Shown here: positions 1 to 64,000 of the stretch, one piece after another
Layout of the letters: every line of letters starts with the position of its first letter
Position numbering within the stretch: the stretch's first letter is position 1
From: an uncultured Alphaproteobacteria bacterium
GTDB taxonomy: Bacteria; Pseudomonadota; Alphaproteobacteria; Caulobacterales; Aquidulcibacteraceae
NCBI GenBank assembly: GCA_902826245.1
Contig: CADEEA010000011.1
Location: forward strand, 1-64,000
Direction of reading: 5' to 3'
Length of the DNA: 64,000 bases
Program-made: the position numbers and the translations under genes
Notes under the pieces: generated by a model
Told to the model about the DNA's origin: nothing
Databases searched by the model: none
Seen by the model: the letters and a program-made list of their open reading frames with translations, nothing else

Positions 1-161
1 ATGCTGCGTCGAGCATCGCCGGCGCGCGTGGCGTCGTCGCGCACGCGATCGACGACGACGCGGTGCGCTTCTACGAAAAACACGGCTTCGTGCGATCGCC
101 GCTGGGGGAGCGGGTTATGCTGATGGCGATGGAGACGGTGGGGGTGGTGTTGGGGGAGTAG
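1..161 (+). CDS. GNAT-family N-acetyltransferase, C-terminal fragment (start lies outside the window)
   Basis: The reading frame is open from base 3 to a TAG at 159-161. It encodes about 52 residues that match the last part of a GNAT acetyltransferase: a GARGVVAHAID segment, then AVRFYEKHGF, the typical final strand and helix around the acetyl-CoA pocket, ending MLMAMETV. GNAT enzymes move an acetyl group from acetyl-CoA to an amine. The wording resembles TacT-like toxins paired with RHH antitoxins, but the partner and the N-terminus are outside the window, so substrate and toxin status cannot be decided. Confidence 0.7.
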   Translation, partial: AASSIAGARGVVAHAIDDDAVRFYEKHGFVRSPLGERVMLMAMETVGVVLGE

Positions 162-224
162 CAGGCGGCAAAGCGCGCGCCCTATTACAGCGAGGCCGCG
201 ATAAACGTGGCGGCGTGGGATCGG

Positions 225-1262
225 CTAAATCCCATAAACCCGCCCCATCTCCGGCTCCTTGGCCGCCACCAGCTTCGCCAGATCGACAATTACCTTCGCC
301 TGCTTCCAGGTCGCGTCGTCCTGCATCTTGCCGTCGAGCATCGCCACGCCCGCGCCATCGGGCATCGCGGCCAATATGCGCAGCGCGAATTTCACTTCTT
401 CCACGTCCGGCGAAAATACCCGTCTCGCGATGGCGATCTGGCTTGGGTGCAGGCTCCAGGCGCCGACGCAGCCCATGAGGTAGGCGTTGCGGAATTGCTG
501 TTCGCATGCTTCCGCATCGGCGATGTCGCCGAACGGGCCGTAGAACGGCTTGATGCCGTGTATGGCGCAGGCATCGACCATTTTCGCAAACGTGTAATGC
601 CACAAATCTTGTTGTACAGAAACACGCGCACCGCCCTCGCCTGCATCGCCAAGCACGCGATAACCGGGATGACCCCCGCCGACGCGCGTGGTTTTCATCT
701 TGCGCGAAGCGGCAAGATCGGCGGGGCCCAGCGAAATCCCCTGCATACGCGGGCTGGCGCCGGCTATGGCTTCGACATTGGCGACGCCTTGCGCGGTTTC
801 CAGGAGCGCGTGCAACAGAATAGGCTTCTTCAGGCCATGCTTGGCTTCGAGCAAAGCCAGCAACTGATCCATGTAGTGGATGTCCCAATGGCCCTCCACT
901 TTCGGCACCATGATCACATCGAGCCGATCGCCCAAGCCAGCCACAAGCTCCGTCACGTCATCCAGATGCCAAGGCGAATTGAGTGCGTTGATGCGGGCCC
1001 AGAGGCCAGCGCCGCCCAGGTCCATGCGCCCCATCTCAATCGCGCCCGCGCGGGCGGCTTCTTTGGCGTCGGCGGGGATAGCGTCTTCAAGATTGGCGAG
1101 GATCACGTCAGCTTCGCGCGCCAGTTCGGGAACCTTGGCGCGCACCTTTTCCAGATGCGGCGGCACGAAATGGATCATGCGCTCCAGACGGACCGGCATT
1201 TCTCGCCATGGCTGCGGCGCGCCTGCGGCAAGCGGGGAAAAGAACTGGCGAGGCGGCTTCAT
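225..1262 (-). CDS. HpcH/HpaI aldolase / citrate lyase family protein (malyl-CoA lyase-like)
   Basis: The 345-residue protein starting [10 protein letters not shown] has the layout of CoA-ester lyases of the citrate lyase beta/malyl-CoA lyase group. It carries an early acidic [13 protein letters not shown] segment (Mg/substrate binding), [19 protein letters not shown], the [10 protein letters not shown] signature and a late [13 protein letters not shown] segment. Members cleave malyl-CoA or beta-methylmalyl-CoA to glyoxylate and an acyl-CoA; which one this protein uses is not visible. An upstream start would add 53 residues that look like translated intergenic DNA, so ATG at 1262 was chosen. 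The gene is divergent from accA, 158 bp away. Confidence 0.85.
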
Positions 1263-1420
1263 CGGGAATGATCCTGTTTCGTTCGCATGCGCAGCATGGC
1301 GTGAGCCGGGAAAGAGCGCAATCGGCGCCCCCAATCGGGCGCCCTGCCTTGAAGCGGAGCAACGAACGGCTAAAACTCGGGTGGTCCGGGCGCCGCCCCC
1401 GGGGGCCGGGACGATCCTCA

Positions 1421-2419
1421 TTGCGCACTTATCTCGATTTCGAAAAATCGGTCGCTGAGATCGAAGCCAAGATCGAAGAGCTCGCGGCGCTGGCGGAGGC
1501 CTCGGGCGCCGACGCGATCACGCAAGGCGTCGAACTCTCCCGGCTCAAGACAAAGGCCGAAAACCAGCTCGCGGCTATCTATTCCAAGCTGGAGCCATGG
1601 CAGAAGGCGCAAGTCGCGCGTCACCCGGAGCGACCGCATTTTCGCGATTATGTGGCCGCCCTGGTCACCGATTTCATCGAGCTCTCGGGCGATCGCCAAT
1701 ATGGCGAAGACGCCGCCATCCTGGGCGGGACTGGAAAATTCCTCGGACGCCCGTGCGTCGTGCTCGGTCACGAGAAAGGCCGCACCACTCAGGAACGCCT
1801 CAAGCACAATTTCGGCATGGCCCGCCCAGAGGGGTACCGTAAAGCCGTGCGACTGATGGACCTTGCCGACCGCTTTTCATTACCGGTCGTGAGTTTCGTC
1901 GATTCTGCAGGCGCCTACCCCGGCATTGGCGCGGAAGAGCGAGGCCAGGGCGAGGCCATTGCTCGTTCCACGGAGCGCTGCCTCACTTTGGGTGTACCCA
2001 TGGTGGCGGTGATCTCTGGCGAAGGCGGCTCCGGAGGCGCCATCGCCATCGCCGCCGCCAGCACCGTGCTGATGCTTGAGCACTCGTATTATTCCGTGAT
2101 CAGCCCCGAGGGCGCGGCTTCCATCCTCTATCGGAAAAAAGAGGGCGACGCGCCGCGTGCAGATCGCGTCAAGGAAGTGGCGAACTCGCTGAAGATAACC
2201 GCGCAAGACCTGCTCGAACTCGGCGTAATCGACGCCATTATCGCCGAGCCGACCGGGGGCGCGCACCGCGAGCCAGCAGCGGCGGTGGCGGCGGTCGGAG
2301 CTGCGGTCGCAGAAGCGCTCGATGCGCTGGCGCCGCTCTCGCCGGCCGAGGTCAAACAGCAACGCCGCGAGCGCTTTCTGGCGATTGGCCGTTTCGAAGC
2401 GGCGCCCGCCGGCGCCTAA
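1421..2419 (+). CDS. accA: acetyl-CoA carboxylase carboxyltransferase subunit alpha
   Basis: The 332-residue product aligns from its first residues with alphaproteobacterial AccA ([19 protein letters not shown]). It carries the crotonase-type carboxyltransferase core, including [20 protein letters not shown] and [13 protein letters not shown]. With AccD it transfers the carboxyl group from carboxybiotin to acetyl-CoA, the first committed step of fatty acid synthesis, in the cytosol. The family start is normally at this position, but the codon here is TTG and no clear Shine-Dalgarno site precedes it; the only upstream in-frame ATG lies 213 bases away inside the divergent gene. The start is therefore chosen by homology. 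Confidence 0.95.
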
Positions 2420-2465
2420 TCGCCACATTGCATACGATAATAGCGAGAAATCCGGAGAGACGCCT

Positions 2466-3047
2466 ATGGCTGAAGATATTTCCCGTCGCGCAGTAACGCT
2501 TGGGCTTGGTGCGCTCAGCGCCGGGGCAATTGTGCCCGGCCTGGCGCTCGCGCAAGACCCACAAACCTATTCCCAAGACGAAGTGCTGGCGGCAGCTCAG
2601 CGTGTATTCGGAACCGGCGCTGAAGGCCTCGCCACCGTAGTGCGCCACGTGTTCGAGGACCTTGGCCGCCCGAACGCTTACATCGAAGGCGACGAAGGTT
2701 CCGGCGCCATCGGCGTTGGCCTACGATATGGTTCCGGCAACCTCCGCATGAAGGGCGGCGCTCCCCTGACCCACCTCTATTGGCAGGGACCGTCCATCGG
2801 TTTCGACACCGGCGGCAATGCGTCGCGCGTTTTCACTTTGGTGTACAATTTGCAGAACGTGGACCAAATCTACCATCGCTTCGGCGGCGTCGACGGCTCG
2901 GCTTATTTCATTGGCGGGGTGGGCGTGAATTATCAGCGGCGCAACAACGTGACCTTGGCGCCGATGCGCGCCGGCGTCGGTTTCCGCGTCGGCGCCAATA
3001 TCGGCTACCTCCATTATTCCCGCCGCCGCCGGCTCAACCCGTTCTGA
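2466..3047 (+). CDS. DUF1134 family exported protein, EipA-like (envelope integrity)
   Basis: A 193-residue protein preceded by GGAGAG. The N-terminus has SRRAVTLGLGALSAG and an ALAQ end, a twin-arginine-like signal peptide, so it should be periplasmic. The rest matches DUF1134, the family of Brucella EipA, a small beta-barrel needed for envelope integrity: YIEGDEGSGAIGVGLRYGSG, the GPSIGFDTGGNASRVF core and a GANIGYLHYSR ending. It lies 46 bases after accA on the same strand. The family assignment is firm; the role is inferred from EipA. Confidence 0.88.
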   Translation: MAEDISRRAVTLGLGALSAGAIVPGLALAQDPQTYSQDEVLAAAQRVFGTGAEGLATVVRHVFEDLGRPNAYIEGDEGSGAIGVGLRYGSGNLRMKGGAPLTHLYWQGPSIGFDTGGNASRVFTLVYNLQNVDQIYHRFGGVDGSAYFIGGVGVNYQRRNNVTLAPMRAGVGFRVGANIGYLHYSRRRRLNPF

Positions 3048-3115
3048 ACGATCACGAGGTTTTGTGATGCGGCGGCGGCGCTGCACGCTACTCTCCCCGG
3101 TGCGGGAGATCGCTT

Positions 3116-5161
3116 ATGCGCGCATGCTTACTGTTGGCGTGGTTTGTGCTGACGCTTGCCTGCGCTGGATCGGCTGCATCGCAGCCAGTTCGCGATCCGC
3201 TGACCTGGCCCCGGCTTGAGCGCTTCCGCAGCGAGGCCGAATTCCGCGCCTATTTGAGTGCGTACGCGCGAGTGCGCGCCGACGCCAATTCGAGCAAACG
3301 GCGGGCCAAAGCAGACCCCAGCGCCTATTGTGCACCTGAGGATTATCCGTGTGACCAGGCGAACGCAGCACCCGAGGACGACGAGGACATCATCGTCGTC
3401 ACGGGCTCTCGCTTACCGGCGGTAGCGGCGGCTTCCACCTCCATCACCAACGTGCAGGAAAGCGGTGTCGATGAGGGAGACATCGTAAAGCTCTACGACC
3501 GTTTCCTCATCGTCTTACAAGATGGCCGCTTATTCTCCGTCGATACTGGCCGCTCGACGGGGGAGATGGCCGTGATCGATCGCGCCAATGTCTATCGTGA
3601 TGCTGGCGCCGACGCCTGGTACGATGAAATCCTGGTTAACGAAAACCGCATCGTCGCCACCGGCTTCAATTACCGTGAGGACGCCACAGAATTTTCCGTG
3701 TTCTCGATCGATCGCGATGGGCGTTTCACGCGCGAGAGTTCTTATTTTCTTTCATCCGATGACTATTATGACACCGAAAACTACGCGACCCGCCTCGCGG
3801 GCGGCTCGCTGGTCATCTACACGCCGCTTGAGATCAACGACATAGACACCGACGAACGGTTGCGCTGGCCAATGGTCCGACGCTGGCTGCGCGAAGGAGA
3901 GCCGCGCGCCGTCGTCACCACAGGCAGGCCCCTGTTTGACGCGCGCCACATTTATCGCCCGATCCAGTATACACTCGAACCGACGATCCACACCATTTCG
4001 GTATGCCCACTAGGCGAGCCGCGCGCCGGCGACGAACTCGAGTGCCGCAGCACCGCAATTGTTGGCCCGGCGGGCGAGGAATTCTATGTTTCGCAAGAGC
4101 ATATCTATCTTTGGCTCTGGCCGCTGGAGGAGGAAGCGCGTGGCGCGCAGCAGAGCGCCGATTGCGAGGCGCGGGCGAGCGACGCGTACTTGGCTGCCGT
4201 CCCGTCAGCGCTCTACCAGATTGCGCTCGATGACGCCGCCACGCGTGCGTTGTACGTGCGTGGGGTGCCCAACGACCAACTCAGTATGGAGGCCGGTACC
4301 GACCATTTTCACGCGCTGTCGATCTGGACCGACGGGACATGCTGGCGGGAGCGTCACTACGACGCTCCGCCGGAACCTGTGCCATTGCGGTTCCTGAGCG
4401 CGCCGCTGAGCTTGTTCTCAACGACCCCGCAGGCAGCGCCCGTCGCTTCGTTTACCTCGCTCCCAAGTGTTGGTGATGATCGTGGGTTGGAGAACCGGTT
4501 CGTCGGCAGCTATTTGGTGTATGGCAGCCGCTCATCCCGGAATTCTTACGCCTACAACGCAGAGGAAATATGGCGGCCAGGGCGCTTGGTCGCAGTTCCT
4601 TCCGCCGATCCCAGCGCGGCACGAGCGCTCGAACTCTCGCACAACGTGCTGCGCATCGAAAGGGTCGGGAACAACGCCGTCACGACCGGGTATCGCGACG
4701 CGCAGGGTTTGAACGTCTCGCTTCTCGATCTGCGAGGCGAGCCGCGTATCGCCTCCAGCGTGCTACTCACAGGCCGTTATGAAACAGAGGGCCGATCGCA
4801 CGCTTTCAATAGCGCCGTGAGTGAAAGCGGCGCCGGCCTCATGGGAGTGCCCACAAGTGGAGCACGCCGAGAGAGCGGGCGCTGGTGGTGGCGCAGCCAG
4901 AGCTCAGACGTGAGCTTCATCGCCGTCGGCGCCGACGCAACACTTCACTCCATCGGTCCCCTGCTCGCCGACGAGAACGCCCAGCACCCAAGCTATCGCT
5001 GCCAGGTTTCCTGCGTTGATTGGTACGGCAATTCGCGAGCGATCTTCGTTGCCGGACGTGTATTCGCTCTGTCGGGCGTCGAACTCATGGAAGGCAAGGT
5101 CGAGAATAGTGTTCTCGTCGAGCGAGGCCGCGTCAATCTTTCCGCGCCTTTGCGGCGGTAG
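3116..5161 (+). CDS. secreted beta-propeller domain protein (PF09826-like)
   Basis: A 681-residue exported protein. Residues 1-20 form a hydrophobic signal with a possible lipobox ending TLAC (Cys16). Around residues 105-120 it has TNVQESGVDEGDIVKLYD, which matches the start of the 'beta propeller domain' family found in secreted bacterial and archaeal proteins. The remainder is a long beta-rich repeat region. Just before the propeller is an acidic stretch followed by DIIVVTGSRLP, very like the segment preceding the plug of TonB-dependent receptors. The function of the family is unknown. Its 3' end overlaps the convergent ion channel gene by 29 bases. Confidence 0.75.
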   Translation: MRACLLLAWFVLTLACAGSAASQPVRDPLTWPRLERFRSEAEFRAYLSAYARVRADANSSKRRAKADPSAYCAPEDYPCDQANAAPEDDEDIIVVTGSRLPAVAAASTSITNVQESGVDEGDIVKLYDRFLIVLQDGRLFSVDTGRSTGEMAVIDRANVYRDAGADAWYDEILVNENRIVATGFNYREDATEFSVFSIDRDGRFTRESSYFLSSDDYYDTENYATRLAGGSLVIYTPLEINDIDTDERLRWPMVRRWLREGEPRAVVTTGRPLFDARHIYRPIQYTLEPTIHTISVCPLGEPRAGDELECRSTAIVGPAGEEFYVSQEHIYLWLWPLEEEARGAQQSADCEARASDAYLAAVPSALYQIALDDAATRALYVRGVPNDQLSMEAGTDHFHALSIWTDGTCWRERHYDAPPEPVPLRFLSAPLSLFSTTPQAAPVASFTSLPSVGDDRGLENRFVGSYLVYGSRSSRNSYAYNAEEIWRPGRLVAVPSADPSAARALELSHNVLRIERVGNNAVTTGYRDAQGLNVSLLDLRGEPRIASSVLLTGRYETEGRSHAFNSAVSESGAGLMGVPTSGARRESGRWWWRSQSSDVSFIAVGADATLHSIGPLLADENAQHPSYRCQVSCVDWYGNSRAIFVAGRVFALSGVELMEGKVENSVLVERGRVNLSAPLRR

Positions 5162-5972
5162 CGCCGGATTTCTTCATCTGCTTGGCTTCGTGGCGTTCGC
5201 GGAATTCCTCGGCGAACGCAGAAGCTAGAATGCCGGTAGGCATCGCGACGATGCCGATGCCGGCGAGCGCTACGATGCCGGCGGCGATGCGGCCGAGCAC
5301 GGTCTCGGGATAGACATCGCCATACCCCACCGTGGTCAAGGTCACGATCGCCCACCACATGGCGCGCGTGATCGAGCCGAATTGCTCGGGCTTGGATGCT
5401 CCCTCGATGAAATAGAGCATCATCGCGGCGATGTAGAGTTGTGCGGCGGCGACGCAGAGCGCCGCCACGAGCGGCGCCGAGGCGCGCTTCACTGCCGCAC
5501 CCACGATGGCGAACGCCGGCACGTAACGCGCCAACTTGAACAGGCGGAACAGACGCAGCGCCCGCAACGCCGCAAGCCAATTGGCGTCGGCTTGCGAGAA
5601 GAACAACAGCACGATGAGCTCCGGCAGAAACGCGAACAGATCGGCGATGGCGATTGGCTGTTTGAGAAAGCGCAGACGACCCGCCGCGCCCTTGTGCAGC
5701 GGATTTTCGCCTTCAGACCAGAAACGCAGCCCGAACTCCAAGGCGAACACCCACACCACAACGATGTTCACCCAGCCGACCGCGCCCTGAATCCAGGCAG
5801 GCATGGGTGTGTCCGCGCGCGCAGCTTCGGTCTCCAGCGCCAGCGCCGCCAAACTTGCCAGCACCAGAGCGATGATCAGGCCGGAGAATAAATTGATGGC
5901 GCCCTCGTCCGGCTCCAGCCAGTCGTGGACATAGGCTTTGATCGTGGCGTGCTTGCGTTTGATCAACGGCAT
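5133..5972 (-). CDS. voltage-gated potassium channel-type ion transporter
   Basis: A 279-residue six-helix channel subunit. It shows hydrophobic S1-S3 segments, an arginine-rich S4 (LRALRLFRLFKLARY), a pore loop with the potassium selectivity filter TVGYGDVYP, and an S6 helix (IAAGIVALAGIGIVAMPTGILASAF). These mark a Kv-like tetrameric K+ channel of the inner membrane. The C-terminus is short, basic and without a cyclic-nucleotide domain. It is convergent with the beta-propeller gene, sharing 29 bases at the 3' ends. A candidate for membrane-potential or K+ control. Confidence 0.9.
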   Translation of the reverse strand: MPLIKRKHATIKAYVHDWLEPDEGAINLFSGLIIALVLASLAALALETEAARADTPMPAWIQGAVGWVNIVVVWVFALEFGLRFWSEGENPLHKGAAGRLRFLKQPIAIADLFAFLPELIVLLFFSQADANWLAALRALRLFRLFKLARYVPAFAIVGAAVKRASAPLVAALCVAAAQLYIAAMMLYFIEGASKPEQFGSITRAMWWAIVTLTTVGYGDVYPETVLGRIAAGIVALAGIGIVAMPTGILASAFAEEFRERHEAKQMKKSGATAAKARKD

Positions 5973-6015
5973 CGGATCGGTTCTAGGCGCGCGCCGGGAA
6001 GGTAGCCAAGCGCGC

Positions 6016-6339
6016 TCAGCCGGGCGTTGAAAGCTTCAGTCCGACAATGCCCACAACGATAAGGGTCATGCACGCCAGGCGCGTCATGTTCGCGCTTTCG
6101 GAGAAAAGCATGATTCCCAAGAGCGCCGCGCCCACCGCGCCAATCCCGGTCCAGACCGCATAGGCTGTCCCGATCGGCAGCGTGCGCGCCGCCTGCGCCA
6201 AGAGCCACATGCTCACAGCCATGGCAGCGATCGTGATCGTGGTTGGCGTTGGCCTGGTGAAGCCTTCCGAATATTTCAGGCCTATCGCCCAGACAATCTC
6301 GAACAGTCCGGCGAGCACGAGCATGAGCCAGGGATTCAT
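6016..6339 (-). CDS. small multidrug resistance family transporter (SugE/Gdx-like)
   Basis: A 107-residue, four-helix SMR protein starting [27 protein letters not shown]. The membrane-embedded glutamate of the family is in [11 protein letters not shown], and [19 protein letters not shown] is the usual helix-3/4 block. The WAIGLK version of helix 1 is typical of the SugE/Gdx branch, whose studied members export guanidinium. AGGA precedes the chosen ATG; a start two codons earlier is possible. It sits 8 bases behind the SDR gene, so the two are likely co-transcribed. No guanidine riboswitch was recognised. Confidence 0.88.
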
Positions 6340-6347
6340 GAGCATTC

Positions 6348-7112
6348 CTAGTAATGCGCGAGTAAACCGCCATCGACGGCGAGGACTTGACCGGTGATGT
6401 AGGACGCTGCAGGCGAACAAAGAAACAAAACCGCGGGCGCAAGCTCCTCCGGATCGCCCCAGCGGCCAAGCGATGTGCGCGCTTTGAGCCATTCGGATAC
6501 TCTCGGATCGGCCATGGAAGCGGCGTTTGCCTCCGTCTTGAAAAAGCCAGGCGCGATGCCGTTCACGTTGATGTTGTACGGCCCGAGCTCAGCGGCGAGC
6601 GCGCGGGTGAGGCCATCGAGGCCGGCCTTACTCACGCCGTACACAGGGTCGCCGGGATTGGCGATTTGGCCCGCCACCGAAGAAACATTCACGATGCGTC
6701 CCCCGCGGCCGCCGGCGATCATCAGCTTGGCCGCGCGGCGCGCCAGCTCGAGCGGCGCAATGAGGTTCGCCTCGATCAGCCGACGCGCGGCGGCGCTGTC
6801 GATGTCGAACAGACCGCGCCGATCGCGCATGCCGACATTGTTGACCAGGATATCGAGCCGGCCCGCCTCAGCTTCGATGCGCGCGAAGGCCCGCGCCGCA
6901 GCCGCCTCATCGCTAACGTCAAACGCCAGCACGCTGGCTGCACCGCCGCCCGCCACGATCTCCGCGACCGCCGCATCAGCCTTCGCCCCGTCGCGCCCAT
7001 TGATCCACACATGCGCGCCCGCGCGGGCGAGTGTTTTCGCTGCAGCAAGACCAAGGCCGGCGCTCGATCCTGTGATGAGCGCGTGTTGGCTGGAGAAGTT
7101 GAAGTGGGTCAT
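6348..7112 (-). CDS. SDR family NAD(P)-dependent oxidoreductase
   Basis: A 254-residue classical short-chain dehydrogenase with the nucleotide-binding TGSSAGLG, the NNVG motif, the catalytic serine in NVSSVAG, and YGVSK supplying the Tyr-Lys pair. The order and length fit gluconate 5-dehydrogenase or 3-oxoacyl reductase-like enzymes, but the substrate is not readable. The start [15 protein letters not shown] is preferred over one 15 codons upstream because the latter runs into non-conserved sequence. The gene precedes the SMR transporter with 8 bases between. Confidence 0.87.
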
Positions 7113-7150
7113 CTTATGCCGGTGACCTAAAAGACCGCCCCATCCCGGCG

Positions 7151-7254
7151 CCGTCATTCCGGACGCGCGGAGCGCGATCCGGAACCCAGGAGCAAGCGTC
7201 GCGCTGGCCGCCCCAAGGTTCGGGGTTCCGCCTCCGGCGGCCCCGGAATGACGG
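7151..7254. repeat. interspersed palindromic repeat, family A, copy 1
   Basis: A 104-bp imperfect palindrome begins CCGTCATTCCGG and ends CCGGAATGACGG, with internal secondary stems (GCGCGGAGCGC, CCGCCTCCGGCGG). Related copies lie at 34969-35071 and 55261-55362. It lies between the SDR and VapC-like genes. Confidence 0.85.
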
Positions 7255-7292
7255 ATCCCCGAGCGTCGAGAGTTGGCGCTCCACTCTTGGCA

Positions 7293-7706
7293 TCACGTTC
7301 TCGCGTCCAACGCTCGCAGGGGCGCGTGATTTTGGCTCCACGCGATCAACCGCTTGTCCGAGGTGACGAGTTTCGCGCCCAGCCGCAGCGACGTGGCGGC
7401 GATGAAGCGATCGGCGGGGTCGTCAGGCAGGTCTGGCAAGCTCACCGACAACGCGGCCGCTGCGCCATCGAGGGCAATTTCCTCGACGCCGGCGCGCATG
7501 ACATCGCCGCGCCAGAGTTCGATCGGTTGGCCAAGCGCGTAACGCCCTTTCCTCACGAGCAACGCCACCTCCCAGACCGAAACTGCAGAGTACCTCGCCT
7601 CGTCTTTATCGATCGCGACCTGAACAGCGTCTCGCGCCTTGCTCCCCAAGCGAGCGCTGCCACCCGAGAGCCAGAGTAGCGCGTTGGTGTCGAGCAGGAG
7701 CAGCAT
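7293..7706 (-). CDS. PIN-domain toxin, VapC-type RNase
   Basis: A 137-residue PIN-domain protein starting MLLLLDTNALLWL. The metal-binding acidic residues are visible: Asp in LLDTNALLW, Glu in VSVWEVALL, and Asp residues in LPDDPADRFIAATSLRLGAKLVTSDKRL. VapC toxins are Mg-dependent endoribonucleases that usually cut tRNA or rRNA when not bound by their antitoxin. The ATG lies two bases after the stop of the antitoxin gene, so translation is coupled. Typical length; it looks intact. Confidence 0.92.
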   Translation of the reverse strand: MLLLLDTNALLWLSGGSARLGSKARDAVQVAIDKDEARYSAVSVWEVALLVRKGRYALGQPIELWRGDVMRAGVEEIALDGAAAALSVSLPDLPDDPADRFIAATSLRLGAKLVTSDKRLIAWSQNHAPLRALDART

Positions 7707-7708
7707 GA

Positions 7709-7978
7709 TTATTGACCAGAGTTTTCCTCGTCCGCCGTCCATGCCGAGGGATCGATTACGGGCTCATCGAGATCGACGTCTCCGATGGGGTAAACCAGGC
7801 CCTTGTGCATGCCAAAGGCGGGGCGGTGCGGCCTCAAAGCGCTTGGCGCAGGCGCAAGCTGCGCCACTGGCTTGCCGTTCTTGGTGATCACGACAGCCTC
7901 CCCGGTCTGGGCGACTTCATCCATCAAGGCCAAGCACTTGGCTTTGAATTCCGAGGCGGGCATTGTTTTGGTGACCAT
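7709..7978 (-). CDS. type II antitoxin, Phd/YefM-VapB type
   Basis: An 89-residue protein with the Phd/YefM opening TKTMPASEFKAKCLALMDEVAQTGEAVVITKNGKPVAQLAP, which forms the DNA-binding dimer. The acidic C-terminal tail (DVDLDEPVIDPSAWTADEENSGQ) is the likely toxin-binding part. The start is uncertain: in-frame ATGs occur at 7996, 7984, 7978 and 7963, none with a good ribosome site; the first three sit within or beside two 12-bp palindromes that may be the operator. It neutralises the downstream PIN toxin and probably represses the operon. Confidence 0.88.
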   Translation of the reverse strand: MVTKTMPASEFKAKCLALMDEVAQTGEAVVITKNGKPVAQLAPAPSALRPHRPAFGMHKGLVYPIGDVDLDEPVIDPSAWTADEENSGQ

Positions 7979-7995
7979 GGTCATGACTATGGTCA
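7972..7995. promoter_or_regulatory. candidate autoregulatory operator of the vapBC-type operon
   Basis: Two adjacent 12-base palindromes, TGACCATGGTCA (perfect) and TGACTATGGTCA (one mismatch), lie back to back across the start region of the antitoxin gene. Phd/VapB antitoxins bind paired palindromes in their own promoters, so this is a plausible site. The sequence is clear; the function is inferred. Confidence 0.45.
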
Positions 7996-8048
7996 TTTCG
8001 GGGCGAGCGTCAAGGTACTCCGCGGCGGTTTTTCGCCGAAGACGGCCG

Positions 8049-8522
8049 TTAAGTGCTCGCGCCCGCCAGTCCAAAAATGAACTCGACGACCTTTTCCTCC
8101 AAGATGGCGCTGTTCGGCCCGTGATAGCCATTTGCCCGGGCAGAGGCGATGTCTTCCCGATCCACCACGATGCCGTTGCGTCGAGCAATTTCATTCACGA
8201 CTAGCCCCAGGCGAACTCGACGCTCCGCGATCACGCGATACTCCGCCCGCAGTTCATCGTCATTCTTGCCAACGTCTTCGGGATCGAAAATGCCGGCGTT
8301 GCGATCAGCCTTTATCTGTCGCCAAATCGCGGACAACTCGCGGTCTACCATCCGTTTAGGGACTGAAAATTTGTGCGCTTCGTCGAGTAGGTCGAACAAG
8401 CGACGCCTCCTATCCACCCCTTCCTCGTCTGGAATGGCCGCTGTCATTCCACGCAGCGCATCGGTGCTAGGTATGGCGAAAGTCGGCGCGCGACTGAACA
8501 GTGATCCTAGGTCTGGAAGCAT
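8049..8522 (-). CDS. orphan trigger factor C-terminal-domain protein
   Basis: A 157-residue protein whose second half closely resembles the helical C-terminal (chaperone) domain of trigger factor: FSVPKRMVDRELSAIWRQI, DPEDVGKNDDELRAEYRVIAERRVRLGLVVNEIARRNGI, and a late ILEEKVVEFIFGLA. The ribosome-binding N-domain and the PPIase domain are absent. The first 45 residues (MLPDLGSLFSRAPTF...) are not recognised. It is either a freestanding derivative of tig or a remnant of a duplicated tig with an open frame. It lies 70 bases upstream of the toxin-antitoxin pair on the same strand. Start ATG 8522; an internal ATG after 25 residues is possible. Confidence 0.7.
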   Translation of the reverse strand: MLPDLGSLFSRAPTFAIPSTDALRGMTAAIPDEEGVDRRRRLFDLLDEAHKFSVPKRMVDRELSAIWRQIKADRNAGIFDPEDVGKNDDELRAEYRVIAERRVRLGLVVNEIARRNGIVVDREDIASARANGYHGPNSAILEEKVVEFIFGLAGAST

Positions 8523-8771
8523 GTCGCACGTTACGACCCGGCTGCATTGTCGGCTAGCTGGCCGTTCTTACCAATGTCCGTTCAGGGCCACTGCCAGGCC
8601 ATCGGTAATACTTCACGACGGGCTTGATCGCTCAATTCCTGCCGCTCGCTATGCTGCGTTGGCTAAGGCACGCCGTCGCCGAAAGCCGCCGGTTACGGCG
8701 GTGTGCGACCTGGTGTATCCTTACTTGCGCCACGGCGTCCGCGCCTTCGGCGCTACAGTCTTCGCTGTCGC
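8523..8771. other. 249-bp intergenic stretch without a recognisable gene
   Basis: This stretch separates the FGE/WD40 lipoprotein gene from the trigger-factor-like gene. One open frame crosses it on the plus strand, but the translation is low-complexity Arg/Ala sequence with no family resemblance. Short stems such as GCCGCCGGTTACGGCGG near 8690 are present. No RNA gene or terminator with a T-run was seen. Confidence 0.4.
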
Positions 8772-10991
8772 TCAGGGATACACGAATGCGGAGCGCGTCA
8801 AATCCCAAACTTGAGCCACACCGCGCCCCACTGTGAGGATGCGCGTTCCATCGGGAGAAAAGCTGGCGTGGCTGACCGGGCTGCCGCCTCCCGGCTCTAC
8901 GCCGGGAATTTCGGCATCGAATGGATCAAGTCTGAGGACGAGTTCGCCCGTGGCGATGTCCCACACGCTCGCGGTGTTCCAGGGATCGCTGGTGAGGACT
9001 TGCGTCCCGTCCGGTGAGAACGCAACGCTGTGAACTGACTCGTGATAAACGTCATATGTCACCGTGCGGACAGCCCGACCGGTGCGCGCGTTGAATATCG
9101 TGACGTTGTCCCAACCTACGATGGCGAATTGCCTCCCATTGGGAGAAAATACCGGCGCGGCTACGGCTCTCTGCGGTGTGTGATAGAGCAGCCTCCCGTT
9201 TGCCGCGTTCCAGATTCGCGCCGGCTCCATGGCTTCGCCGAAGCCCCCAGCCGACCCCCAAGTTACAATGCGGGCGACATCGGGGAAATAGGTGAAGCCG
9301 ACGAGCGTCCGAAAATCGCCTCCGAACACAAACAAGCGCCTACCGGTCGCGACATCCCAAAGGCTTGCGGTTTGCTTGTCGGACCGAGTCACGAGGCGCG
9401 TGCCATCGGCGACAAGTATCGCCTCGCTCACATGGCTTTCATCATCGCGCACCGAAGCCACGACGCGCCCATCCGCGGTTCGAACGATGGCGACGCCGCG
9501 TTCGATCGTCACCGAACTCACACCGGCGCTTGGCACGCCAGCCACAAGGGCGCCGCTCTGTGCGTCCCACGCTCGCTCGCCGTCATTGCTCGTGGTGATG
9601 ATACGGCTGCCATCCGACGAGAACGCCGCATCGACGATGTAGTCGCCTGCGCGGAGAGTATACGCCAATCGGGGATGGCGTCCGTCCAATCCCGGTCCGC
9701 CAGAATTCTCTGGTCGGCCGGTCCAGAAACAATCAATGTCCGCGCTCTGGCTCCAGCCGCGAACGCCGCCCGCCTCTAGCAGATACCAGCATCCGCCGCC
9801 GGCTATTGCTTGTGGTTGATCCGATTGCTCCCAGTTGAACATGTCTTGGGTGAGGTCTTCGTAGCCGAGAGCGATGATCTCGCCCTGATGCCAATGGTAC
9901 TCGACCAGGTCGTCGTGTTCGAAGTACGAACCAAACATTTCCGGCGTATTGTCGTGTAGATAGTAGACGGGCCGACCCGCTTCAAAACCATGATCGGTCC
10001 GCAGCACTACGCCGCGCCGGGGCCGAAGCAGAACGCGGCAGTCGACGATGGTGACGTTGTCGCCCCCGCGCGCGGTGGCGACAACGGTTGCGGCAGGGTC
10101 GCGCGATGCGTGGAGGGTGGTGGAGCGCCTCAGCGTCATTGGGCTTTGGTATTCGCCGCAGCCGCCGTCAAGGACGTAATAACCGCGTTCCATAGGCGGC
10201 TCAGGCGGGCCTGAGAGCGGCGGCGGAAGCGGATTAGGGTTGCGCACGCCGGCAAGAGACAGCGCCACACGGAAGCCCACCGTTTCCGCGCGCACATCTG
10301 CTGGCGCGGAATTGCGCCTACTCCAACTATCCTGCCAGTTTGATCCGAGCCGGAGGCGTTGGTCCGTTGTCGTCAACGAATCTGAGCCATCACCCGGCGC
10401 GTCATTGAACGAGTCCCGCCAAGCCTCCTCAGCCCACTCGCTGACATTGCCACCCTTGTCGTGGATTCCGAAATGGTTGGGCTGATGTGATCCGACCGGC
10501 GTGGTGCGTTCGCCGCCCTGAGTTGATGCAGGCGCCACATCGACGCTGCGGCTTGGGGATTCGTCGGCGTACTCCCACTCTGTTTCACTCGGTAGTCGGT
10601 AGCTTTGTCCAGTGTGCGCTGAGAGCCATTGCACATATTCCCGCGCGTCATTCCAGGACACGTTGATCACCGGTCGCCGCCCGCGGCCCCAGCCTTGATC
10701 GTTCGGACTGGGATTGCTGGCACAGCCGCCGCCGCGCACGCATGCCTCCCATTCTTCGAAGGTGACCTCGTATCGGCCGATGGCGAAGTCCTGCACACTC
10801 ACGCGCTGGATCGGGCGGCGGCTCCCGTCTTCGAAGTCATAGCCGCTCATCATGAACTGGCCGCCGGGCATCGCCACCATCTGGGGGCAATCGCGGCAAT
10901 CACGGAACACATCGCCAGCCGTGCGCGAAGAGTCCGGTGAGGAGGCGCAGGCCGAAAGCAAGAGCGCCCCGACGAGGAGATTTGCTCGCAT
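8772..10991 (-). CDS. lipoprotein with FGE-sulfatase (SUMF1/PvdO-like) domain, SH3-like middle and WD40-like propeller
   Basis: A 739-residue protein. Residues 1-15 are a lipoprotein signal with lipobox LSAC (Cys15). Residues about 40-250 match the formylglycine-generating-enzyme fold: MVAMPGGQFMMSG, IGRYEVTFEEWEAC, PVINVSWNDAREYVQWLS, YRLPSETEWEYA, GNVSEWAEEAW, and a GFRVALS end. The catalytic cysteine segment of true FGE (CRxAxR) reads NSAPADVRAE, so sulfatase activation is unlikely. Residues about 275-430 contain an SH3-like stretch with paired cysteines. Residues about 455-739 hold WD40-like repeats (FSPDGTRILTVG, VWDIATGELV). An ATG with GGAG upstream was chosen over a GTG four codons earlier. 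Confidence 0.82.
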   Translation of the reverse strand: MRANLLVGALLLSACASSPDSSRTAGDVFRDCRDCPQMVAMPGGQFMMSGYDFEDGSRRPIQRVSVQDFAIGRYEVTFEEWEACVRGGGCASNPSPNDQGWGRGRRPVINVSWNDAREYVQWLSAHTGQSYRLPSETEWEYADESPSRSVDVAPASTQGGERTTPVGSHQPNHFGIHDKGGNVSEWAEEAWRDSFNDAPGDGSDSLTTTDQRLRLGSNWQDSWSRRNSAPADVRAETVGFRVALSLAGVRNPNPLPPPLSGPPEPPMERGYYVLDGGCGEYQSPMTLRRSTTLHASRDPAATVVATARGGDNVTIVDCRVLLRPRRGVVLRTDHGFEAGRPVYYLHDNTPEMFGSYFEHDDLVEYHWHQGEIIALGYEDLTQDMFNWEQSDQPQAIAGGGCWYLLEAGGVRGWSQSADIDCFWTGRPENSGGPGLDGRHPRLAYTLRAGDYIVDAAFSSDGSRIITTSNDGERAWDAQSGALVAGVPSAGVSSVTIERGVAIVRTADGRVVASVRDDESHVSEAILVADGTRLVTRSDKQTASLWDVATGRRLFVFGGDFRTLVGFTYFPDVARIVTWGSAGGFGEAMEPARIWNAANGRLLYHTPQRAVAAPVFSPNGRQFAIVGWDNVTIFNARTGRAVRTVTYDVYHESVHSVAFSPDGTQVLTSDPWNTASVWDIATGELVLRLDPFDAEIPGVEPGGGSPVSHASFSPDGTRILTVGRGVAQVWDLTRSAFVYP

Positions 10992-11283
10992 TCCGCACTC
11001 CACCGAGATTCGGGAGCGAGTTTAGAAGCAGATGCTCAAAGCACAAAGCAATGACCTGCTCCCGCCCCATCGGCGGCGAGGCAAAGTCAGCACGAGCGGC
11101 CGAAACGGGCCACCTTGGCCCGGGTCGCCATATTGTTACGGGCGGCACGGCCACTCAAGACCTGCCGGTTCCGGCCCGGGCGGCCCGACCAGGCCGGCTA
11201 GAGCATTTGCCCGGCTCGCACCTGCTGGAAAGCGCCGCCTTTCACGGCCCACGCCGATTGCCGTCACTTCTATTGGCCGCGCG
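10992..11283. other. 292-bp intergenic region, nothing recognised
   Basis: The sequence is GC-rich with short palindromes (for example around 11112-11126 and 11175-11205) but has no convincing frame on either strand. It holds the promoter of the lipoprotein gene on the minus strand. Confidence 0.4.
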
Positions 11284-11748
11284 TCACAGCCCCAAATCGC
11301 TGAGGCCGGGGTGATCATCGGGACTCCGCCCCAGCGGCCAGTGGAATTTTCGCTCTGTTTCGGAGATGGGCAGATCGTTGATGCTGGCGATGCGCCTGCG
11401 CATTAGCCCCGCTTCATCGAATTCCCAATTCTCGTTGCCATAGCTGCGAAAGCAGGCGCCATTGGCGTCTCGCCACTCATACGCGAAGCGCACCGCGATG
11501 CGATTTTCGCGGTGCGCCCACACTTCTTTGATGAGCCGATAGTCGAGCTCGCGCGCCCACTTGGCGGTGAGAAAATTCTCTATGGATTCGCGACCCTGGA
11601 GAAACTCCGACCGATTGCGCCACTGGCTATCCGGCGTGTACGCCAACGCCACGCGCGAAGGATCGCGTGTATTCCAAGCATCTTCGGCCATGCGCGCCTT
11701 TTGCCCGGCAGCCTCTGCAGTGAACGGCGGCAGCGGCGGGCGGGTCAT
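11284..11748 (-). CDS. DUF1348 / NTF2-like (SnoaL-type) protein
   Basis: A 154-residue protein matching the DUF1348 branch of the NTF2-like superfamily: [36 protein letters not shown] near the start, then [48 protein letters not shown]. The cone-shaped fold often binds small hydrophobic ligands; no function is established for this branch. Its ATG overlaps the stop of the PPOX gene (ATGA at 11745-11748), so it is the last gene of a three-gene operon. Confidence 0.88.
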
Positions 11749-12374
11749 GGCGTCTTCCTTTCGGCGGCGAGTTGTGCCTTGAGCGCGGCGTTTTCGGTTT
11801 CCAAGGTTTTGTTGCGTTCTTCTAGTTTTGCCAGCGCGGCGGCGACGTCTTCAGCGTCGAACTTCTGCGGAATATGTTGGGGGCAGTTTACATCCCAGGC
11901 CGCCACCTCGAACACAATCACTTGCTCGGCTCTCGCCCGATAGCCCTCAGGCATCAGCTTGGCGACGAGTTCGGGATCGTCCCTAACCACGCGGGCGCGC
12001 CCCCATACTTTGATGCGCCGGCGGTGAGCGTAATCCATCAGGAACAAGAATGCCTTGTCGTTCTCCGCGAGATTGCCGGCTGTCACGTATTGGCGATTGC
12101 CCGCATAGTCCACGAAGCCGACCGTGCGCTCGTCGATCTCACGAATGAATCCCTTCGGACCACCCCGGTGCTGGGCGTAAGGCTGCCCCTCGGCGTTCAC
12201 CGTCACGAGATACGCGGTGTCAACTGTTGCAAGGAACGCGGCCAAGTCATCATCGATGACAGTGCGGAAGCCGCCGCGCTCTTCCATTTTTGCATATGCC
12301 CCACGCGACCCGCGCTCGGTCTGAAGCGCCTTGACTGCCGGGGTAAAAGCGATGTCGCTGGATGGCTTGGCCAT
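11745..12374 (-). CDS. pyridoxamine 5'-phosphate oxidase-family flavin-binding protein
   Basis: A 209-residue protein of the PNPOx-like split-barrel family. It shows [47 protein letters not shown] and [22 protein letters not shown], the FMN-cradling strands. The last 35 residues form a predicted coiled coil ([23 protein letters not shown]) not needed for the fold. It lies between the AhpD-like gene and DUF1348, overlapping the latter by four bases. The family handles flavin redox of small molecules; the substrate is unknown. Confidence 0.88.
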
Positions 12375-12439
12375 GAGGCGCCTCCCTTGCCGTACGGGCG
12401 CTGGCCTTGCGCCAGCGCCCACGGAAACGTCAATTGGTG

Positions 12440-12988
12440 TCAGGCGGCTCGGGCCGACACGACTGGAAAGTCGATGTCGGTCTTTGCGACTTCGTTGATG
12501 TAATTCGTCCAGGTGTTCAGCGCGACATGCTGCACGATCTCGATGATCTGTGCATCATCGTAGCCTGCGAGGCGCACAGCGCTCAGATCCGCGTCGGCTA
12601 TGTGACCGCGCGCCTGAGCCACCTTCGCCGCGAAGCGGACGGCCGCATCAGCCTTAGGATCGTTCGAAGCGCCGCGGCGATTTGCCGTGATTTCGGCGTC
12701 ATCCAATTTGGCGACGTTCTTGGCGAGATAGGTGTGCGCGGATAGGCAGTAAGAGCAGCCATTAATTTCAGCAACGGCAAGCGCGATGCGCTCGCGCGTG
12801 GCGGCCGGCAGCGCGCCTTTATTCAGAGCGCCGTTCATGCCGAGATAGCCTTCCAGCGCCGCCGGGCTCTTGGCGACAAGGCGGAACAGGTTTGGCACGA
12901 CGCCCAATTGCTTCTTCACCGCCTCCAGGAGTGGTTGGGAAGCGAGAGGGGCGGCGTCGATGGCGGCGGGGGCGGGTATGCGGGCCAT
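12440..12988 (-). CDS. carboxymuconolactone decarboxylase / AhpD-like peroxidase family protein
   Basis: A 182-residue protein beginning MARIPAPAAIDAAP. It has the AhpD signature EINGCSYCLSAH with the redox CxxC plus downstream histidine, preceded by a helical NLFRLVAKSPAALEGYLGMNGAL block. These proteins use the cysteine pair in peroxide or thiol redox chemistry. It is the first gene of the operon with the PPOX and DUF1348 genes and is divergent from a LysR regulator, a common arrangement for redox-responsive control. The longer in-frame start at 13249 would run through the LysR promoter and gene. Confidence 0.9.
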   Translation of the reverse strand: MARIPAPAAIDAAPLASQPLLEAVKKQLGVVPNLFRLVAKSPAALEGYLGMNGALNKGALPAATRERIALAVAEINGCSYCLSAHTYLAKNVAKLDDAEITANRRGASNDPKADAAVRFAAKVAQARGHIADADLSAVRLAGYDDAQIIEIVQHVALNTWTNYINEVAKTDIDFPVVSARAA

Positions 12989-13056
12989 GTGCGGATTTCC
13001 TTGTGCTAGGCGGCCAAGACGGCCGGACGCCATCCAGCTAGACCTTCCGATCCAAA

Positions 13057-13086
13057 GGGTGCAGTCATTGAATATTGGATGCACCC
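13057..13086. promoter_or_regulatory. candidate LysR operator between divergent genes
   Basis: A perfect 7-base inverted repeat GGGTGCA ... TGCACCC with a 16-base AT-rich spacer lies in the intergenic region between the AhpD-like operon and the lysR gene. Its right arm ends 22 bases before the lysR ATG. This matches the position of a LysR autoregulatory site; the role is inferred. Confidence 0.45.
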
Positions 13087-13108
13087 TCTCGATATTTGGA
13101 AGGACGAA

Positions 13109-14011
13109 ATGGATCGGTTTGGGGCGATGCGGACCGTCTTGGAAGCGGCGGACGCCGGAAGCTTGTCGGCGGCCGGCCGCCGCATGGGCTTGCCTTTGGC
13201 CACCGTCAGCAGAAAAGTGTCCGAACTCGAGGCGCACCTTCGGACCCAAATCTTCATCCGCTCAAGCCGACGGCTGACACTGACCGAGGCGGGCCGCGCT
13301 TATGTCGACGCCTGCAGACAGATACTCGACGACCTCGCCGAAGCCGAGCGCGCCGCCACCGGAGAATATGCCGCGCCGCGCGGCGAATTGGCGGTCGCGG
13401 CGCCTATCGTGTTCGGCCGGCTTCACGTCCTGCGGGTGATCTCGGCTTTCCTGGCCGCCTACCCCAACATCAACGTCAAGCTGGTGCAGTCCGATCGCCT
13501 GGTCGACTTCACCGAAGACCACATCGATGTGGCGATCCGGATCGGCACCTTGGCGGACAGCAGCATGATCGCTGCAAAGCTCGGCGAAGTGCGTCAGGTT
13601 GTCTGCGCCAGTCCCGCCTATTTCGCGAAACGTCCAACGCCAAATTCACCCGCGGAGCTGTTGCACCACGACTGCATCACCTTTGAGCGGCTCAACGACG
13701 TGCAGCATTGGACATTCCAAACGGGCGCCACGGCAATCGCCGCGCCGGTTCGCTCGCGCCTCGTGGTCAACACAGCGGAGGCCGCTATCGACGCCGCCAT
13801 CGCCGGCGTCGGCATCACGCGCGTCTTATCTTACCAGGCGGCGCGCGCAGTGGACCTCGAAAGCCTTGTTCTTGCCTTGACCGAATTTGAGCCCCGCCCT
13901 TCACCCGTCAGCCTCGTCTATCCCGCACGCGGGCGAATGCCGATCAAGCTGCGCGCCTTCCTCGACTTCGCCGCGCCGAGGTTAAGAGAGAGCCTTTCAC
14001 GGCTGCAGTAG
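13109..14011 (+). CDS. LysR family transcriptional regulator
   Basis: A 300-residue regulator. Residues 1-60 are the winged HTH (MDRFGAMRTVLEAADAGSLSAAGRRMGLPLATVSRKVSELE). The rest is a type 2 periplasmic-binding-like effector domain (GELAVAAPIVFGRLHVLRVISAFLAAYP ... IDVAIRIG). It is the subfamily that often controls a divergent oxidoreductase or peroxidase gene. The start at 13109 follows AGGA; an ATG ten codons earlier lies within the operator-like repeat. Divergent from the AhpD-PPOX-DUF1348 operon, its likely target. Confidence 0.9.
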   Translation: MDRFGAMRTVLEAADAGSLSAAGRRMGLPLATVSRKVSELEAHLRTQIFIRSSRRLTLTEAGRAYVDACRQILDDLAEAERAATGEYAAPRGELAVAAPIVFGRLHVLRVISAFLAAYPNINVKLVQSDRLVDFTEDHIDVAIRIGTLADSSMIAAKLGEVRQVVCASPAYFAKRPTPNSPAELLHHDCITFERLNDVQHWTFQTGATAIAAPVRSRLVVNTAEAAIDAAIAGVGITRVLSYQAARAVDLESLVLALTEFEPRPSPVSLVYPARGRMPIKLRAFLDFAAPRLRESLSRLQ

Positions 14012-14144
14012 AGAGCTTTCGGCGAGCGGCAATTTTGGGCCAGCGTGCGCCATCGACACGAATTTCGCGACTGGCCTACTCTCTCGATTGCGGTCAATCG
14101 CTTAGCGCCCGCAGCAACGGCTCGGTTTCGCCGAAGATGGACGT

Positions 14145-14521
14145 CTAATGGGTTACACTCAGTCCCGGCAGCGCCTCGCCAATTTGCGCGATTAAAGCGG
14201 CGAGGGGCGATCCCTGATGCGGCGGCTTAAGTGTCGTGAGGCGCAGCGCGGTCGGCGGCGGCGGGTCCTGGAGCTTTAGCGCGACGAGCGAGCCTGCTGA
14301 GAGTTTCCCAGCCACGGCATAGTCCGGGAGTACGCCGATTGCATCGCCGTTCATAACACCCAGCTTCACGCCATCGACACTGCCTGCCGATTCAAGTCGC
14401 GGCGGCTGCCCTGCGCCGATCAGCCAGGAATTGAGGAGCGCGCTGAAGGCGCCCTCGTGATCGGTGAGAAGGAAAGTGCGCCGATCGAGATCGCGACGCG
14501 TCACGACGCCCTCGGTCCAAT
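14145..14521 (-). pseudogene. LysR effector-domain remnant (5' truncated)
   Basis: About 125 residues in one frame match only the C-terminal half of a LysR effector domain: RRTFLLTDHEGAFSALLNSWLIGAGQPPRLESAGSVDGVKLGVMNGDAIGVLPDYAVAGKLSAGSLVAL. The HTH and the first effector subdomain are missing. The open frame runs into MFS-like coding sequence on the other strand near 14521. A GTG at 14504 could start a 119-residue product, but without the DNA-binding domain it is best read as debris from a deletion or rearrangement. Confidence 0.7.
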
Positions 14522-14834
14522 CCTCTGCTCATCGTGTCCTGTTGGATCGGCGCGATGTTCATGCTGTTCGCCTCGGAGGTGACGATCGCGGCCTTCGCCA
14601 GCGAATTGTTCCCTACTTCCGCGCCACCGCGGCGGGCGCGCGCGTGACCGTGAATGTCGGCGCGGCGCTCGGCGGCCTTGCTTGCGAGAGCGCGCTTTTG
14701 GAGCGCTTGGCGCACACGCGAGCGCGGTGATTGCCCTGCTTGCCGCAGCGCCGCTGGCGCTGCTCTCCCTCTGGCTCCTTCTGCCCGAGACCGCCGCACG
14801 CCGCCTTGAAGATATTTCCCCCGAAATCAGTTGA
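14520..14834 (+). pseudogene. MFS transporter C-terminal remnant, frameshifted
   Basis: Reading successive frames on the plus strand gives a recognisable MFS C-terminus: LLIVSCWIGAMFMLFASEVTIAAF then ASELFPTS, a frameshift near 14625, ATAAGARVTVNVGAALGGLACES, another shift near 14700, then SAVIALLAAAPLALLSLWLLLP and ETAARRLEDISPEIS with TGA at 14832-14834. No single frame covers it, so it is a decayed gene fragment. It abuts the LysR remnant head to head at about 14521. Confidence 0.65.
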
Positions 14835-14919
14835 ATTCTAGAATGGGCGAACTCAAATGCCGCCGAATAGCGTCATGCTAGCAGCGTTCATCCGCTAGCG
14901 GGACAGAAACGTCTCGCGC

Positions 14920-15294
14920 CTAGTCTTTCTCCCAGGCGAGCTTCAGCAGGCGCTTCACCTCTGTGTCCACTTCTCGCGGCGCAGACAGGACGAGTATCGC
15001 GGTGTGTCGGTCAGCCCAGGGCCGGCTCTTCATCGGCATGAGACGCTTGCTTGCGCTCACCGGCAGCGGGAGCCCCAATTCCGCTTTACCGCCCCTTGCC
15101 GGAATGATCCCAGCGAACTGAAGCTTGCGCGAGAATGACACGAATGCTTTGCGCGGGCCGATGACGACGCCGTCGAATTCCTTGCGCACCAACTTGGCGG
15201 TCGCTTCATAAATCGCGCGCCCCTCCACTTCCTTCCAGAGCTGATCCAATAGCGCATCCGGTTCATCCCAGGATGGGCTTTCCCGGAACGCCAC
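14920..15294 (-). CDS. DUF5655-like small protein
   Basis: A 124-residue protein. The centre, DGVVIGPRKAFVSFSRKLQFAGIIPARGGKAELGLPLP, followed by a WADRHTAILVLSAPREVDTEVKRLLKLAWEKD ending, resembles DUF5655, a short family of unknown function often met in DUF4287 proteins. The proposed start is GTG at 15294; upstream DNA is a half copy of repeat family B (15299-15336), so the repeat may have replaced the original 5' end. No Shine-Dalgarno site is obvious. The gene may be intact or 5'-truncated. Confidence 0.6.
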   Translation of the reverse strand: MAFRESPSWDEPDALLDQLWKEVEGRAIYEATAKLVRKEFDGVVIGPRKAFVSFSRKLQFAGIIPARGGKAELGLPLPVSASKRLMPMKSRPWADRHTAILVLSAPREVDTEVKRLLKLAWEKD

Positions 15295-15298
15295 CGAG

Positions 15299-15336
15299 AA
15301 TGCGCAGCATTCAGTCCGGGACCCATAAACACGAGC
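15299..15336. repeat. interspersed repeat family B, half copy (copy 3)
   Basis: The sequence from GAATGCGCAGCATTCAGTCC to CATAAACACGA matches, in reverse orientation, one arm plus part of the core of the full copies at 18689-18795 and 33166-33270. The other arm is missing. Confidence 0.7.
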
Positions 15337-15553
15337 CTAAGCCTACGCGGCACCACGCCACTTCGCCTTAGTGGGCTTTGGGCCAAAAACGGAGGTCTGC
15401 GTCGTCATCTCGCCCACCCCTCCCTCTCGCCGGCGCTCCAATTTCGAGACAGGCGAGTGCGCGGCATGTTTTCGAATCAACGGCGCGTGGTCCTGGTTGC
15501 TTACCAGCCTCCATATTCCCCGCTTCCCGACTCGACGCTAGACTATCGCGTGC

Positions 15554-16543
15554 ATGGCTGACGTTTTCGTTTCGTATAAAAGAGAAGATAGAGCGATAGC
15601 AGAGCGAGCTGCCGCTTTTGTTCAGCGCGCTGGTCTTTCCACATTTTTCGACGTGAACATTCCAGTCGGAGACACATGGGACCAAGTGATCGAGGCTGAA
15701 CTTCGGGCCGCGAAAGCGGTCTTGGTTCTATGGACGCCTTCCTCCGTCAACAGCCGATGGGTCAGAATTGAGGCGCGGGATGCGCTAACGCGCGGAATTC
15801 TATGTCCAGTGATCGTAGAAGATTGCGCTATACCGCTTGAATTTCAGGACGTGCAAGCAGCACAGGTTAGCTCATTTGACCTGCCAAGCGGAGATCTCGA
15901 CAGACTCTTGGAGCGACTGTTTGAATGCCTGGAGCGTGAAGGCACCGTACCAGAGATCAATCTGGTGCGCGCAGGGGAAGGTCGGAGCGAGTATCAACAC
16001 TACTGTGAATTGGTTCGCGCAAGCGTTGAAGCTTGCGATTTCATTTCGTTCCTCACGGCCCAGCCGGTCGATCCCGACGGCTCTCAGCAGGTTTACAAAG
16101 CTTTCTCCCGGCTCAAGATCGATATCGGTCAGCTGGAGAGCTTAGAACGCCGGGTGTATGGGAAGATGGAACTATGCATTGATCTGCAAAATGCGAAATT
16201 CTTTGTATGGGAGGCAGCAAAACGTGCCGATCGTTGGCTTTTGCTGGACCAGTTCAGACGCTCTTGGATGAAACGAGATATTGATGAAGCCGCATATTAC
16301 TTCAGTCGCCGCCACGGTATCATTCGACCGGACCTAGTCGAACGAACGCGCAATGACGAAGACGCTCAAGAATCTCGCAATCCAGCATGGTTCAGCGGGT
16401 CTCGCCTAAGCGAACAGGGTGTTGCTGCGATCTACCGCATGTATGATGAAGGTCGATCTGTTTATGCGGCAGCGAAAGCTATGGGCATTTCCTACAGCGC
16501 AGCCTCGCACCGCCGTGAACTCTGGAAAGAGCGACAGGGCTAG
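15554..16543 (+). CDS. TIR-domain protein with C-terminal helix-turn-helix
   Basis: A 329-residue protein. Residues 1-130 are a TIR domain: MADVFVSYKREDRAIAE, the FFDVNIPVGDTW loop, VLVLWTPSSVNSRWVRIEARDAL with Glu73 in the position of the NADase catalytic glutamate, and LCPVIVED. The middle (about 140-280) is helical and unrecognised. The last 45 residues (RLSEQGVAAIYRMYDEGRSVYAAAKAMGISYSAASHRREL) look like a resolvase/Hin-type HTH. No membrane segment. The coding sequence has visibly lower GC and unlike codon use (many AAT, GAA, TTT), suggesting recent transfer. Bacterial TIR proteins often degrade NAD in phage defence; here this is inference. It stands alone. Confidence 0.85.
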   Translation: MADVFVSYKREDRAIAERAAAFVQRAGLSTFFDVNIPVGDTWDQVIEAELRAAKAVLVLWTPSSVNSRWVRIEARDALTRGILCPVIVEDCAIPLEFQDVQAAQVSSFDLPSGDLDRLLERLFECLEREGTVPEINLVRAGEGRSEYQHYCELVRASVEACDFISFLTAQPVDPDGSQQVYKAFSRLKIDIGQLESLERRVYGKMELCIDLQNAKFFVWEAAKRADRWLLLDQFRRSWMKRDIDEAAYYFSRRHGIIRPDLVERTRNDEDAQESRNPAWFSGSRLSEQGVAAIYRMYDEGRSVYAAAKAMGISYSAASHRRELWKERQG

Positions 16544-16548
16544 TCGCC

Positions 16549-17586
16549 CTACCCCTCCCCAAACAGCCCCCCAGTCTCCGGCGCTCTCGCTGGCGGTTTC
16601 TTCCCCAGCCGCTCATACGCCTTCGGCGCGGCCACGCGTCCTCTCGGCGTGCGCATGACCAGGCCTTGTTGCATCAGGTACGGCTCGATCATGTCTTCGA
16701 CCGCGTCGCGCGCTTCGCTTAGCGCCGCAGCTAAAGTCTCAACCCCCACTGGTCCGCCCGAGTAGGTTTCCACCAAAGCATGCAGATAGCGGCGGTCGAG
16801 CAGGTCCAAGCCATCGCCATCGACATCGAGGCGCTTCAACGCGTGATCGGCGAGTTTGGCGCTGATGCTTCCGCCTTCGGCTTCGGCGAAATCGCGCACG
16901 CGGCGTAACAGGCGCACCGCGACGCGCGGCGTGCCGCGCGCGCGTTTGGCCACTTCCACCGCGCCTTCGGGCGTAATTGGCGCGCCGAGCTTTTCCGCTG
17001 CGCGGGTGACGATGCCAAGCAATTCTTCCGTGCCGTAAAACTCAAGCCGCACCGGAATCCCAAAGCGGTCGCGCAGCGGCGTACCCAAGAGCCCCGCGCG
17101 CGTGGTCGCGCCCACCAAAGTGAACGGCGCGAGATCGATGCGCACCGAGCGCGCTGATGGTCCTTCGCCGATAATGATGTCGAGGTGATAATCCTCCATC
17201 GCCGGATAGAGAATTTCCTCCACTTGCGGGGCCAGGCGATGGATTTCGTCGATGAACAAAACATCGCGCGGTTCGAGATTGGTGAGCAAAGCGGCGAGAT
17301 CGCCGGCGCGCGCGATCACTGGGCCCGAAGTGGCGCGAAAGCCCACGCCCAGTTCGCGGGCGATGATCTGCGCGAGCGTGGTTTTGCCGAGCCCCGGAGG
17401 CCCGAACAGCAGCACGTGATCCATGGCGTCGCCGCGGCCGCGCGCGGCGTCGACGAACACGCGGAGATTGGCCTTGGCCGCTGGCTGGCCGACGAATTCG
17501 TCGAACCCCTGCGGGCGAAGCGCCCTGTCGGCGCCTTCTCCGGGCTGACGGGCGGGCGAAAGGATGCGTTCTGCAGGTTCGGCCAT
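16549..17586 (-). CDS. ruvB: Holliday junction branch migration ATPase RuvB
   Basis: A 345-residue AAA+ motor. Walker A is [14 protein letters not shown], Walker [10 protein letters not shown], sensor 1 and arginine-finger region [21 protein letters not shown], and the winged-helix C-terminus ends in AYERLG. With RuvA it drives branch migration of Holliday junctions and presents them to RuvC. Alphaproteobacteria usually have ruvC-ruvA-ruvB together; here ruvB lies about 5.9 kb from ruvA with an efflux cluster between. The start [14 protein letters not shown] was chosen by homology; the longer open frame is an antisense artefact. Confidence 0.97.
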
Positions 17587-17705
17587 GACGCTTCTTAACC
17601 GATTCGGGGTTCGCAATTCGTTCATGCAACGGCAAATCGCGTGCACCGCGTTGCGCCCGCCCACGCCCACGCCTAAGTGAGGGGCGACTACAAGCGGGTG
17701 CGCGG

Positions 17706-18659
17706 GTGAACGAGAAGTCTGACCTTTTGAAATCGCTGCGCATTGAGCGCGGCGCCGATGATGGTGAAGAGCCGCGCCTGCCGGGCTGGGTCGCGCCCGC
17801 CGCAGCAGGCGCCGCGATGCTGGTCGTCGGCCTTGGTGCGGGTTGGATGTTGAAACCCGCCCCGCCCCCGCCACCACCGGCGCCAATTGGGACGGCGCAA
17901 AATGGCGCTTCGGTGCAGTCCGGCGGGCTGGTCGCGTCGGGCTATGTCGTGGCGCGCCGGCAGGCGACGGTGGCGGCGGAAGTGACCGGGCGCTTGCTCG
18001 AAGTCCGCATCGAGGAAGGCCAGCGCGTGCGCCGCGGCGAGGTCCTGGCGGTGCTGGAACCGACCCTGGCGCGCGCCGATGTCGCCAGCGCACGGGCGCG
18101 CGCGGCCGCTGGCGACGCTGACCTCGCCGAAGCGCAGCGCGTGCTTGACCGCACCCGCGCGCTTTCGAACCAAGGCTACGCCAGCAATGCCGCCCTCACG
18201 GCCGCGCAATCACGTTACGATCTGGCGCTGGCGCAACGTAACGCCAGCCGTAGCGACGCACAGCGCGCCTCGGCGCAGCTTGCGCGCTACGAAATTCGTG
18301 CGCCGTTTGCTGGCGTGGTGGTGAACAAGTCCGCGCAACCGGGCGAGATCATCTCGCCGGTGTCGGCCGGCGGGGGCTTTACGCGCACTGGCGTGTGCAC
18401 AATCGTGGACATGTCGAGCCTCGAGATCGAGGTCGATGTCAGCGAAGCCTATATCGCGCGCGTGTCCGAGGGGCAGCGCGTGGAGGCCGTGCTCGACGCT
18501 TACCCGGACGTGACCTTTCCCGCGCGCGTCGTTGCAACCATTCCCTCCGCCGACCGCTCGCGCGCCACCGTACGCGTGCGCATCGGCTTCGACGCGCTCG
18601 ACCCGCGCATTTTGCCGGAAATGGCGATCAGCGTACGCTTTTTGGATCAAGCGAGCTGA
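17706..18659 (+). CDS. efflux periplasmic adaptor subunit (HlyD/MacA family)
   Basis: A 317-residue membrane-fusion protein with one N-terminal transmembrane helix ([22 protein letters not shown]), a proline linker, lipoyl/barrel halves ([42 protein letters not shown] and [24 protein letters not shown]) around a coiled-coil hairpin of about residues 125-190, and a beta-barrel end. It bridges an inner-membrane ABC transporter to the outer membrane. GTG start. First gene of a four-gene efflux operon; one family B repeat separates it from the ATPase gene. Confidence 0.9.
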
Positions 18660-18688
18660 TGGCCGTTTATCGATTCCACCAACCCTTG

Positions 18689-18795
18689 CACCCATTCCCG
18701 GATTGCGCGCAGCGCAAGTCCGGGACCCATAAACACGATCAGTTCGTGATCCTAGGCCCCGGACTGAATGCTGCGCATCCATCCGGGGATGGGTG
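18689..18795. repeat. interspersed palindromic repeat, family B, copy 1
   Basis: A 107-bp element has arms starting CACCCATTCCCGGATTGCGC and ending ATCCGGGGATGGGTG. It lies between the adaptor and ATPase genes. Its core of about 30 bases (CCATAAACACGATC to GATCCTAGG) is in inverted orientation compared with copy 2 at 33166-33270, while the arms keep theirs. Confidence 0.85.
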
Positions 18796-18850
18796 GTGAG
18801 TTCAAACGCAAACACAAGTACAAGATGGGCGCCGCGCCTCGGAGAAAGAA

Positions 18851-19540
18851 ATGACCGACCTCATCCGCCTTACCGACGTTGAGAAGAACTACACCCGCGG
18901 CAAAGAGAAGATCTCCATCTTCGACAAGCTCACCATGCGCATCGAACAGGGCGATTTCGTCGCCATCATGGGCCCCTCTGGCTCAGGCAAAACGACGCTG
19001 CTCAATCTGCTCGGCGGCACCGACAAAGCCGACAAGGGCGCCATCGAGTTCGACGGCAAACGCATCGATAATCTGAACGAGGGGCAGCTGACTGCGTGGC
19101 GAGCCGCCAATGTCGGCTTTATTTTCCAGTTCTACAATCTGATGCCGATCCTGACGGCGGCGCAGAATGTCGAATTGCCGCTGCTGCTCACCAAGCTCGC
19201 GCCGAAGAAAAGGCGCGAGAATGTCGCCACAGCACTGAAAATTGTCGGCCTCGAAGACCGAGCCAAACATCGCCCGCGCGAAATGTCCGGCGGCCAGCAA
19301 CAGCGCGTCGCCATCGCTCGCGCGATCGTCTCCGACCCCAAGCTCTTGCTCTGCGACGAACCCACCGGCGATCTTGACCGGACGACGGCGGACGAAATCC
19401 TTGGCACACTCCAGGTGCTCAACCGCGACCTCGGCAAAACCATCATCATGGTGACACACGACGCGCAGGCGGCGAAGTTCGCAAAGCGTACGCTGCACCT
19501 GGATAAGGGCCGCTTCGAGCAAGCGGAGCTTGCGGCATGA
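18851..19540 (+). CDS. ABC transporter ATP-binding protein (MacB/LolD type)
   Basis: A 229-residue ATPase. Walker A MGPSGSGKTTLLNLLGG, Q-loop IFQFYNLMPILTA, signature MSGGQQQRVAIARA, Walker B LLLCDEPTGDLD and the switch histidine in MVTHD are all present. The EPTGDLD wording is typical of MacB and LolD exporters. It energises the two permeases that follow; its stop overlaps the first permease start by four bases (ATGA). Confidence 0.95.
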   Translation: MTDLIRLTDVEKNYTRGKEKISIFDKLTMRIEQGDFVAIMGPSGSGKTTLLNLLGGTDKADKGAIEFDGKRIDNLNEGQLTAWRAANVGFIFQFYNLMPILTAAQNVELPLLLTKLAPKKRRENVATALKIVGLEDRAKHRPREMSGGQQQRVAIARAIVSDPKLLLCDEPTGDLDRTTADEILGTLQVLNRDLGKTIIMVTHDAQAAKFAKRTLHLDKGRFEQAELAA

Positions 19541-20694
19541 ACGACCGTGCGTTGATGTGGAAGAATCTGTGGCGCAAGCCCGTGCGCACCATTCTTCTGG
19601 TCGTTTCGATTACGATTGCGTTCGCAATCTTGTGCGTGATGCTGAGCTTCAACGACGCAATCAGCAATGTTCGCACTTTGCCCACGCGCATGATCACGCT
19701 CTCCAAGATCAATTTCACCGAGCCGCTGCCGATGGCGCATTATGACCGCATCGCCCGCATGGAGGGCGTGGCGGTCGCGACCCACATGAATTGGTTCGGC
19801 GGCTATTTCCAGGAAATGCCCCGAGGATTCCTGCCGGTGTTCGCGGTTGACCCGGAGACGTACTTCCAAGTCTATGCTGAGGATTTGCAGATCCCGGCCG
19901 AGCAACGCGACGCCTTTTTCAACGACCCCACGGCGATGTTGGTCGCCGCGCCCGTCGCAGAAAAATTTGGTTGGCGGGTCGGCCAACGCATCCCGATCAA
20001 AAGCAACATTTTCACCAATAGCACCAGTGGAGACTCCACCTGGGAATTCATGTTGGCGGGCACGATACCGACGCCGCAGGGCAGTTCGCAAACCGGAAGC
20101 GTGCTCATTCACTACGACTATTTCAACGAAACGCGGACTTTCGGCAGAGATCGGATCGGCTGGGTGCCATTTCTCACGACTTCCGCTGAGCTTAACGACA
20201 GGGTTTCAAACGCCATAGATCAGCGCTTCGCAAACTCCGCCGATGAAACATCGACCAACGACGAAGCGACCTTCAACAAATCCTTCACCGCGCAGCTCGG
20301 CAACATCGCGCTGGTGATCACGCTGGTGGTTGGCTCGGCTTTCATCGCCATCCTGCTGATCGTGGGAACGACAATGGCGCTCGCGGTGCGCGAACGCACC
20401 AAGGAAGTCGGCGTGATGAAGACGCTCGGCTTTTCGTCGGGACGGGTTCTGCGCATGGTGCTGGGCGAGTCGATGCTCCTGGCGTTTCTCGGCGCTGGGT
20501 TTGGCGCTTTGCTGGCGCTTGGCCTGCTCGCGATGGCTGCAGGCGCCGGCGGCGGCGGGCCGCCAGTCAGCCTTGCGCCCTCTGCGTTGTTGTGGAGCGC
20601 GCTGATTGCACTGGGCCTTGGGCTGCTGACAGGCCTTGCCCCTGCGCTGCAAGCCTACCGCATGCGGATCATTGACGCGCTCGGTCGGCGCTAG
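19537..20694 (+). CDS. ABC transporter permease (MacB/FtsX type), first subunit
   Basis: A 385-residue FtsX-type permease. It has one N-terminal helix (TILLVVSITIAFAILCVML), a long periplasmic domain (about residues 45-255), then three helices. The cytosolic coupling motif ERTKEVGVMKTLGFSSGRVLRMVLGES lies between helices 2 and 3, and an LAPALQAYRMRIIDALGR ending is usual. Such exporters act as mechanotransmission pumps on periplasmic substrates. Translationally coupled to the ATPase by an ATGA overlap. Confidence 0.92.
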   Translation: MNDRALMWKNLWRKPVRTILLVVSITIAFAILCVMLSFNDAISNVRTLPTRMITLSKINFTEPLPMAHYDRIARMEGVAVATHMNWFGGYFQEMPRGFLPVFAVDPETYFQVYAEDLQIPAEQRDAFFNDPTAMLVAAPVAEKFGWRVGQRIPIKSNIFTNSTSGDSTWEFMLAGTIPTPQGSSQTGSVLIHYDYFNETRTFGRDRIGWVPFLTTSAELNDRVSNAIDQRFANSADETSTNDEATFNKSFTAQLGNIALVITLVVGSAFIAILLIVGTTMALAVRERTKEVGVMKTLGFSSGRVLRMVLGESMLLAFLGAGFGALLALGLLAMAAGAGGGGPPVSLAPSALLWSALIALGLGLLTGLAPALQAYRMRIIDALGRR

Positions 20695-20704
20695 GAGTTC
20701 AATT

Positions 20705-21895
20705 ATGGCTTCCTTGCTCAACCAAATCGGCGCGGTGACCGCCCTTAATGTGCGCTCCATACCCCAACGCGGCTGGATGTCCGTCGCCAGCGTCGTCGCG
20801 GTGGCGCTGACGATCGCGGTGCTGTTGTTTTTCCTGGCTCTCTCGAACGGCCTTTCCCAAACCGTCAAAGGCTCAGGCGCCGACGATGTCGCTATAATCA
20901 TCCGCGAAGGCTCCAACGCGGAGCTCAACAGCGTGGTGACGCGCGACCAACTCTCCATCCTGACCACCGGACCCGGCGTCGCACAACGCCAGGGCCGACC
21001 GTCGGCGTCGGGAGAATTACTGGTCATCGTCGACGGCGTGAAACGCTCCACCAGCACCAACGCCAACATGCCGTTCCGAGGTATTGGCGCCGAGGGTTTG
21101 GCGCTTCGACGCGGCGTGCGCATCACCGAGGGGCGGATGTTTAATCCTGGGACTAACGAGATCGTGGTCGGCGCGGGCCTGCTTCGCGAGTTCTCCGGTT
21201 TCGAGTTTGGGAAATCTATCCGCTTGCGCGGCACGACCTGGCAGATCGTCGGCGTGTTCGAGGCGCCGGGCACTGTGTTCGAGAGCGAGCTTTGGGCCGA
21301 CATCGCCGTGACGCAAAGCCTGTTCAATCGCCCCAACGTCTATCAGACCATGCGCATTCAGCTGAGTTCCCCGGATGCCGTGAAGGCGTTCCAGGATTGG
21401 GCCAAGACCGACGCCCGATTGAACGGCCTCGAAGTTCTGAGCGAGCGCGCTTACTACGCGCGCCAAGCCTCGCAATCGTCAGCGGGCTTTATGTTCATCG
21501 GACTGGTGCTTGGAATCATGATGGCGATCGGCGCGCTCGCGGGCGCGCTCAACACGATGTATTCCTCCGTCGCCGCACGCTCGGCTGAAATCGCTACTTT
21601 GCGCATTATCGGCTTTTCAGGCTGGGCGGCGTTTTTTGGCACTATGGTGGAAGCGTTGATGCTCTCTGCTGCGGGCGGGGCGCTTGGCATTCTGCTTGCG
21701 TTCGTCGCCTTCAACGGGCGCACCACGTCGACTCTCGGCGCGGGTTTCACGCAGCTTGTGTTTCAGTTCCAGCTCTCTGGGGGCATCGTGTTTGCCGCAA
21801 TCGTGATGGCGATTGTCATCGGCCTAGTCGGCGGCTTCTTCCCCGGCATCCGCGCGGCGCGGCAACGCCCGCAATTGGAGCTGGCTGCGCAATAG
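20705..21895 (+). CDS. ABC transporter permease (MacB/FtsX type), second subunit
   Basis: A 396-residue FtsX-type permease, distinct in sequence from its neighbour. It has a first helix (SVASVVAVALTIAVLLFFLAL), a periplasmic domain, then helices containing GLVLGIMMAIGALAGALNTM, the coupling motif ARSAEIATLRIIGFSGWAAFF and a GLVGGFFPGIRAARQRP ending. Two different half-permeases suggest a heterodimer. Ten bases follow the first permease. An efficient terminator lies just behind. Confidence 0.92.
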   Translation: MASLLNQIGAVTALNVRSIPQRGWMSVASVVAVALTIAVLLFFLALSNGLSQTVKGSGADDVAIIIREGSNAELNSVVTRDQLSILTTGPGVAQRQGRPSASGELLVIVDGVKRSTSTNANMPFRGIGAEGLALRRGVRITEGRMFNPGTNEIVVGAGLLREFSGFEFGKSIRLRGTTWQIVGVFEAPGTVFESELWADIAVTQSLFNRPNVYQTMRIQLSSPDAVKAFQDWAKTDARLNGLEVLSERAYYARQASQSSAGFMFIGLVLGIMMAIGALAGALNTMYSSVAARSAEIATLRIIGFSGWAAFFGTMVEALMLSAAGGALGILLAFVAFNGRTTSTLGAGFTQLVFQFQLSGGIVFAAIVMAIVIGLVGGFFPGIRAARQRPQLELAAQ

Positions 21896-21913
21896 GGTTT
21901 GGCGCATGCGCGC

Positions 21914-21942
21914 AAAAACGGCCGGGCGGACCCGGCCGTTTT
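21914..21942. terminator. bidirectional rho-independent terminator
   Basis: A 9-base-pair stem, ACGGCCGGG / CCCGGCCGT, with a four-base loop is flanked by an A-run before and a T-run after, so it can act in both directions. It lies between the convergent second permease gene and the proline-rich protein gene. Confidence 0.88.
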
Positions 21943-21960
21943 CGTAGCTAGAGCCTTGAT

Positions 21961-22716
21961 CTAGCGCGGGCGAACGGGCGTGGGCCGCGCGGAACTCGGC
22001 CGCGAATTCGACGGCTCAGAGCGCGCGCCGCTGCCGCTGTCGCCATTAATGTCCCCAACGGCCACGCTCACGCCGCCGTCACTCGAGAGCGTGACGCCGC
22101 CTATAGAAAACGAGAAACGACGGCGCGGGCGTTCTGCTGGCGCGGCTTGGGCTGCTGGTTGGGTCGGAGCGACGTCAGCGGCGCAATGCCCGCAAATCGG
22201 CAGTTCGGGCACGATGTTCTCGTCGTCCGGCGCCGCGGCGGCTTCGCGAACGCGCTGCACCGCCGGCACAATCAGCGCGGCTTGCCCATCCTGAGGGGCG
22301 GCGATATTTGCGCCTGCGCTCTCGCTGGAGGCTTTGGGTTCCTCATAATTCAGCGAGATTTGCTCCCGGGGGGCGTTTTGGGGCGGCGGGGGCGGCGGGG
22401 GAGGGGGCGGTGAACTCTCACCCTCTACACCCGGCAGGCGGATGAAGAAATCGGCGCCCGCCCCTGCTGGCTGGGCTTGGACGTCCGAACCGCAGTGCGC
22501 GCAGATAGGCTGCTCAGGGTCGCGCGGGGCTGGAGCAGATTGCCCGCTCTGACGCGCCGCCGGGGGTGCCGCTTGCAGCTGATACGGTCCCTGCACCGAG
22601 GTTCGTTGCTCGGCCTCTCCGGAGCTGACGCGCTGCTGCGCGGCCGCGCCAGTACTTAGGGCGAGGATGGCGATCAAAGGTAGGGATGCGGCGAGAATTC
22701 GAGCTTGCATTGTCAT
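21961..22716 (-). CDS. exported proline-rich protein with two PICxHC motifs
   Basis: A 251-residue protein of unknown family. A cleavable signal peptide is clear (ILAASLPLIAILALSTGAAAQ). The mature part is low-complexity with a run of ten prolines near residues 104-113, and it carries the motif PICAHCGSDV and later PICGHCAADV, two near-identical CxxC units that could bind metal or a cofactor. The C-terminus has a short beta-rich stretch (RFSFSIGGVTLSSDGGVSVAVGD) and a Ser/Pro/Arg tail. AGGAG precedes the ATG. It is divergent from a TetR gene across a palindrome-rich region and convergent with the efflux operon. Confidence 0.7.
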   Translation of the reverse strand: MTMQARILAASLPLIAILALSTGAAAQQRVSSGEAEQRTSVQGPYQLQAAPPAARQSGQSAPAPRDPEQPICAHCGSDVQAQPAGAGADFFIRLPGVEGESSPPPPPPPPPPQNAPREQISLNYEEPKASSESAGANIAAPQDGQAALIVPAVQRVREAAAAPDDENIVPELPICGHCAADVAPTQPAAQAAPAERPRRRFSFSIGGVTLSSDGGVSVAVGDINGDSGSGARSEPSNSRPSSARPTPVRPR

Positions 22717-22748
22717 GTCTCCTGTTTGAGGCTCTAGAGCGTCGCTCC

Positions 22749-22776
22749 AGAGTAGTACTCTAGAGTGATACTCTAG
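22749..22776. promoter_or_regulatory. candidate TetR operator cluster
   Basis: Overlapping palindromes occupy the divergent intergenic region: AGAGTAGTACTCT (22749-22761), ACTCTAGAGT (22757-22766) and AGAGTGATACTCT (22762-22774). The unit TACTCTAG is directly repeated at 22756 and 22769. The location between a tetR gene and the proline-rich protein gene is that of an autoregulatory TetR site. Function is inferred. Confidence 0.6.
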
Positions 22777-22817
22777 TGCAAGCTTTCTGAATGTGACCTA
22801 GGTAACACTCCAATCAA

Positions 22818-23399
22818 ATGAGCCAGCCCGCCCCTAACTCCCGCGACCGCATCCTCGCGGGGGCCCTGGATCTGTTTCTGGAAGCGGATGTTGAGAGCAC
22901 GTCGATGGCCGACATCTGCCGCGCGGCGGCAGTGTCCAACGGCAGCCTTTTCCATCACTTCCCCAGCAAGGAGGAATTGGCGCTCCAGATCGTGCTGGCG
23001 CTGCGGCGCGAATATTGGGACTTCGTGCTGGCGCGGATGGAGCCGATCGAAGACGCGATGGAAGGCGTGGCCGGCGTAATCCGCGCCGCCTTCGAGTATC
23101 ACCGCCGCTTTCCCGATCGCTACAAACTCAGCCGCAGTGACGCAGCACCGTGGATGCGCGGCAATGCAATTCGGTTGCGCGACGACAACGCGCCCTATCG
23201 CGGCCGCGCCGGGCGCTGGATCGCCGCGCACGCGGCCGCGGGGCGCTTGCCGTTGCTGTTGCCGGAGATTTATGGCGCGCTTCTCTTCGGCGCGCCGCAC
23301 TGGATTCTACAGAACGCGCATTCCGGGCCAGAGCCCACCGATTTGAAAGCTGCAGAAGATCAGCTTGTGTACACCGCGCAAAACGCGCTCACGCCTTAG
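22818..23399 (+). CDS. TetR/AcrR family transcriptional regulator
   Basis: A 193-residue regulator. The N-terminal HTH is clear: RDRILAGALDLFLEADVESTSMADICRAAAVSNGSLFHHFPSKEELALQI. The remaining helices form the ligand-binding half. It probably represses itself and the divergent proline-rich protein, and perhaps the MacAB-type operon beyond, through the palindromes at 22749-22776. It is the last gene of the block lying between ruvB and ruvA. Confidence 0.9.
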   Translation: MSQPAPNSRDRILAGALDLFLEADVESTSMADICRAAAVSNGSLFHHFPSKEELALQIVLALRREYWDFVLARMEPIEDAMEGVAGVIRAAFEYHRRFPDRYKLSRSDAAPWMRGNAIRLRDDNAPYRGRAGRWIAAHAAAGRLPLLLPEIYGALLFGAPHWILQNAHSGPEPTDLKAAEDQLVYTAQNALTP

Positions 23400-23470
23400 G
23401 CGCGCCTGGCGCAAAGCGCCGTAAATTTATGTGGCAACGCCGCTATGTTGCGGCCTTCTTCTGCGAGCGC

Positions 23471-24079
23471 TCACCGGCTCACTTCTTTCAGCGCAGCACG
23501 TATCAATTCCGGCGCGGGCGCGTCGGCTTCGAATTGTTTTGCCGCGGCCGCGACCGCGCGCGAGGCGCTCGATTGATCGATGCCGAGATTGACCAAAGCC
23601 GACACTGCCTCCGCCCTCGCGCCGCCCACGGCAGCCGCGCCCAGCGTACGCGCACCGCCGCCGACAGAAACAAACCCCTTCGGCCCCTGCTTGGCGGCGA
23701 GCTCCTGCGCCAAGCGCGCGGCGAGTTTCGGGCCAACGCCATTGGCGCGGGCGAACGCGGCTTTGTCCTGCAGCGCAATCGCGTCGACGAGCGCTTCCGG
23801 CGGCATCGCATCGAGAATGCCGAGCGCGACCTTGGCCCCGACGCCGGGGATGGTCTGCAGATGCGCGAACCAAGCGCGCTCCTGCTCGCTGTCGAACCCG
23901 AACAGACGGATCGCATCTTCGCGCACATGGGTTTCGATCATCAACCGCGCCGGCGCGCCGACGCTGAGGCGCCCCAAAGTCCGCGCCCCCGCCTGCACCA
24001 CGTACCCCACACCGCCGACCTCGATCAGCGCGTTATCCTCGCCGACCGCCGCAACCGTGCCGCTCAACGAACCAATCAT
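23471..24079 (-). CDS. ruvA: Holliday junction DNA-binding protein RuvA
   Basis: A 202-residue protein. Domain I is MIGSLSGTVAAVGEDNALIEVGGVGYVV, the helix-hairpin-helix pair lies at IPGVGAKVALGILDAM and GVGPKLAARLAQEL, and domain III at the C-terminus contacts RuvB. It holds the four-way junction for the RuvB motor. It follows ruvC by 84 bases on the same strand, while ruvB is far downstream. An upstream in-frame start 16 codons earlier is not conserved. Confidence 0.96.
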   Translation of the reverse strand: MIGSLSGTVAAVGEDNALIEVGGVGYVVQAGARTLGRLSVGAPARLMIETHVREDAIRLFGFDSEQERAWFAHLQTIPGVGAKVALGILDAMPPEALVDAIALQDKAAFARANGVGPKLAARLAQELAAKQGPKGFVSVGGGARTLGAAAVGGARAEAVSALVNLGIDQSSASRAVAAAAKQFEADAPAPELIRAALKEVSR

Positions 24080-24163
24080 AAAACTGCTCCGGCGCCACTT
24101 GGTGGGCGGATTCGCGGTTTGGACCAAAGGGGTTTGGCAAATTCGCCCCAGCGCAGGCGACGC

Positions 24164-24661
24164 CTACATTCCCACTCTCCGCCGCATTCCCGCATGCGCA
24201 GCATGGCAGAGCGCCACGCCCAGTGCATCGGCGGCGTCGGCGGTGAGTTCACCGGCGGTCGGCAGCAGGCGGCGCACCATGAAGGCGATCTGGTTCTTGT
24301 CGGCGCCGCCTGAGCCGACAACGGCCTTCTTGATGGTCGCCGGCGAATATTCGGCGACGACCACGCCGCGCCGCGCCGCGGCCGCCAGCGCCACACCGCG
24401 CGCCTGGCCGAGCGCGAGGGCGGCGCGGGCGTTGTTGTTGACGTAGGTTTCCTCGACCGCGACTTCGTTTGGCTGGTGCGCGTCTAGCACTTCGCCCAAT
24501 TGCTCAAACAAGCACAACAAGCGCGAGGCCAATTGCTGTTTCGGCGCTGGCGCGATCACGCCATGGGCGATGTAGGAAAGCCGCGCGCCTTCGCTCGCCA
24601 CCAATCCCCAGCCGCACCGATTGAGGCCAGGATCGATCCCCATTATCACCACAGCGCTCAT
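24164..24661 (-). CDS. ruvC: crossover junction endodeoxyribonuclease RuvC
   Basis: A 165-residue RNase H-fold resolvase. The catalytic acids are in place: Asp in MGIDPGLNRCGWG, Glu in VAVEETYVNNNARAALALGQARG, and the C-terminal ADAADALGVALCHA pair. It also has the YSPATIKKAVVGSGGADKNQ block. It cuts Holliday junctions symmetrically. First gene of the ruvC-ruvA unit; the O-antigen-ligase-like gene ends just upstream. Confidence 0.96.
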   Translation of the reverse strand: MSAVVIMGIDPGLNRCGWGLVASEGARLSYIAHGVIAPAPKQQLASRLLCLFEQLGEVLDAHQPNEVAVEETYVNNNARAALALGQARGVALAAAARRGVVVAEYSPATIKKAVVGSGGADKNQIAFMVRRLLPTAGELTADAADALGVALCHAAHAGMRRRVGM

Positions 24662-24665
24662 AACC

Positions 24666-25916
24666 TCACCCCTTGGTGCGCGCGTCGAGAGCGAGCCGCG
24701 CCGCCACCGTCACGTAGATGATCCAGAACAAATTGTTCGCCTGCAGCGCGTGGCTCTCCGAGAGCGTGTAGAGCGCAAACACTGCGAGCAGCGCCGGCGC
24801 CCACAGCCCCGCATCGGCGCGGCTCATGGCGGCGATGCCGCGCATCAGAGTTGCGCATGTCTGCAGCGCGAATAACGCTATTCCGGCGCGCCCCAATCCC
24901 AGCGATAATTCCAGCCAACTCGAATGCGCCGACGCCACTTTCCAGCCCACGGCTTCGCGCACCCAATAGGCCGGCCCGGCATCGGGTAGCCAGAAGGCGT
25001 AATAGCCGTAACCGAGCCAGGGTCTGGCGGCGATGGCGGGCCCCGTAGCCTGCCAGATGTCCGTGCGCCCCGTTAATGTGAGATCGCGTCCGAGCAATTC
25101 GACTAGAAGTTCGGGCGTCAACACGAATGCGCCGGCCCCGATAATAAGTAGAACGGCGAAAGTCCCAAGTGCTGCGATCGCTGCGATAGGCCCGCGGCGC
25201 TGCAAGGCAGCTACGCCCATAATGCCCATTGCAAGCAGGGTAGCGACCAAGGCCGTCTTTGAAGTAGAGAGCAGCACAAGCGTGAAAGCCCCAAGAGCCG
25301 CTAGTGACCACAGCATGCGCCGTTGCGGACTGACCCAGGCCGCGGCTGCGCAAACCGCAACCGCAAGCGCCATGATGCCGCCGAGCGTGTTCTTGTGGGT
25401 CCAAAGCCCAGACCACGCGCCGGGATGCTCGGCTGTCATGCGGCCGATATCCGGCGCCAGAAGCGCAAGCGCGAATGAGCCGGCGACAAGGACCACGAAG
25501 CCGCCCGCCAGCACTTGCACAAGCTCACGCCACGAATAGCGCCACGCCAGGTAGAACGCGAACAGCATGGTGAGGCCAAGCCATGCGCCTCGGCGCAGCG
25601 TCGCACTCGGGTCGATTGACCAGAGAGTGGAAGCGAGCGCCAGTCCAAACAGGGCGAGCAGCAAGGGCGCGACGCGCAGAATCGCCCATGCATGTGCACG
25701 ATCTCGCCAAGCCGCAAAGGCGAGGAACGCGTAGGCTGGCAGGAAGAACCACCGCGCATAGCCCGGCGGTTCGAGCGCGCCCTGCGCCTGGGCGATTGCA
25801 GCGAACAGCGGTTCAGAGAATTGCGCAAGACAAAGCGCGGCGGCGAGGGGCTCCCATCGCGCCGGGGCGGCGATTGCGCCGCGCGCTAAGGCGTGGTCGG
25901 CGACCGCTAGCGTCAT
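24666..25916 (-). CDS. O-antigen ligase family membrane protein
   Basis: A 416-residue polytopic protein with about 11 hydrophobic segments. The Wzy_C/O-antigen-ligase region is visible: WSGLWTHKNTLGGIMALAV, STSKTALVATLLAMGIMG, then the large periplasmic loop with LTGRTDIWQATGPAIAARPWLGYGYYAFW and SAHSSWLELSLGLGRAG. Such proteins polymerise or ligate glycans on lipid carriers. The ATG at 25916 was chosen because the longer open frame uses a TTG inside the divergent promoter. Its stop is 4 bases from the ruvC start. Confidence 0.85.
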   Translation of the reverse strand: MTLAVADHALARGAIAAPARWEPLAAALCLAQFSEPLFAAIAQAQGALEPPGYARWFFLPAYAFLAFAAWRDRAHAWAILRVAPLLLALFGLALASTLWSIDPSATLRRGAWLGLTMLFAFYLAWRYSWRELVQVLAGGFVVLVAGSFALALLAPDIGRMTAEHPGAWSGLWTHKNTLGGIMALAVAVCAAAAWVSPQRRMLWSLAALGAFTLVLLSTSKTALVATLLAMGIMGVAALQRRGPIAAIAALGTFAVLLIIGAGAFVLTPELLVELLGRDLTLTGRTDIWQATGPAIAARPWLGYGYYAFWLPDAGPAYWVREAVGWKVASAHSSWLELSLGLGRAGIALFALQTCATLMRGIAAMSRADAGLWAPALLAVFALYTLSESHALQANNLFWIIYVTVAARLALDARTKG

Positions 25917-26003
25917 GGGGACTAGGCGATGCTCCCAAACCCTTGCCAAAGCGCTAAGAGGCGCCCAGCATGGGAGAAACAATCCTTGGAATGTGGGGTC
26001 CCC

Positions 26004-27404
26004 ATGTCGCTACGATTCGCCGTTCTTGCGGCGCTAGTTTTCTCCGGCCTCACTGGTAACGCGGGCGCGCAGACGCCCAGCGCCGCTGAACAAGCGCAGG
26101 CGCTCGATATCTATCGCACGGTCGTTTCGCTCGATTCATCGGTGGAAGGCGGCCAGACCCCTGCGCTCGCCGCCGGCTTGGCCGAGCGGTTCCGTGCGGC
26201 GGGGTTCCCGGCCGAGGACGTACATGTTCTGCCCCACGCCGCCACGGCGTCGCTGCTGGTGCGCTATCGCAGCGCCGGGACGGGTGCGCGTCCGATCCTG
26301 TTCCTCGCGCATATGGATGTCGTACCGGCGCGGCGCGCCGACTGGGAGCGGGACCCGTTCACATTGATCGAGGAGAACGGCTTCTTCTTCGGCCGCGGCT
26401 CGCTCGACAATAAATCGGGCGTCGCCCTGCTCAGCGCGACATTCCTGCAATTGCGCGCCGAAGGCTTCGTTCCTTCCCGCGATCTCATCATCTGGTTCTC
26501 CGGCGACGAGGAAACCTCCGGAGACACTACCGCAGCACTGCTCCGCGATCATCGTGACCTGATCGGCGACGCTGAGTTCGCGCTCAATTCCGACGCTGGC
26601 GGCGGCTTGCTGTCGAGCGAGGGCGAGCCGCGCGCTTATTTCCTGCAAACCGCCGAGAAAACCTATGCTGATTTCACTCTGACGGCGCGCAATGCAGGCG
26701 GCCATTCGTCGTTGCCGCGCGCCGACAACGCCATCTTCGATCTAGCCGACGCGATCAATCGCATCCGCGCGTTTCAGTTTCCGGTCATGTGGAACGACAC
26801 CACGATCCAGAGCTTCCGCGCTACCGGCGCCGATGTCGGCGGCGAGGACGGTGCGGCGATGTTGCGCTTTGCCCAGCGTCCGGGTGACCGACGCGCTGCG
26901 GCGCAACTCTCGAGCAATCCTGCCTATGTGGGGCAATTGCGCACAACTTGTGTGCCAACCATGCTCGGCGGCGGACACGCTCCCAACGCGCTGCCGCAAT
27001 CGGCGACCGCAAACGTGAATTGCCGCATTTTCCCGGGTGTTTCGGTCGCAAATGTGCAAGCCGAATTGCAGCGCCTGACTGGCGCGTCAGTCGCGGTGAG
27101 CTTGGCGCAACCATCGAACGCTAGCGACGCCTCGCCTCTGCGCGACGACGTGATCGCGGCCCTGACAAGCGCGGTGCATGCCAATTACCCCGGTGTTCCG
27201 GTGACGCCGTCGATGTCGGCGGGCGCGACAGACGGTCTGTTCTTCCGCGCCGCCGGCATTCCGACCTATGGAGTCGGCGAGGCGTTTCTGCGCGAGGAGG
27301 ACGAATTCTCCCACGGCCTCAACGAGCGCAATCCGGTGCGCAGCTTCTATAACGGGCTGACCCATTGGCGGTTGCTGATAACAGCTTTGGCTGGGCCGGC
27401 GTGA
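26004..27404 (+). CDS. exported M20 family zinc carboxypeptidase-like hydrolase
   Basis: A 466-residue protein with a signal peptide (MSLRFAVLAALVFSGLTGNAGAQ). The metal site and catalytic residues of M20 are present: LAHMDVVPA, GRGSLDNKSG, SGDEETSGD, the Asp in NSDAGGG, and the late His in EFSHGLNERN. The dimerisation lobe contains GGHSSLPRADNAI. It should cleave peptides or acylated amino acids in the periplasm with two zinc ions. Monocistronic; divergent from the O-antigen-ligase-like gene. Confidence 0.92.
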   Translation: MSLRFAVLAALVFSGLTGNAGAQTPSAAEQAQALDIYRTVVSLDSSVEGGQTPALAAGLAERFRAAGFPAEDVHVLPHAATASLLVRYRSAGTGARPILFLAHMDVVPARRADWERDPFTLIEENGFFFGRGSLDNKSGVALLSATFLQLRAEGFVPSRDLIIWFSGDEETSGDTTAALLRDHRDLIGDAEFALNSDAGGGLLSSEGEPRAYFLQTAEKTYADFTLTARNAGGHSSLPRADNAIFDLADAINRIRAFQFPVMWNDTTIQSFRATGADVGGEDGAAMLRFAQRPGDRRAAAQLSSNPAYVGQLRTTCVPTMLGGGHAPNALPQSATANVNCRIFPGVSVANVQAELQRLTGASVAVSLAQPSNASDASPLRDDVIAALTSAVHANYPGVPVTPSMSAGATDGLFFRAAGIPTYGVGEAFLREEDEFSHGLNERNPVRSFYNGLTHWRLLITALAGPA

Positions 27405-27456
27405 GCTTGTTCACCGGCCCTCCGCGGGATATGAGCGCTGCGTTGGGGGAAAGAAC

Positions 27457-29019
27457 ATGAGCTTTTGGCAGACGCTTTTTCGGCTGATCTTCGGTAAGCC
27501 GGGCTCGGCCCGTAAGCCGCCTGCGCCGCGAAACTCCCCGTCGCCGCAACGACGGGAATCTCCGGCTGCGGCGCCGGAGCCAGTCCCCCCGCCGATAGCG
27601 GCGCCACAACAACAACCCGCACCTGCGCAAGCAGCGCCAGCCCCGGAACAACCCGCACCTGCGCCTGAAGAAGCAGCGCCTCCGCCAGCGCCAGTGCAAC
27701 CAGCGCAAGCGGAAGCAGCGCCGGCGCCGGAACCGCCAGCGCCTCCGCCAGCAGAAGCACCGCCTCCACCAGCACAACCCGCACCAGCACAAGCCGAAGC
27801 GCCGCCCCCATCTCCGCAAGAACAGCCTGCGCCGGTCGCCGTTGCGATCGAACTCGGATGCGTCGACGCCAATGTCAGCGACGACGCCTGCGCCGCGTAT
27901 CTCAGCGTGGTGGAACGGACTACGCGTCTGCATCTTACGGACGTCGCCAATACGCTCGACAAGGTCACGACCAAGCGCATGCCCCCGCCAGCGCCCGGCG
28001 CGATGAGTGTGGCTCAGGTGCAGGCAAGCCTTACTGCACTAGGCTTTTTTCCCGGCGGCGAAGCCGACGGTATTTGCGGCTATCGCACCCATTCGGCGAT
28101 CCGCTTGTTCCAGGAATACGTGCGTTCGGTGGAGAAGCAGGCCTGCGTTCCTGACGGGCGCTTTGGGCCGAAGACGCAGGCGCATTTGCAGCGCTGGCTC
28201 GATTCCGGCGCCCGCCCCGATTGGTCGCCGCAAGCGGGCGAATATGAGGCGTGGCTGGGTCTGCTCGAAGCAGCGAAACAGAAATATCTTGCGCAGCCTG
28301 GGCCCGTGCTGGAGAAGGTCAACGCCTTCGCGGGCGCCAGCGATACGCGTAAAGTACAGGATTGGGATTTCGCCGGACCCGGCAATATCCATCTCATCGG
28401 CGTACGGCGCAATGAGGCCAACAACAAGTTCGACGACGTGTTCGTGCTCTTGATGAAGGGGCTGGTGTTCAAATTCCAGGGCAGCACCGAGCCCGGCGCA
28501 AGCGAACACCCAGAAGGTCCTCCACATCTCGCGCCCGGGCAGCACAATTATCATTTCGGCTGGCACAAGCGCAGCTATCTCGCCCTGCGGCCGCAAAGCG
28601 CAGGCGTACTGATCGCGCGCGCGGGGGCCGACAAACGCCTCGATGAAGCCGACTGGGAAAAAGGCCTACGGCCGGAGCCGACGATCAACATCCATTGGGG
28701 CGGACGCGGCATGGGCCGCGACGTCAATCATTGGTCGGAGGGCTGCCAGGTCATCAATGGCGAAGTGTACGTCAATCCGGCGGGCGAAATGGTCAGTTGC
28801 AGCGCCTTCGCCGCGACATCGCCTGGCGAAGCTGCGACCCGCCACGACAAGACCCGCGGCGCTTACAATGTGCTCGTCGATCTGGTGACCGCGCTTTCAG
28901 GCGACATGCCAAGCAACACTGTGAAATACACATTGCTGACCGAGCCCGACCTCGATCTCGCGCCGCAATTGAAACAAAGCCTCGCGGACTCGCGCGAGCG
29001 GCTGCTGCAGAAAATTTAG
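27457..29019 (+). CDS. peptidoglycan-binding protein with L,D-transpeptidase-like C-terminal region
   Basis: A 520-residue protein. Residues about 20-130 are a Pro/Ala/Glu/Gln-rich linker. Residues about 183-250 are a PG_binding_1 domain (MSVAQVQASLTALGFFPGGEADGICGYRTHSAIRLFQEY ... DGRFGPKTQAHLQRWL). The C-terminal part contains INIHWGGRGMGRDVNHWSEGCQVI, recalling the His ... SxGC catalytic motif of YkuD-type enzymes. No classic signal peptide is seen; the N-terminus (MSFWQTLFRLIFGK) is an amphipathic helix. The wall-binding domain is firm, the enzymatic role tentative. Confidence 0.75.
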   Translation: MSFWQTLFRLIFGKPGSARKPPAPRNSPSPQRRESPAAAPEPVPPPIAAPQQQPAPAQAAPAPEQPAPAPEEAAPPPAPVQPAQAEAAPAPEPPAPPPAEAPPPPAQPAPAQAEAPPPSPQEQPAPVAVAIELGCVDANVSDDACAAYLSVVERTTRLHLTDVANTLDKVTTKRMPPPAPGAMSVAQVQASLTALGFFPGGEADGICGYRTHSAIRLFQEYVRSVEKQACVPDGRFGPKTQAHLQRWLDSGARPDWSPQAGEYEAWLGLLEAAKQKYLAQPGPVLEKVNAFAGASDTRKVQDWDFAGPGNIHLIGVRRNEANNKFDDVFVLLMKGLVFKFQGSTEPGASEHPEGPPHLAPGQHNYHFGWHKRSYLALRPQSAGVLIARAGADKRLDEADWEKGLRPEPTINIHWGGRGMGRDVNHWSEGCQVINGEVYVNPAGEMVSCSAFAATSPGEAATRHDKTRGAYNVLVDLVTALSGDMPSNTVKYTLLTEPDLDLAPQLKQSLADSRERLLQKI

Positions 29020-29024
29020 CTCCA

Positions 29025-29050
29025 CCGCCGCTCCGCAATTGGCGCGGCGG
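29025..29050. terminator. hairpin between convergent genes (weak terminator)
   Basis: A stem CCGCCGC / GCGGCGG with a 12-base loop lies between the peptidoglycan-binding gene and ompW. No T-run follows on either strand, so termination would need Rho or be inefficient. Confidence 0.3.
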
Positions 29051-29059
29051 CGGAACCAG

Positions 29060-29704
29060 TCAGAACCGATACCCGATCGCGGTAGAAAACACCCACGGAT
29101 CGATATCGACGTCGGCGCTGACGGGGCCCAAATCCGTGTCGATGTCGACATTGGTGTTGATCCAGAGGCGGCGCGCATCGACGTTGAGCGACCAATGTTC
29201 GTTGAAGCGATAATCGAAACCCACCTGCAGCGCGGGGCCGAAGCTCTCGTCGTAATCGATGCTGTTGACCGGCCCGGGCGGGCTGGGCGGGGTTTCATCA
29301 TCGATGAACGCGGTGTAGTTCACGCCCGCGCCGACATAGGGCTCCACTGCGCCGAAATTGGTCCAGCGGTATTTCAGCGTCACCGTCGGCGGAAAATGCG
29401 TGACCTCGCCAAGATCCACATCGCCGGCGATTGTGTTCACGGCGACGACATCGTGGGTAGCCACACAGCAGAGCAACTCCGCCGAGATATTGTCGGTAAA
29501 GAAATACTCCAGCTGCAGCGATGGAACCCATTCATCTGAAATATCGACATCACCGCCAATGCTCACATCGGCGCTTTCGTCCGGGAGCACCCCGGACACG
29601 CCGACCTTTATCTGCACATTGTCAAGCACGCCCGCCTGCGCGGGCGTCGCAAACGCCAAGGCCGCGGTCAGCGCGATGCCTGCAACACCAACAATAACTC
29701 GCAT
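29060..29704 (-). CDS. ompW: OmpW family outer membrane protein
   Basis: A 214-residue protein with signal peptide (VAGIALTAALAFATPAQA), then an eight-stranded barrel. The family markers are THFPPTVTLKYRW, the VEPYVGAGVNYT strand and a final YRF outer-membrane insertion signal. OmpW forms a small hydrophobic channel in the outer membrane and in enteric bacteria is controlled by oxygen regulators such as FNR. Here a candidate FNR/FixK box and a hairpin lie 32-73 bases upstream of the ATG, which has a good GGGGAAAG ribosome site. Confidence 0.92.
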   Translation of the reverse strand: MRVIVGVAGIALTAALAFATPAQAGVLDNVQIKVGVSGVLPDESADVSIGGDVDISDEWVPSLQLEYFFTDNISAELLCCVATHDVVAVNTIAGDVDLGEVTHFPPTVTLKYRWTNFGAVEPYVGAGVNYTAFIDDETPPSPPGPVNSIDYDESFGPALQVGFDYRFNEHWSLNVDARRLWINTNVDIDTDLGPVSADVDIDPWVFSTAIGYRF

Positions 29705-29735
29705 GCTTTCCCCTTTCTGGTGATCTGTACAAAAC

Positions 29736-29757
29736 ATCCTGACGCCAGCGTCAGGAT
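29736..29757. promoter_or_regulatory. inverted repeat in the ompW leader/promoter
   Basis: ATCCTGACG / CGTCAGGAT, nine base pairs with a 4-base loop, lies 32 bases upstream of the ompW start and just downstream of the FNR-type box. It could be a repressor site or an mRNA 5' hairpin; the sequence alone does not decide. Confidence 0.4.
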
Positions 29758-29763
29758 TGGGAT

Positions 29764-29777
29764 TTGAGCCAGATCAA
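29764..29777. promoter_or_regulatory. candidate FNR/FixK box upstream of ompW
   Basis: TTGAGCCAGATCAA differs by one base from the consensus TTGAT-N4-ATCAA and lies about 60 bases before the ompW ATG. CRP/FNR-family activators (Fnr, FixK) bind such sites under low oxygen. The position is consistent with activation of ompW. Confidence 0.5.
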
Positions 29778-29852
29778 GGGGAAGCGCGACCGAGCGGCGC
29801 AGCCCGTGCTCAACCATTTTTAAAGACTAATGCACCCGCCTACGTGAAGCCC

Positions 29853-30602
29853 CTACATGAAACCCATGTCGCGCTCGTAGCTACGGAAGCGGCGACCGCT
29901 ATCGACGTAAATGGTCTGCCCAGTAATCGCCGGGCTCTCGATCAAAAAGCGCGTCGCGCGCGCCACGTCTTCCGGCGTAGGCCCGCTGTGTAGCGGCGTA
30001 TCGTTATGCAGGCGCTCGAAATCGGCTTGGCCCTGCCCTGGCGCCGGCAGAACGTAACCCGGCGCCACCGCATTGACGCGCACGCGAGGCGCCAACGCCC
30101 GCGCCAACAATTCGGTGGCGCCGGCGAGCGCGTACTTCGACAGCGTGTAGGAGAAATGGTCCGGATACGGGCTCGCCAGTTTGAAATCGAGGAAGTTCAC
30201 GATCACCCCGTGCGCGCCCTCGGGCAGCGCCTCGGCGAATTCGCGCGCCAGCAGCGAGGGCGTGAACGTGTTGATCGCGATGTGGCGCTCAAGCGCCGCT
30301 TCGGTGAGCGTGTCGATGGTGTCGTGCTCGAACATCGCTGCGCAGTTTATAAGCGCCCTGATAGGCGCGCCGGCTGCCTGCACCGCATGCGTGACGAGGC
30401 CATGGCGCGCGGCGTTGTCGTCGAGATCGGCGCCGACCGCAACGGCCCTGCCTCCCAGCGCCTCGATCTCGGCCACTACTTCACGGGCCCCATCCGCCGA
30501 AGTGCGGTAGTGCACGACAATACCCCATCCCGCTCGCGCCAGATCGAGCGCGACCGCGCGGCCAAGCCGCCGCGCACCGCCGGTGACGAGGGCGTAGCTC
30601 AA
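29853..30602 (-). CDS. SDR family oxidoreductase, pteridine reductase (FolM)-like
   Basis: A 249-residue SDR. The cofactor motif TGGARRLG fits TGx3RxG, the variant seen in pteridine reductases and FolM. ALINCAAMF replaces NNAG, and SYTLSK supplies the catalytic Tyr-Lys pair. The PALLAREF and GQTIYVDSG segments are usual. It starts with TTG overlapping the stop of folB (TTGA), so the two are coupled. With FolB upstream, a role in reducing dihydropterins for folate or monapterin is likely but inferred. Confidence 0.85.
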   Translation of the reverse strand: MSYALVTGGARRLGRAVALDLARAGWGIVVHYRTSADGAREVVAEIEALGGRAVAVGADLDDNAARHGLVTHAVQAAGAPIRALINCAAMFEHDTIDTLTEAALERHIAINTFTPSLLAREFAEALPEGAHGVIVNFLDFKLASPYPDHFSYTLSKYALAGATELLARALAPRVRVNAVAPGYVLPAPGQGQADFERLHNDTPLHSGPTPEDVARATRFLIESPAITGQTIYVDSGRRFRSYERDMGFM

Positions 30603-30964
30603 CGCTTCTCCCTCCGTATCGTCACCGCCACGAGGCCATCGCCGGAGAGCACGGACGGCTTCTTCACGTGAACTTCCACCCAGCGCGTCCGCGGCGAAAG
30701 CGCCAAACAATGCCCCGCGACGCGGTCAGCGAGGGTTTCGATCAGATGCGCGGGCTCGCCGAGATCGTCGCGGATAAAGTGGATGATGCGATCATAATCC
30801 ACAGTCGCGCCGATCCGATCGTTGCGCAGATAGTCCGGCGGATCGGCAAGCGCGAGCGCCACTGACACCAGCACTTCCTGCGGCTGCGCGCGCTCGGGCT
30901 CGGGCACGCCGACGCGAACCAGAGCTCGGGCGTCCTCGATGCGAATGACGTGAAGGTCGCTCAT
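30599..30964 (-). CDS. folB: dihydroneopterin aldolase FolB
   Basis: A 121-residue tunnelling-fold enzyme starting MSDLHVIRIEDARALVRVGV. The family's acidic strand, the tyrosine in TVDYDRIIHFIRD and LIETLADRVAGHCL are present, followed by VEVHVKKPSVL, which holds the catalytic lysine. FolB converts dihydroneopterin to hydroxymethyl-dihydropterin and glycolaldehyde in folate synthesis. The original pterin-binding EVG motif is less typical here. It overlaps the next gene by TTGA. Confidence 0.9.
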   Translation of the reverse strand: MSDLHVIRIEDARALVRVGVPEPERAQPQEVLVSVALALADPPDYLRNDRIGATVDYDRIIHFIRDDLGEPAHLIETLADRVAGHCLALSPRTRWVEVHVKKPSVLSGDGLVAVTIRREKR

Positions 30965-30978
30965 CGCCGCCACCCTAC

Positions 30979-31809
30979 TCAGCCAAACGCGATCAGGCCA
31001 GCGCCAAGCGCCACGACCAGTGCGCCCAGCCAACGCCGAAGGCCGAGGCGCTCGCGCAGCAGCACGAAGGCGATCAAGACGCCCCAGACCACTGACGTCT
31101 CCCGCAGCGCGGTCACCTGCGCGATCGGCGCAGTCGTCTGCGCCCAGAGCACCAAGCCGTAGCCGCCAAAACTCGCCACGCCGATGGCGATCCCCCGCAA
31201 CGGCGCGATTGCCGCGTCGGCAAAAAGCCCGCGGCCGCGGCGCCAGAGCGCAAACGCCATCATTGGCGCAGACTGCAGTATCATTTGCCAACCGAGATAT
31301 TGCAGCGCATCACCCGCAGCGCGCGCGCCCAGCGCATCGACCAGCGAGTAAGCGGCGATCGTGAGCCCACAGCTCAACGCCCACAGGGTCGCCCGCAGCG
31401 GCGCCCGTGGGCTTGCCCCCACCGCGAGCACGCCGGCCGAGACCAGTGCAATGCCCAGCGCTTTCAGCGGCGGCGGGATTTCCTGCGCCGTCAGCGCCGC
31501 GCCGATCGCCACCAGCAGCGGCGCCGAACCGCGCGCGAGCGTGTAGATGTGGGAGAGATCGCCCAGATCGTAGCTTTTGAACAAGGTCAGCCAATACAGC
31601 ATGTGGATAGCGACCGAGACGGCGATGAAGGGCCAGGCCTCCGCGCGCGGCACACCCAAAAACGAGACGATAATGGCGCCTGACCCTAGTCCGCCGATCG
31701 CGATCAGAAAACTATCGACAAGGCGATCGCGCCCGCCCTTGAGCATTGCATTCCAGCTGGCGTGGATCAGCGCGGAGGTCAGAGCGGCGGCGACAGCGAG
31801 GGGCGGCAT
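30979..31809 (-). CDS. EamA/DMT family transporter
   Basis: A 276-residue, ten-helix protein in two EamA repeats: LIHASWNAMLKGGRD and LYTLARGSAPLLVAIGAAL in the first, YSLVDALGARAAGD and AQVTALRETSVVWGVLIAFVLLRERLG in the second. These are drug/metabolite transporters of the inner membrane; the substrate cannot be read. The gene ends 14 bases before folB on the same strand and may be co-transcribed with it. Divergent from the saccharopine-dehydrogenase-family gene. Confidence 0.9.
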   Translation of the reverse strand: MPPLAVAAALTSALIHASWNAMLKGGRDRLVDSFLIAIGGLGSGAIIVSFLGVPRAEAWPFIAVSVAIHMLYWLTLFKSYDLGDLSHIYTLARGSAPLLVAIGAALTAQEIPPPLKALGIALVSAGVLAVGASPRAPLRATLWALSCGLTIAAYSLVDALGARAAGDALQYLGWQMILQSAPMMAFALWRRGRGLFADAAIAPLRGIAIGVASFGGYGLVLWAQTTAPIAQVTALRETSVVWGVLIAFVLLRERLGLRRWLGALVVALGAGLIAFG

Positions 31810-31816
31810 GAATCAA

Positions 31817-31881
31817 TATGGACCGCCGACGCCCCCGTCGGCCAGCACCGAGATTGCCGGCGGGGGCACGCCCGGTCCATA
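31817..31881. other. long two-part hairpin in the divergent intergenic region
   Basis: The outer stem TATGGACCG (31817-31825) pairs with CGGTCCATA (31873-31881). Inside it, GCCCCCGTCGGC (31831-31842) pairs with GCCGGCGGGGGC (31856-31867) with one wobble. The structure ends nine bases before the start of the plus-strand gene, where it could affect translation. It could also be a small palindromic mobile repeat. Confidence 0.5.
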
Positions 31882-31890
31882 AGTGCGCCC

Positions 31891-33120
31891 ATGAGTCAAA
31901 AAGAGTTCGACCTCATTGTTTACGGCGCGAGCGGCTTTACTGGCCGTCTCGTAGCGGAATATTTGCTCAAGGTTTACGGTGCGTCAGGCGCGACACGCTG
32001 GGCGGTGGCGGGACGCGACGCGGCCAAGCTTGCAGCAGTGATGGCGGAGCTGGGCGCGCCTACGAGCCTCCCCGCGATTGCGGCCAACGCCAGCGACCCT
32101 GCCTCGCTCGATGCCCTGGCGCAGCGCGCGAGCGTCATCCTCACCACCGTCGGCCCCTATCAGCTCTACGGAGAGCCGCTGGTGGCGGCATGTGCGCGCG
32201 CGGGGACCGATTATGTCGATCTCTGCGGCGAGCCCGCTTGGATGGCGCAGATGATCGAGCATTATGAGAGCACGGCGAAAGCGAGCGGCGCGCGCATCGT
32301 GTTTTCTTGCGGCTTCGATTCAATCCCTTTCGATTGCGGCGTCTTTTACCTGCAGCAGCAGGCGATGGAGCGCTTCGGCCAGCCCTTCAAGCGCGTGCGG
32401 GGACGCGTGCGCACGATGAAGGGCGGTTTCTCTGGCGGCACGTTGGCGAGCATGCTGGCGACTTTGGAGGCCGGCCGGCGCGATCCGAGCATCATCAAGA
32501 CAATGACCAATCCCTACGCGCTCGTCTCCACCTCTCCGGGCGTTCGCCAGCCGCGCGGCGACGCGGTCATTCACGACGAAGGGATCGGCTGGTCAGCGCC
32601 CTTCGTCATGGCCGCCATCAACACCAAAAACGTTCACCGCTCCAATGCTCTCACGAATTATCGCTATGGGCGCGATTTCACCTATGACGAAATGCAGCTG
32701 ATGGGCGAAGGCGAGAAAGGCAAGAAACGCGCGAAGGCGGCGTTGGGCCAATCGCGGATGCAGATGGCGTTGCTCGCGTTTGCACCAACGCGGGCGCTGT
32801 TGCGGCGGTTTGCGCTGCCAAAGCCGGGCCAGGGACCCTCGAAAGAAGAGCGCGAATACGGCTCCTACGAAGTGTTGTACGTCGGCGACATGGGCGACGG
32901 CGCGGGCGATGGCCGCACGCTGCGCGCGTCAGTCAGCGGCGACAAGGACCCAGGCTACGGCTCCACCTCGAAGATGATATCGGAGGCGGCATTGTGCCTG
33001 AAGGACATTCCGCGCGCGACCACGCCTGGAGGAATATGGACGCCCGCGGCGGCGATGGGCGAAGGACTGATTGCGAGACTGCAGGAGAAGGCGGGGTTGC
33101 GGTTTGGGGTGGAGCGGTGA
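31891..33120 (+). CDS. saccharopine dehydrogenase family (trans-acting enoyl reductase-like) protein
   Basis: A 409-residue protein starting MSQKEFDLIVYGASGFTGRLVAEYLL, an NAD(P)-binding Rossmann fold. TTVGPYQLYGEPLVAACARAGTDYVDLCGE and SCGFDSIPFDCGVF are shared with the mycobacterial trans-acting enoyl reductase and related eukaryotic SCCPDH proteins. The substrate is unknown; lipid reduction is the family-based guess. A hairpin at 31817-31881 sits just upstream of the start. Confidence 0.88.
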   Translation: MSQKEFDLIVYGASGFTGRLVAEYLLKVYGASGATRWAVAGRDAAKLAAVMAELGAPTSLPAIAANASDPASLDALAQRASVILTTVGPYQLYGEPLVAACARAGTDYVDLCGEPAWMAQMIEHYESTAKASGARIVFSCGFDSIPFDCGVFYLQQQAMERFGQPFKRVRGRVRTMKGGFSGGTLASMLATLEAGRRDPSIIKTMTNPYALVSTSPGVRQPRGDAVIHDEGIGWSAPFVMAAINTKNVHRSNALTNYRYGRDFTYDEMQLMGEGEKGKKRAKAALGQSRMQMALLAFAPTRALLRRFALPKPGQGPSKEEREYGSYEVLYVGDMGDGAGDGRTLRASVSGDKDPGYGSTSKMISEAALCLKDIPRATTPGGIWTPAAAMGEGLIARLQEKAGLRFGVER

Positions 33121-33165
33121 GTCCTTAAGGCTGAGAATTTGCTCACCCGACTGATTCATCTCACG

Positions 33166-33270
33166 ACCCATTCCCGGATTGCGCGAAGCGCAAGTCCGGG
33201 ACCTAGGATCACGAACGGTTCGTGTTTATGGGCCCCGGACTGAATGCTGCGCATTCATCCGGGGATGGGT
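33166..33270. repeat. interspersed palindromic repeat, family B, copy 2
   Basis: A 105-bp element with nearly the same arms as copy 1 (18689-18795) and an inverted core, running from CCTAGGATCACGAAC to GTTTATGG. It lies between the convergent saccharopine-dehydrogenase-family gene and the DUF2513 gene. Confidence 0.85.
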
Positions 33271-33285
33271 GGTGAAAGACCTGCG

Positions 33286-34907
<1,622 letters not shown>

Positions 34908-34968
34908 TCACAACGCTGTTGATTGGACACTGCACCAACGGCGTTTTTTGATCTCAGTATTTCCTACC

Positions 34969-35071
34969 CCGTCATTCCGGGGCTCGCGGAGCGAGAGCCC
35001 GGAACCCAGGGGATCGTAGAGCGCCGTGCGTTTGCCCCTCCGGGTTCGGCTTCGCCGCCCCGGAATGACGG
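34969..35071. repeat. interspersed palindromic repeat, family A, copy 2
   Basis: A 103-bp imperfect palindrome opens CCGTCATTCCGGGGCTCGCG and closes CCGGAATGACGG. It lies between the aminotransferase and prephenate dehydrogenase genes. Confidence 0.85.
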
Positions 35072-35116
35072 AGCTGTACATGATTGCGCTCGAATCAGGT
35101 TTTGGCGCGACCGGTA

Positions 35117-36028
35117 TCAGTTTTCCCGTCCCCAGTTCGGCGCCGGCGTGTCCTGGCCGGCTTCGATCACCTCCCGGCGCATGCGGCGGGCGCGATCGAA
35201 CAGATCGTAGAGCGTGTCGCCGTCACCCCAGCGAATGGCGCGCTGCAGCGCGGCCAGATCCTCCGAGAATCGCCCCAGCACTTCAAGCACCGCCTCACGA
35301 TTGTTCAAGAACACGTCGCGCCACATGGTGGGGTCAGAGGCGGCGATGCGGGTGAAATCGCGGAAACCGGAGGCGGAATATTTCACCACTTCGCTCTCGG
35401 TGACACTCTCGAGGTCCTCTGCCATGGCCACAATGTTAAATGCGATCAGGTGCGGCAGATGGCTGGTCACGGCGAGCACCACGTCATGACGCGGCGCGTC
35501 CATGCGCTCCACCTCCGCGCCCAGCGCGCGCCAGAACGCTTCCAGCCGATCAACAGCAGCGGCGTATTCGGGGCGCTCGTCGGGTAGCGGTGTCAGAATA
35601 TGCCAGCGGCCTTTGAACAGCGCTGCAAAGCCTGCTTCGGGGCCGGAATGCTCGGTGCCCGCAATGGGATGGCCAGGCACAAGCAGAGCGTCTGCGGGCA
35701 CAACTGCGCTCAGCGCCTCGATCACGGCGCCCTTCACCGAGCCTACATCGGTAACAATCGCGCCCGGCTTCAGCGCTTCCGCGCAAGCCGCCAGCGCCGA
35801 CCCCATCGCTCCAACCGGCACCGCGAGCACGACCAGATCCGCGCCAGCGACGGCGCTGGCGGAATCAGCGCACACCTCGCCCAAGCCCAGCGCAAGCGCG
35901 CGCGAACGCACCTCAGCGTCGCGATCGTAAAGCGCCACCACGCGCGCTGCGCTGGAGGCGCGGGCCGCCAGCGCAATCGATGCGCCGATCAGGCCGGCGC
36001 CGAGGATGGCGATGCGTTCGAAAATCAT
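35117..36028 (-). CDS. tyrA: prephenate/arogenate dehydrogenase
   Basis: A 303-residue protein. The Rossmann motif is IAILGAGLIGASIALAAR, followed by TDVGSVKGAVIEAL, PGHPIAGTEHSGPEAGFAALFKGR with the catalytic histidine, and VLAVTSHLPHLIAFNIV with the second conserved histidine. It oxidatively decarboxylates prephenate (or arogenate) towards tyrosine. The ATG at 36028 follows the chorismate mutase stop by four bases; ATGs 6 and 17 codons upstream are also in frame and would overlap that gene. Confidence 0.93.
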   Translation of the reverse strand: MIFERIAILGAGLIGASIALAARASSAARVVALYDRDAEVRSRALALGLGEVCADSASAVAGADLVVLAVPVGAMGSALAACAEALKPGAIVTDVGSVKGAVIEALSAVVPADALLVPGHPIAGTEHSGPEAGFAALFKGRWHILTPLPDERPEYAAAVDRLEAFWRALGAEVERMDAPRHDVVLAVTSHLPHLIAFNIVAMAEDLESVTESEVVKYSASGFRDFTRIAASDPTMWRDVFLNNREAVLEVLGRFSEDLAALQRAIRWGDGDTLYDLFDRARRMRREVIEAGQDTPAPNWGREN

Positions 36029-36032
36029 CGCG

Positions 36033-36845
36033 TCAGACACGCGCATAGGCGCCAAGCACGCGCACGCTTTCGAGCCCATAGCGCGTCAACGCGCCCACAC
36101 GGGGATCGTCCAAGCCGATGAAACCCTCGATGCGCAGCAGTACTCGCGGTTCGGCGCGCGCCACTTCCTGGCCGTCGAGGCCGCTGTCCTTGAGCGCGCG
36201 CTGCACGCGGTGGTGCGGGTCGAAACCAATCAACAGCGTGACATCGCCACCCGCGGCTTCGGGCGGCGCTACCGCGAATACGCACGCTTCCGGTGTCTCG
36301 TTGGCGGCGCCCAGGAGCGGCAAGCCGGCGATCAGGTTCAAATCGTGAAAGCGGCGCTCGCACAAAGCCGGCCACCATGCCCCTACCCCGGGTGCGGCCG
36401 GCCAGGGCGTCACCGCCACGCATTGGCCGGGTTGTTCGAGAGCCCGCGACAAAGCCGCTTGCGGCTCGCCCACATGCTGAATTCTGGTGCGCGCGCCAAA
36501 ATGACGACGCGCGATATCGAACATACGCGAGAGGTCGCCGCGCCCACCGCCCACCACCACGTCGATGACGCGCTGTCGACGTAGGCTAGCGCCGATCAAG
36601 GCGCGCCACACTTCAACGATGAATTCACGATCCAGCGCCGCCGGCGCCGCGGCAATCAGCTGGCGCAACAGCATCACTTCGCGGCCAGGCCGCATGGGCA
36701 GGCCCGTCTGATCTTTCATGCCCGCCAGCCGGTCGGCAAAGTGCATCCGCTGCGACAAGAGCGACATCAAGGCGGCGTCGATCTTGTCGATTTCAGCGCG
36801 CACCGCCTCGAGCGAGTCGGCCGGCCCGGGAGCGGGATCGTCCAT
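36033..36845 (-). CDS. chorismate mutase (AroQ type) with C-terminal extension
   Basis: A 270-residue protein. The first 95 residues are an AroQ helical chorismate mutase (LEAVRAEIDKIDAALMSLLSQRMHFADRLAGMK, then PGREVMLLRQLI), converting chorismate to prephenate. Residues about 105-270 resemble the PDT/ACT-like extension seen in alphaproteobacterial chorismate mutases; no complete prephenate dehydratase motif was seen. It directly precedes the prephenate dehydrogenase gene, so the pair commits flux to tyrosine. Divergent from metX. Confidence 0.88.
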   Translation of the reverse strand: MDDPAPGPADSLEAVRAEIDKIDAALMSLLSQRMHFADRLAGMKDQTGLPMRPGREVMLLRQLIAAAPAALDREFIVEVWRALIGASLRRQRVIDVVVGGGRGDLSRMFDIARRHFGARTRIQHVGEPQAALSRALEQPGQCVAVTPWPAAPGVGAWWPALCERRFHDLNLIAGLPLLGAANETPEACVFAVAPPEAAGGDVTLLIGFDPHHRVQRALKDSGLDGQEVARAEPRVLLRIEGFIGLDDPRVGALTRYGLESVRVLGAYARV

Positions 36846-36993
36846 GCCCTGAACCATACGAACATTTCACCGAAAGCCAAATCACCGCGCGCAGCAAGCG
36901 CCAGCCGCGATCGACGCGCACCTGAAACGATCGCAAGCTGCAGTGAAAAACCAATGGGTGCGTAAGCCGCGACGCAGTTTATAGCTAACGCCC

Positions 36994-38130
36994 ATGATTC
37001 ACACCGGAGCTGCACGCGTGCAAGCGGCGGGGGGCGTTCGCTCCCTGGCGTTCGATTCCAAGGCCAAACTGCACCTCGCGAACGGAGAAGCGATCGCGCC
37101 CTTAACCATGGCGTTCGAAACCTACGGTTCGCTCAATTCCGAACGCAGCAATGCTGTGCTGGTCTGCCATGGGCTCAACGGCGATCAATTTGTGGCAAGC
37201 CCCAACCCCGTCACCGGCAGGCCGGCGTGGTGGCCGCGCATCGTTGGGCCGGGCAAACCGATCGACACCAACCGCTTCTTCGTGGTGTGCGCCAACGTGC
37301 TCGGCGGCGCTATGGGCACAACAGGTCCCGCCAGCACCGCGCAGGATGGGCAGCCCTACGGCTTGCGCCTCCCCCCGATCGCGATCTCCGACATGGTGCG
37401 CGCCCAATGCATGCTGGTGGAGGCGTTGGAGGTTGAAACCCTCTTCCTCGCCATTGGCGCGGGCTTCGGCGGGATGCAGGCATTGCAATGGGCGAGCGCC
37501 TATCCAAACCGTGTGTTCGCGTGCGTGACAATTGCATCCGCGGCGCGGCAGTCGGCGCACAATATCGCGCTGATGGAACTGGGCCGCCAGGCGATCATGG
37601 CCGATCCAGACTGGCGCCAGGGCGGCTATCTCGCACACGGCGTGCGTCCGCAGAAAGGCGGCGCGGTTGCGCGCATGGCCGCGTGCATCGCCGGGCAGCC
37701 CGCTTCTAGGGTTCGCGCCAGTTTCGACCAGGCGCGCGCGCTGGAGCGATTTACCTTCGCCCCCGATAGTTCCGCCGAGGGCATCGAGCGCATCGACGCC
37801 AATTCTTTCTTGTACGTGTCGCGGGCGATCGATGCGTTCGACCTCGCCGCCGATTTCGGCGGCTCGCTCGCCAACGCGTTCACAAACTCGGCGACCCGCC
37901 ACGGCGTGTTCGCGTTCTCCAGCGATTGGCGCTACCCCCCGCACGACAGCCGCACCATCGTACGAGCGCTGATGGCTGCGGGCGCGGAGGCTTCGTTTGT
38001 CGAGATCAAGACTGAGAGCGGCCACGACGCTTACCTGGGCGAAGAGCCGGCCTTCGAAGCCGCGCTCACCGGGTTTGTCGACTCCGCCGCCGCGGCACGC
38101 GGATTGGCGCTGCAAGGCGGGAAGTCATGA
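36994..38130 (+). CDS. metX: homoserine O-acetyltransferase family protein (MetX), nucleophile serine apparently replaced
   Basis: A 378-residue alpha/beta-hydrolase of the MetX family: FETYGSLNSERSNAVLVCHGLNGDQ, VVCANVLGGAMGTTGPAS, PPIAISDMVRAQ, and SSDWRYPPHDSRTIV plus SGHDAYL, which supply the Asp and His of the triad. The nucleophile elbow, normally GGSMGGMQAL, reads GAGFGGMQAL with Gly157 in the serine position (codon GGC). MetX acylates homoserine for methionine synthesis. Without the serine, this copy should be inactive or work differently. It overlaps metW by ATGA and is divergent from chorismate mutase. No SAM-II riboswitch was recognised upstream. Confidence 0.85.
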   Translation: MIHTGAARVQAAGGVRSLAFDSKAKLHLANGEAIAPLTMAFETYGSLNSERSNAVLVCHGLNGDQFVASPNPVTGRPAWWPRIVGPGKPIDTNRFFVVCANVLGGAMGTTGPASTAQDGQPYGLRLPPIAISDMVRAQCMLVEALEVETLFLAIGAGFGGMQALQWASAYPNRVFACVTIASAARQSAHNIALMELGRQAIMADPDWRQGGYLAHGVRPQKGGAVARMAACIAGQPASRVRASFDQARALERFTFAPDSSAEGIERIDANSFLYVSRAIDAFDLAADFGGSLANAFTNSATRHGVFAFSSDWRYPPHDSRTIVRALMAAGAEASFVEIKTESGHDAYLGEEPAFEAALTGFVDSAAAARGLALQGGKS

Positions 38131-38762
38131 TGGCCCAACTCGCGCTTGTGCATCCAGTTCCCGAGCCGCAATCGGCGCCGCGTGGCGATCACGAAGTGAT
38201 CGCGCTTATGGTGGGTGAAGGCGCCAAGGCGCTTGATGTCGGCTGCGGTGATGGGGCGCTGCTCAGCTTGCTTGCCCGCGAACGGCGCGCGCGCGCCAGC
38301 GGCGTCGAACTCGACCGCGTCAAGGCGCACGCATGCGTGGCGCGCGGCTTGTCGGTGATGCAGGCCGACGCCGAAACGGAACTGGCGGCGTTTCCGGCCG
38401 GCGCGTTCGATACGGTTATCTTCTCCCGCAGCCTGCAGGGCTTCCGCCGGCCCGGCGCGGTTTTGCGCGAAGCGGCGCGGATTGGCTCACAGGTGATCGT
38501 GTCGATCGGCAATTCGGCTCATTGGCGCTCGCGCCTGCACCTGCTGACCAAGGGCGCGATGTCAGAGCCTCCTGGATGGGGCGGCTTCGAACAAGCGCAC
38601 CGTTGGAGCATTCGCGATTTCGCCGCACTTGCAAGAGCGACGGGACTGAAGATCGAGCGCGCCGCGCCGATGTCGCACAGCCGCCCTGGCGCGCCGTTCG
38701 CGAAATCGCTCTGGCGCGCCAATTGGTTTGCGGAGGAAGCCGTGTTTCTGCTGACCGCCTAA
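38127..38762 (+). CDS. metW: methionine biosynthesis protein MetW
   Basis: A 211-residue class I methyltransferase-fold protein. ALDVGCGDGALLSLLARE is the SAM-binding loop, followed by the MetW markers RGLSVMQADAETELAAFPAGAFDTVIFSRSLQ and VIVSIGNSAHWRSRLHLLTKGAMSEPP. MetW associates with and activates MetX in several bacteria. The usual WYDTPNIH segment reads GGFEQAHRWSIRDF, a notable divergence that parallels the odd MetX. The start overlaps the metX stop (ATGA). Confidence 0.9.
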   Translation: MMAQLALVHPVPEPQSAPRGDHEVIALMVGEGAKALDVGCGDGALLSLLARERRARASGVELDRVKAHACVARGLSVMQADAETELAAFPAGAFDTVIFSRSLQGFRRPGAVLREAARIGSQVIVSIGNSAHWRSRLHLLTKGAMSEPPGWGGFEQAHRWSIRDFAALARATGLKIERAAPMSHSRPGAPFAKSLWRANWFAEEAVFLLTA

Positions 38763-38788
38763 CCAATCCGCGCGCTGTACGCATCTGG

Positions 38789-39403
38789 TCAAACGTCAGC
38801 GAGGGCGAACGCGATGCGTCCCATCAGCCCGCGCGGCTTGAGGCGCCCTTCGGTGGCGAACAAGCAAATGCATTCTTCGCCGGGCTGCACCACGGGCAAA
38901 TGCTCGAGATCAGGTTCCGCGGCGGCGAAATCACCCACCTGAAATAGCCCCACCTCGTCGCGATAAGCGCCCTTGAGCACAGTGCAGAACTCCACACCGG
39001 AATGGCCGTGCCGCGCCGTCGGCATGCCCGGCTTCACCGACAGCACATAAACACGATTGTCGCGCGCGTGCGGGGTGTCCACCGCGGCTACCCACACACC
39101 CGGCGCCACCCAGCGGCGCGACCGCAGCGGCAAGCGATCAAGCAACGGACGATTATCGGCGGCGGCAGGCGCTGTTACCTCGCCCAAGCGCGCCATCACC
39201 TGCTGCAGCGCGCCGGCGCTGAGTTCTGCTTCGGGGAGATCGATCATCGACGCGCCGGAGGCCGCTTCAAAGATGCGCACCTTTGCGCGGCATTGAGCGC
39301 AGGCGCCCACGTGCACGCCTACGACCAGGCCAAACCCCGGCTCGAGCGCTCCGGCGGCGTATGACGCCAACACTTCGTCGGACGGATGATGACGCGGGGT
39401 CAT
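38789..39403 (-). CDS. chrR: ChrR-type zinc anti-sigma factor with cupin domain
   Basis: A 204-residue protein. The N-terminal anti-sigma domain has HHPSDEVLASYAAGALEPG and the zinc ligands in HVGACAQC (His31, Cys35, Cys38). The C-terminal half is a cupin with metal ligands in RHGHSGVEFCTVLKGAY and HLP. In Rhodobacter sphaeroides ChrR holds RpoE inactive and releases it on singlet oxygen. The start overlaps the sigma factor stop (ATGA at 39400-39403), so the pair is made together. Confidence 0.93.
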   Translation of the reverse strand: MTPRHHPSDEVLASYAAGALEPGFGLVVGVHVGACAQCRAKVRIFEAASGASMIDLPEAELSAGALQQVMARLGEVTAPAAADNRPLLDRLPLRSRRWVAPGVWVAAVDTPHARDNRVYVLSVKPGMPTARHGHSGVEFCTVLKGAYRDEVGLFQVGDFAAAEPDLEHLPVVQPGEECICLFATEGRLKPRGLMGRIAFALADV

Positions 39404-39960
39404 CGGTACTGCTCCCATTGGATTTTAAGCTTCGCGAGCGCCAAACGCATGCGTGATTTCACTGTCCCGAGCGGTAGCGAAAGGCGTTCGGCAATTTCTG
39501 AGTGCGGATGATCCTCAAAAAAAGCGAGCCGCACCACTCGGCGCTGGTCCTCCGGCAGGGTTTCCAGCGCCGCGGCGATGCGCGCTTCTTCTTGGTCACG
39601 CGCCACCGCATCGTCGGGCGCCTCCTCGCGGCTCGCCTCGGAAACGTCTGCCATTTCACGGTAGGCGAGTTGCACCTTTTCGCGGCGAAGCCCATCGATC
39701 CAGGCGTTGCGGGCGATCACATAAACCCAAGTCGATGCTTTCGCCTTCTTGGGATCGAACGTGGCCGCCCGGCGCCAGAGGGTTACCATCGCGTCCTGCG
39801 CCAAATCCTCCGCCACCGCGCCAGGCGCGCCTAGTCGCAACAAATACGACTTTACCTTGGGCGCAAACCTGGCGAACAGCGTGGCGAATGCCTCGCGATC
39901 GCCGGCTGCGGTGCGAACCAACAATTCATCGTCGTCGGTCGTTTCGGCGCGGCTGTTCAC
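39400..39960 (-). CDS. rpoE: ECF sigma factor of the RpoE/ChrR (ECF11) group
   Basis: A 186-residue ECF sigma factor. Region 2 is AEDLAQDAMVTLWRRAATFDPKKAKASTWVYVIARNAWIDGLRR; region 4 is LPEDQRRVVRLAFFEDHPHSEIAERLSLPLGTVKSRMRLAL. The proposed start is GTG at 39960 because GGGAGG lies just before it; the ATG at 40029 lacks a ribosome site and adds non-conserved residues. It directs a singlet-oxygen or photo-oxidative response in related bacteria. A matching candidate promoter is upstream. Confidence 0.92.
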   Translation of the reverse strand: MNSRAETTDDDELLVRTAAGDREAFATLFARFAPKVKSYLLRLGAPGAVAEDLAQDAMVTLWRRAATFDPKKAKASTWVYVIARNAWIDGLRREKVQLAYREMADVSEASREEAPDDAVARDQEEARIAAALETLPEDQRRVVRLAFFEDHPHSEIAERLSLPLGTVKSRMRLALAKLKIQWEQYR

Positions 39961-40034
39961 GAAGGCCGCCCTCCCGCGGCGCCCGTGCGCCCAAAACCCG
40001 GCCTCTTGAGGATAGGCAAGCGCGCGCATCTGGC

Positions 40035-40064
40035 AAGATACGCGTACGGTGCACCCGCGGATCA
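40035..40064 (-). promoter_or_regulatory. candidate autoregulated RpoE-type promoter
   Basis: Read on the minus strand, TGATCC (-35-like, 40059-40064) is followed after 16 bases by CGTATC (-10-like, 40037-40042), about 75 bases before the GTG start of rpoE. TGATC is the -35 element recorded for the RpoE-ChrR group, which normally activates its own operon. The spacing fits; the call is an inference. Confidence 0.5.
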
Positions 40065-40103
40065 GTGGTTCGGGGCCGGCCCGCTGACCGTCGCCAACCC
40101 GAT

Positions 40104-41300
40104 TCAGAGATATGAAAGCCACCAGTCGCGCCGACGGCGTTTCAGCGCCGCCCAAAAAGCGCAGAGTGGATACAGCAAAGCCAACACCACAACCCAAGCG
40201 GCATAGGTCCATGGCAGCGAAAAGCCGAGCCGTTCAACGCCCGGGGCGCCGGTGAAATTATTGACGAAAAAATTGAACAAGAGGCTCGGATCGCGCCCCG
40301 TCGCGGCATTAGCGACCATGGCCAACGCGTGCACCAGATAGATGTGGAGCACATAGAAGAAGAACGGGACCGCGCCAAAAATTCCAAGAAAGCGCGCGAA
40401 GGGGCCTCGCAAGCGCGCCAGCAGCGGCCAAAGCACAAACACGACGCCCAGCGTGACCAGGACAAAGTGCAGCGAGGGCGGGTATTTGGCGACGTTCAGG
40501 AACGACATGGCGCTGTCGCCCCAGGCCGCATAGGCGCGCCATGGATTGGGGTCGCCGTATTGGTTGAGAAAGCGCAGCACCACGAAACCGGCCAACATCG
40601 CCGCGCCGAGCGCCAGCAACGTACGCTCGCGTTGCGCCGGCGGACGCAAGAATACGCCGCCCAGGCCGTAGCCCACGGCCATGATCCCGATCCAGGGCAG
40701 CACCGGGTAAGCGACAAATCCGATCGGTGCGCCGCCGAAGAAAACCGGCCCGCCCTCATGCAGGAGCGTCCACAACAACGCCGCGCCGCCTAGATTCTCA
40801 GGCGTGATCGGGTCGAGCAGATTGTGTCCCGCGACAATCGCTCCGCCCACCGCCAACACCAGCGGCGCCGGCAGCCAGATCAAGCCCGCGAGCGCAATCA
40901 TGCTCAGCCCGATCGCCCAGATCACCTGCAGGAAGATCATCGGCGGAATCCAGAACGCCCAGCCAACGCTAATCAGCGTGAGTTCAAGCGCGATCAGCCA
41001 CAGGCCCCGCGTCAGAAGAAATATCGCTAGGTTTGGCGTCGCCTTGCCGTTGGCGCGTTGCAGAAAGGCCGACACCCCAGCCAGAAACACGAAGGTCGGC
41101 GCGCACAGATGCGTGATCCAGCGCGTTGCGTACAGGAGCGGCGTGGTCTGCTCGGGATTGAGCGGATCGATCGAGAACGCACCCATGTGGAAAAAATCGC
41201 GAACATGGTCGAGCGCCATCAGCACAACGACCAGGCCGCGCAGGATGTCGATCTCGGCGATGCGCACCCGAGCGGCGGATGATGAGCCGGTGTCGGTCAT
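40104..41300 (-). CDS. DUF1624 / heparan-alpha-glucosaminide N-acetyltransferase-like membrane protein
   Basis: A 398-residue protein with about ten transmembrane helices. The opening RIAEIDILRGLVVVLMALDHVRDFFH, with a conserved His, and the THLCAPTFVFLAGVSAFLQ segment mark the HGSNAT-like catalytic family related to YeiB and OpgC acyltransferases. It may acetylate envelope sugars using cytosolic acetyl-CoA. It lies next to the rpoE promoter on the same strand but 143 bases upstream, so it is probably separate. Confidence 0.87.
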   Translation of the reverse strand: MTDTGSSSAARVRIAEIDILRGLVVVLMALDHVRDFFHMGAFSIDPLNPEQTTPLLYATRWITHLCAPTFVFLAGVSAFLQRANGKATPNLAIFLLTRGLWLIALELTLISVGWAFWIPPMIFLQVIWAIGLSMIALAGLIWLPAPLVLAVGGAIVAGHNLLDPITPENLGGAALLWTLLHEGGPVFFGGAPIGFVAYPVLPWIGIMAVGYGLGGVFLRPPAQRERTLLALGAAMLAGFVVLRFLNQYGDPNPWRAYAAWGDSAMSFLNVAKYPPSLHFVLVTLGVVFVLWPLLARLRGPFARFLGIFGAVPFFFYVLHIYLVHALAMVANAATGRDPSLLFNFFVNNFTGAPGVERLGFSLPWTYAAWVVVLALLYPLCAFWAALKRRRRDWWLSYL

Positions 41301-41391
41301 AAGCGCCTGTCTACCTTCGGCGTCGCTTCATCGCCAATCTCCGGAATGCCGCTTCGCGACACCCGGGATTGGCGATGAACGCGTCTGACAC

Positions 41392-43227
41392 TTACTGCGC
41401 AGGCCCCGACACCGTCGCCACCCATTGCTGCACCAAGCTCTCGGTGACCGAAAGCGGCGTTGAGCCGTTGGTGAGCACGACGTCATGGAAGCCCTTGAGG
41501 TCGAAATTCGAGCCAAGCGCCGTACGCGCAGCGTCACGCATGCGATTGATGGCCTGGCGGCCGACCATGTAGCCGCAGGCCTGCCCCGGCCACACGCAAT
41601 AGCGTTCGATCTCGGTGACGATATTGCTTTCCTGGTCGCCGGTGGCGGCGACCATAGAGGCGATCGCCTGCTCGCGCGTCCAGCGCTTGTGGTGGATGCC
41701 AGTGTCGACCACCAGACGCGACGCCCGGAACGCGGCTGATTGCAGATAGCCAAGCCGGCCGAGCGGATCGTTCGCGTACATGCCCATTTCATCGGCGAGC
41801 TGTTCGGCGTAGAGGCCCCACCCTTCAGCGTAAGCGTTGAAGCCCAGCAGCGCGCTGCGGATGAACGGCAGCTCGCCGGCTTCCTGCTGGATCGAGATCT
41901 GCCAGTGATGGCCAGGAATGCCTTCATGGTAGGTGAGCGTCGGCAACGTGAACTTCGGATATTCCTTCGCCGGATCGCGCAGGTTGATGTAATAGGCGCC
42001 CGGGCGCGAGCCATCGAGCGCTGCGCTTTGGTAATAGCCGCCGGGCGCGCCAGCTTCGGTGTATTCCGGGATACGCTTGATATCGAGGCTCGCGCGGGCG
42101 AGCGTGCCGCACACTTCCGGCATGCGCGCCTTGATCGCCTCGACCTGCGCGTTGAGATCGGCGAGCAGACGCGCGCGCCCGGCCTCTGTGCTCGGATAAA
42201 TCTGGTCGGGACGACGCGACACCGCCTGTACGCGTTGTGCAATGGTGCCGCGGGTCAGGCCTTGCGCTCTGAGGATGGCGTCCATCTCGCCATTGATGGA
42301 ATTCACCAGATCGACCCCCATCTGGTGGATTTCTTCAGGCGTCATGTTGGTGGTGGTTTGGTTGCGCAGCGATGCGGCGTACATGTCCGCGCCCTGCGGC
42401 AATTTCCAGATGCCCGCATCATGGGTCGCTTGCGGGCGCAGCGCCGTGAGCGCGGCGATCTGGCGCTGATAGGCCGGCAGCACTTCGCCCGTCAGAATGG
42501 CCTGCGCGCGTTGCGCGAGCGCGGTTTTGTCCGCATCCGCGATCTCGGCGACGCCGGACAGCTTCTGCACCAGCGACGCCACCAGCACATTTTCCCCCGG
42601 CGCAATGGCGGCAAAGCCCGACATTTGCCGCAGCGCGCCGTCGATGGCGAAATCGGGAGCGATGACGCCCGCGGCGACATCCTCGGCCAGGCGCGTGGTT
42701 TCCTGGTCGAGCACGCGCGCATAGGCGGAGAGGCGCGTGAGGTACGCGTCCGCTAGTTCACGATTGGTGACCTGGTGCTGACTGGCCAGGAAATCTGGGA
42801 TGCCTGTATAGGCGCCGGTCAATTGCGTGAGAATGTAGGGCGCGCCGGCGCCGCCGCCGACTTCAAACGCGGACGTGGCCAGATTATTTTCTGTCGCGGT
42901 GAACACCACATCATAGGTCACGCCATCTTGGCCGCTCAGATCTTCGCGCTTGAGGCCGCGCAATTCGCTCAGGACACGCTCGCCGATCGCCTTCTGACGG
43001 CGGAGACCTTCTTTGGATGCGTCGCTCAAACGGTCCATGTAGCGACCGCCCGCTTGCGCCTCCGGGAGCGCCAAGCTGGTGCACGCCTCCGGCGCCTCGC
43101 GCAGGATGTCGATGCAGGCCTGGTCCAGGATGGTCTTGAGTTGACTGCCCGGCGTCGCGCGCGAGCATGCCGCCAGAACCACGCCAGCCACGGAGGCGCT
43201 CAGGAGCGTGCGACGAGAAAGTGCCAT
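41392..43227 (-). CDS. DUF885 family lipoprotein, putative metallo-peptidase
   Basis: A 611-residue protein. The N-terminus combines a twin-arginine-like SRRTLLSASVAG with a lipobox VLAAC (Cys21). The C-terminal half has the DUF885 signature LTYHEGIPGHHWQ, a zinc-like His-Glu-His cluster, then FNAYAEGWGLYAEQLADEMGMY and PGQACGYMVGR. DUF885 proteins are thought to be envelope peptidases; substrates are unknown. AAGGGAA lies upstream of the ATG. Confidence 0.9.
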   Translation of the reverse strand: MALSRRTLLSASVAGVVLAACSRATPGSQLKTILDQACIDILREAPEACTSLALPEAQAGGRYMDRLSDASKEGLRRQKAIGERVLSELRGLKREDLSGQDGVTYDVVFTATENNLATSAFEVGGGAGAPYILTQLTGAYTGIPDFLASQHQVTNRELADAYLTRLSAYARVLDQETTRLAEDVAAGVIAPDFAIDGALRQMSGFAAIAPGENVLVASLVQKLSGVAEIADADKTALAQRAQAILTGEVLPAYQRQIAALTALRPQATHDAGIWKLPQGADMYAASLRNQTTTNMTPEEIHQMGVDLVNSINGEMDAILRAQGLTRGTIAQRVQAVSRRPDQIYPSTEAGRARLLADLNAQVEAIKARMPEVCGTLARASLDIKRIPEYTEAGAPGGYYQSAALDGSRPGAYYINLRDPAKEYPKFTLPTLTYHEGIPGHHWQISIQQEAGELPFIRSALLGFNAYAEGWGLYAEQLADEMGMYANDPLGRLGYLQSAAFRASRLVVDTGIHHKRWTREQAIASMVAATGDQESNIVTEIERYCVWPGQACGYMVGRQAINRMRDAARTALGSNFDLKGFHDVVLTNGSTPLSVTESLVQQWVATVSGPAQ

Positions 43228-43334
43228 AGGTGATATTCCCTTGTAACCGACGGTTGTCTGAAGGGCGCCACCTTAGCTCAAGACCAGCGCACCGCACGAG
43301 GGCTTGCGACGAACGGCGCTGCTGAAAAGCTGAA

Positions 43335-44078
43335 CTAATGCTCGCCGCCAGGAGCGCTTTCACGGCGCTCCGGGGCCTTGGCCAGCAGGACGCGACGCTC
43401 GGAGCGCGCAGTCGTGGCGTAAAGGCGTTTCACAGCCTCCATCAGCAGCAGCCCCCCATGCGCCGGCCAAATCAGCTCGCCCACCCGCTCAAACGCTTCG
43501 CTCGCCCGCACCAACAGAGGTCGATGCGAGGGCGGCGCGTAGAGCGCACGCGCCGAGGCGACCGGCTCGAACATCGCGTCCGCCAGCAAGGCGGAAAGCT
43601 GCGAGCGCGAGTAAGGCCGACCGTGCCCGAAGGGCGACACGTCCGATTGCGCCCATAAGCTCCAGCGGTTGGCGGCGATTACCACGAGGCGTCCCTCAGG
43701 CGCCATGACCCGCCAGATTTCGCGCAGCATCGCGTGCACGGCGCTCGATTCCTCCAGCGCGTGCACGATCAGGACCCGGTCGAACACAGAATCCATGAAC
43801 GGCAGGCGGGTTTCGTCGGCCAGCGCGGTCATGCAGGGTGCGCCCGCCGGCCAGGGTTCGGCCCCCTGCTCGCCCGGCATCAACATCGCCGCGCGACGCG
43901 CCGACCCGCGATAGCCCTCCAAGTACGGCGACGCATAGCCCAGTCCCAACAGGTCAAGGCCGTTCACGTTGGGCCACAACGCCTTCAGCCGCCGCAACGC
44001 CGCACGGCGGGCTGCATCGCCTAAGGGCGAAGCGTAGAAGCGCTGTAAGGCGAGGACATCGACGCGCATGGGTTTCAT
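43335..44078 (-). CDS. SAM-dependent methyltransferase family protein
   Basis: A 247-residue protein with a class I methyltransferase fold. The usual first motif is divergent (LDLLGLGYASPYL), with later motifs DETRLPFMDSVFDRVLIVHALEESSAVHAMLREIWRVMAPEGRLVVIAANRWSLWA. The target is unknown. This gene is commonly found head to head with gloB in alphaproteobacteria, as here, 15 bases apart, so the pair shares a promoter region. Confidence 0.88.
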   Translation of the reverse strand: MKPMRVDVLALQRFYASPLGDAARRAALRRLKALWPNVNGLDLLGLGYASPYLEGYRGSARRAAMLMPGEQGAEPWPAGAPCMTALADETRLPFMDSVFDRVLIVHALEESSAVHAMLREIWRVMAPEGRLVVIAANRWSLWAQSDVSPFGHGRPYSRSQLSALLADAMFEPVASARALYAPPSHRPLLVRASEAFERVGELIWPAHGGLLLMEAVKRLYATTARSERRVLLAKAPERRESAPGGEH

Positions 44079-44093
44079 GCGCTAAGCTAAGGA

Positions 44094-44858
44094 ATGCTGC
44101 AAATCCATCAATTCCCCTGCCTTGAAGATAATTACGGCTTCCTCATCCACGACGACGAAAGCGGCGCGACCGCCACCATCGATACCCCCGATTCCGCCGA
44201 AATTCTGCGTCAGGCCGCGGCCAAGGGGTGGGCGATCACCGACGTGTGGAACACCCACTGGCACCCCGACCATGCCGGCGGCAACGCCGAGATCGCCGCC
44301 AAAACCGGCGCGCGGGTCACCGGCCCCGGCGAGGTCGAGCGCATCGGCAAGGCGCCTGACCGGGTGGTCGATGAAGGCGACATTGTCGCGCTAGGCGGCG
44401 TCAAGGCGCGCGTGCTCAATGTCGGCGGCCACACGTTGGGGCACATCGCCTATGTGTTTGACGACCCGAAGGTCGCCTTCGTCGGCGACGCGCTGTTCTC
44501 AATGGGCTGCGGACGCTTGTTCGAAGGCACGCCGCAACAGATGTGGACAAGCCTTTCGAAACTCGCCGCCCTGCCGGATGCGGCGACGCTTTATTGCGCG
44601 CACGAATACACCGGTTCTAACGCCCGCTTCGCCATCAGCATCGATCCTGATAATGCGGCGCTCCAAGCGCGCGTCGCCGAAGTGGCGGCGTTGCGCGCGC
44701 AAGGCAAACCAACCGTGCCGATGAACCTCCGGCTGGAAAAAGACACTAACCCGTTCCTCCGCGCGCCGCTGCTGAAAGCCGCGCTCGGCATGGAAAGCGC
44801 GCAGGACTGGGAAGCCTTCGGCGAAGTGCGGCGAAGGAAGGATGTGTTCAAGGGCTGA
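44094..44858 (+). CDS. gloB: hydroxyacylglutathione hydrolase (glyoxalase II)
   Basis: A 254-residue metallo-beta-lactamase-fold enzyme. NTHWHPDHAGGN provides the binuclear metal site, GGHTLGHIAYVF and FVGDALFSMGCGRLFEGTPQQMW follow, and YCAHEYTGSNARFA gives the third metal histidine. It hydrolyses S-lactoylglutathione to lactate and glutathione, completing methylglyoxal detoxification. Typical length. Confidence 0.95.
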   Translation: MLQIHQFPCLEDNYGFLIHDDESGATATIDTPDSAEILRQAAAKGWAITDVWNTHWHPDHAGGNAEIAAKTGARVTGPGEVERIGKAPDRVVDEGDIVALGGVKARVLNVGGHTLGHIAYVFDDPKVAFVGDALFSMGCGRLFEGTPQQMWTSLSKLAALPDAATLYCAHEYTGSNARFAISIDPDNAALQARVAEVAALRAQGKPTVPMNLRLEKDTNPFLRAPLLKAALGMESAQDWEAFGEVRRRKDVFKG

Positions 44859-44875
44859 GATTTCAGCGGCAGCGG

Positions 44876-44897
44876 CCGCTCGTAACCCGACGAGCGG
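44876..44897. terminator. hairpin behind gloB (weak terminator)
   Basis: CCGCTCGT / ACGAGCGG forms an 8-base-pair stem with a 6-base loop 17 bases after the gloB stop. There is no T-run, so intrinsic termination would be weak. Confidence 0.3.
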
Positions 44898-45008
44898 GCG
44901 GCTAATGATGGCCTAATCCGGCCACTGGCTGCCTCCGCCCTGACAGAGTGACCATGCGTGCCACACACGGCTATGTTGGCGCGGGACAACTACCTGATGG
45001 AGGCATTC

Positions 45009-45968
45009 ATGAGTTTCGTCGCTCGCCTACGCGTGCGGATGAAGGTCCCTATCAACAAGAGCGATCTTCCCGCAACGCTGACCGTTCCAGACTTTCCTCA
45101 GATCGAGTTGAAGCAGGAAACACGCGCACCGCGTGTCTGTTCGCACAACGCAGACGCATCATGCCCCGTTTCGGGAGCACCAAGATCAGATGGCGAGCGG
45201 TTTACCTTCATCATGCGCGACTTTCCCGATGAGGATTCGGCCTATTCTGCGGGAAAGCGCTTGGCCGACGGACTGCTTGTGAGTGGAGCCGTAGGCAATC
45301 TCGGAATCGATGTCGGATTCGATCGCACCACAGCCTCGTTCAGTGCTGCGGTGCACGACGCAGTTCGTACGCAAACCGGCCGGGAGCTTCGTGCCGACCT
45401 CTTCGGACTGATGATCTATGAGCAAGACACGGTGGCAATCGCCAACTGGAACACCCGCGGATTCGCGTTAACGTCCGCGCAGTCGGTCCAAGGTCATCTT
45501 ACGCGCTGGGCACGCATCGGCGACACAATGACCGAGCGCCAGCGTACATGCGCCGCCCTATTGAACGACGCCTTCTATGTTGGACAGGTGGAGGCACAGT
45601 TCATTCTTTGCGTTTCAGCCGTCGAGGCGCTTTGCGACCAAAGGGACCTGAACTCCGAATACGTTGCCCTAGTCGATAAGTTGCTGATTTCCTTGTCGGA
45701 CCTAGACGGTGACGTCGAATGCAAAAGCACTCTTCAGCGCGTTCTGGAACGCGCCCGCCGCGAATCTCTGCGTCAGGCCTACATGACAAGACTGCGCGCT
45801 CGTCTCGATGAAGAGAGCGCCAAAAGGTTTGATGAACTCTATCAAAGGCGGAGCGGGTTTGTGCATGACGGGAAGGGACGGGGTGATTTGCAAGCAGCAG
45901 CTGGCGAAGCACGGCAGATCGCGATCCGGCTGTTGGAAGCGGACCTTCTGGCACAGGTCGCTCCCTAG
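45009..45968 (+). CDS. HEPN (Apea-like) domain hypothetical protein
   Basis: A 319-residue protein. The C-terminal third resembles Apea-like HEPN domains: FILCVSAVEALCDQ ... ESLRQAYMTRLRARLDEESAKRFDELYQRRSGFVHDGKGRG, with the R-x4-H-type pair in RRSGFVH. The first 200 residues are unrecognised. The start at 45009 has GGAGG 5 bases upstream; an ATG 17 codons earlier is in frame. GC content and codon use are lower than in the neighbours, suggesting acquisition. HEPN domains are often RNases in toxin or defence systems, but this branch has no assigned role. Confidence 0.7.
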   Translation: MSFVARLRVRMKVPINKSDLPATLTVPDFPQIELKQETRAPRVCSHNADASCPVSGAPRSDGERFTFIMRDFPDEDSAYSAGKRLADGLLVSGAVGNLGIDVGFDRTTASFSAAVHDAVRTQTGRELRADLFGLMIYEQDTVAIANWNTRGFALTSAQSVQGHLTRWARIGDTMTERQRTCAALLNDAFYVGQVEAQFILCVSAVEALCDQRDLNSEYVALVDKLLISLSDLDGDVECKSTLQRVLERARRESLRQAYMTRLRARLDEESAKRFDELYQRRSGFVHDGKGRGDLQAAAGEARQIAIRLLEADLLAQVAP

Positions 45969-46085
45969 CCTCTTTGGAGGCGTGCGCTCATGCGAACGAC
46001 TGTTTTCGGCGACATCCAGCCCGTGCGGTTGAATCAGCGAGCGGCAGGATTGGAGCGGCTCCGCGATCCGTCGGAGCAGAGAGCC

Positions 46086-46667
46086 TCACTCCGCCTCCTC
46101 CAGCGCCGCTTGGCTCAGGCGGAAGAACGTGCGCTGCATCTGCTCGGGAGATTGTTTCAATCCCGAAGTCATCCACCACCGCAGCAAGCCGATAAACCCA
46201 GCCGCGACATAGATAGCGGTCTCGCGGCAGTGCTCCGCTGACCAATGCGGCATACGCCGCGCGATGTTGGCTTCGGCAATACTCCGCACCTTTGCCTCTC
46301 CCGCTTCCATCTGGTGGGGAAACACCTCGGACTTCGCGACGTTGCGGGCGAAATCGGCCGCCTGGGCCACGTGTGCAAAAAGCGGCGCCGACGGCACGAG
46401 GTCCTCGCGCTCAGGATATTTCGCCGCCAACGCCGTTTCCGCCATGCCCAGAAGGTTGACGAAGGACGCGATCAGGAAATCGTCCTTGCCTGCGTAATGG
46501 GTGTAGAAGGTAGAACGGCCTATTCCTGCCGCAGCCGCAAGTTCGCCGACATCTAAACTATCGACGTCGCGCTCGGCGCCAAGCTCCAGGAGAGCGTCCG
46601 CCAAAAGCGCCCGTGTGCGCTGCGCACGCCGATCGATCGGCAAGAGCTCGAAGGAATTGTTGGACAC
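46086..46667 (-). CDS. TetR/AcrR family transcriptional regulator
   Basis: A 193-residue regulator with HTH RRAQRTRALLADALLELGAERDVDSLDVGELAAAAGIGRSTFYTHYAGKDDFLIASF, then a ligand-binding helical bundle. It is divergent from the aspartyl-protease/membrane-protein operon, 99 bases away, and probably controls it. No clear operator palindrome was found in that gap. Confidence 0.9.
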   Translation of the reverse strand: MSNNSFELLPIDRRAQRTRALLADALLELGAERDVDSLDVGELAAAAGIGRSTFYTHYAGKDDFLIASFVNLLGMAETALAAKYPEREDLVPSAPLFAHVAQAADFARNVAKSEVFPHQMEAGEAKVRSIAEANIARRMPHWSAEHCRETAIYVAAGFIGLLRWWMTSGLKQSPEQMQRTFFRLSQAALEEAE

Positions 46668-46766
46668 TACCGCCTCCCCGTCCAGCAGCCAGCTTTTCCC
46701 GCGTGCAGGCGCTGCACTGGAACTGTAGCGAACATTGTTGCGGGCAAATTTCAGTTCGGAGATTCC

Positions 46767-47666
46767 ATGCTTAGACGCACTTTCTTGTGGGCCGGCGCGG
46801 CGAGCATTGCGGCCGCCGGCTGCGCCAAGGCCCAGCCTGGAGCAGCGCCAAGCTCAGCCATCCCGCTAGACCTGAGCGGGCCCCGGCTCGTCGCGGAATT
46901 GCGGATTGGAGACGCCGAGCCGGTAAGAGCGATTTTCGACACCGGCGCGGCGGGGTCAGTACTGAAGCTGGCCTATGCCCAGCGCATCGGCGCGCCGAAT
47001 CAAGGGCCTGCCGCTGCTTCGGCGCCGGGCGGAACGCCGATCAGCGGCTTTCGCACCGCCATCGCCGGGCGCCTTGGCGAAGCGCCCTTCGACCGCGCGA
47101 TGGCGGTTGCGCTTGAAATCCCGCTGCCGCTGGAAGGTATCGAGGCGGTCATCAGCCCAAGCGTTTTCGCCGGTCGCTTGGTGCGTTTTGATTTCGCTGC
47201 CGGCGTAGCGCTGGTCTTGGAGAAGAGCGCGGCCAATCTGCCCCAGGGTTCTGCAACCCCCTATTTCGAAGACGCCCGGGGCGGCCATCGATTGGCCCGC
47301 ATCCCGGCGGTTGAACTACGCTTGCCCAACCAGGCGCCCATCGCCGCCGTCGCCGACACTGGCGCCTCGCGTGGATTGCTTTTGCCGCTACGAATGGCTG
47401 CGTCCCTGCCGCTCGCCGCCCCGTTGGCGCCGACGAATCCGGTTCGCATGGTGGGCGTTACGTTTACCGCACAGATCGCGCGCCTCAACGGCGTCGTGGG
47501 AATAGGCCCGATGGAATTGCGCGACCCGGAGATTACGTTCGTCGATGGCGAAACCCCCGCCAATGTCGGCTTCTCCATTTTACGCCAAGCGATCCTGGTG
47601 CTCGACCCGGGCGAGCATCGCTCCTGGCTGCTCGCAGCCAATGCAAACCACGGAGCAACACAATGA
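46767..47666 (+). CDS. exported retropepsin-like aspartyl protease family protein
   Basis: A 299-residue protein with a lipoprotein-type signal (MLRRTFLWAGAASIAAAGC, Cys19). Two retropepsin-like halves carry the active-site motifs FDTGAAGSVL and ADTGASRGLL, each with DTG, so a single chain supplies both aspartates. It should work in the periplasm as an acid-type protease or a regulatory peptidase. GGAG precedes the ATG. The stop overlaps the next gene by ATGA. Confidence 0.87.
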   Translation: MLRRTFLWAGAASIAAAGCAKAQPGAAPSSAIPLDLSGPRLVAELRIGDAEPVRAIFDTGAAGSVLKLAYAQRIGAPNQGPAAASAPGGTPISGFRTAIAGRLGEAPFDRAMAVALEIPLPLEGIEAVISPSVFAGRLVRFDFAAGVALVLEKSAANLPQGSATPYFEDARGGHRLARIPAVELRLPNQAPIAAVADTGASRGLLLPLRMAASLPLAAPLAPTNPVRMVGVTFTAQIARLNGVVGIGPMELRDPEITFVDGETPANVGFSILRQAILVLDPGEHRSWLLAANANHGATQ

Positions 47667-48292
47667 GCATGGAACGCGCGGGCGCATGTGCGCTGATCCT
47701 CGGAGCGATCGCATACGGTGCACTGATGGCGGTGCATCCCAGCCATGGCGGCGGCCCTAACATCATCGGCACGTTCAGCCTTTCGGCGCTAGTCCATGCG
47801 ACAGCTTTGATAAGCAAGCCGGTATTGGTGTTCGGCTTCGTAGCGCTGACACGGAGCCAAGGCTTTGAACGCCCGCTTCCCGTGCTTGCGCTCTGCTTCT
47901 ATGCGCTCGCGGCGCTGTTCACGATGTTCGCCGGAACCATGAGCGGCGTGATGTTTCCGAAGCTGGCGGAGGCGGCCCACACGCCCGGCGCCGATATCGC
48001 CGTCATTCAGGATTTCGCGCGGTACACGACCTGGCTCAATCGCTCCTACGCGCAGGTGCATTTCGACCTGAGCTCGATCGCGATCTTGATCTGGTCGCTG
48101 AGCTGGCGCGGTGCAGGCATGCTCGCTTGGGGGATCCGTATCGTTGGCGCTGCTGTTGGGCTTGGCGTGCTCGGCTGGCAATTGAGCGACACGATCAATT
48201 TGGAAGCGCGCCAGGGCGCCTTGCTGATCACGCTCGGCCATTCGCTGTGGGCAATTCTTGCGGCGTTCGCGCTGCTTGGGCGAAAGGCCTGA
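47663..48292 (+). CDS. hypothetical six-helix membrane protein
   Basis: A 209-residue protein with about six hydrophobic segments (AGACALILGAIAYGALMAV, LVFGFVALT, VLALCFYALAALFTMFAG, SIAILIWSLSWRGAG, IVGAAVGLGVLGWQL, LLITLGHSLWAILAAFALL). No family with known function is recognised. It is coupled to the upstream protease gene by ATGA, so the two probably act together under the divergent TetR. Confidence 0.7.
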   Translation: MSMERAGACALILGAIAYGALMAVHPSHGGGPNIIGTFSLSALVHATALISKPVLVFGFVALTRSQGFERPLPVLALCFYALAALFTMFAGTMSGVMFPKLAEAAHTPGADIAVIQDFARYTTWLNRSYAQVHFDLSSIAILIWSLSWRGAGMLAWGIRIVGAAVGLGVLGWQLSDTINLEARQGALLITLGHSLWAILAAFALLGRKA

Positions 48293-48294
48293 GC

Positions 48295-49053
48295 CTATTC
48301 CTCCGGCCCTTGCACCTGGCCCGTGACCACGTTGCGGATGGTGATCGACGACGGGCGGCCGGCATAGCCCAGGTGCGGCGCGACCTGGATGAAGAGCTGA
48401 TCGCCGCGGCGGGCTACTGCGGGCGACGACCCGAGCGTGATCACCACGCGCCGGATATTCGTCAGCGGCGCTGCGGCTAAGCCCTGGGCGGCGCGCTCGG
48501 CGGCGTCGAGCACGATGCCCCCGGCGCCGGGGGGCACGCGAGCCGGGAGAATGAAAGTGACGGTCTGCCCGACATTGCGCCGTGCGCGCGCCTCCAACTG
48601 CTGGAAGCGCTGCTGCATTTCGGCGAACGCGACAGCTTCCGGCGTCAGTGGCGCCACGCGCCCCTCCTCGGAAGCGGGAGCGCCAGTGCTCATATTGCGC
48701 GTATAGACAGTTATGGCGCCGTTGGAGGCCACGCGCAGCGAGACGTCGCCATCGTCGGTACGGTAAATCTCCGCGCCCGCCGCGGCCATGACCGGACGCA
48801 GCACATGCACCTCTGGATCCCCTTCAAACCGCACCAAGGCCACGCGCCCGACACTGCGGTCAAAAACGAACCGCACTGCGCCGTCCGGGGTGGAATAGCG
48901 TGTGGCGCCGCCAGAGGCGGCGTAAAGGCCTGGAACCGAAGGTTGGCGCTGCTGTGGCTGCTGCTGGGCTGCGGCCGTCGCCGGCAGGCCAAGCGCCAGC
49001 GCAGCCGCGGCAAACGCCACGCCACGCACTGACAAAGTCGGCCCATCGCTCAT
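48295..49053 (-). CDS. exported protein, DUF4908-like
   Basis: A 252-residue protein with a signal peptide (GVAFAAAALALGLPATAAAQ). The mature part starts with a Gln/Pro stretch, then YSTPDGAVRFVFDRSVGRVALVRFEGDPEVHVLRPV and YRTDDGDVSLRVASNGAITVYT, which resemble DUF4908, a family of unknown function seen in Caulobacterales. A short helical segment (FAEMQQRFQQLEARARRN) precedes a C-terminal beta domain. It is convergent with the TetR-linked operon, two bases from its end. Confidence 0.65.
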   Translation of the reverse strand: MSDGPTLSVRGVAFAAAALALGLPATAAAQQQPQQRQPSVPGLYAASGGATRYSTPDGAVRFVFDRSVGRVALVRFEGDPEVHVLRPVMAAAGAEIYRTDDGDVSLRVASNGAITVYTRNMSTGAPASEEGRVAPLTPEAVAFAEMQQRFQQLEARARRNVGQTVTFILPARVPPGAGGIVLDAAERAAQGLAAAPLTNIRRVVITLGSSPAVARRGDQLFIQVAPHLGYAGRPSSITIRNVVTGQVQGPEE

Positions 49054-49198
49054 GTCGCGGGAGAAAGCGCTGCGACCAAGGCGCTTTTTTGACCGTGTTG
49101 CCTATTCGTGGCGTGCTTGTTGCCGAAAAGACGCAATTCCACGCGCCAGCGCGGAAAAAATCGAGCTACGACAACGGCTTCGTTAATGACCCTGAAGC

Positions 49199-49390
49199 TC
49201 AGGGCGCGCGAGGGGCGGCCTGGGCCTGCGCGGTAGCAGTCAAGGGCGGGATCCGCACCACGACCCGTGTCCCCGAATCACTTCGCTGCTGTGAGAGGTC
49301 GCCGGCAATGCCGAAAACGAACGACAACGTGCTCAGCACCAGAGCGAAGGCGACGATGCGGAGCAGCCGGCGAGGATACATAGCCACCAT
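49199..49390 (-). CDS. small single-pass membrane or exported protein (63 residues)
   Basis: A short frame starting MVAMYPRRLLRIVAFALVLSTLSFVFGIAGDL gives one N-terminal hydrophobic helix after basic residues, followed by a soluble tail ending in AQAQAAPRAP. It lies 28 bases after the M16 peptidase gene on the same strand, so it could be its co-transcribed partner. A second in-frame ATG three codons later is possible. No homologue was recognised. Confidence 0.5.
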   Translation of the reverse strand: MVAMYPRRLLRIVAFALVLSTLSFVFGIAGDLSQQRSDSGTRVVVRIPPLTATAQAQAAPRAP

Positions 49391-49418
49391 GCTTAATCCG
49401 AGTCGGGGGCGGAGGTAA

Positions 49419-52244
49419 TCAGCGTAGCGCCTCCCGATCCAGATTGAGCTCCCCGACCGGAATTCGTTCCGCGTTCGGACGCAGCCGGCGCACAGCGTCG
49501 AAGAACAATTGCGCGTCGCCAACGACCACCAGGTCGGCGTTGTCGGCATTGAAATAGCGCGCGGCTGCGGCGCGAGCCTGCTCCGGGGTGACGCCCGAAA
49601 TATCCGCCACGTAGGCGCCCAGCCGCTCCGGCGGCAAACCGAACAGCGCCAAAGTCGAGATTTGGCCCGCCAACCCGGATGTCGTCTCCACCGCGCGCGC
49701 AAACGAGCCGATCAGCACCGCCTTGCGGGCGGTGAGCTCTGATTCCGGCGCTGCACTGGCGCCGATGCGCGCGATTTCGGCGCGCATCAATTCATACACC
49801 TGCGCCGCCGCGTCATTGCGCGTCTGCGCAGAGGCGATGATCGGCGCCGGCGCCAAGCGGGCGGAGAAACTTGAGCCCGCCCCATAAGAGAGCCCGCGTC
49901 TGATCCTGATCTCGGCGTTCAGGCGCGCGGAATAGCCGCCGCCCAACACATTGTTGGCCACCAGCAGCGGGAAATAATCGGCGTCCCGGCGCGATACGCC
50001 GCGCAATCCCATCACCACCGCCGCCTGCCCAGTCTGGGGTAGATCGACAACGATGGTTCGCGCGGGCGCAGCGAACGCACTTGCATCCGGCGCTGCGGGG
50101 CGCGCGCTAGCGGGATTGGCCCAGCCGCCAAAATGCTGCTGCGCCAACGCAAAGCCTTGCTCGGTCGACACGTCGCCGGCGATCACCAGCACCGCGTTGT
50201 CCGGTCGCCAATTGGCGGCGTGGAACGCGACCATGTTCTCGCGCGTGATCGCGCCAAGACTGCGCTCGGAAGCGACCGCGCCGTACGGCGTTTCGCCGAA
50301 CACTGCGCGCGCAACGGCAAATTGGGCGATCGAACCCGGCTGGCTCAGCGCCACCTGCAACCCGTCAAGCGCCTCCTGGCGGGCGCGGTCCAGCTCCTCG
50401 GCGGCGAATGCGGGATTACGCACCACGTCAGCGAAAACGACAAACGCATCCTGCGCTCGATCCGACCGGGTCTGCAGCGACACCGCCGAAGAATCGGTCC
50501 CCGCCCCCGAGCCGATTTCGGCGCCGAGCGATTCAATCTCGCGCGCGATCTCGGTCGCGCCGCGCGTGGTTGTGCCGCGTGTGAGCAGATCAGCGGTCAT
50601 CGAAGCGAGGCCGGCGCGGTCGCGCGGATCGGCGCTGCCTCCCGATGCGACGCGCAGGTCAGCACTGATCAAAGGCAGCGCCCGGTTTGGCGCAACGATG
50701 ACGCGCATGCCGTTGGCGAGCGTGCGCTGCTCGGTATCTGGTATGCGCGCGTCAACCGGCGCTCCAGCGGTCGGGATCGCTTCGCGTTGGCCTTCGGGTG
50801 CAAGCGTGTGAATGCGGATCTCCGAGGCGGGTATCGACAGCGCGCGTGCTTGGATAGTCGATGCCGTCGTGATCACATCGCCGGAGCGTCCGGCTTCTTC
50901 GGGCAGATAGCGCACCGCAACGCGGCGCTGATCGTTGAGGATCGCGCGCGCTACCCGCTGCACGTCCGCGGCGGTTGTCGCTTGAATCGCCGCGAGCAAG
51001 CGGTCGGCGTAAGCAGCGTCACCGTACCGGATCACGGCGTCAGCAAGTTCGCTGGCGCGTCCAAACGCGGTTTCGCGACCTTCGATCGTCGCGGTAACGA
51101 TCTCGTTCTTGGCCTCGTCGAGTTCGGCCTGACTAACCGGCTCGTCCCGCATGCGCGCTATCTGCGCAGAAAGGCTCGCAAGCCCCTCTTCCGCGCTTTT
51201 GCCCTCCGAGAGAATGGCGAACAGCGAATAGGCGCCGGGGTCCTGCGTCGCCTCAAGATTGGTGAACACCTGCGCCGCTACCTGCTGCTCGTATACCAGA
51301 GATTGGTAGAGCCGCGAGGATTCACCGCGCGACATGATCGCGTCGAGCACCGTCAACGCCGGCAGATCGGGGCTCGTCGATTCCGGTTGCGGATAGGAGA
51401 TCATCACCGCCGGCAACGGCACGTTTGGCGCGTAGGTCGTGTACTCGCGCGGACCCGTGCGCGTGGGTTCGGTTGGATAGTCGCGTTGGATCGGGCGCGC
51501 GGGCCGGGCGATATCACCGAAATATTCGTTGACCCATTGGTCGAGTTGCGCGGGATTGAAATTTCCGGCGACAACCAGCACCGCGTTGTCGGGGCGATAC
51601 CAGGTTGCGTGGAATGCACGCACGTCCTCGACGGTCGCCGCGTCCAGATCTTCGATCGAGCCGATGCCCGGGCGGCCATACGGGTGCACTGTGAAATTGG
51701 CCTGCGACATGTAGAAGCCGAACAAGCGGCCATAGGGGGAAGCAAGGATGCGCTGGCGCAGCTCCTCTTTAACAACGTCGCGCTCGGAATCGAACGTGGC
51801 CGGGTCAATCACCAGCGAACTCATGCGCTCGGCTTCCATCCAAAGCGCGCGGTTCAAATGATTGGCCGGCACGACTTCGTAATAATTGGTGAAATCGTCA
51901 TAGGTGGAAGCGTTGTTGAAGCCGCCAACATCTTCGGTCAGGCGATCCACGGTCTCGGCCGGCATGTTGCGCGTCGACTTGAACATGATGTGCTCGAACA
52001 GGTGCGCAAAGCCCGAGCGCCCGGCCGGATCGTCGACCGAGCCGACATCGTACCAGACCTGAACCGAGACGTTGGCCGTGTTCGCGTCCGGCATGGAATA
52101 GACGCGCAAGCCGTTGGGCAAGGTGCGCATGCTGAACTGCAGCGGCGCGACTTGCAGCGCCGCATCTGGCGCTTGCGGCGCCGAGGATGTGGCGCAAGCA
52201 GCCAGCGCAAGCGCGGCGGCAATGGCGGCGAACGTTCGTTTCAT
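49419..52244 (-). CDS. M16 family zinc metallopeptidase lipoprotein, double-domain
   Basis: A 941-residue protein with a lipoprotein signal (MKRTFAAIAAALALAACAT, Cys17). The N-terminal pitrilysin domain has the inverted zinc motif HLFEH followed by the downstream glutamate region ERDVVKEELRQR. The C-terminal half repeats the fold without HxxEH (ANGMRVIVAPNRALPLISADLRVASGGSADPRDRAGLASMTADLL), as in clam-shell M16 enzymes. It should degrade peptides in the periplasm. AGGGA lies upstream of the ATG. Confidence 0.93.
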   Translation of the reverse strand: MKRTFAAIAAALALAACATSSAPQAPDAALQVAPLQFSMRTLPNGLRVYSMPDANTANVSVQVWYDVGSVDDPAGRSGFAHLFEHIMFKSTRNMPAETVDRLTEDVGGFNNASTYDDFTNYYEVVPANHLNRALWMEAERMSSLVIDPATFDSERDVVKEELRQRILASPYGRLFGFYMSQANFTVHPYGRPGIGSIEDLDAATVEDVRAFHATWYRPDNAVLVVAGNFNPAQLDQWVNEYFGDIARPARPIQRDYPTEPTRTGPREYTTYAPNVPLPAVMISYPQPESTSPDLPALTVLDAIMSRGESSRLYQSLVYEQQVAAQVFTNLEATQDPGAYSLFAILSEGKSAEEGLASLSAQIARMRDEPVSQAELDEAKNEIVTATIEGRETAFGRASELADAVIRYGDAAYADRLLAAIQATTAADVQRVARAILNDQRRVAVRYLPEEAGRSGDVITTASTIQARALSIPASEIRIHTLAPEGQREAIPTAGAPVDARIPDTEQRTLANGMRVIVAPNRALPLISADLRVASGGSADPRDRAGLASMTADLLTRGTTTRGATEIAREIESLGAEIGSGAGTDSSAVSLQTRSDRAQDAFVVFADVVRNPAFAAEELDRARQEALDGLQVALSQPGSIAQFAVARAVFGETPYGAVASERSLGAITRENMVAFHAANWRPDNAVLVIAGDVSTEQGFALAQQHFGGWANPASARPAAPDASAFAAPARTIVVDLPQTGQAAVVMGLRGVSRRDADYFPLLVANNVLGGGYSARLNAEIRIRRGLSYGAGSSFSARLAPAPIIASAQTRNDAAAQVYELMRAEIARIGASAAPESELTARKAVLIGSFARAVETTSGLAGQISTLALFGLPPERLGAYVADISGVTPEQARAAAARYFNADNADLVVVGDAQLFFDAVRRLRPNAERIPVGELNLDREALR

Positions 52245-52457
52245 GGTGCGGTCCCTCGAATTCGGAGCTTATCTAGGCGAGCCTGGAGAGCGCGACCAGC
52301 GCTTTTGCGACGAGGGGCCTGGTCTTGACTGACGGGATGCCGCAATACCGCCCTCGCCAGCATGGCGCCGGCGTCGCGCTTCGACAAACTCAGCATGGCG
52401 CCATTCTTCGTCAGCCTGAGCTTGCCGAAGGCCGCACCATGCTTACGATCCAAACTA

Positions 52458-55235
52458 TTACTCCCGCTCATACGCCAAGATCGGCGCGAGCCAGCGTTCG
52501 GCGGTGGCCGTGTCCCAGCCCTTGCGGCGGGCGTAATCCTCGACCTGATCGCGCCCGATGCGGCCGACGCCGAAATACTCCGCGCGCGGGTGCGCGAAAT
52601 AAAGCCCCGACACGGAAGAAGCCGGCGTCATCGCGTAACTTTCGGTGAGGTCGATGCCGGTGCGTTCGCGCGCCTCGAGCAAATCGAACAAGGTGCGCTT
52701 TTCGGTGTGATCGGGCTGCGCCGGATAGCCGGGCGCGGGGCGGATGCCGCGATATTTTTCCGCAAGCAATTCTTCGTGGTCGAGCGTTTCCTCCGCCGCA
52801 TAGCCCCAGAGCTCGCGCCGCACCTTCGCGTGCAATGCCTCCGCAAAAGCTTCCGCCAGACGATCGCACAGAGCCTGCGCCATGATGGCGGAGTAATCGT
52901 CATTCGCGGCCTTGAAACGCAAGGCGACTTCGTGCTCGCCGATGCCGGCGGTGACCGCGAATGCGCCGATATAGTCGGGCGCGCCACCCAAACTCGCGCC
53001 CCTCCCCCCAACGGGGGGAGGGTAGGGAGGGGGGGCGTGCAGGATAGATCGCGACGGCGCCGTCTGCGGTTCCCCTTGCGTGCCCCCTCCCCCCTGCCCC
53101 CCGCCCCCAGGGGCGGGGGAAGAATCGAGCGGCGCCACGAAATCCGCCAGCGCGAAATTCGCTTTGCCGTCACCTGCACCCTTCTCCATCTGCTGGCGAA
53201 GCGTGTGGAGACGCGCGCGTTCTTCACGACACTGCTCGTCTCGCCACAGCACGATGTCGTCGCCATCGCTGTTGGCGGGCCAGAAGCCGACCACGCCATT
53301 GGCGCGCACCCAGCGCTCCGCAACCAGCCGATCGAGCATCGCGCGCGCGTCCTTGTACAAATTTCGCGCCGCCTCGCCGACGATTTGGTCGTCCAGGATC
53401 GCTGGAAACCGCCCCACCAATTCCCAAGACGAGAAGAAAGGCGTCCAATCGACATAAGGAACCAGCTCCTCTAGCGGATAATCCATGAATTCCCGCACCC
53501 CGAGAAAACTCGGGCGCACCGGCGCGTATTTGAGAAGCGGCGCGCGTTCACGCGCCTGCGCCAGAGGCAGACGCGGGCGCTTGTCCTGCCCCGCGAGGTA
53601 AGAGTCGCGGGCGGCGGCCTGGTCAGCCTTGGTTTCCGCGATCAACGCTTCGCGCTCCCCACCCAACAATTTCTGCACCACTGGCACAGCGCGCGACGCG
53701 TCGGTAACGTAGATCGTCGCGCCCTTGTAAGCGGGCGCAATCTTGACCGCCGTGTGCGTGCGCGACGTCGTCGCGCCGCCAATCAACAAGGGCAACTTCA
53801 TCCCGCGCCGCTGCATTTCGCTGGCGACAAACACCATTTCGTCGAGCGATGGCGTGATCAGTCCAGACAACCCGATCGCATCGGCGCCGATCTCCAGCGC
53901 ACGGTCGAGTATCTTGTCGCAAGCAACCATGACGCCGAGGTCGTCGATCTCGTAGCCATTGCATTGCAGCACAACGCCGACAATGTTTTTGCCGATATCG
54001 TGCACGTCGCCCTTCACCGTCGCCATCACGATCTTGCCGTTGGACTTGCCGGCAAGCCCCGTGCGCTCTTTTTCCTCCTCCATGTACGGAATGAGGTGCG
54101 CCACCGCTTGCTTCATCACGCGCGCAGATTTCACCACTTGCGGCAGGAACATCTTGCCCGCGCCGAAGAGGTCGCCGACGATCGACATGCCATCCATGAG
54201 CGGCCCTTCGATCACGTGCAGAGGCCGCTCCGCAGCGAGACGCGCCTCCTCGGCATCCTCGACGATAAATTCGTTAAGTCCGTGCACCAGAGCATGGCTA
54301 AGTCGCTGGCGCACGGGCTTCTCGCGCCAGGCGAGATCGCGCGCGGCCTCTTTCTTTTTTGCGCCTTTCAACGTCTCTGCGAATTCGAGCAATCGGTCGG
54401 TTGCGTCCGTGCGGCGATTGAGCAGCACATCCTCCACCCGCTCGCGCAATTCCGGCTCCACATCGTCGTAGAGTGTCAGCGAACCCGCGTTGACGATGCC
54501 CATGTCCATGCCCGCGCGGATAGCGTGATAGAGGAACACGGCGTGCATCGCCTCGCGCACCGCTTCGTTGCCGCGGAACGAGAACGAGACGTTTGAAACA
54601 CCTCCGGATACGTGCGCGTGCGGCAGTTCAGAGCGAATGTAGGCAGTGGCCTCGAAGAACGCCTTGGCATAATCGGCGTGCTCCTCGATGCCGGTAGCGA
54701 CTGCGAAGATGTTGGGATCGAAGACGATGTCTTCAGGCGGAAAGTCGTTATCGACCAGTAGGCGATGGGCGCGGGTGCAAATTTCGATCTTACGCTTGGC
54801 CGTGTCGGCCTGGCCCTGTTCGTCGAACGCCATCACCACAGCCGCCGCGCCATAGCGGCGCACCTTGCGCGCCTGCTCCAGAAATTTCGCCTCGCCTTCC
54901 TTCATCGAGATCGAATTGACGATGGATTTTCCCTGCGCGCACTTGAGGCCGGCCTCGATCACCTCCCATTTCGAACTGTCGATCATCAGCGGGATGCGGG
55001 CGATGTCCGGCTCGGAGGCGATGAGATTCAAGAACCGCTTCATCGCCGCGGGGCCGTCAATCATGGCCGCGTCGACATTCACATCGAGCACATTGGCGCC
55101 GGACTCGACCTGCTGGCGCGCCACCGCGAGCGCGCCGAAATAGTCATCGGCCTCGACCAGCTTGCGAAACTTCGCCGAGCCAGTGACGTTTGTGCGCTCG
55201 CCGACGATGACGAAGTTGGCGAAGGGGTTTGTCAT
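52458..55235 (-). CDS. metH: methionine synthase, pterin-, cobalamin- and SAM-reactivation part (second half of split MetH)
   Basis: A 925-residue protein. Residues 1-260 are the methyltetrahydrofolate domain ([19 protein letters not shown]), then the cap and B12-binding domains with the cobalamin motif [23 protein letters not shown] and [16 protein letters not shown], and the C-terminal reactivation domain ([54 protein letters not shown]). Residues about 702-750 are an insertion of Gly/Pro-rich sequence encoded by a palindromic repeat. The homocysteine domain is encoded separately just upstream, as in Caulobacter. It transfers the methyl group of methyl-THF to homocysteine through cobalamin. 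Confidence 0.96.
52999..53121. repeat. palindromic repeat doublet inserted in frame within metH
   Basis: A 123-bp element has a hairpin at each end (CCCTCCCCCCAACGGGGGGAGGG near 52999-53022 is the left one, arms of CCCTCCCCC type; the right one is at about 53097-53119, CCCCCGCCCCC paired with GGGGCGGGGG). Between them are G-rich and C-rich tracts that pair with each other. It adds about 48 codons without breaking the metH frame. Confidence 0.75.
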
Positions 55236-55260
55236 GCTCGGAACCCAACACAAAGCACAA

Positions 55261-55362
55261 CGTCATTCCGGGGTCGCCGAAGGCGGAACCCGGAACCCAG
55301 GGGCAACCAGTCCATCTGTCGTCCCTGGGTTCCGGATCGCGCTCCGCGCGTCCGGAATGACG
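55261..55362. repeat. interspersed palindromic repeat, family A, copy 3
   Basis: A 102-bp element starts CGTCATTCCGGGGTCGCCG and ends GTCCGGAATGACG. It lies between the two metH genes within the operon and is reversed relative to copy 1: its right half is the reverse complement of the copy 1 left half. Confidence 0.85.
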
Positions 55363-55388
55363 AAATTATTTTTTCGTACAAAACAATA

Positions 55389-56450
55389 TTACGCCACAGC
55401 ATTGAACGGTTCCAACCCCGCCAAACGCAAGCGCGGCTCAGGCTGCGCAAACGCCCGCGGCGTCACGCCCTCAACCGCACGCTTCATGTGCGCGACATGC
55501 TCGGGCGTCGTCCCACAACAGCCGCCAGCAATGTTGAGCAAGCCGGCCCGCGCCCATTCGGAATAGTGCGCTTCCATCGAGTGCGCGGTCTCGTCATAGC
55601 CGCCCATGGCGTTGGGCAGGCCGGCGTTCGGATACGCGCTCACGGCACACTCGGCCACGCGCGAAAGATCGGCCAGGAACGCGCGCATCTCCGCCGGCCC
55701 CAGCGCGCAATTCAGCCCCACTGCCCATGGCTTGGCGTGGCGCACCGAATTGTAGAACGCTTCCACGGTTTGCCCCGAAAGCGTGCGCCCGGAGCGATCG
55801 GTGATGGTGCCGGAAATCCACAAAGGCAGCTCAATTCCGGTTCGATCGAACGCCTCCCACGCGCCCCAGAGCGCGGACTTGGCGTTCAACGTGTCGGTTA
55901 TGGTCTCGATCAACAGCAAATCCGCGCCGCCTTCGATCAGGCCGAGCGCCTGCTCTTCGTAGTTCTTCGCCATCGCGTCGAAATCGACATCGCGGCGGCC
56001 CGGATTGCCGACATCCGGCGACATGGAGAGCAGTTTCGTCGTCGGCCCCATGGCGCCGGCGACGGCGCGCGCGCCGCCGTCTTTGGCCTCGAACCTGTCG
56101 GCGGATTCGCGGGCGATGCGCGCGGCCTCGACATTGATCTCGTACACCACATCCTCCAGCGCGTATTCTGCTTGGCTGATGGCGGTTGCGTTGAACGTGT
56201 TGGTGCTGATCATGTCGGCGCCGGCGGCGAGATAGCCTTCGTGCACTTGCACGATGATTTCCGGCCGGGTGAGCACAAGCAGATCGTTGTCGCCCTTGAG
56301 CGACATCGGGTGCTCGGCAAAACGCGTGCCGTGGAAATCATTGCTGGTGAGCCCAAAGACCTGCAGATAGGCGCCCATCGAACCATCCAGGATCAAGATG
56401 CGGCGCGCGAGTTCGGCGTTGAGTTTCTGGAGGCGTTGCGCGCGGTTCAT
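55389..56450 (-). CDS. metH: homocysteine S-methyltransferase domain of split methionine synthase (first half of MetH)
   Basis: A 353-residue protein equivalent to the N-terminal domain of E. coli Met[16 protein letters not shown] opens the barrel; the zinc cysteines are in VGLNCALGP and [12 protein letters not shown]. It binds and activates homocysteine and works with the separate cobalamin protein encoded downstream. It starts with an ATGA overlap of the metF stop. The 153-base gap to the second half holds one family A repeat. Confidence 0.94.
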
Positions 56451-57358
56451 GGAGCGCACTCCTTCGCCACGCGCACGCCGACTATACGGCAAATCGCGAG
56501 CGTCAAATCGGAGCGATTGAGGGTGTAGAAGTGAAAATCCTCGACCCCCTCCGCCGCCAGCCGCGCGCAGAGTTCGGCCGTGGTCGCAGCCGCCACCAAG
56601 CGGCGAGTCTCAGGGTCGTCGTCCAGCCCGTCGAACAGAGTCGAAAGCCAATCCGGCACGCTTGCGCCGCTGGCCGCGGCCATCTTTTGCAGGCCCTTGA
56701 AATTCGTCACCGGCATGATGCCCGGCACGATCGGCGCATTGATTCCGGCCTTCGCGAGGCGATCGCGAAAGCGCAAAAACACATCGGCGTCGAAGAAGAA
56801 TTGCGACACACCCCGCGCGGCGCCGGCGGTGAGCTTGCGTTTGAAATTGTCGATCTCGACGTTCCAGTCGGGGCTGGCGGGGTGCTTCTCCGGATGCACA
56901 GCCACTGAAATTTCGAAATCCGCCACGCGTTTGGCGCCAGCGACGAGATCGGCTGCGCCGCGATAACCTTCTGGATGGGGCTCGAATGCAGCGCCCACGC
57001 CCCCTGGTGGATCGCCGCGCAGCGCCACGACGTGGCGTACCCCCGCCTCCCAATAGGCGCGCAACACGGCGTCGATCTCATCGCGGCTGGCGCCAACGCA
57101 AGTCAGGTGCGCGGCCGGCTTCATACTCGTTTCCGCGACGATGCGGGCCACCGTGCGGTGGGTGCGCTCGCGCGTCGATCCGCCGGCGCCGTAGGTCACA
57201 GAAACAAACGCCGGGGTGAGCCGTTCGAGCTTGCGGATCGCTTCCCAGAGTTGGACCTCCAGCGCCTCCGTCTTCGGCGGAAAGAACTCGAACGACACGC
57301 GCGGCGCGCCCAACCGTTCCGCAGCCTCGGCGATGAGGTTCTGCACCCGCTGGCTCAT
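56447..57358 (-). CDS. metF: methylenetetrahydrofolate reductase
   Basis: A 303-residue FAD-dependent TIM-barrel enzyme: VSFEFFPPKTEALEVQLWEAI, FVSVTYGAGGSTRERT, HLTCVGASRDEI, VALRGDPPGG and SQFFFDADVFLRF. It reduces methylene-THF to methyl-THF, the methyl donor for the MetH pair encoded next. The start overlaps the stop of the ArsR-methyltransferase gene and the stop overlaps the first metH gene, both by ATGA. Confidence 0.96.
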   Translation of the reverse strand: MSQRVQNLIAEAAERLGAPRVSFEFFPPKTEALEVQLWEAIRKLERLTPAFVSVTYGAGGSTRERTHRTVARIVAETSMKPAAHLTCVGASRDEIDAVLRAYWEAGVRHVVALRGDPPGGVGAAFEPHPEGYRGAADLVAGAKRVADFEISVAVHPEKHPASPDWNVEIDNFKRKLTAGAARGVSQFFFDADVFLRFRDRLAKAGINAPIVPGIMPVTNFKGLQKMAAASGASVPDWLSTLFDGLDDDPETRRLVAAATTAELCARLAAEGVEDFHFYTLNRSDLTLAICRIVGVRVAKECAP

Positions 57359-58344
57359 TGTTTGTCCCCGATCCATATCTTGACGGTCAGTGCGTTTTCC
57401 TTCTGCGCGGCAAGCGTCGTCGTCCGCACGCGGCCGACACCAGCGGCCTTGCACCAAACAGCAATTTCCCGGTCGGCGAAGCCAAGCCTGCGGTGCGCAT
57501 GCTGCTCGCGCAGGAATTCCAGTTGGTGCGGCGCGAAATCGACGATCAGCAGCATTCCCCCGCGCCGCAGCAGCCGCGCTGATTCAAATACCGCGCGCGC
57601 CGGATCGCCCAGAAAATGCAGCACTTGGTGGATCGTAGCCAAATCGAACGCGCCGGGTTCGAGCGGAGGAGCGTAAGCGTCGCCGAAACGCACCGCCGCG
57701 CGCGTCTTCAGATCGTCGAGCGCCGCACGCGCGATCGCCAGCATCTGACGCGAGGTGTCGAAGCCCTCCGCGCGGCCAACACGATCCGCGAAGAGTTGGA
57801 TCATGCGCCCCTGTCCGACCCCGATGTCGACCATCTGTTCGAACGGCCCCGGCCCCGCAGCCTTGAGGATAGCCGCGTCGATGTCGGCTTCCGGCAAATG
57901 CAACGCGCTTACGCGCTGCCAATCGGCGGCGTTGCATTCGAAATAGGCGCGTGCAGCCTCCTCGCGAGCCGCCCGGATCGCCTGCAACCGTTCGCTGTCG
58001 CGCGCCAATAAGGGATCGCCCGGATCGAGCATCGCCAACGCGCTTTGCGCAAAGCGGCGCTCGGGCGTGTCCGCGCCGGGGAGGCGGTAGAACACCCAGG
58101 CGCCCTCGGGCGCGCGCTCGACCAGACCGGAATCCGCCATCAATTTGAGGTGCCGGCTCACCCGAGGCTGGCTTTGCCCCAGCGCCTGCGCCAGCTCACC
58201 CACCGCCAGTTCGCCCTGCCCCAGCAACGCCAGCGCCCGCAGCCGTGTCTGCTCCCCCGCGGCGCGCAACGCGCCAACCACCCATTCCGCGTCCCGGCGC
58301 GAGGTTTGTTGGGTTGGAGATATCAACATATCTTTATATGACAT
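57355..58344 (-). CDS. ArsR-type regulator fused to SAM-dependent methyltransferase domain
   Basis: A 329-residue fusion. Residues about 20-100 are an ArsR winged helix (ALRAAGEQTRLRALALLGQGELAVGELAQALGQSQPRVSRHLKLMADSGLV). Residues about 150-300 are a class I methyltransferase fold (MVDIGVGQGRMIQLFADR, FDLATIHQVLHFLGDP). This fusion regularly precedes metF-metH in alphaproteobacteria and is thought to sense SAM or S-adenosylhomocysteine to control the operon. First gene of the operon; it overlaps metF by four bases. Confidence 0.93.
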   Translation of the reverse strand: MSYKDMLISPTQQTSRRDAEWVVGALRAAGEQTRLRALALLGQGELAVGELAQALGQSQPRVSRHLKLMADSGLVERAPEGAWVFYRLPGADTPERRFAQSALAMLDPGDPLLARDSERLQAIRAAREEAARAYFECNAADWQRVSALHLPEADIDAAILKAAGPGPFEQMVDIGVGQGRMIQLFADRVGRAEGFDTSRQMLAIARAALDDLKTRAAVRFGDAYAPPLEPGAFDLATIHQVLHFLGDPARAVFESARLLRRGGMLLIVDFAPHQLEFLREQHAHRRLGFADREIAVWCKAAGVGRVRTTTLAAQKENALTVKIWIGDKQ

Positions 58345-58376
58345 GGCGCCTGAGGGAAGGGAAGCCCGCTAACGTT

Positions 58377-58510
58377 GCAAGTTGGAGCGCGCCGCTCCGC
58401 GGCGCAGGGCGCTTATGCCTGCAAAACAAGGCGCGGTGCGCCGCGGAGCGGCGCGCTCCAACGCCCACAAATCGAGGACAGATTCACCTCTACCCCGCAC
58501 TAAGCGCTTG
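58377..58510. repeat. 134-bp direct repeat with long inverted repeat, family C, copy 1
   Basis: It contains a perfect 25-base inverted repeat (arms 58382-58406 and 58437-58461, beginning TTGGAGCGCGCCGC) and a conserved tail ending in CGCACTAAGCGCTTG. An almost identical copy follows at 58562-58695. It lies just upstream of the ArsR-methyltransferase gene. Confidence 0.9.
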
Positions 58511-58561
58511 CGTCATCGCATGCCGGCGGGGACGTCGCCGTTCCAAGGGCTGACAGCATTG

Positions 58562-58695
58562 GCAAGTTGGAGCGCGCCGCTCCGCGGCGCATGGCGTTTA
58601 TGCCTGCAAAACAAGGCGCGGTGCGCCGCGGAGCGCCGCGCTCCAACGCCCACAAATCGAGGATAGATTCACCTCTACCCCGCACTAAGCGCTTG
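58562..58695. repeat. 134-bp direct repeat with long inverted repeat, family C, copy 2
   Basis: It differs from copy 1 at only a few positions, including one in the right arm of the inverted repeat that leaves a single mismatch in the stem. The spacing between copies is 51 bp of unrelated sequence. Confidence 0.9.
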
Positions 58696-59192
58696 AAAAC
58701 ATAAACAAACACGGCCGCTTAACCGACGGAATTCGAATTGTTGTACAAAGGAGGCGTCCGCATACGGGAGATTTCGAAGAGCTCCGAAACTTTGAGATGT
58801 GCGTGACACGATCGGTACGGCGAGCGGCAAAGCGAAAGCGGAGCAACTCTGAAAATCTGGCTTCGGGGAGTGAAACCGAAGCGTCCGGCGCAACGGAGGC
58901 GTCGCGTACAACACCGGTGAAACGGGCATGGAGCTAAGCCCCAAGGCGCACCCTTCGGTTAAGGGTTCGCCGGAAGCGGACCGTCAGGAGGCGAGCCAGC
59001 CATCGTTGGCCTTGTACAACTCCTCGGCCCACACCGGGACAAACGATCGGAAACGGGGCGCGTTGAACGCGCATCGGCCGAAGCTCGAAAGAGCCAAGGC
59101 CGAACCCTAGAGACTACCTCGGCGCCGACAACGCGCCCCGTCTCCCGGAGGGGAGGAAGAGCAAACCCGGATCGCCGGAGGACATTACGCGC
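58696..59192. other. 497-bp gene-free stretch, possibly structured, unassigned
   Basis: No convincing coding frame is present; open frames at 58675-58944 (minus) and 58928-59110 (plus) give unrecognised low-quality translations. Several short stems are visible, for example GCTTCGG / CCGAAGC near 58860-58883, CCCTT / AAGGG near 58951-58965 and GCGCGT / ACGCGC near 59058-59073. The palindrome TTGTACAA occurs twice (about 58740 and 59011). It may hold a non-coding RNA or regulatory DNA, or be relic sequence. It is not RNase P RNA or tmRNA as far as I can tell. Confidence 0.4.
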
Positions 59193-60260
59193 CTAACCTC
59201 GCACCTCCACCCCAACAGCCTCGGCCACACTGTCGAAGCCATCCTCGGCCAGCAATCCGTCAAGCTCATCCAGAATGCGCGCCACGAGCCCAGGGCCGGC
59301 ATAGACCATCGCCGAATAGAGCTGGACCGCACTCGCGCCGGCTTTGATCTTTACGTACGCGCTCAAACCACTCTCGATTCCGCCGACACCGATTAGCGGC
59401 AAGCGCCCTTCCAGCGCTTGCGCAAACAAGCGCAGCGCGCGCGTCGAGATCTGAAACAGCGGCTGTCCGGACAATCCCCCTGCCTCCACGCGGCAATCGG
59501 ATGTCAAGTGCGGCGGGCGCTGCAACGTCGTGTTCGAGACGATCAAGGCATCGAGGCTGTAGCGCACGGCAAGCTCGGCGATGTCGGCCACCGCATTCTC
59601 ATCGAGATCGGGCGCGAGTTTGAGAAACAGCGGCCGCCTCCCGTGCACGGCCTGCAGCGCCGCGCGCGCCTCGTGCAAGCGCCCGAGCAGATCTTCGAGC
59701 GCGCCCTTGTCCTGAAGGCCCCGCAGGCCCGGCGTGTTCGGCGAGGAGATATTGGCGGTGACGTAGGCTGCATCGCGCCACACCCTGCCCATGCCGCGCA
59801 CATAATCGGCGGCGCGGTCGGCACTATCCTTGTTGGCGCCGACATTGGCGCCGACGATTCCCGGCCGATGCGCTCGTGCGGCGAGGCGATCGGCAAATGC
59901 ATCCAGCCCTTCATTGTTGAAACCGAGCCGGTTGACGATGGCGCGATCCTCGCTCAGCCGGAACAGGCGCGGGCGTTCGTTGCCCGATTGCGGCAGCGGC
60001 GTGACCGTGCCGCACTCGACGAAACCGAATCCCGCGCGAAGCAGCGCGTCGGGGGCTAAGCAATTCTTGTCGAACCCCGCCGCCATGCCGATTGGGTTGG
60101 GCAGCTGCAAGCCGCATAGCGTGGTGCGCAGGCGCGGAAACCTGTCGGCGCGCGCGCGCGGCCCGAAGCCGAAGCGCAAACCGGCGACCGCCGCATGGTG
60201 CGCGGTTTCGGGATCGACCAAGCGTAAGACGCCGGTCGCGGCATCGTGCAAGATACTCAC
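59193..60260 (-). CDS. pyrD: dihydroorotate dehydrogenase (quinone), class 2
   Basis: A 355-residue FMN enzyme: LPNPIGMAAGFDKN, VECGTVTPLPQSGNERPRLFRL, ANISSPNTPGLRGLQ with the catalytic serine, LKLAPDLDENAVADIA, IVSNTTLQRP and LIGVGGIESGLSAYVKIKAGASAVQLYSAMVY. Class 2 enzymes sit on the inner membrane and pass electrons to quinone, making orotate for pyrimidines. The start is probably GTG at 60260 (SILHDAATGVLRLVDPETAHH is the usual N-terminal helix); no strong ribosome site is visible. Confidence 0.95.
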   Translation of the reverse strand: MSILHDAATGVLRLVDPETAHHAAVAGLRFGFGPRARADRFPRLRTTLCGLQLPNPIGMAAGFDKNCLAPDALLRAGFGFVECGTVTPLPQSGNERPRLFRLSEDRAIVNRLGFNNEGLDAFADRLAARAHRPGIVGANVGANKDSADRAADYVRGMGRVWRDAAYVTANISSPNTPGLRGLQDKGALEDLLGRLHEARAALQAVHGRRPLFLKLAPDLDENAVADIAELAVRYSLDALIVSNTTLQRPPHLTSDCRVEAGGLSGQPLFQISTRALRLFAQALEGRLPLIGVGGIESGLSAYVKIKAGASAVQLYSAMVYAGPGLVARILDELDGLLAEDGFDSVAEAVGVEVRG

Positions 60261-60451
60261 TGTCCGCGTGTGCCGGATTCGGCGCGTCCACGCACTGGTT
60301 GGAATGTCTATTTCCAGGACTCGACAAAACAACGCCGTCAGGCGAGAAGCGAATTTTGCCTACTCCTGGTTGTTGTTTGCGCTAGATACAACTGGGAATA
60401 TCTTCCTAGTGATGGGTTGAAAGTCCTGTCACGTGGGCCTAGAAAGGGCTC

Positions 60452-61075
60452 ATGCAGCACTCCGAGATCTGGCGTGCGCTCGACGCATTGGCGTCGCGCA
60501 AGGGCTTGTCACCCTCGGCGCTCGCGCGCGCCGCCGGTCTCGATCCAACCACGTTCAACAAATCCAAGCGCCAGGCGCCGGACGGCAAGCCGCGCTGGCC
60601 CTCCACCGAAAGCGTCGCGCGTGCGCTCGATGCGGTGGAAACCAGTTGGGACGAATTCGCCGCCCTGCTCGCAGGCCGGCCGAACGGCGCGGGGCGCGCG
60701 ATCCCGATCGTCGGCATGGCGCGCGCGGGCGCGGACGGGTTTTTTGACGAACAGGGGTTTCCCGCGAGCGCGGAAGAAACCGTGCGCTTTCCCGACCTCG
60801 GCGAAGATCGCATCTACGCGCTCGAGATCGCCGGCGATTCGATGGAGCCGACCTATCGCGCCGGCGACATCGTCATCGTCCAGCCCAACGCCGACGTGCG
60901 TCGTGGCGATCGCGTCGTCGTGCGCACGCGCGCCGGCGAAGTGATGGCCAAGGTACTCGGGCGCAGGAACGAGCAGATGATCGAACTCATCTCGCTCAAC
61001 CCCGCCCACGCCACGCGCGAATTGCCGGCGGCGGAGATCGATTGGGTGGCGCGGATTTTGTGGGCGAGCCAGTAG
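60452..61075 (+). CDS. HTH/S24 peptidase (LexA/CI-like) transcriptional regulator
   Basis: A 207-residue repressor. Residues 1-70 are an XRE-like HTH (IWRALDALASRKGLSPSALARAAGLDPTTFNKSKR). Residues 80-207 are an S24 domain with GDSMEPTYRAGD (Ser130) and VRTRAGEVMAKVLGRR (Lys167), the catalytic dyad. An Ala92-Gly93 dipeptide could be the self-cleavage bond. Such proteins de-repress genes under DNA damage or other stress. Intergenic from pyrD, which is divergent. No prophage genes are nearby, so it is probably chromosomal. Confidence 0.9.
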   Translation: MQHSEIWRALDALASRKGLSPSALARAAGLDPTTFNKSKRQAPDGKPRWPSTESVARALDAVETSWDEFAALLAGRPNGAGRAIPIVGMARAGADGFFDEQGFPASAEETVRFPDLGEDRIYALEIAGDSMEPTYRAGDIVIVQPNADVRRGDRVVVRTRAGEVMAKVLGRRNEQMIELISLNPAHATRELPAAEIDWVARILWASQ

Positions 61076-61085
61076 GGTCAAACAA

Positions 61086-61177
61086 AAACAAGGGCCGGCT
61101 GGAAGCCGGCGCTCCGTCGGCGCACATTATTGCAAGACTGCTTAAACGGAGCGCCGGATTCCAGCCGGCTCTTGTTT
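61086..61177. repeat. long inverted repeat (possible terminator/REP), family D
   Basis: Arms of 32 bases (61086-61117 and 61146-61177) pair with two mismatches around a 28-base loop; the arms start AAACAAGGGCCGGCTGGAA. It begins ten bases after the S24 gene stop and may serve as its transcription terminator. Confidence 0.7.
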
Positions 61178-61287
61178 CATAGGCGTTGCAAACACTACAC
61201 ATCATCATGTCCTGCATCGGCGCGGAATACGTCGCCGCTGGGCGCAGCGTTGCGGATGCAGCCATTGGCGAGCACGACGGCGCTGCC

Positions 61288-61785
61288 TTAACCCCGCTCC
61301 GGCCGCCACGCCGCCAGCAAACGCGGGCCGCAGGCGCGCAGGATTTCGCCCCTCACTTCGAACGCAGCCCAGGCGGCGGTGGGAAAATCGCTTGCCACCA
61401 CACGTGCGAGCGTGGAGCCGTCATGGGCCTCGCGCACCAGCAGCGCGGCCAGATCGCCCATGCCGGGATTATGGCCGATGACGACGACGCATTCCCCCTC
61501 GCTCGCGACAAACGCGTCCCAGATGCCCTCGGGCGAAGCGAGATAGAGCGCGTTGTCGAAATCAATCTCGGCGCCGCATCGCTTGAGCGCATGTTCGGCG
61601 GTTTCGCGCGTGCGCTGCGCGGTGGAGACTAAAGCCAACGTCGGCTTGAGGCCCGCCGCCGCGATCGCTTCGCCAGCGGCCTCCGCGTCGCGCCTGCCGC
61701 GCCCGGTCAGCGCCCGCGCCTCGTCGCTCGGCGCTTCGTGGGCGCGGACGGCTTTGGCGTGGCGGAGCAGGATCAGCGTGCGCAT
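61288..61785 (-). CDS. SixA-like histidine phosphatase
   Basis: A 165-residue protein of the histidine phosphatase superfamily with LLRHAKAVR (RH motif), the TAQRTRETAEH segment and VIGHNPGMGDLA for the second catalytic histidine. SixA removes phosphate from phosphohistidine proteins such as PtsO or His-kinase HPt domains. Its sequence is intact, and it is monocistronic between the S24 gene and the TIR-cytochrome gene. Confidence 0.88.
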   Translation of the reverse strand: MRTLILLRHAKAVRAHEAPSDEARALTGRGRRDAEAAGEAIAAAGLKPTLALVSTAQRTRETAEHALKRCGAEIDFDNALYLASPEGIWDAFVASEGECVVVIGHNPGMGDLAALLVREAHDGSTLARVVASDFPTAAWAAFEVRGEILRACGPRLLAAWRPERG

Positions 61786-61908
61786 GGGCGCACAACATGC
61801 CCGCGCCCGAGCAAATTCGCAAAGCCCCCCGCGCCGGCCACCTAAGGCGGGGTTTCTTGCTCAAGCCCCTCTCGACCCCCGGGCAATGATTTGTGGGCGA
61901 GCCAGCAA

Positions 61909-62853
61909 TCATTGCGGATCAATTCCCCCATTGACCGACACCTGGCGCATGTAGGCGATCAAAGCGGCGCGATCGTCTGGCTCTGCTACGCCTGCAAACG
62001 ACATACTCGTTCCTTCAACAAGGTCCTCGGGGTGCTTCAGATAGCGATCAAGCGCCTCGTACGTCCAATCAACGTTGGCTGCAGCGTAGGCCCTGAGCGC
62101 TTGAGAATAGTTTGTGTACTCTGGCGCCGCGGCGATCCGGCCATCGAACGCTTGCTGCAGGCTAGGGCCAATGTGTTCAACGCCGTCTGCGATAAAAGAG
62201 TGGCAGGCGCGGCATACCTTGGCGACCTCCGCGCCGCGCCCGATGAGCTGCTGACCGCGCACGGGATCACGCAACGCCGCGCGCCAACTTTGGTAGGTCA
62301 TAGAAGAATTGATCGGCGTCGACGTCGTCGCCCGCGCAGCGTCTTGCTGGCGCAGAGTCGACACGCCCAACACCGCGACGGCTGCAGCGGCGGCTGCTAC
62401 GCCCCACAACCAGGCGCCCGACCGCACTCCGACGCGGCGCGGCGTGGGTGAAGGCGGTGCAGGCGCGTTCAGCTTACCCGCGACGCCAGCGACAATCTCG
62501 GCCACCCCCGCATGCGCCACGCCGGGACGGTAATTCCGTAAATCCGCAGTTTGCACGATGCCGTAGGGATATTTCAGTGCTACATCGTCGAGCCGCGCGG
62601 CGACCAGAATTTTGCGGTTGAAGCCGTCGACCGCCTCGGCCTGCACCCATTGGCTGGCATGGCTGGCCATGGTCCACAGAACCAGCACGCAGCGCGCGCT
62701 GGCTAATTCGCGTTGGATGGCTTCGTTGAAATGCTCACCGGCCACCAGCGAAGTGTCCCACCAGCAGGAAAAGCCGGCTGCGCTCAGGGCCCGATCCAAT
62801 GCTTCCGCAACAGGTCGGTTCTCGCGTTTGTAGGAGATAAAAACGTCGGCCAT
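61909..62853 (-). CDS. TIR domain - transmembrane - cytochrome c fusion protein
   Basis: A 314-residue protein with three parts. Residues 1-125 are a TIR domain (MADVFISYKRENRPVAE, WWDTSLVAGEHF, VLVLWTMASHASQWVQAEAV) with Glu73 in the position of the catalytic NADase glutamate. Residues about 148-167 form one transmembrane helix (AWLWGVAAAAAAVAVLGV). Residues 200-314 are a class I cytochrome c: CRACH haem site (Cys214, Cys217, His218), YLKHPEDLVEGTSMSF with Met284 as probable axial ligand, and an ALIAYMRQ end. The helix after basic residues puts the TIR inside and the haem outside. ATG 62853 was chosen by similarity to the other TIR protein; longer starts exist. Divergent from lysK. The architecture is unusual and its function unknown. 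Confidence 0.88.
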   Translation of the reverse strand: MADVFISYKRENRPVAEALDRALSAAGFSCWWDTSLVAGEHFNEAIQRELASARCVLVLWTMASHASQWVQAEAVDGFNRKILVAARLDDVALKYPYGIVQTADLRNYRPGVAHAGVAEIVAGVAGKLNAPAPPSPTPRRVGVRSGAWLWGVAAAAAAVAVLGVSTLRQQDAARATTSTPINSSMTYQSWRAALRDPVRGQQLIGRGAEVAKVCRACHSFIADGVEHIGPSLQQAFDGRIAAAPEYTNYSQALRAYAAANVDWTYEALDRYLKHPEDLVEGTSMSFAGVAEPDDRAALIAYMRQVSVNGGIDPQ

Positions 62854-62998
62854 GGCCCGCCCCGCGCATCCGCGCTCAGCCATTAGCACCCGCCGGCGCA
62901 CGCGTCAGGCCCCACGTCGCCCCGGCATCCAGACCATTAAGGGAGGATTTGGCAGGCCGAGCGCCGGCGGCTAATCAGACTCATGTCTGGATTCGCCA

Positions 62999-64000
62999 AT
63001 GTCTGAACTCACCGCCCTCGCCGCCGCCGCCAAGGCTTGGCCGTTCGAACAGGCGCGCCTGCTTTTGGAGCGGGTGAAACATCGCCCCAAGAACCGGCCG
63101 GTGATTTTCGAGACCGGGTACGGGCCATCGGGTTTGCCCCATATCGGCACCTTCGGCGAAGTAGTGCGCACGAGCATGGTGCGTCACGCCTTCCGCGTGC
63201 TGACCGAGGACGCGTATCCCACCAAGATCATCTGCGTCTCCGACGACATGGACGGCATGCGCAAACTGCCCGACAACGTGCCCAATCACGAGATGCTGCG
63301 CGAATATTTGCAACGGCCGCTGACCGACGTGCCCGATCCGTTCGGCACGCACGCGAGCTTCGCCCACCACAACAATGCGCGGCTGTGCGCGTTCCTGGAC
63401 GGCTTCGGCTTCGAGTACGAGTTCAAGTCGGCGACTGCTTTGTACAAGAGCGGCGCTTTCGATGCGACACTCCTGAAGGCGCTCGCCGCCTATGACGAGA
63501 TCATGGCGATCATGCTGCCGACGCTCGGCGAAGAACGTCGGCAAAGCTATTCACCGTTCCTGCCTATATCGCCGAAGTCAGGCCGCGTGCTCTACGTGCC
63601 GATGAAGCGTATCGACGCGGCCGCCGGCACGATTACCTTCGACGACGAGGACGGCGAGGAAATCACCCAAACCGTCACCGGCGGGCGCGCCAAGATGCAA
63701 TGGAAGCCCGATTTCGGCATGCGCTGGGCGGCGCTCGGCGTCGATTTCGAAATGTTCGGCAAGGACCACCAGCCGAACCAAGGCGTTTATGCTCGCATCT
63801 GCAAGGCGCTCGGGGCAGAGCCGCCGATCAATTACGTGTACGAGATGTTTCTCGACGAGCACGGCGAGAAGATCTCAAAAACCAAGGGCAACGGCATCAG
63901 CGTCGAACAATGGCTCTCCTACGCCGCGCCTGAGAGCCTTTCGCTGTACAATTTCCAAAAGCCTCGCACGGCCAAGAAGCTCTATTTCGATGTGATCCCG
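62999..64000 (+). CDS. lysK: lysyl-tRNA synthetase, class I (3' end outside the window)
   Basis: The first 334 codons of an open gene. [26 protein letters not shown] is followed by the HIGH-like [46 protein letters not shown], and the KMSKS equivalent [10 protein letters not shown]. Class I LysRS, unlike the class II LysS of many bacteria, is common in alphaproteobacteria and archaea. It charges tRNA-Lys. Only the catalytic core is visible here; the anticodon-binding helical bundle lies beyond the window. Confidence 0.95.

Follow-up and report, generated by a model that had tools for sequence, protein, structure and literature searches.

A TIR Domain Joined through a Membrane Helix to a Class I Cytochrome c Domain in Two Species of an Alphaproteobacterial Genus

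Introduction

Most of the work on bacterial TIR domains concerns cytosolic triggers, namely nucleotides, nucleic acids and phage proteins. SARM1, AbTir and SPARTA are known NADases, and in the characterised TIRs it is the assembly of the domain that governs NAD cleavage. Class I cytochromes c have electron transfer as their native role, and it is in the periplasm that c-type haem is covalently attached. Periplasmic c-haem sensors with cytosolic signalling have been described in the proteins DcrA, GSU0582 and GSU0935 (PMC8396549), with the haem-containing Cache domains representing further sensors of periplasmic c-haem and cytosolic output (PMC12889525). The Geobacter sensors are reported to work through a loss of the methionine ligand that is linked to the redox state (PMC8396549). 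In studies of bacterial conflict systems, modules with the FGE-sulfatase/C-type-lectin fold and WD40 repeats are regarded as parts that sense or bind (PMC8195603; PMC7159879). No description of a TIR–cytochrome c architecture was found in the open-licence literature, which is weak evidence of absence.

The gene described here lies in a window of 64,000 nucleotides (the whole stretch of DNA analysed; contig CADEEA010000011.1, positions 1 to 64,000) from an uncultured member of the Aquidulcibacteraceae. It encodes a protein (P0001) that would join these two fields. The novelty of its putative sensor is high and its distribution narrow, the function being predicted from sequence.

The Fusion Gene and Its Domains

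61909..62853, reverse strand: TIR–membrane helix–cytochrome c fusion gene (P0001), 314 aa; open frame, Pfam matches and a syntenic ortholog

The frame translates without interruption from ATG to stop, giving 314 aa. An alternative, longer frame would start at a GTG at 62901 (330 aa), its extra N-terminal stretch lying outside the TIR domain, and the ATG at 62853 agrees with the MADVFISY start of related TIRs. The GC of the gene is similar to that of its surroundings, and no sigma-70-like promoter or terminator was found around it. Both domains, TIR_2 and Cytochrom_C, score above the curated Pfam cut-offs.

62533..62844, reverse strand: TIR_2 domain (PF13676), residues 4-107; Pfam E 1e-19, 71.6 bits against a cut-off of 28
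62635..62649, reverse strand: WVQAE, W69 to E73, the position of the TIR-NADase catalytic glutamate; alignments

E73 is invariant, and W69 nearly so, across 36 aligned TIRs, with the WVQAE motif falling beside the WPQKE of Paracoccus PdTIR. AlphaFold2 models this domain with a pLDDT mostly of 91-98, falling to 83 at residues 31-40, and Foldseek on that model gives the SARM1, AbTir and SPARTA TIRs as the nearest folds. With its glutamate at the catalytic position of the TIR NADases, the domain is predicted to cleave NAD+.

62362..62418, reverse strand: single hydrophobic helix, about residues 146-164; Kyte-Doolittle scan and sequence

The helix is Ala-rich and moderately hydrophobic (Kyte-Doolittle 1.88 over 19 residues), and three arginines stand ahead of it, in keeping with the positive-inside rule. 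An N-in/C-out topology fits the protein, because the arginines precede the helix and c-type haem attachment needs the periplasm; the TIR domain would thus lie in the cytosol and the cytochrome c in the periplasm. CcmE, a cytochrome c maturation gene, was found in both of the genomes that carry the fusion. Cleavage near the helix after synthesis, leaving two free halves, the TIR and a periplasmic cytochrome c, might use a weak site in the Ala-rich segment that follows the helix (QQDAARATT). Internal signal anchors are seldom cleaved, however, no clear site is seen near the helix end, and the segment is not conserved, reading QQEVARSMPS in the ortholog, all of which makes such processing very improbable.

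61939..62238, reverse strand: class I cytochrome c domain, residues 206-305; Pfam Cytochrom_C E 7.5e-5, 24.4 bits against a cut-off of 21.3
62200..62214, reverse strand: CRACH haem attachment site, residues 214-218; sequence, CRHCH in the ortholog
62002..62004, reverse strand: Met284 within GTSMSFAG, the predicted sixth ligand of the haem; alignment to GTKMAFAG, present in both c552 and the CycM-like paralogs

In phmmer, Paracoccus cytochrome c552 is the PDB match (E 1.5e-15), aligning through CxxCH and the GT-x-M-x-FAG methionine loop. The class I signature, CxxCH with a distal Met, is thereby present according to both Pfam and the c552 alignment, the fold model of this part being of low confidence, and the domain probably carries covalent haem. 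In the AlphaFold2 model of the whole protein the TIR is good, with the helix lacking a confident model and the cytochrome part likewise poor, probably a consequence of an alignment that was in essence two rows deep in these parts.

The anatomy of the protein thus agrees with what an earlier note had read from the letters of this DNA. A TIR domain, a signal-anchor helix and a complete class I cytochrome c within one gene were borne out by Pfam, the Kyte-Doolittle scan and the c552 alignment. The position-73 glutamate, CxxCH and methionine ligand were found again in the alignments of the 36 TIRs and of c552, and the predicted arrangement of TIR inside and haem outside holds as likely, given the arginines before the helix.

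A Second Species, the Locus and Selection

An ortholog (P0002) is present in another species of the genus (G192, L065; public record CADEDG010000045.1), with 83% identity over the full length and one two-residue indel, located in the helix. The CxxCH and the Met ligand are kept in both species, the former as CRACH in P0001 and CRHCH in P0002. Synteny places the fusion between the same two genes in both cases:

61288..61785, reverse strand: SixA-like gene of the phosphohistidine phosphatase family, bordering the insertion on one side; sequence and synteny
62999..64000, forward strand, running off the window: class I lysyl-tRNA synthetase-like gene, the other edge of the insertion; synteny

The first of these neighbours is taken to be SixA-like from its sequence, and the second is presumably lysK. 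Both are housekeeping genes, and no partner gene for the fusion was found at the locus.

Between P0001 and P0002 the overall dN/dS is 0.16, that of the neighbouring sixA being 0.163. By part, the ratio is lowest in the TIR (0.09), higher in the cytochrome (0.185 at dS 0.67) and highest in the linker and helix (0.25), all of these being single pairwise Nei-Gojobori estimates between two species. Both ends of the joined protein are under purifying selection.

An assembly or frameshift artefact might be suspected behind such a fusion, since both genomes are draft assemblies. The identical joint at the same locus, however, with in-frame divergence, occurs in the assemblies of two species. Artefact and chance are excluded for P0001 because the fusion is found at this locus in a second species as well and because of the dN/dS of 0.16. 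An artefact therefore has a negligible probability, and the joint is confirmed as genuine. Two of the findings that the earlier note had named as fatal to its reading, a frameshift or assembly error joining two genes and the absence of the fusion from all close relatives, were not encountered: the same in-frame joint occurs in the second species, and one close relative (G192) has the fusion. The domains, their order, the motif residues, the conserved joint and the purifying selection are hence matters of observation.

Origin of the Cytochrome Domain

In the tree, the fused cytochrome domain groups with a membrane-anchored CycM-like cytochrome c, on a long branch of 2.1 changes per site. The forks that join it to the CycM-like clade have 82-89% support, one of them with a weak SH-aLRT. 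It can be proposed with moderate support that the fused domain is a diverged copy of the CycM-like membrane-anchored cytochrome c, and that a TIR-helix protein likely acquired this copy, the fusion being already in place between sixA and lysK when the two species diverged. No separate cytochrome had been listed among the hits for the two fusion genomes (G000 and G192), as if the fusion had replaced it, but a direct search found the separate CycM-like gene retained in both.

These results bear on the possibility that the cytochrome is the working part of the protein, an electron carrier, with the TIR only clustering or positioning it or bringing cytosolic partners to the respiratory chain. Such a role agrees with the complete class I signature of the domain and with its grouping with a membrane-anchored CycM-like carrier. 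Yet the separate CycM-like gene means that the carrier role is already covered in both species, the fused copy sits on its long branch and constraint is stronger on the TIR (dN/dS 0.09), so that this explanation is rather unlikely.

Distribution of the Fusion

Within the genus, the fusion was found in two of 30 species, standing beside sixA in two of the 28 genomes with a sixA match. In 25 of these 28, sixA and lysK are adjacent, about 90-445 bases apart, and neither a TIR nor a cytochrome match lies in the interval. Some relatives have a small frame of about 85 aa, hydrophobic by eye, between the two genes (L171:1996-2407, L174:1990-2414). In the remaining sixA genome (G255) the gene has a different setting.

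No further full-length fusion was found in the 30 genus and 60 family genomes, nor in 249 order, 385 class and 398 phylum genomes, in which the best 5-9 candidates per genome were scored. The same applies to a contig collection of 84,980 species, searched with two TIR-end peptides as queries, and to viral contigs, plasmids and phages. An independent TIR–cytochrome c fusion with a dissimilar TIR could escape both the best-5-9 scoring and the TIR-end peptide scan. The fusion is young and narrow in distribution, because these searches found no case beyond the two species.

Several candidates were discarded. An apparent second fusion (G038:C49), aligned over residues 1-310, is a 570-aa frame with neither CxxCH nor a cytochrome match; in L090 the CxxCH of the TIR frame lies upstream of the TIR, again with no cytochrome match; and G652 has a TIR-helix protein lacking CxxCH. 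The sixA of G255 (L169:1-700) is the closest to that of the window (83% identical). An ancestral fusion was considered at this locus and dismissed, a different gene being found upstream of sixA. The neighbour there is not lysK but, by eye, presumably the end of an aspartyl-tRNA synthetase gene, reflecting a local rearrangement or a binning error. A mobile origin was also rejected, as there was no phage match and no plasmid fusion, two weak viral contigs matched in the TIR only and the GC resembles that of the surroundings.

Such a restricted occurrence, together with the widely differing C-terminal parts of related TIRs, is what would be expected from a recent domain accretion, in which a TIR-helix gene gained a cytochrome c end as a periplasmic plug or anchor and makes little use of the coupling. 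The cytochrome part is, however, under purifying selection (dN/dS 0.185 at dS 0.67), and the haem and ligand residues are kept in both species, which leaves the accretion quite unlikely.

TIR Domains of the Lineage

The genome to which the window belongs has 22 TIR_2 matches, 17 of which are over the cut-off. Among sampled proteins of this genome and its relatives, Pfam finds TIRs joined to FGE-sulfatase, WD40, MORN, DUF805 and reverse transcriptase, with weaker matches to helix-turn-helix and Sel1, and a hydrophobic helix follows the TIR in many of the lineage's TIR proteins. In the TIR tree, the TIR of the fusion belongs to a clade of eight (99/94 support), of which two carry the cytochrome c, one (in G226) an FGE-sulfatase and the rest unassigned C-termini. 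FGE-sulfatase occurs in at least three separate places of this tree, which has 70 rows and few columns and does not resolve the deep forks.

The fusion is therefore better read as one of many TIRs of the lineage with swapped C-terminal modules, that is, as a new putative sensor module on a known TIR chassis. Of the earlier reading of the fusion, its reality stood, the same domain order being found in a second species. The picture is altered by the rarity of the architecture (2/30) and by its place in this large set of TIRs, which speaks against a stand-alone system, and the link from redox state to NAD cleavage is putative.

Other TIR genes of the lineage were observed along the way. The window itself holds a second one (15554-16540, forward strand; L005), with TIR_2 at its N-terminus and weak helix-turn-helix matches in its C-terminal part. 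Elsewhere in the genome are found a reverse transcriptase-TIR (G000:C5, about 80201-81877, reverse strand; L047:2202-3878), which matches the PADLOC RT-TIR type XII retron models with 525.6 bits and falls just below the cut-off of NCBIfam Retron_TIR_antiphage (571 against 600); three consecutive TIR genes, TIR-MORN, TIR-helix and TIR-DUF805 (G000:C1:171-3949, L042); and a 1067-aa frame that has a TIR at its N-terminus and 13 or more WD40 repeats (G000:C45, L054:371-3571). Neighbouring TIR-helix gene pairs of relatives (L030, L035, L064 and L071) resemble the TIR-helix and TIR-DUF805 genes of L042. Among the closest TIR relatives (66%), L066:1274-2698 has a different C-terminal part, and frames near it resemble, by eye, AbiE-type and mobile-element genes.

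A defence role comes into question here. In this explanation, the cytochrome c would detect the collapse of respiration or the membrane damage that comes with phage infection, upon which the TIR would deplete NAD and kill or stall the cell, in a form of abortive infection. The TIR fold is nearest to immune NADases, the domain has weak matches to SAVED-TIR, ThsB and type III Thoeris models, and the genome has many TIR genes, including the one of RT-TIR retron type. Against this, the fusion is flanked by housekeeping genes and has no defence partner at the locus, the defence models that come with a cut-off all score below it, and the searches of phages and plasmids returned no copy of the fusion. 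An envelope-damage sensor for defence is accordingly regarded as unlikely.

A Tentative Model for the Fusion Protein

The preferred reading, held tentatively and at somewhat short of an even chance, is that of a receptor-like TIR, in which the redox or ligand state of the haem in a periplasmic cytochrome c controls TIR assembly or NAD cleavage. The cytochrome c is proposed as the sensor because the slot after the helix is variable and several of its other modules are regarded as parts that sense or bind. In this receptor model, the N-terminal TIR would reside in the cytosol, a single signal-anchor helix would cross the inner membrane and the haem-bearing cytochrome c would occupy, in the periplasm, the variable C-terminal slot that other modules fill in related TIRs. 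The trigger may be the haem redox state, the loss of the methionine ligand, the binding of a small ligand or the docking to a respiratory partner. Any of these would alter the dimerisation or clustering of the protein, and on the cytosolic side this would in turn switch the assembly of the TIR and its cleavage of NAD, or else signalling between TIRs. By parallel with the Geobacter sensors, a haem change could alter clustering and hence TIR assembly. The NADase activity, the direction of signalling, the biological trigger and any role in phage defence are all putative. The narrower version, in which it is specifically the redox state of respiration that the cytochrome reads, the cytosolic TIR of the one protein cleaving NAD under its control, is doubtful.

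The receptor reading is favoured by the dN/dS constraint at both ends and by the G226 protein, in which the TIR-helix layout is retained with an FGE-sulfatase replacing the cytochrome c. It is weakened by the fact that the known c-haem sensors have a PAS-like or Cache fold rather than a complete class I cytochrome c, by the occurrence of the fusion in two species only, so that its function cannot be read from broad conservation, and by a moderately hydrophobic helix, poorly modelled helix and cytochrome parts and a locus without a partner gene.

Were the receptor reading true, the control of a TIR by the envelope or respiratory state through a periplasmic haem would become a question, and one testable with a single protein, in which the respiratory chain would be linked directly to an enzyme of the immune or cell-death type. 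The dozens of TIRs with swapped C-terminal modules in this lineage amount to a natural series of receptor variants that have their TIR base in common. In the cytochrome c case the sensor would be visible by spectroscopy, making the coupling of sensor and output measurable.

Comparison with Known Systems

The bacterial TIR NADases AbTir, PdTIR and SPARTA TIR-APAZ, and the eukaryotic SARM1, share the TIR fold and the glutamate position with P0001; to our knowledge, none of them has a membrane helix and a cytochrome c. The earlier note knew of no described TIR–cytochrome c system, and this finds no contradiction in the literature searched, which comprised open-licence papers only.

Similarity to Thoeris ThsB/ThcB4 and to the SAVED-TIR of CBASS is weak and confined to the TIR, the architecture of P0001 being different. 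ThcB4 reached 40.8 bits against a cut-off of 220, with no partner effector gene at the locus. Pfam found no STING or SAVED domain in P0001, the PADLOC SAVED-TIR match spanning the TIR part only.

On the haem side, DcrA, GSU0582, GSU0935 and the haem-Cache proteins have in common with P0001 a periplasmic c-type haem, a membrane helix and a cytosolic output (PMC8396549, PMC12889525). They differ in their PAS-like or Cache fold, neither domain having a Pfam match in P0001, and in their outputs, which are chemotaxis or other signalling modules instead of a TIR. The CycM-like class I cytochrome c (P0003; own copy L154) has a domain about 41% identical and the same short lead-in before CxxCH, but it lacks a TIR and is anchored by its own N-terminus.

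The TIR–helix–FGE-sulfatase (lectin-fold) proteins, such as that of G226 (L011), are like P0001 in the N-terminal TIR (65% identical) and in the helix that follows it, and differ in having an FGE-sulfatase C-terminus and a place in the genome other than sixA-lysK.
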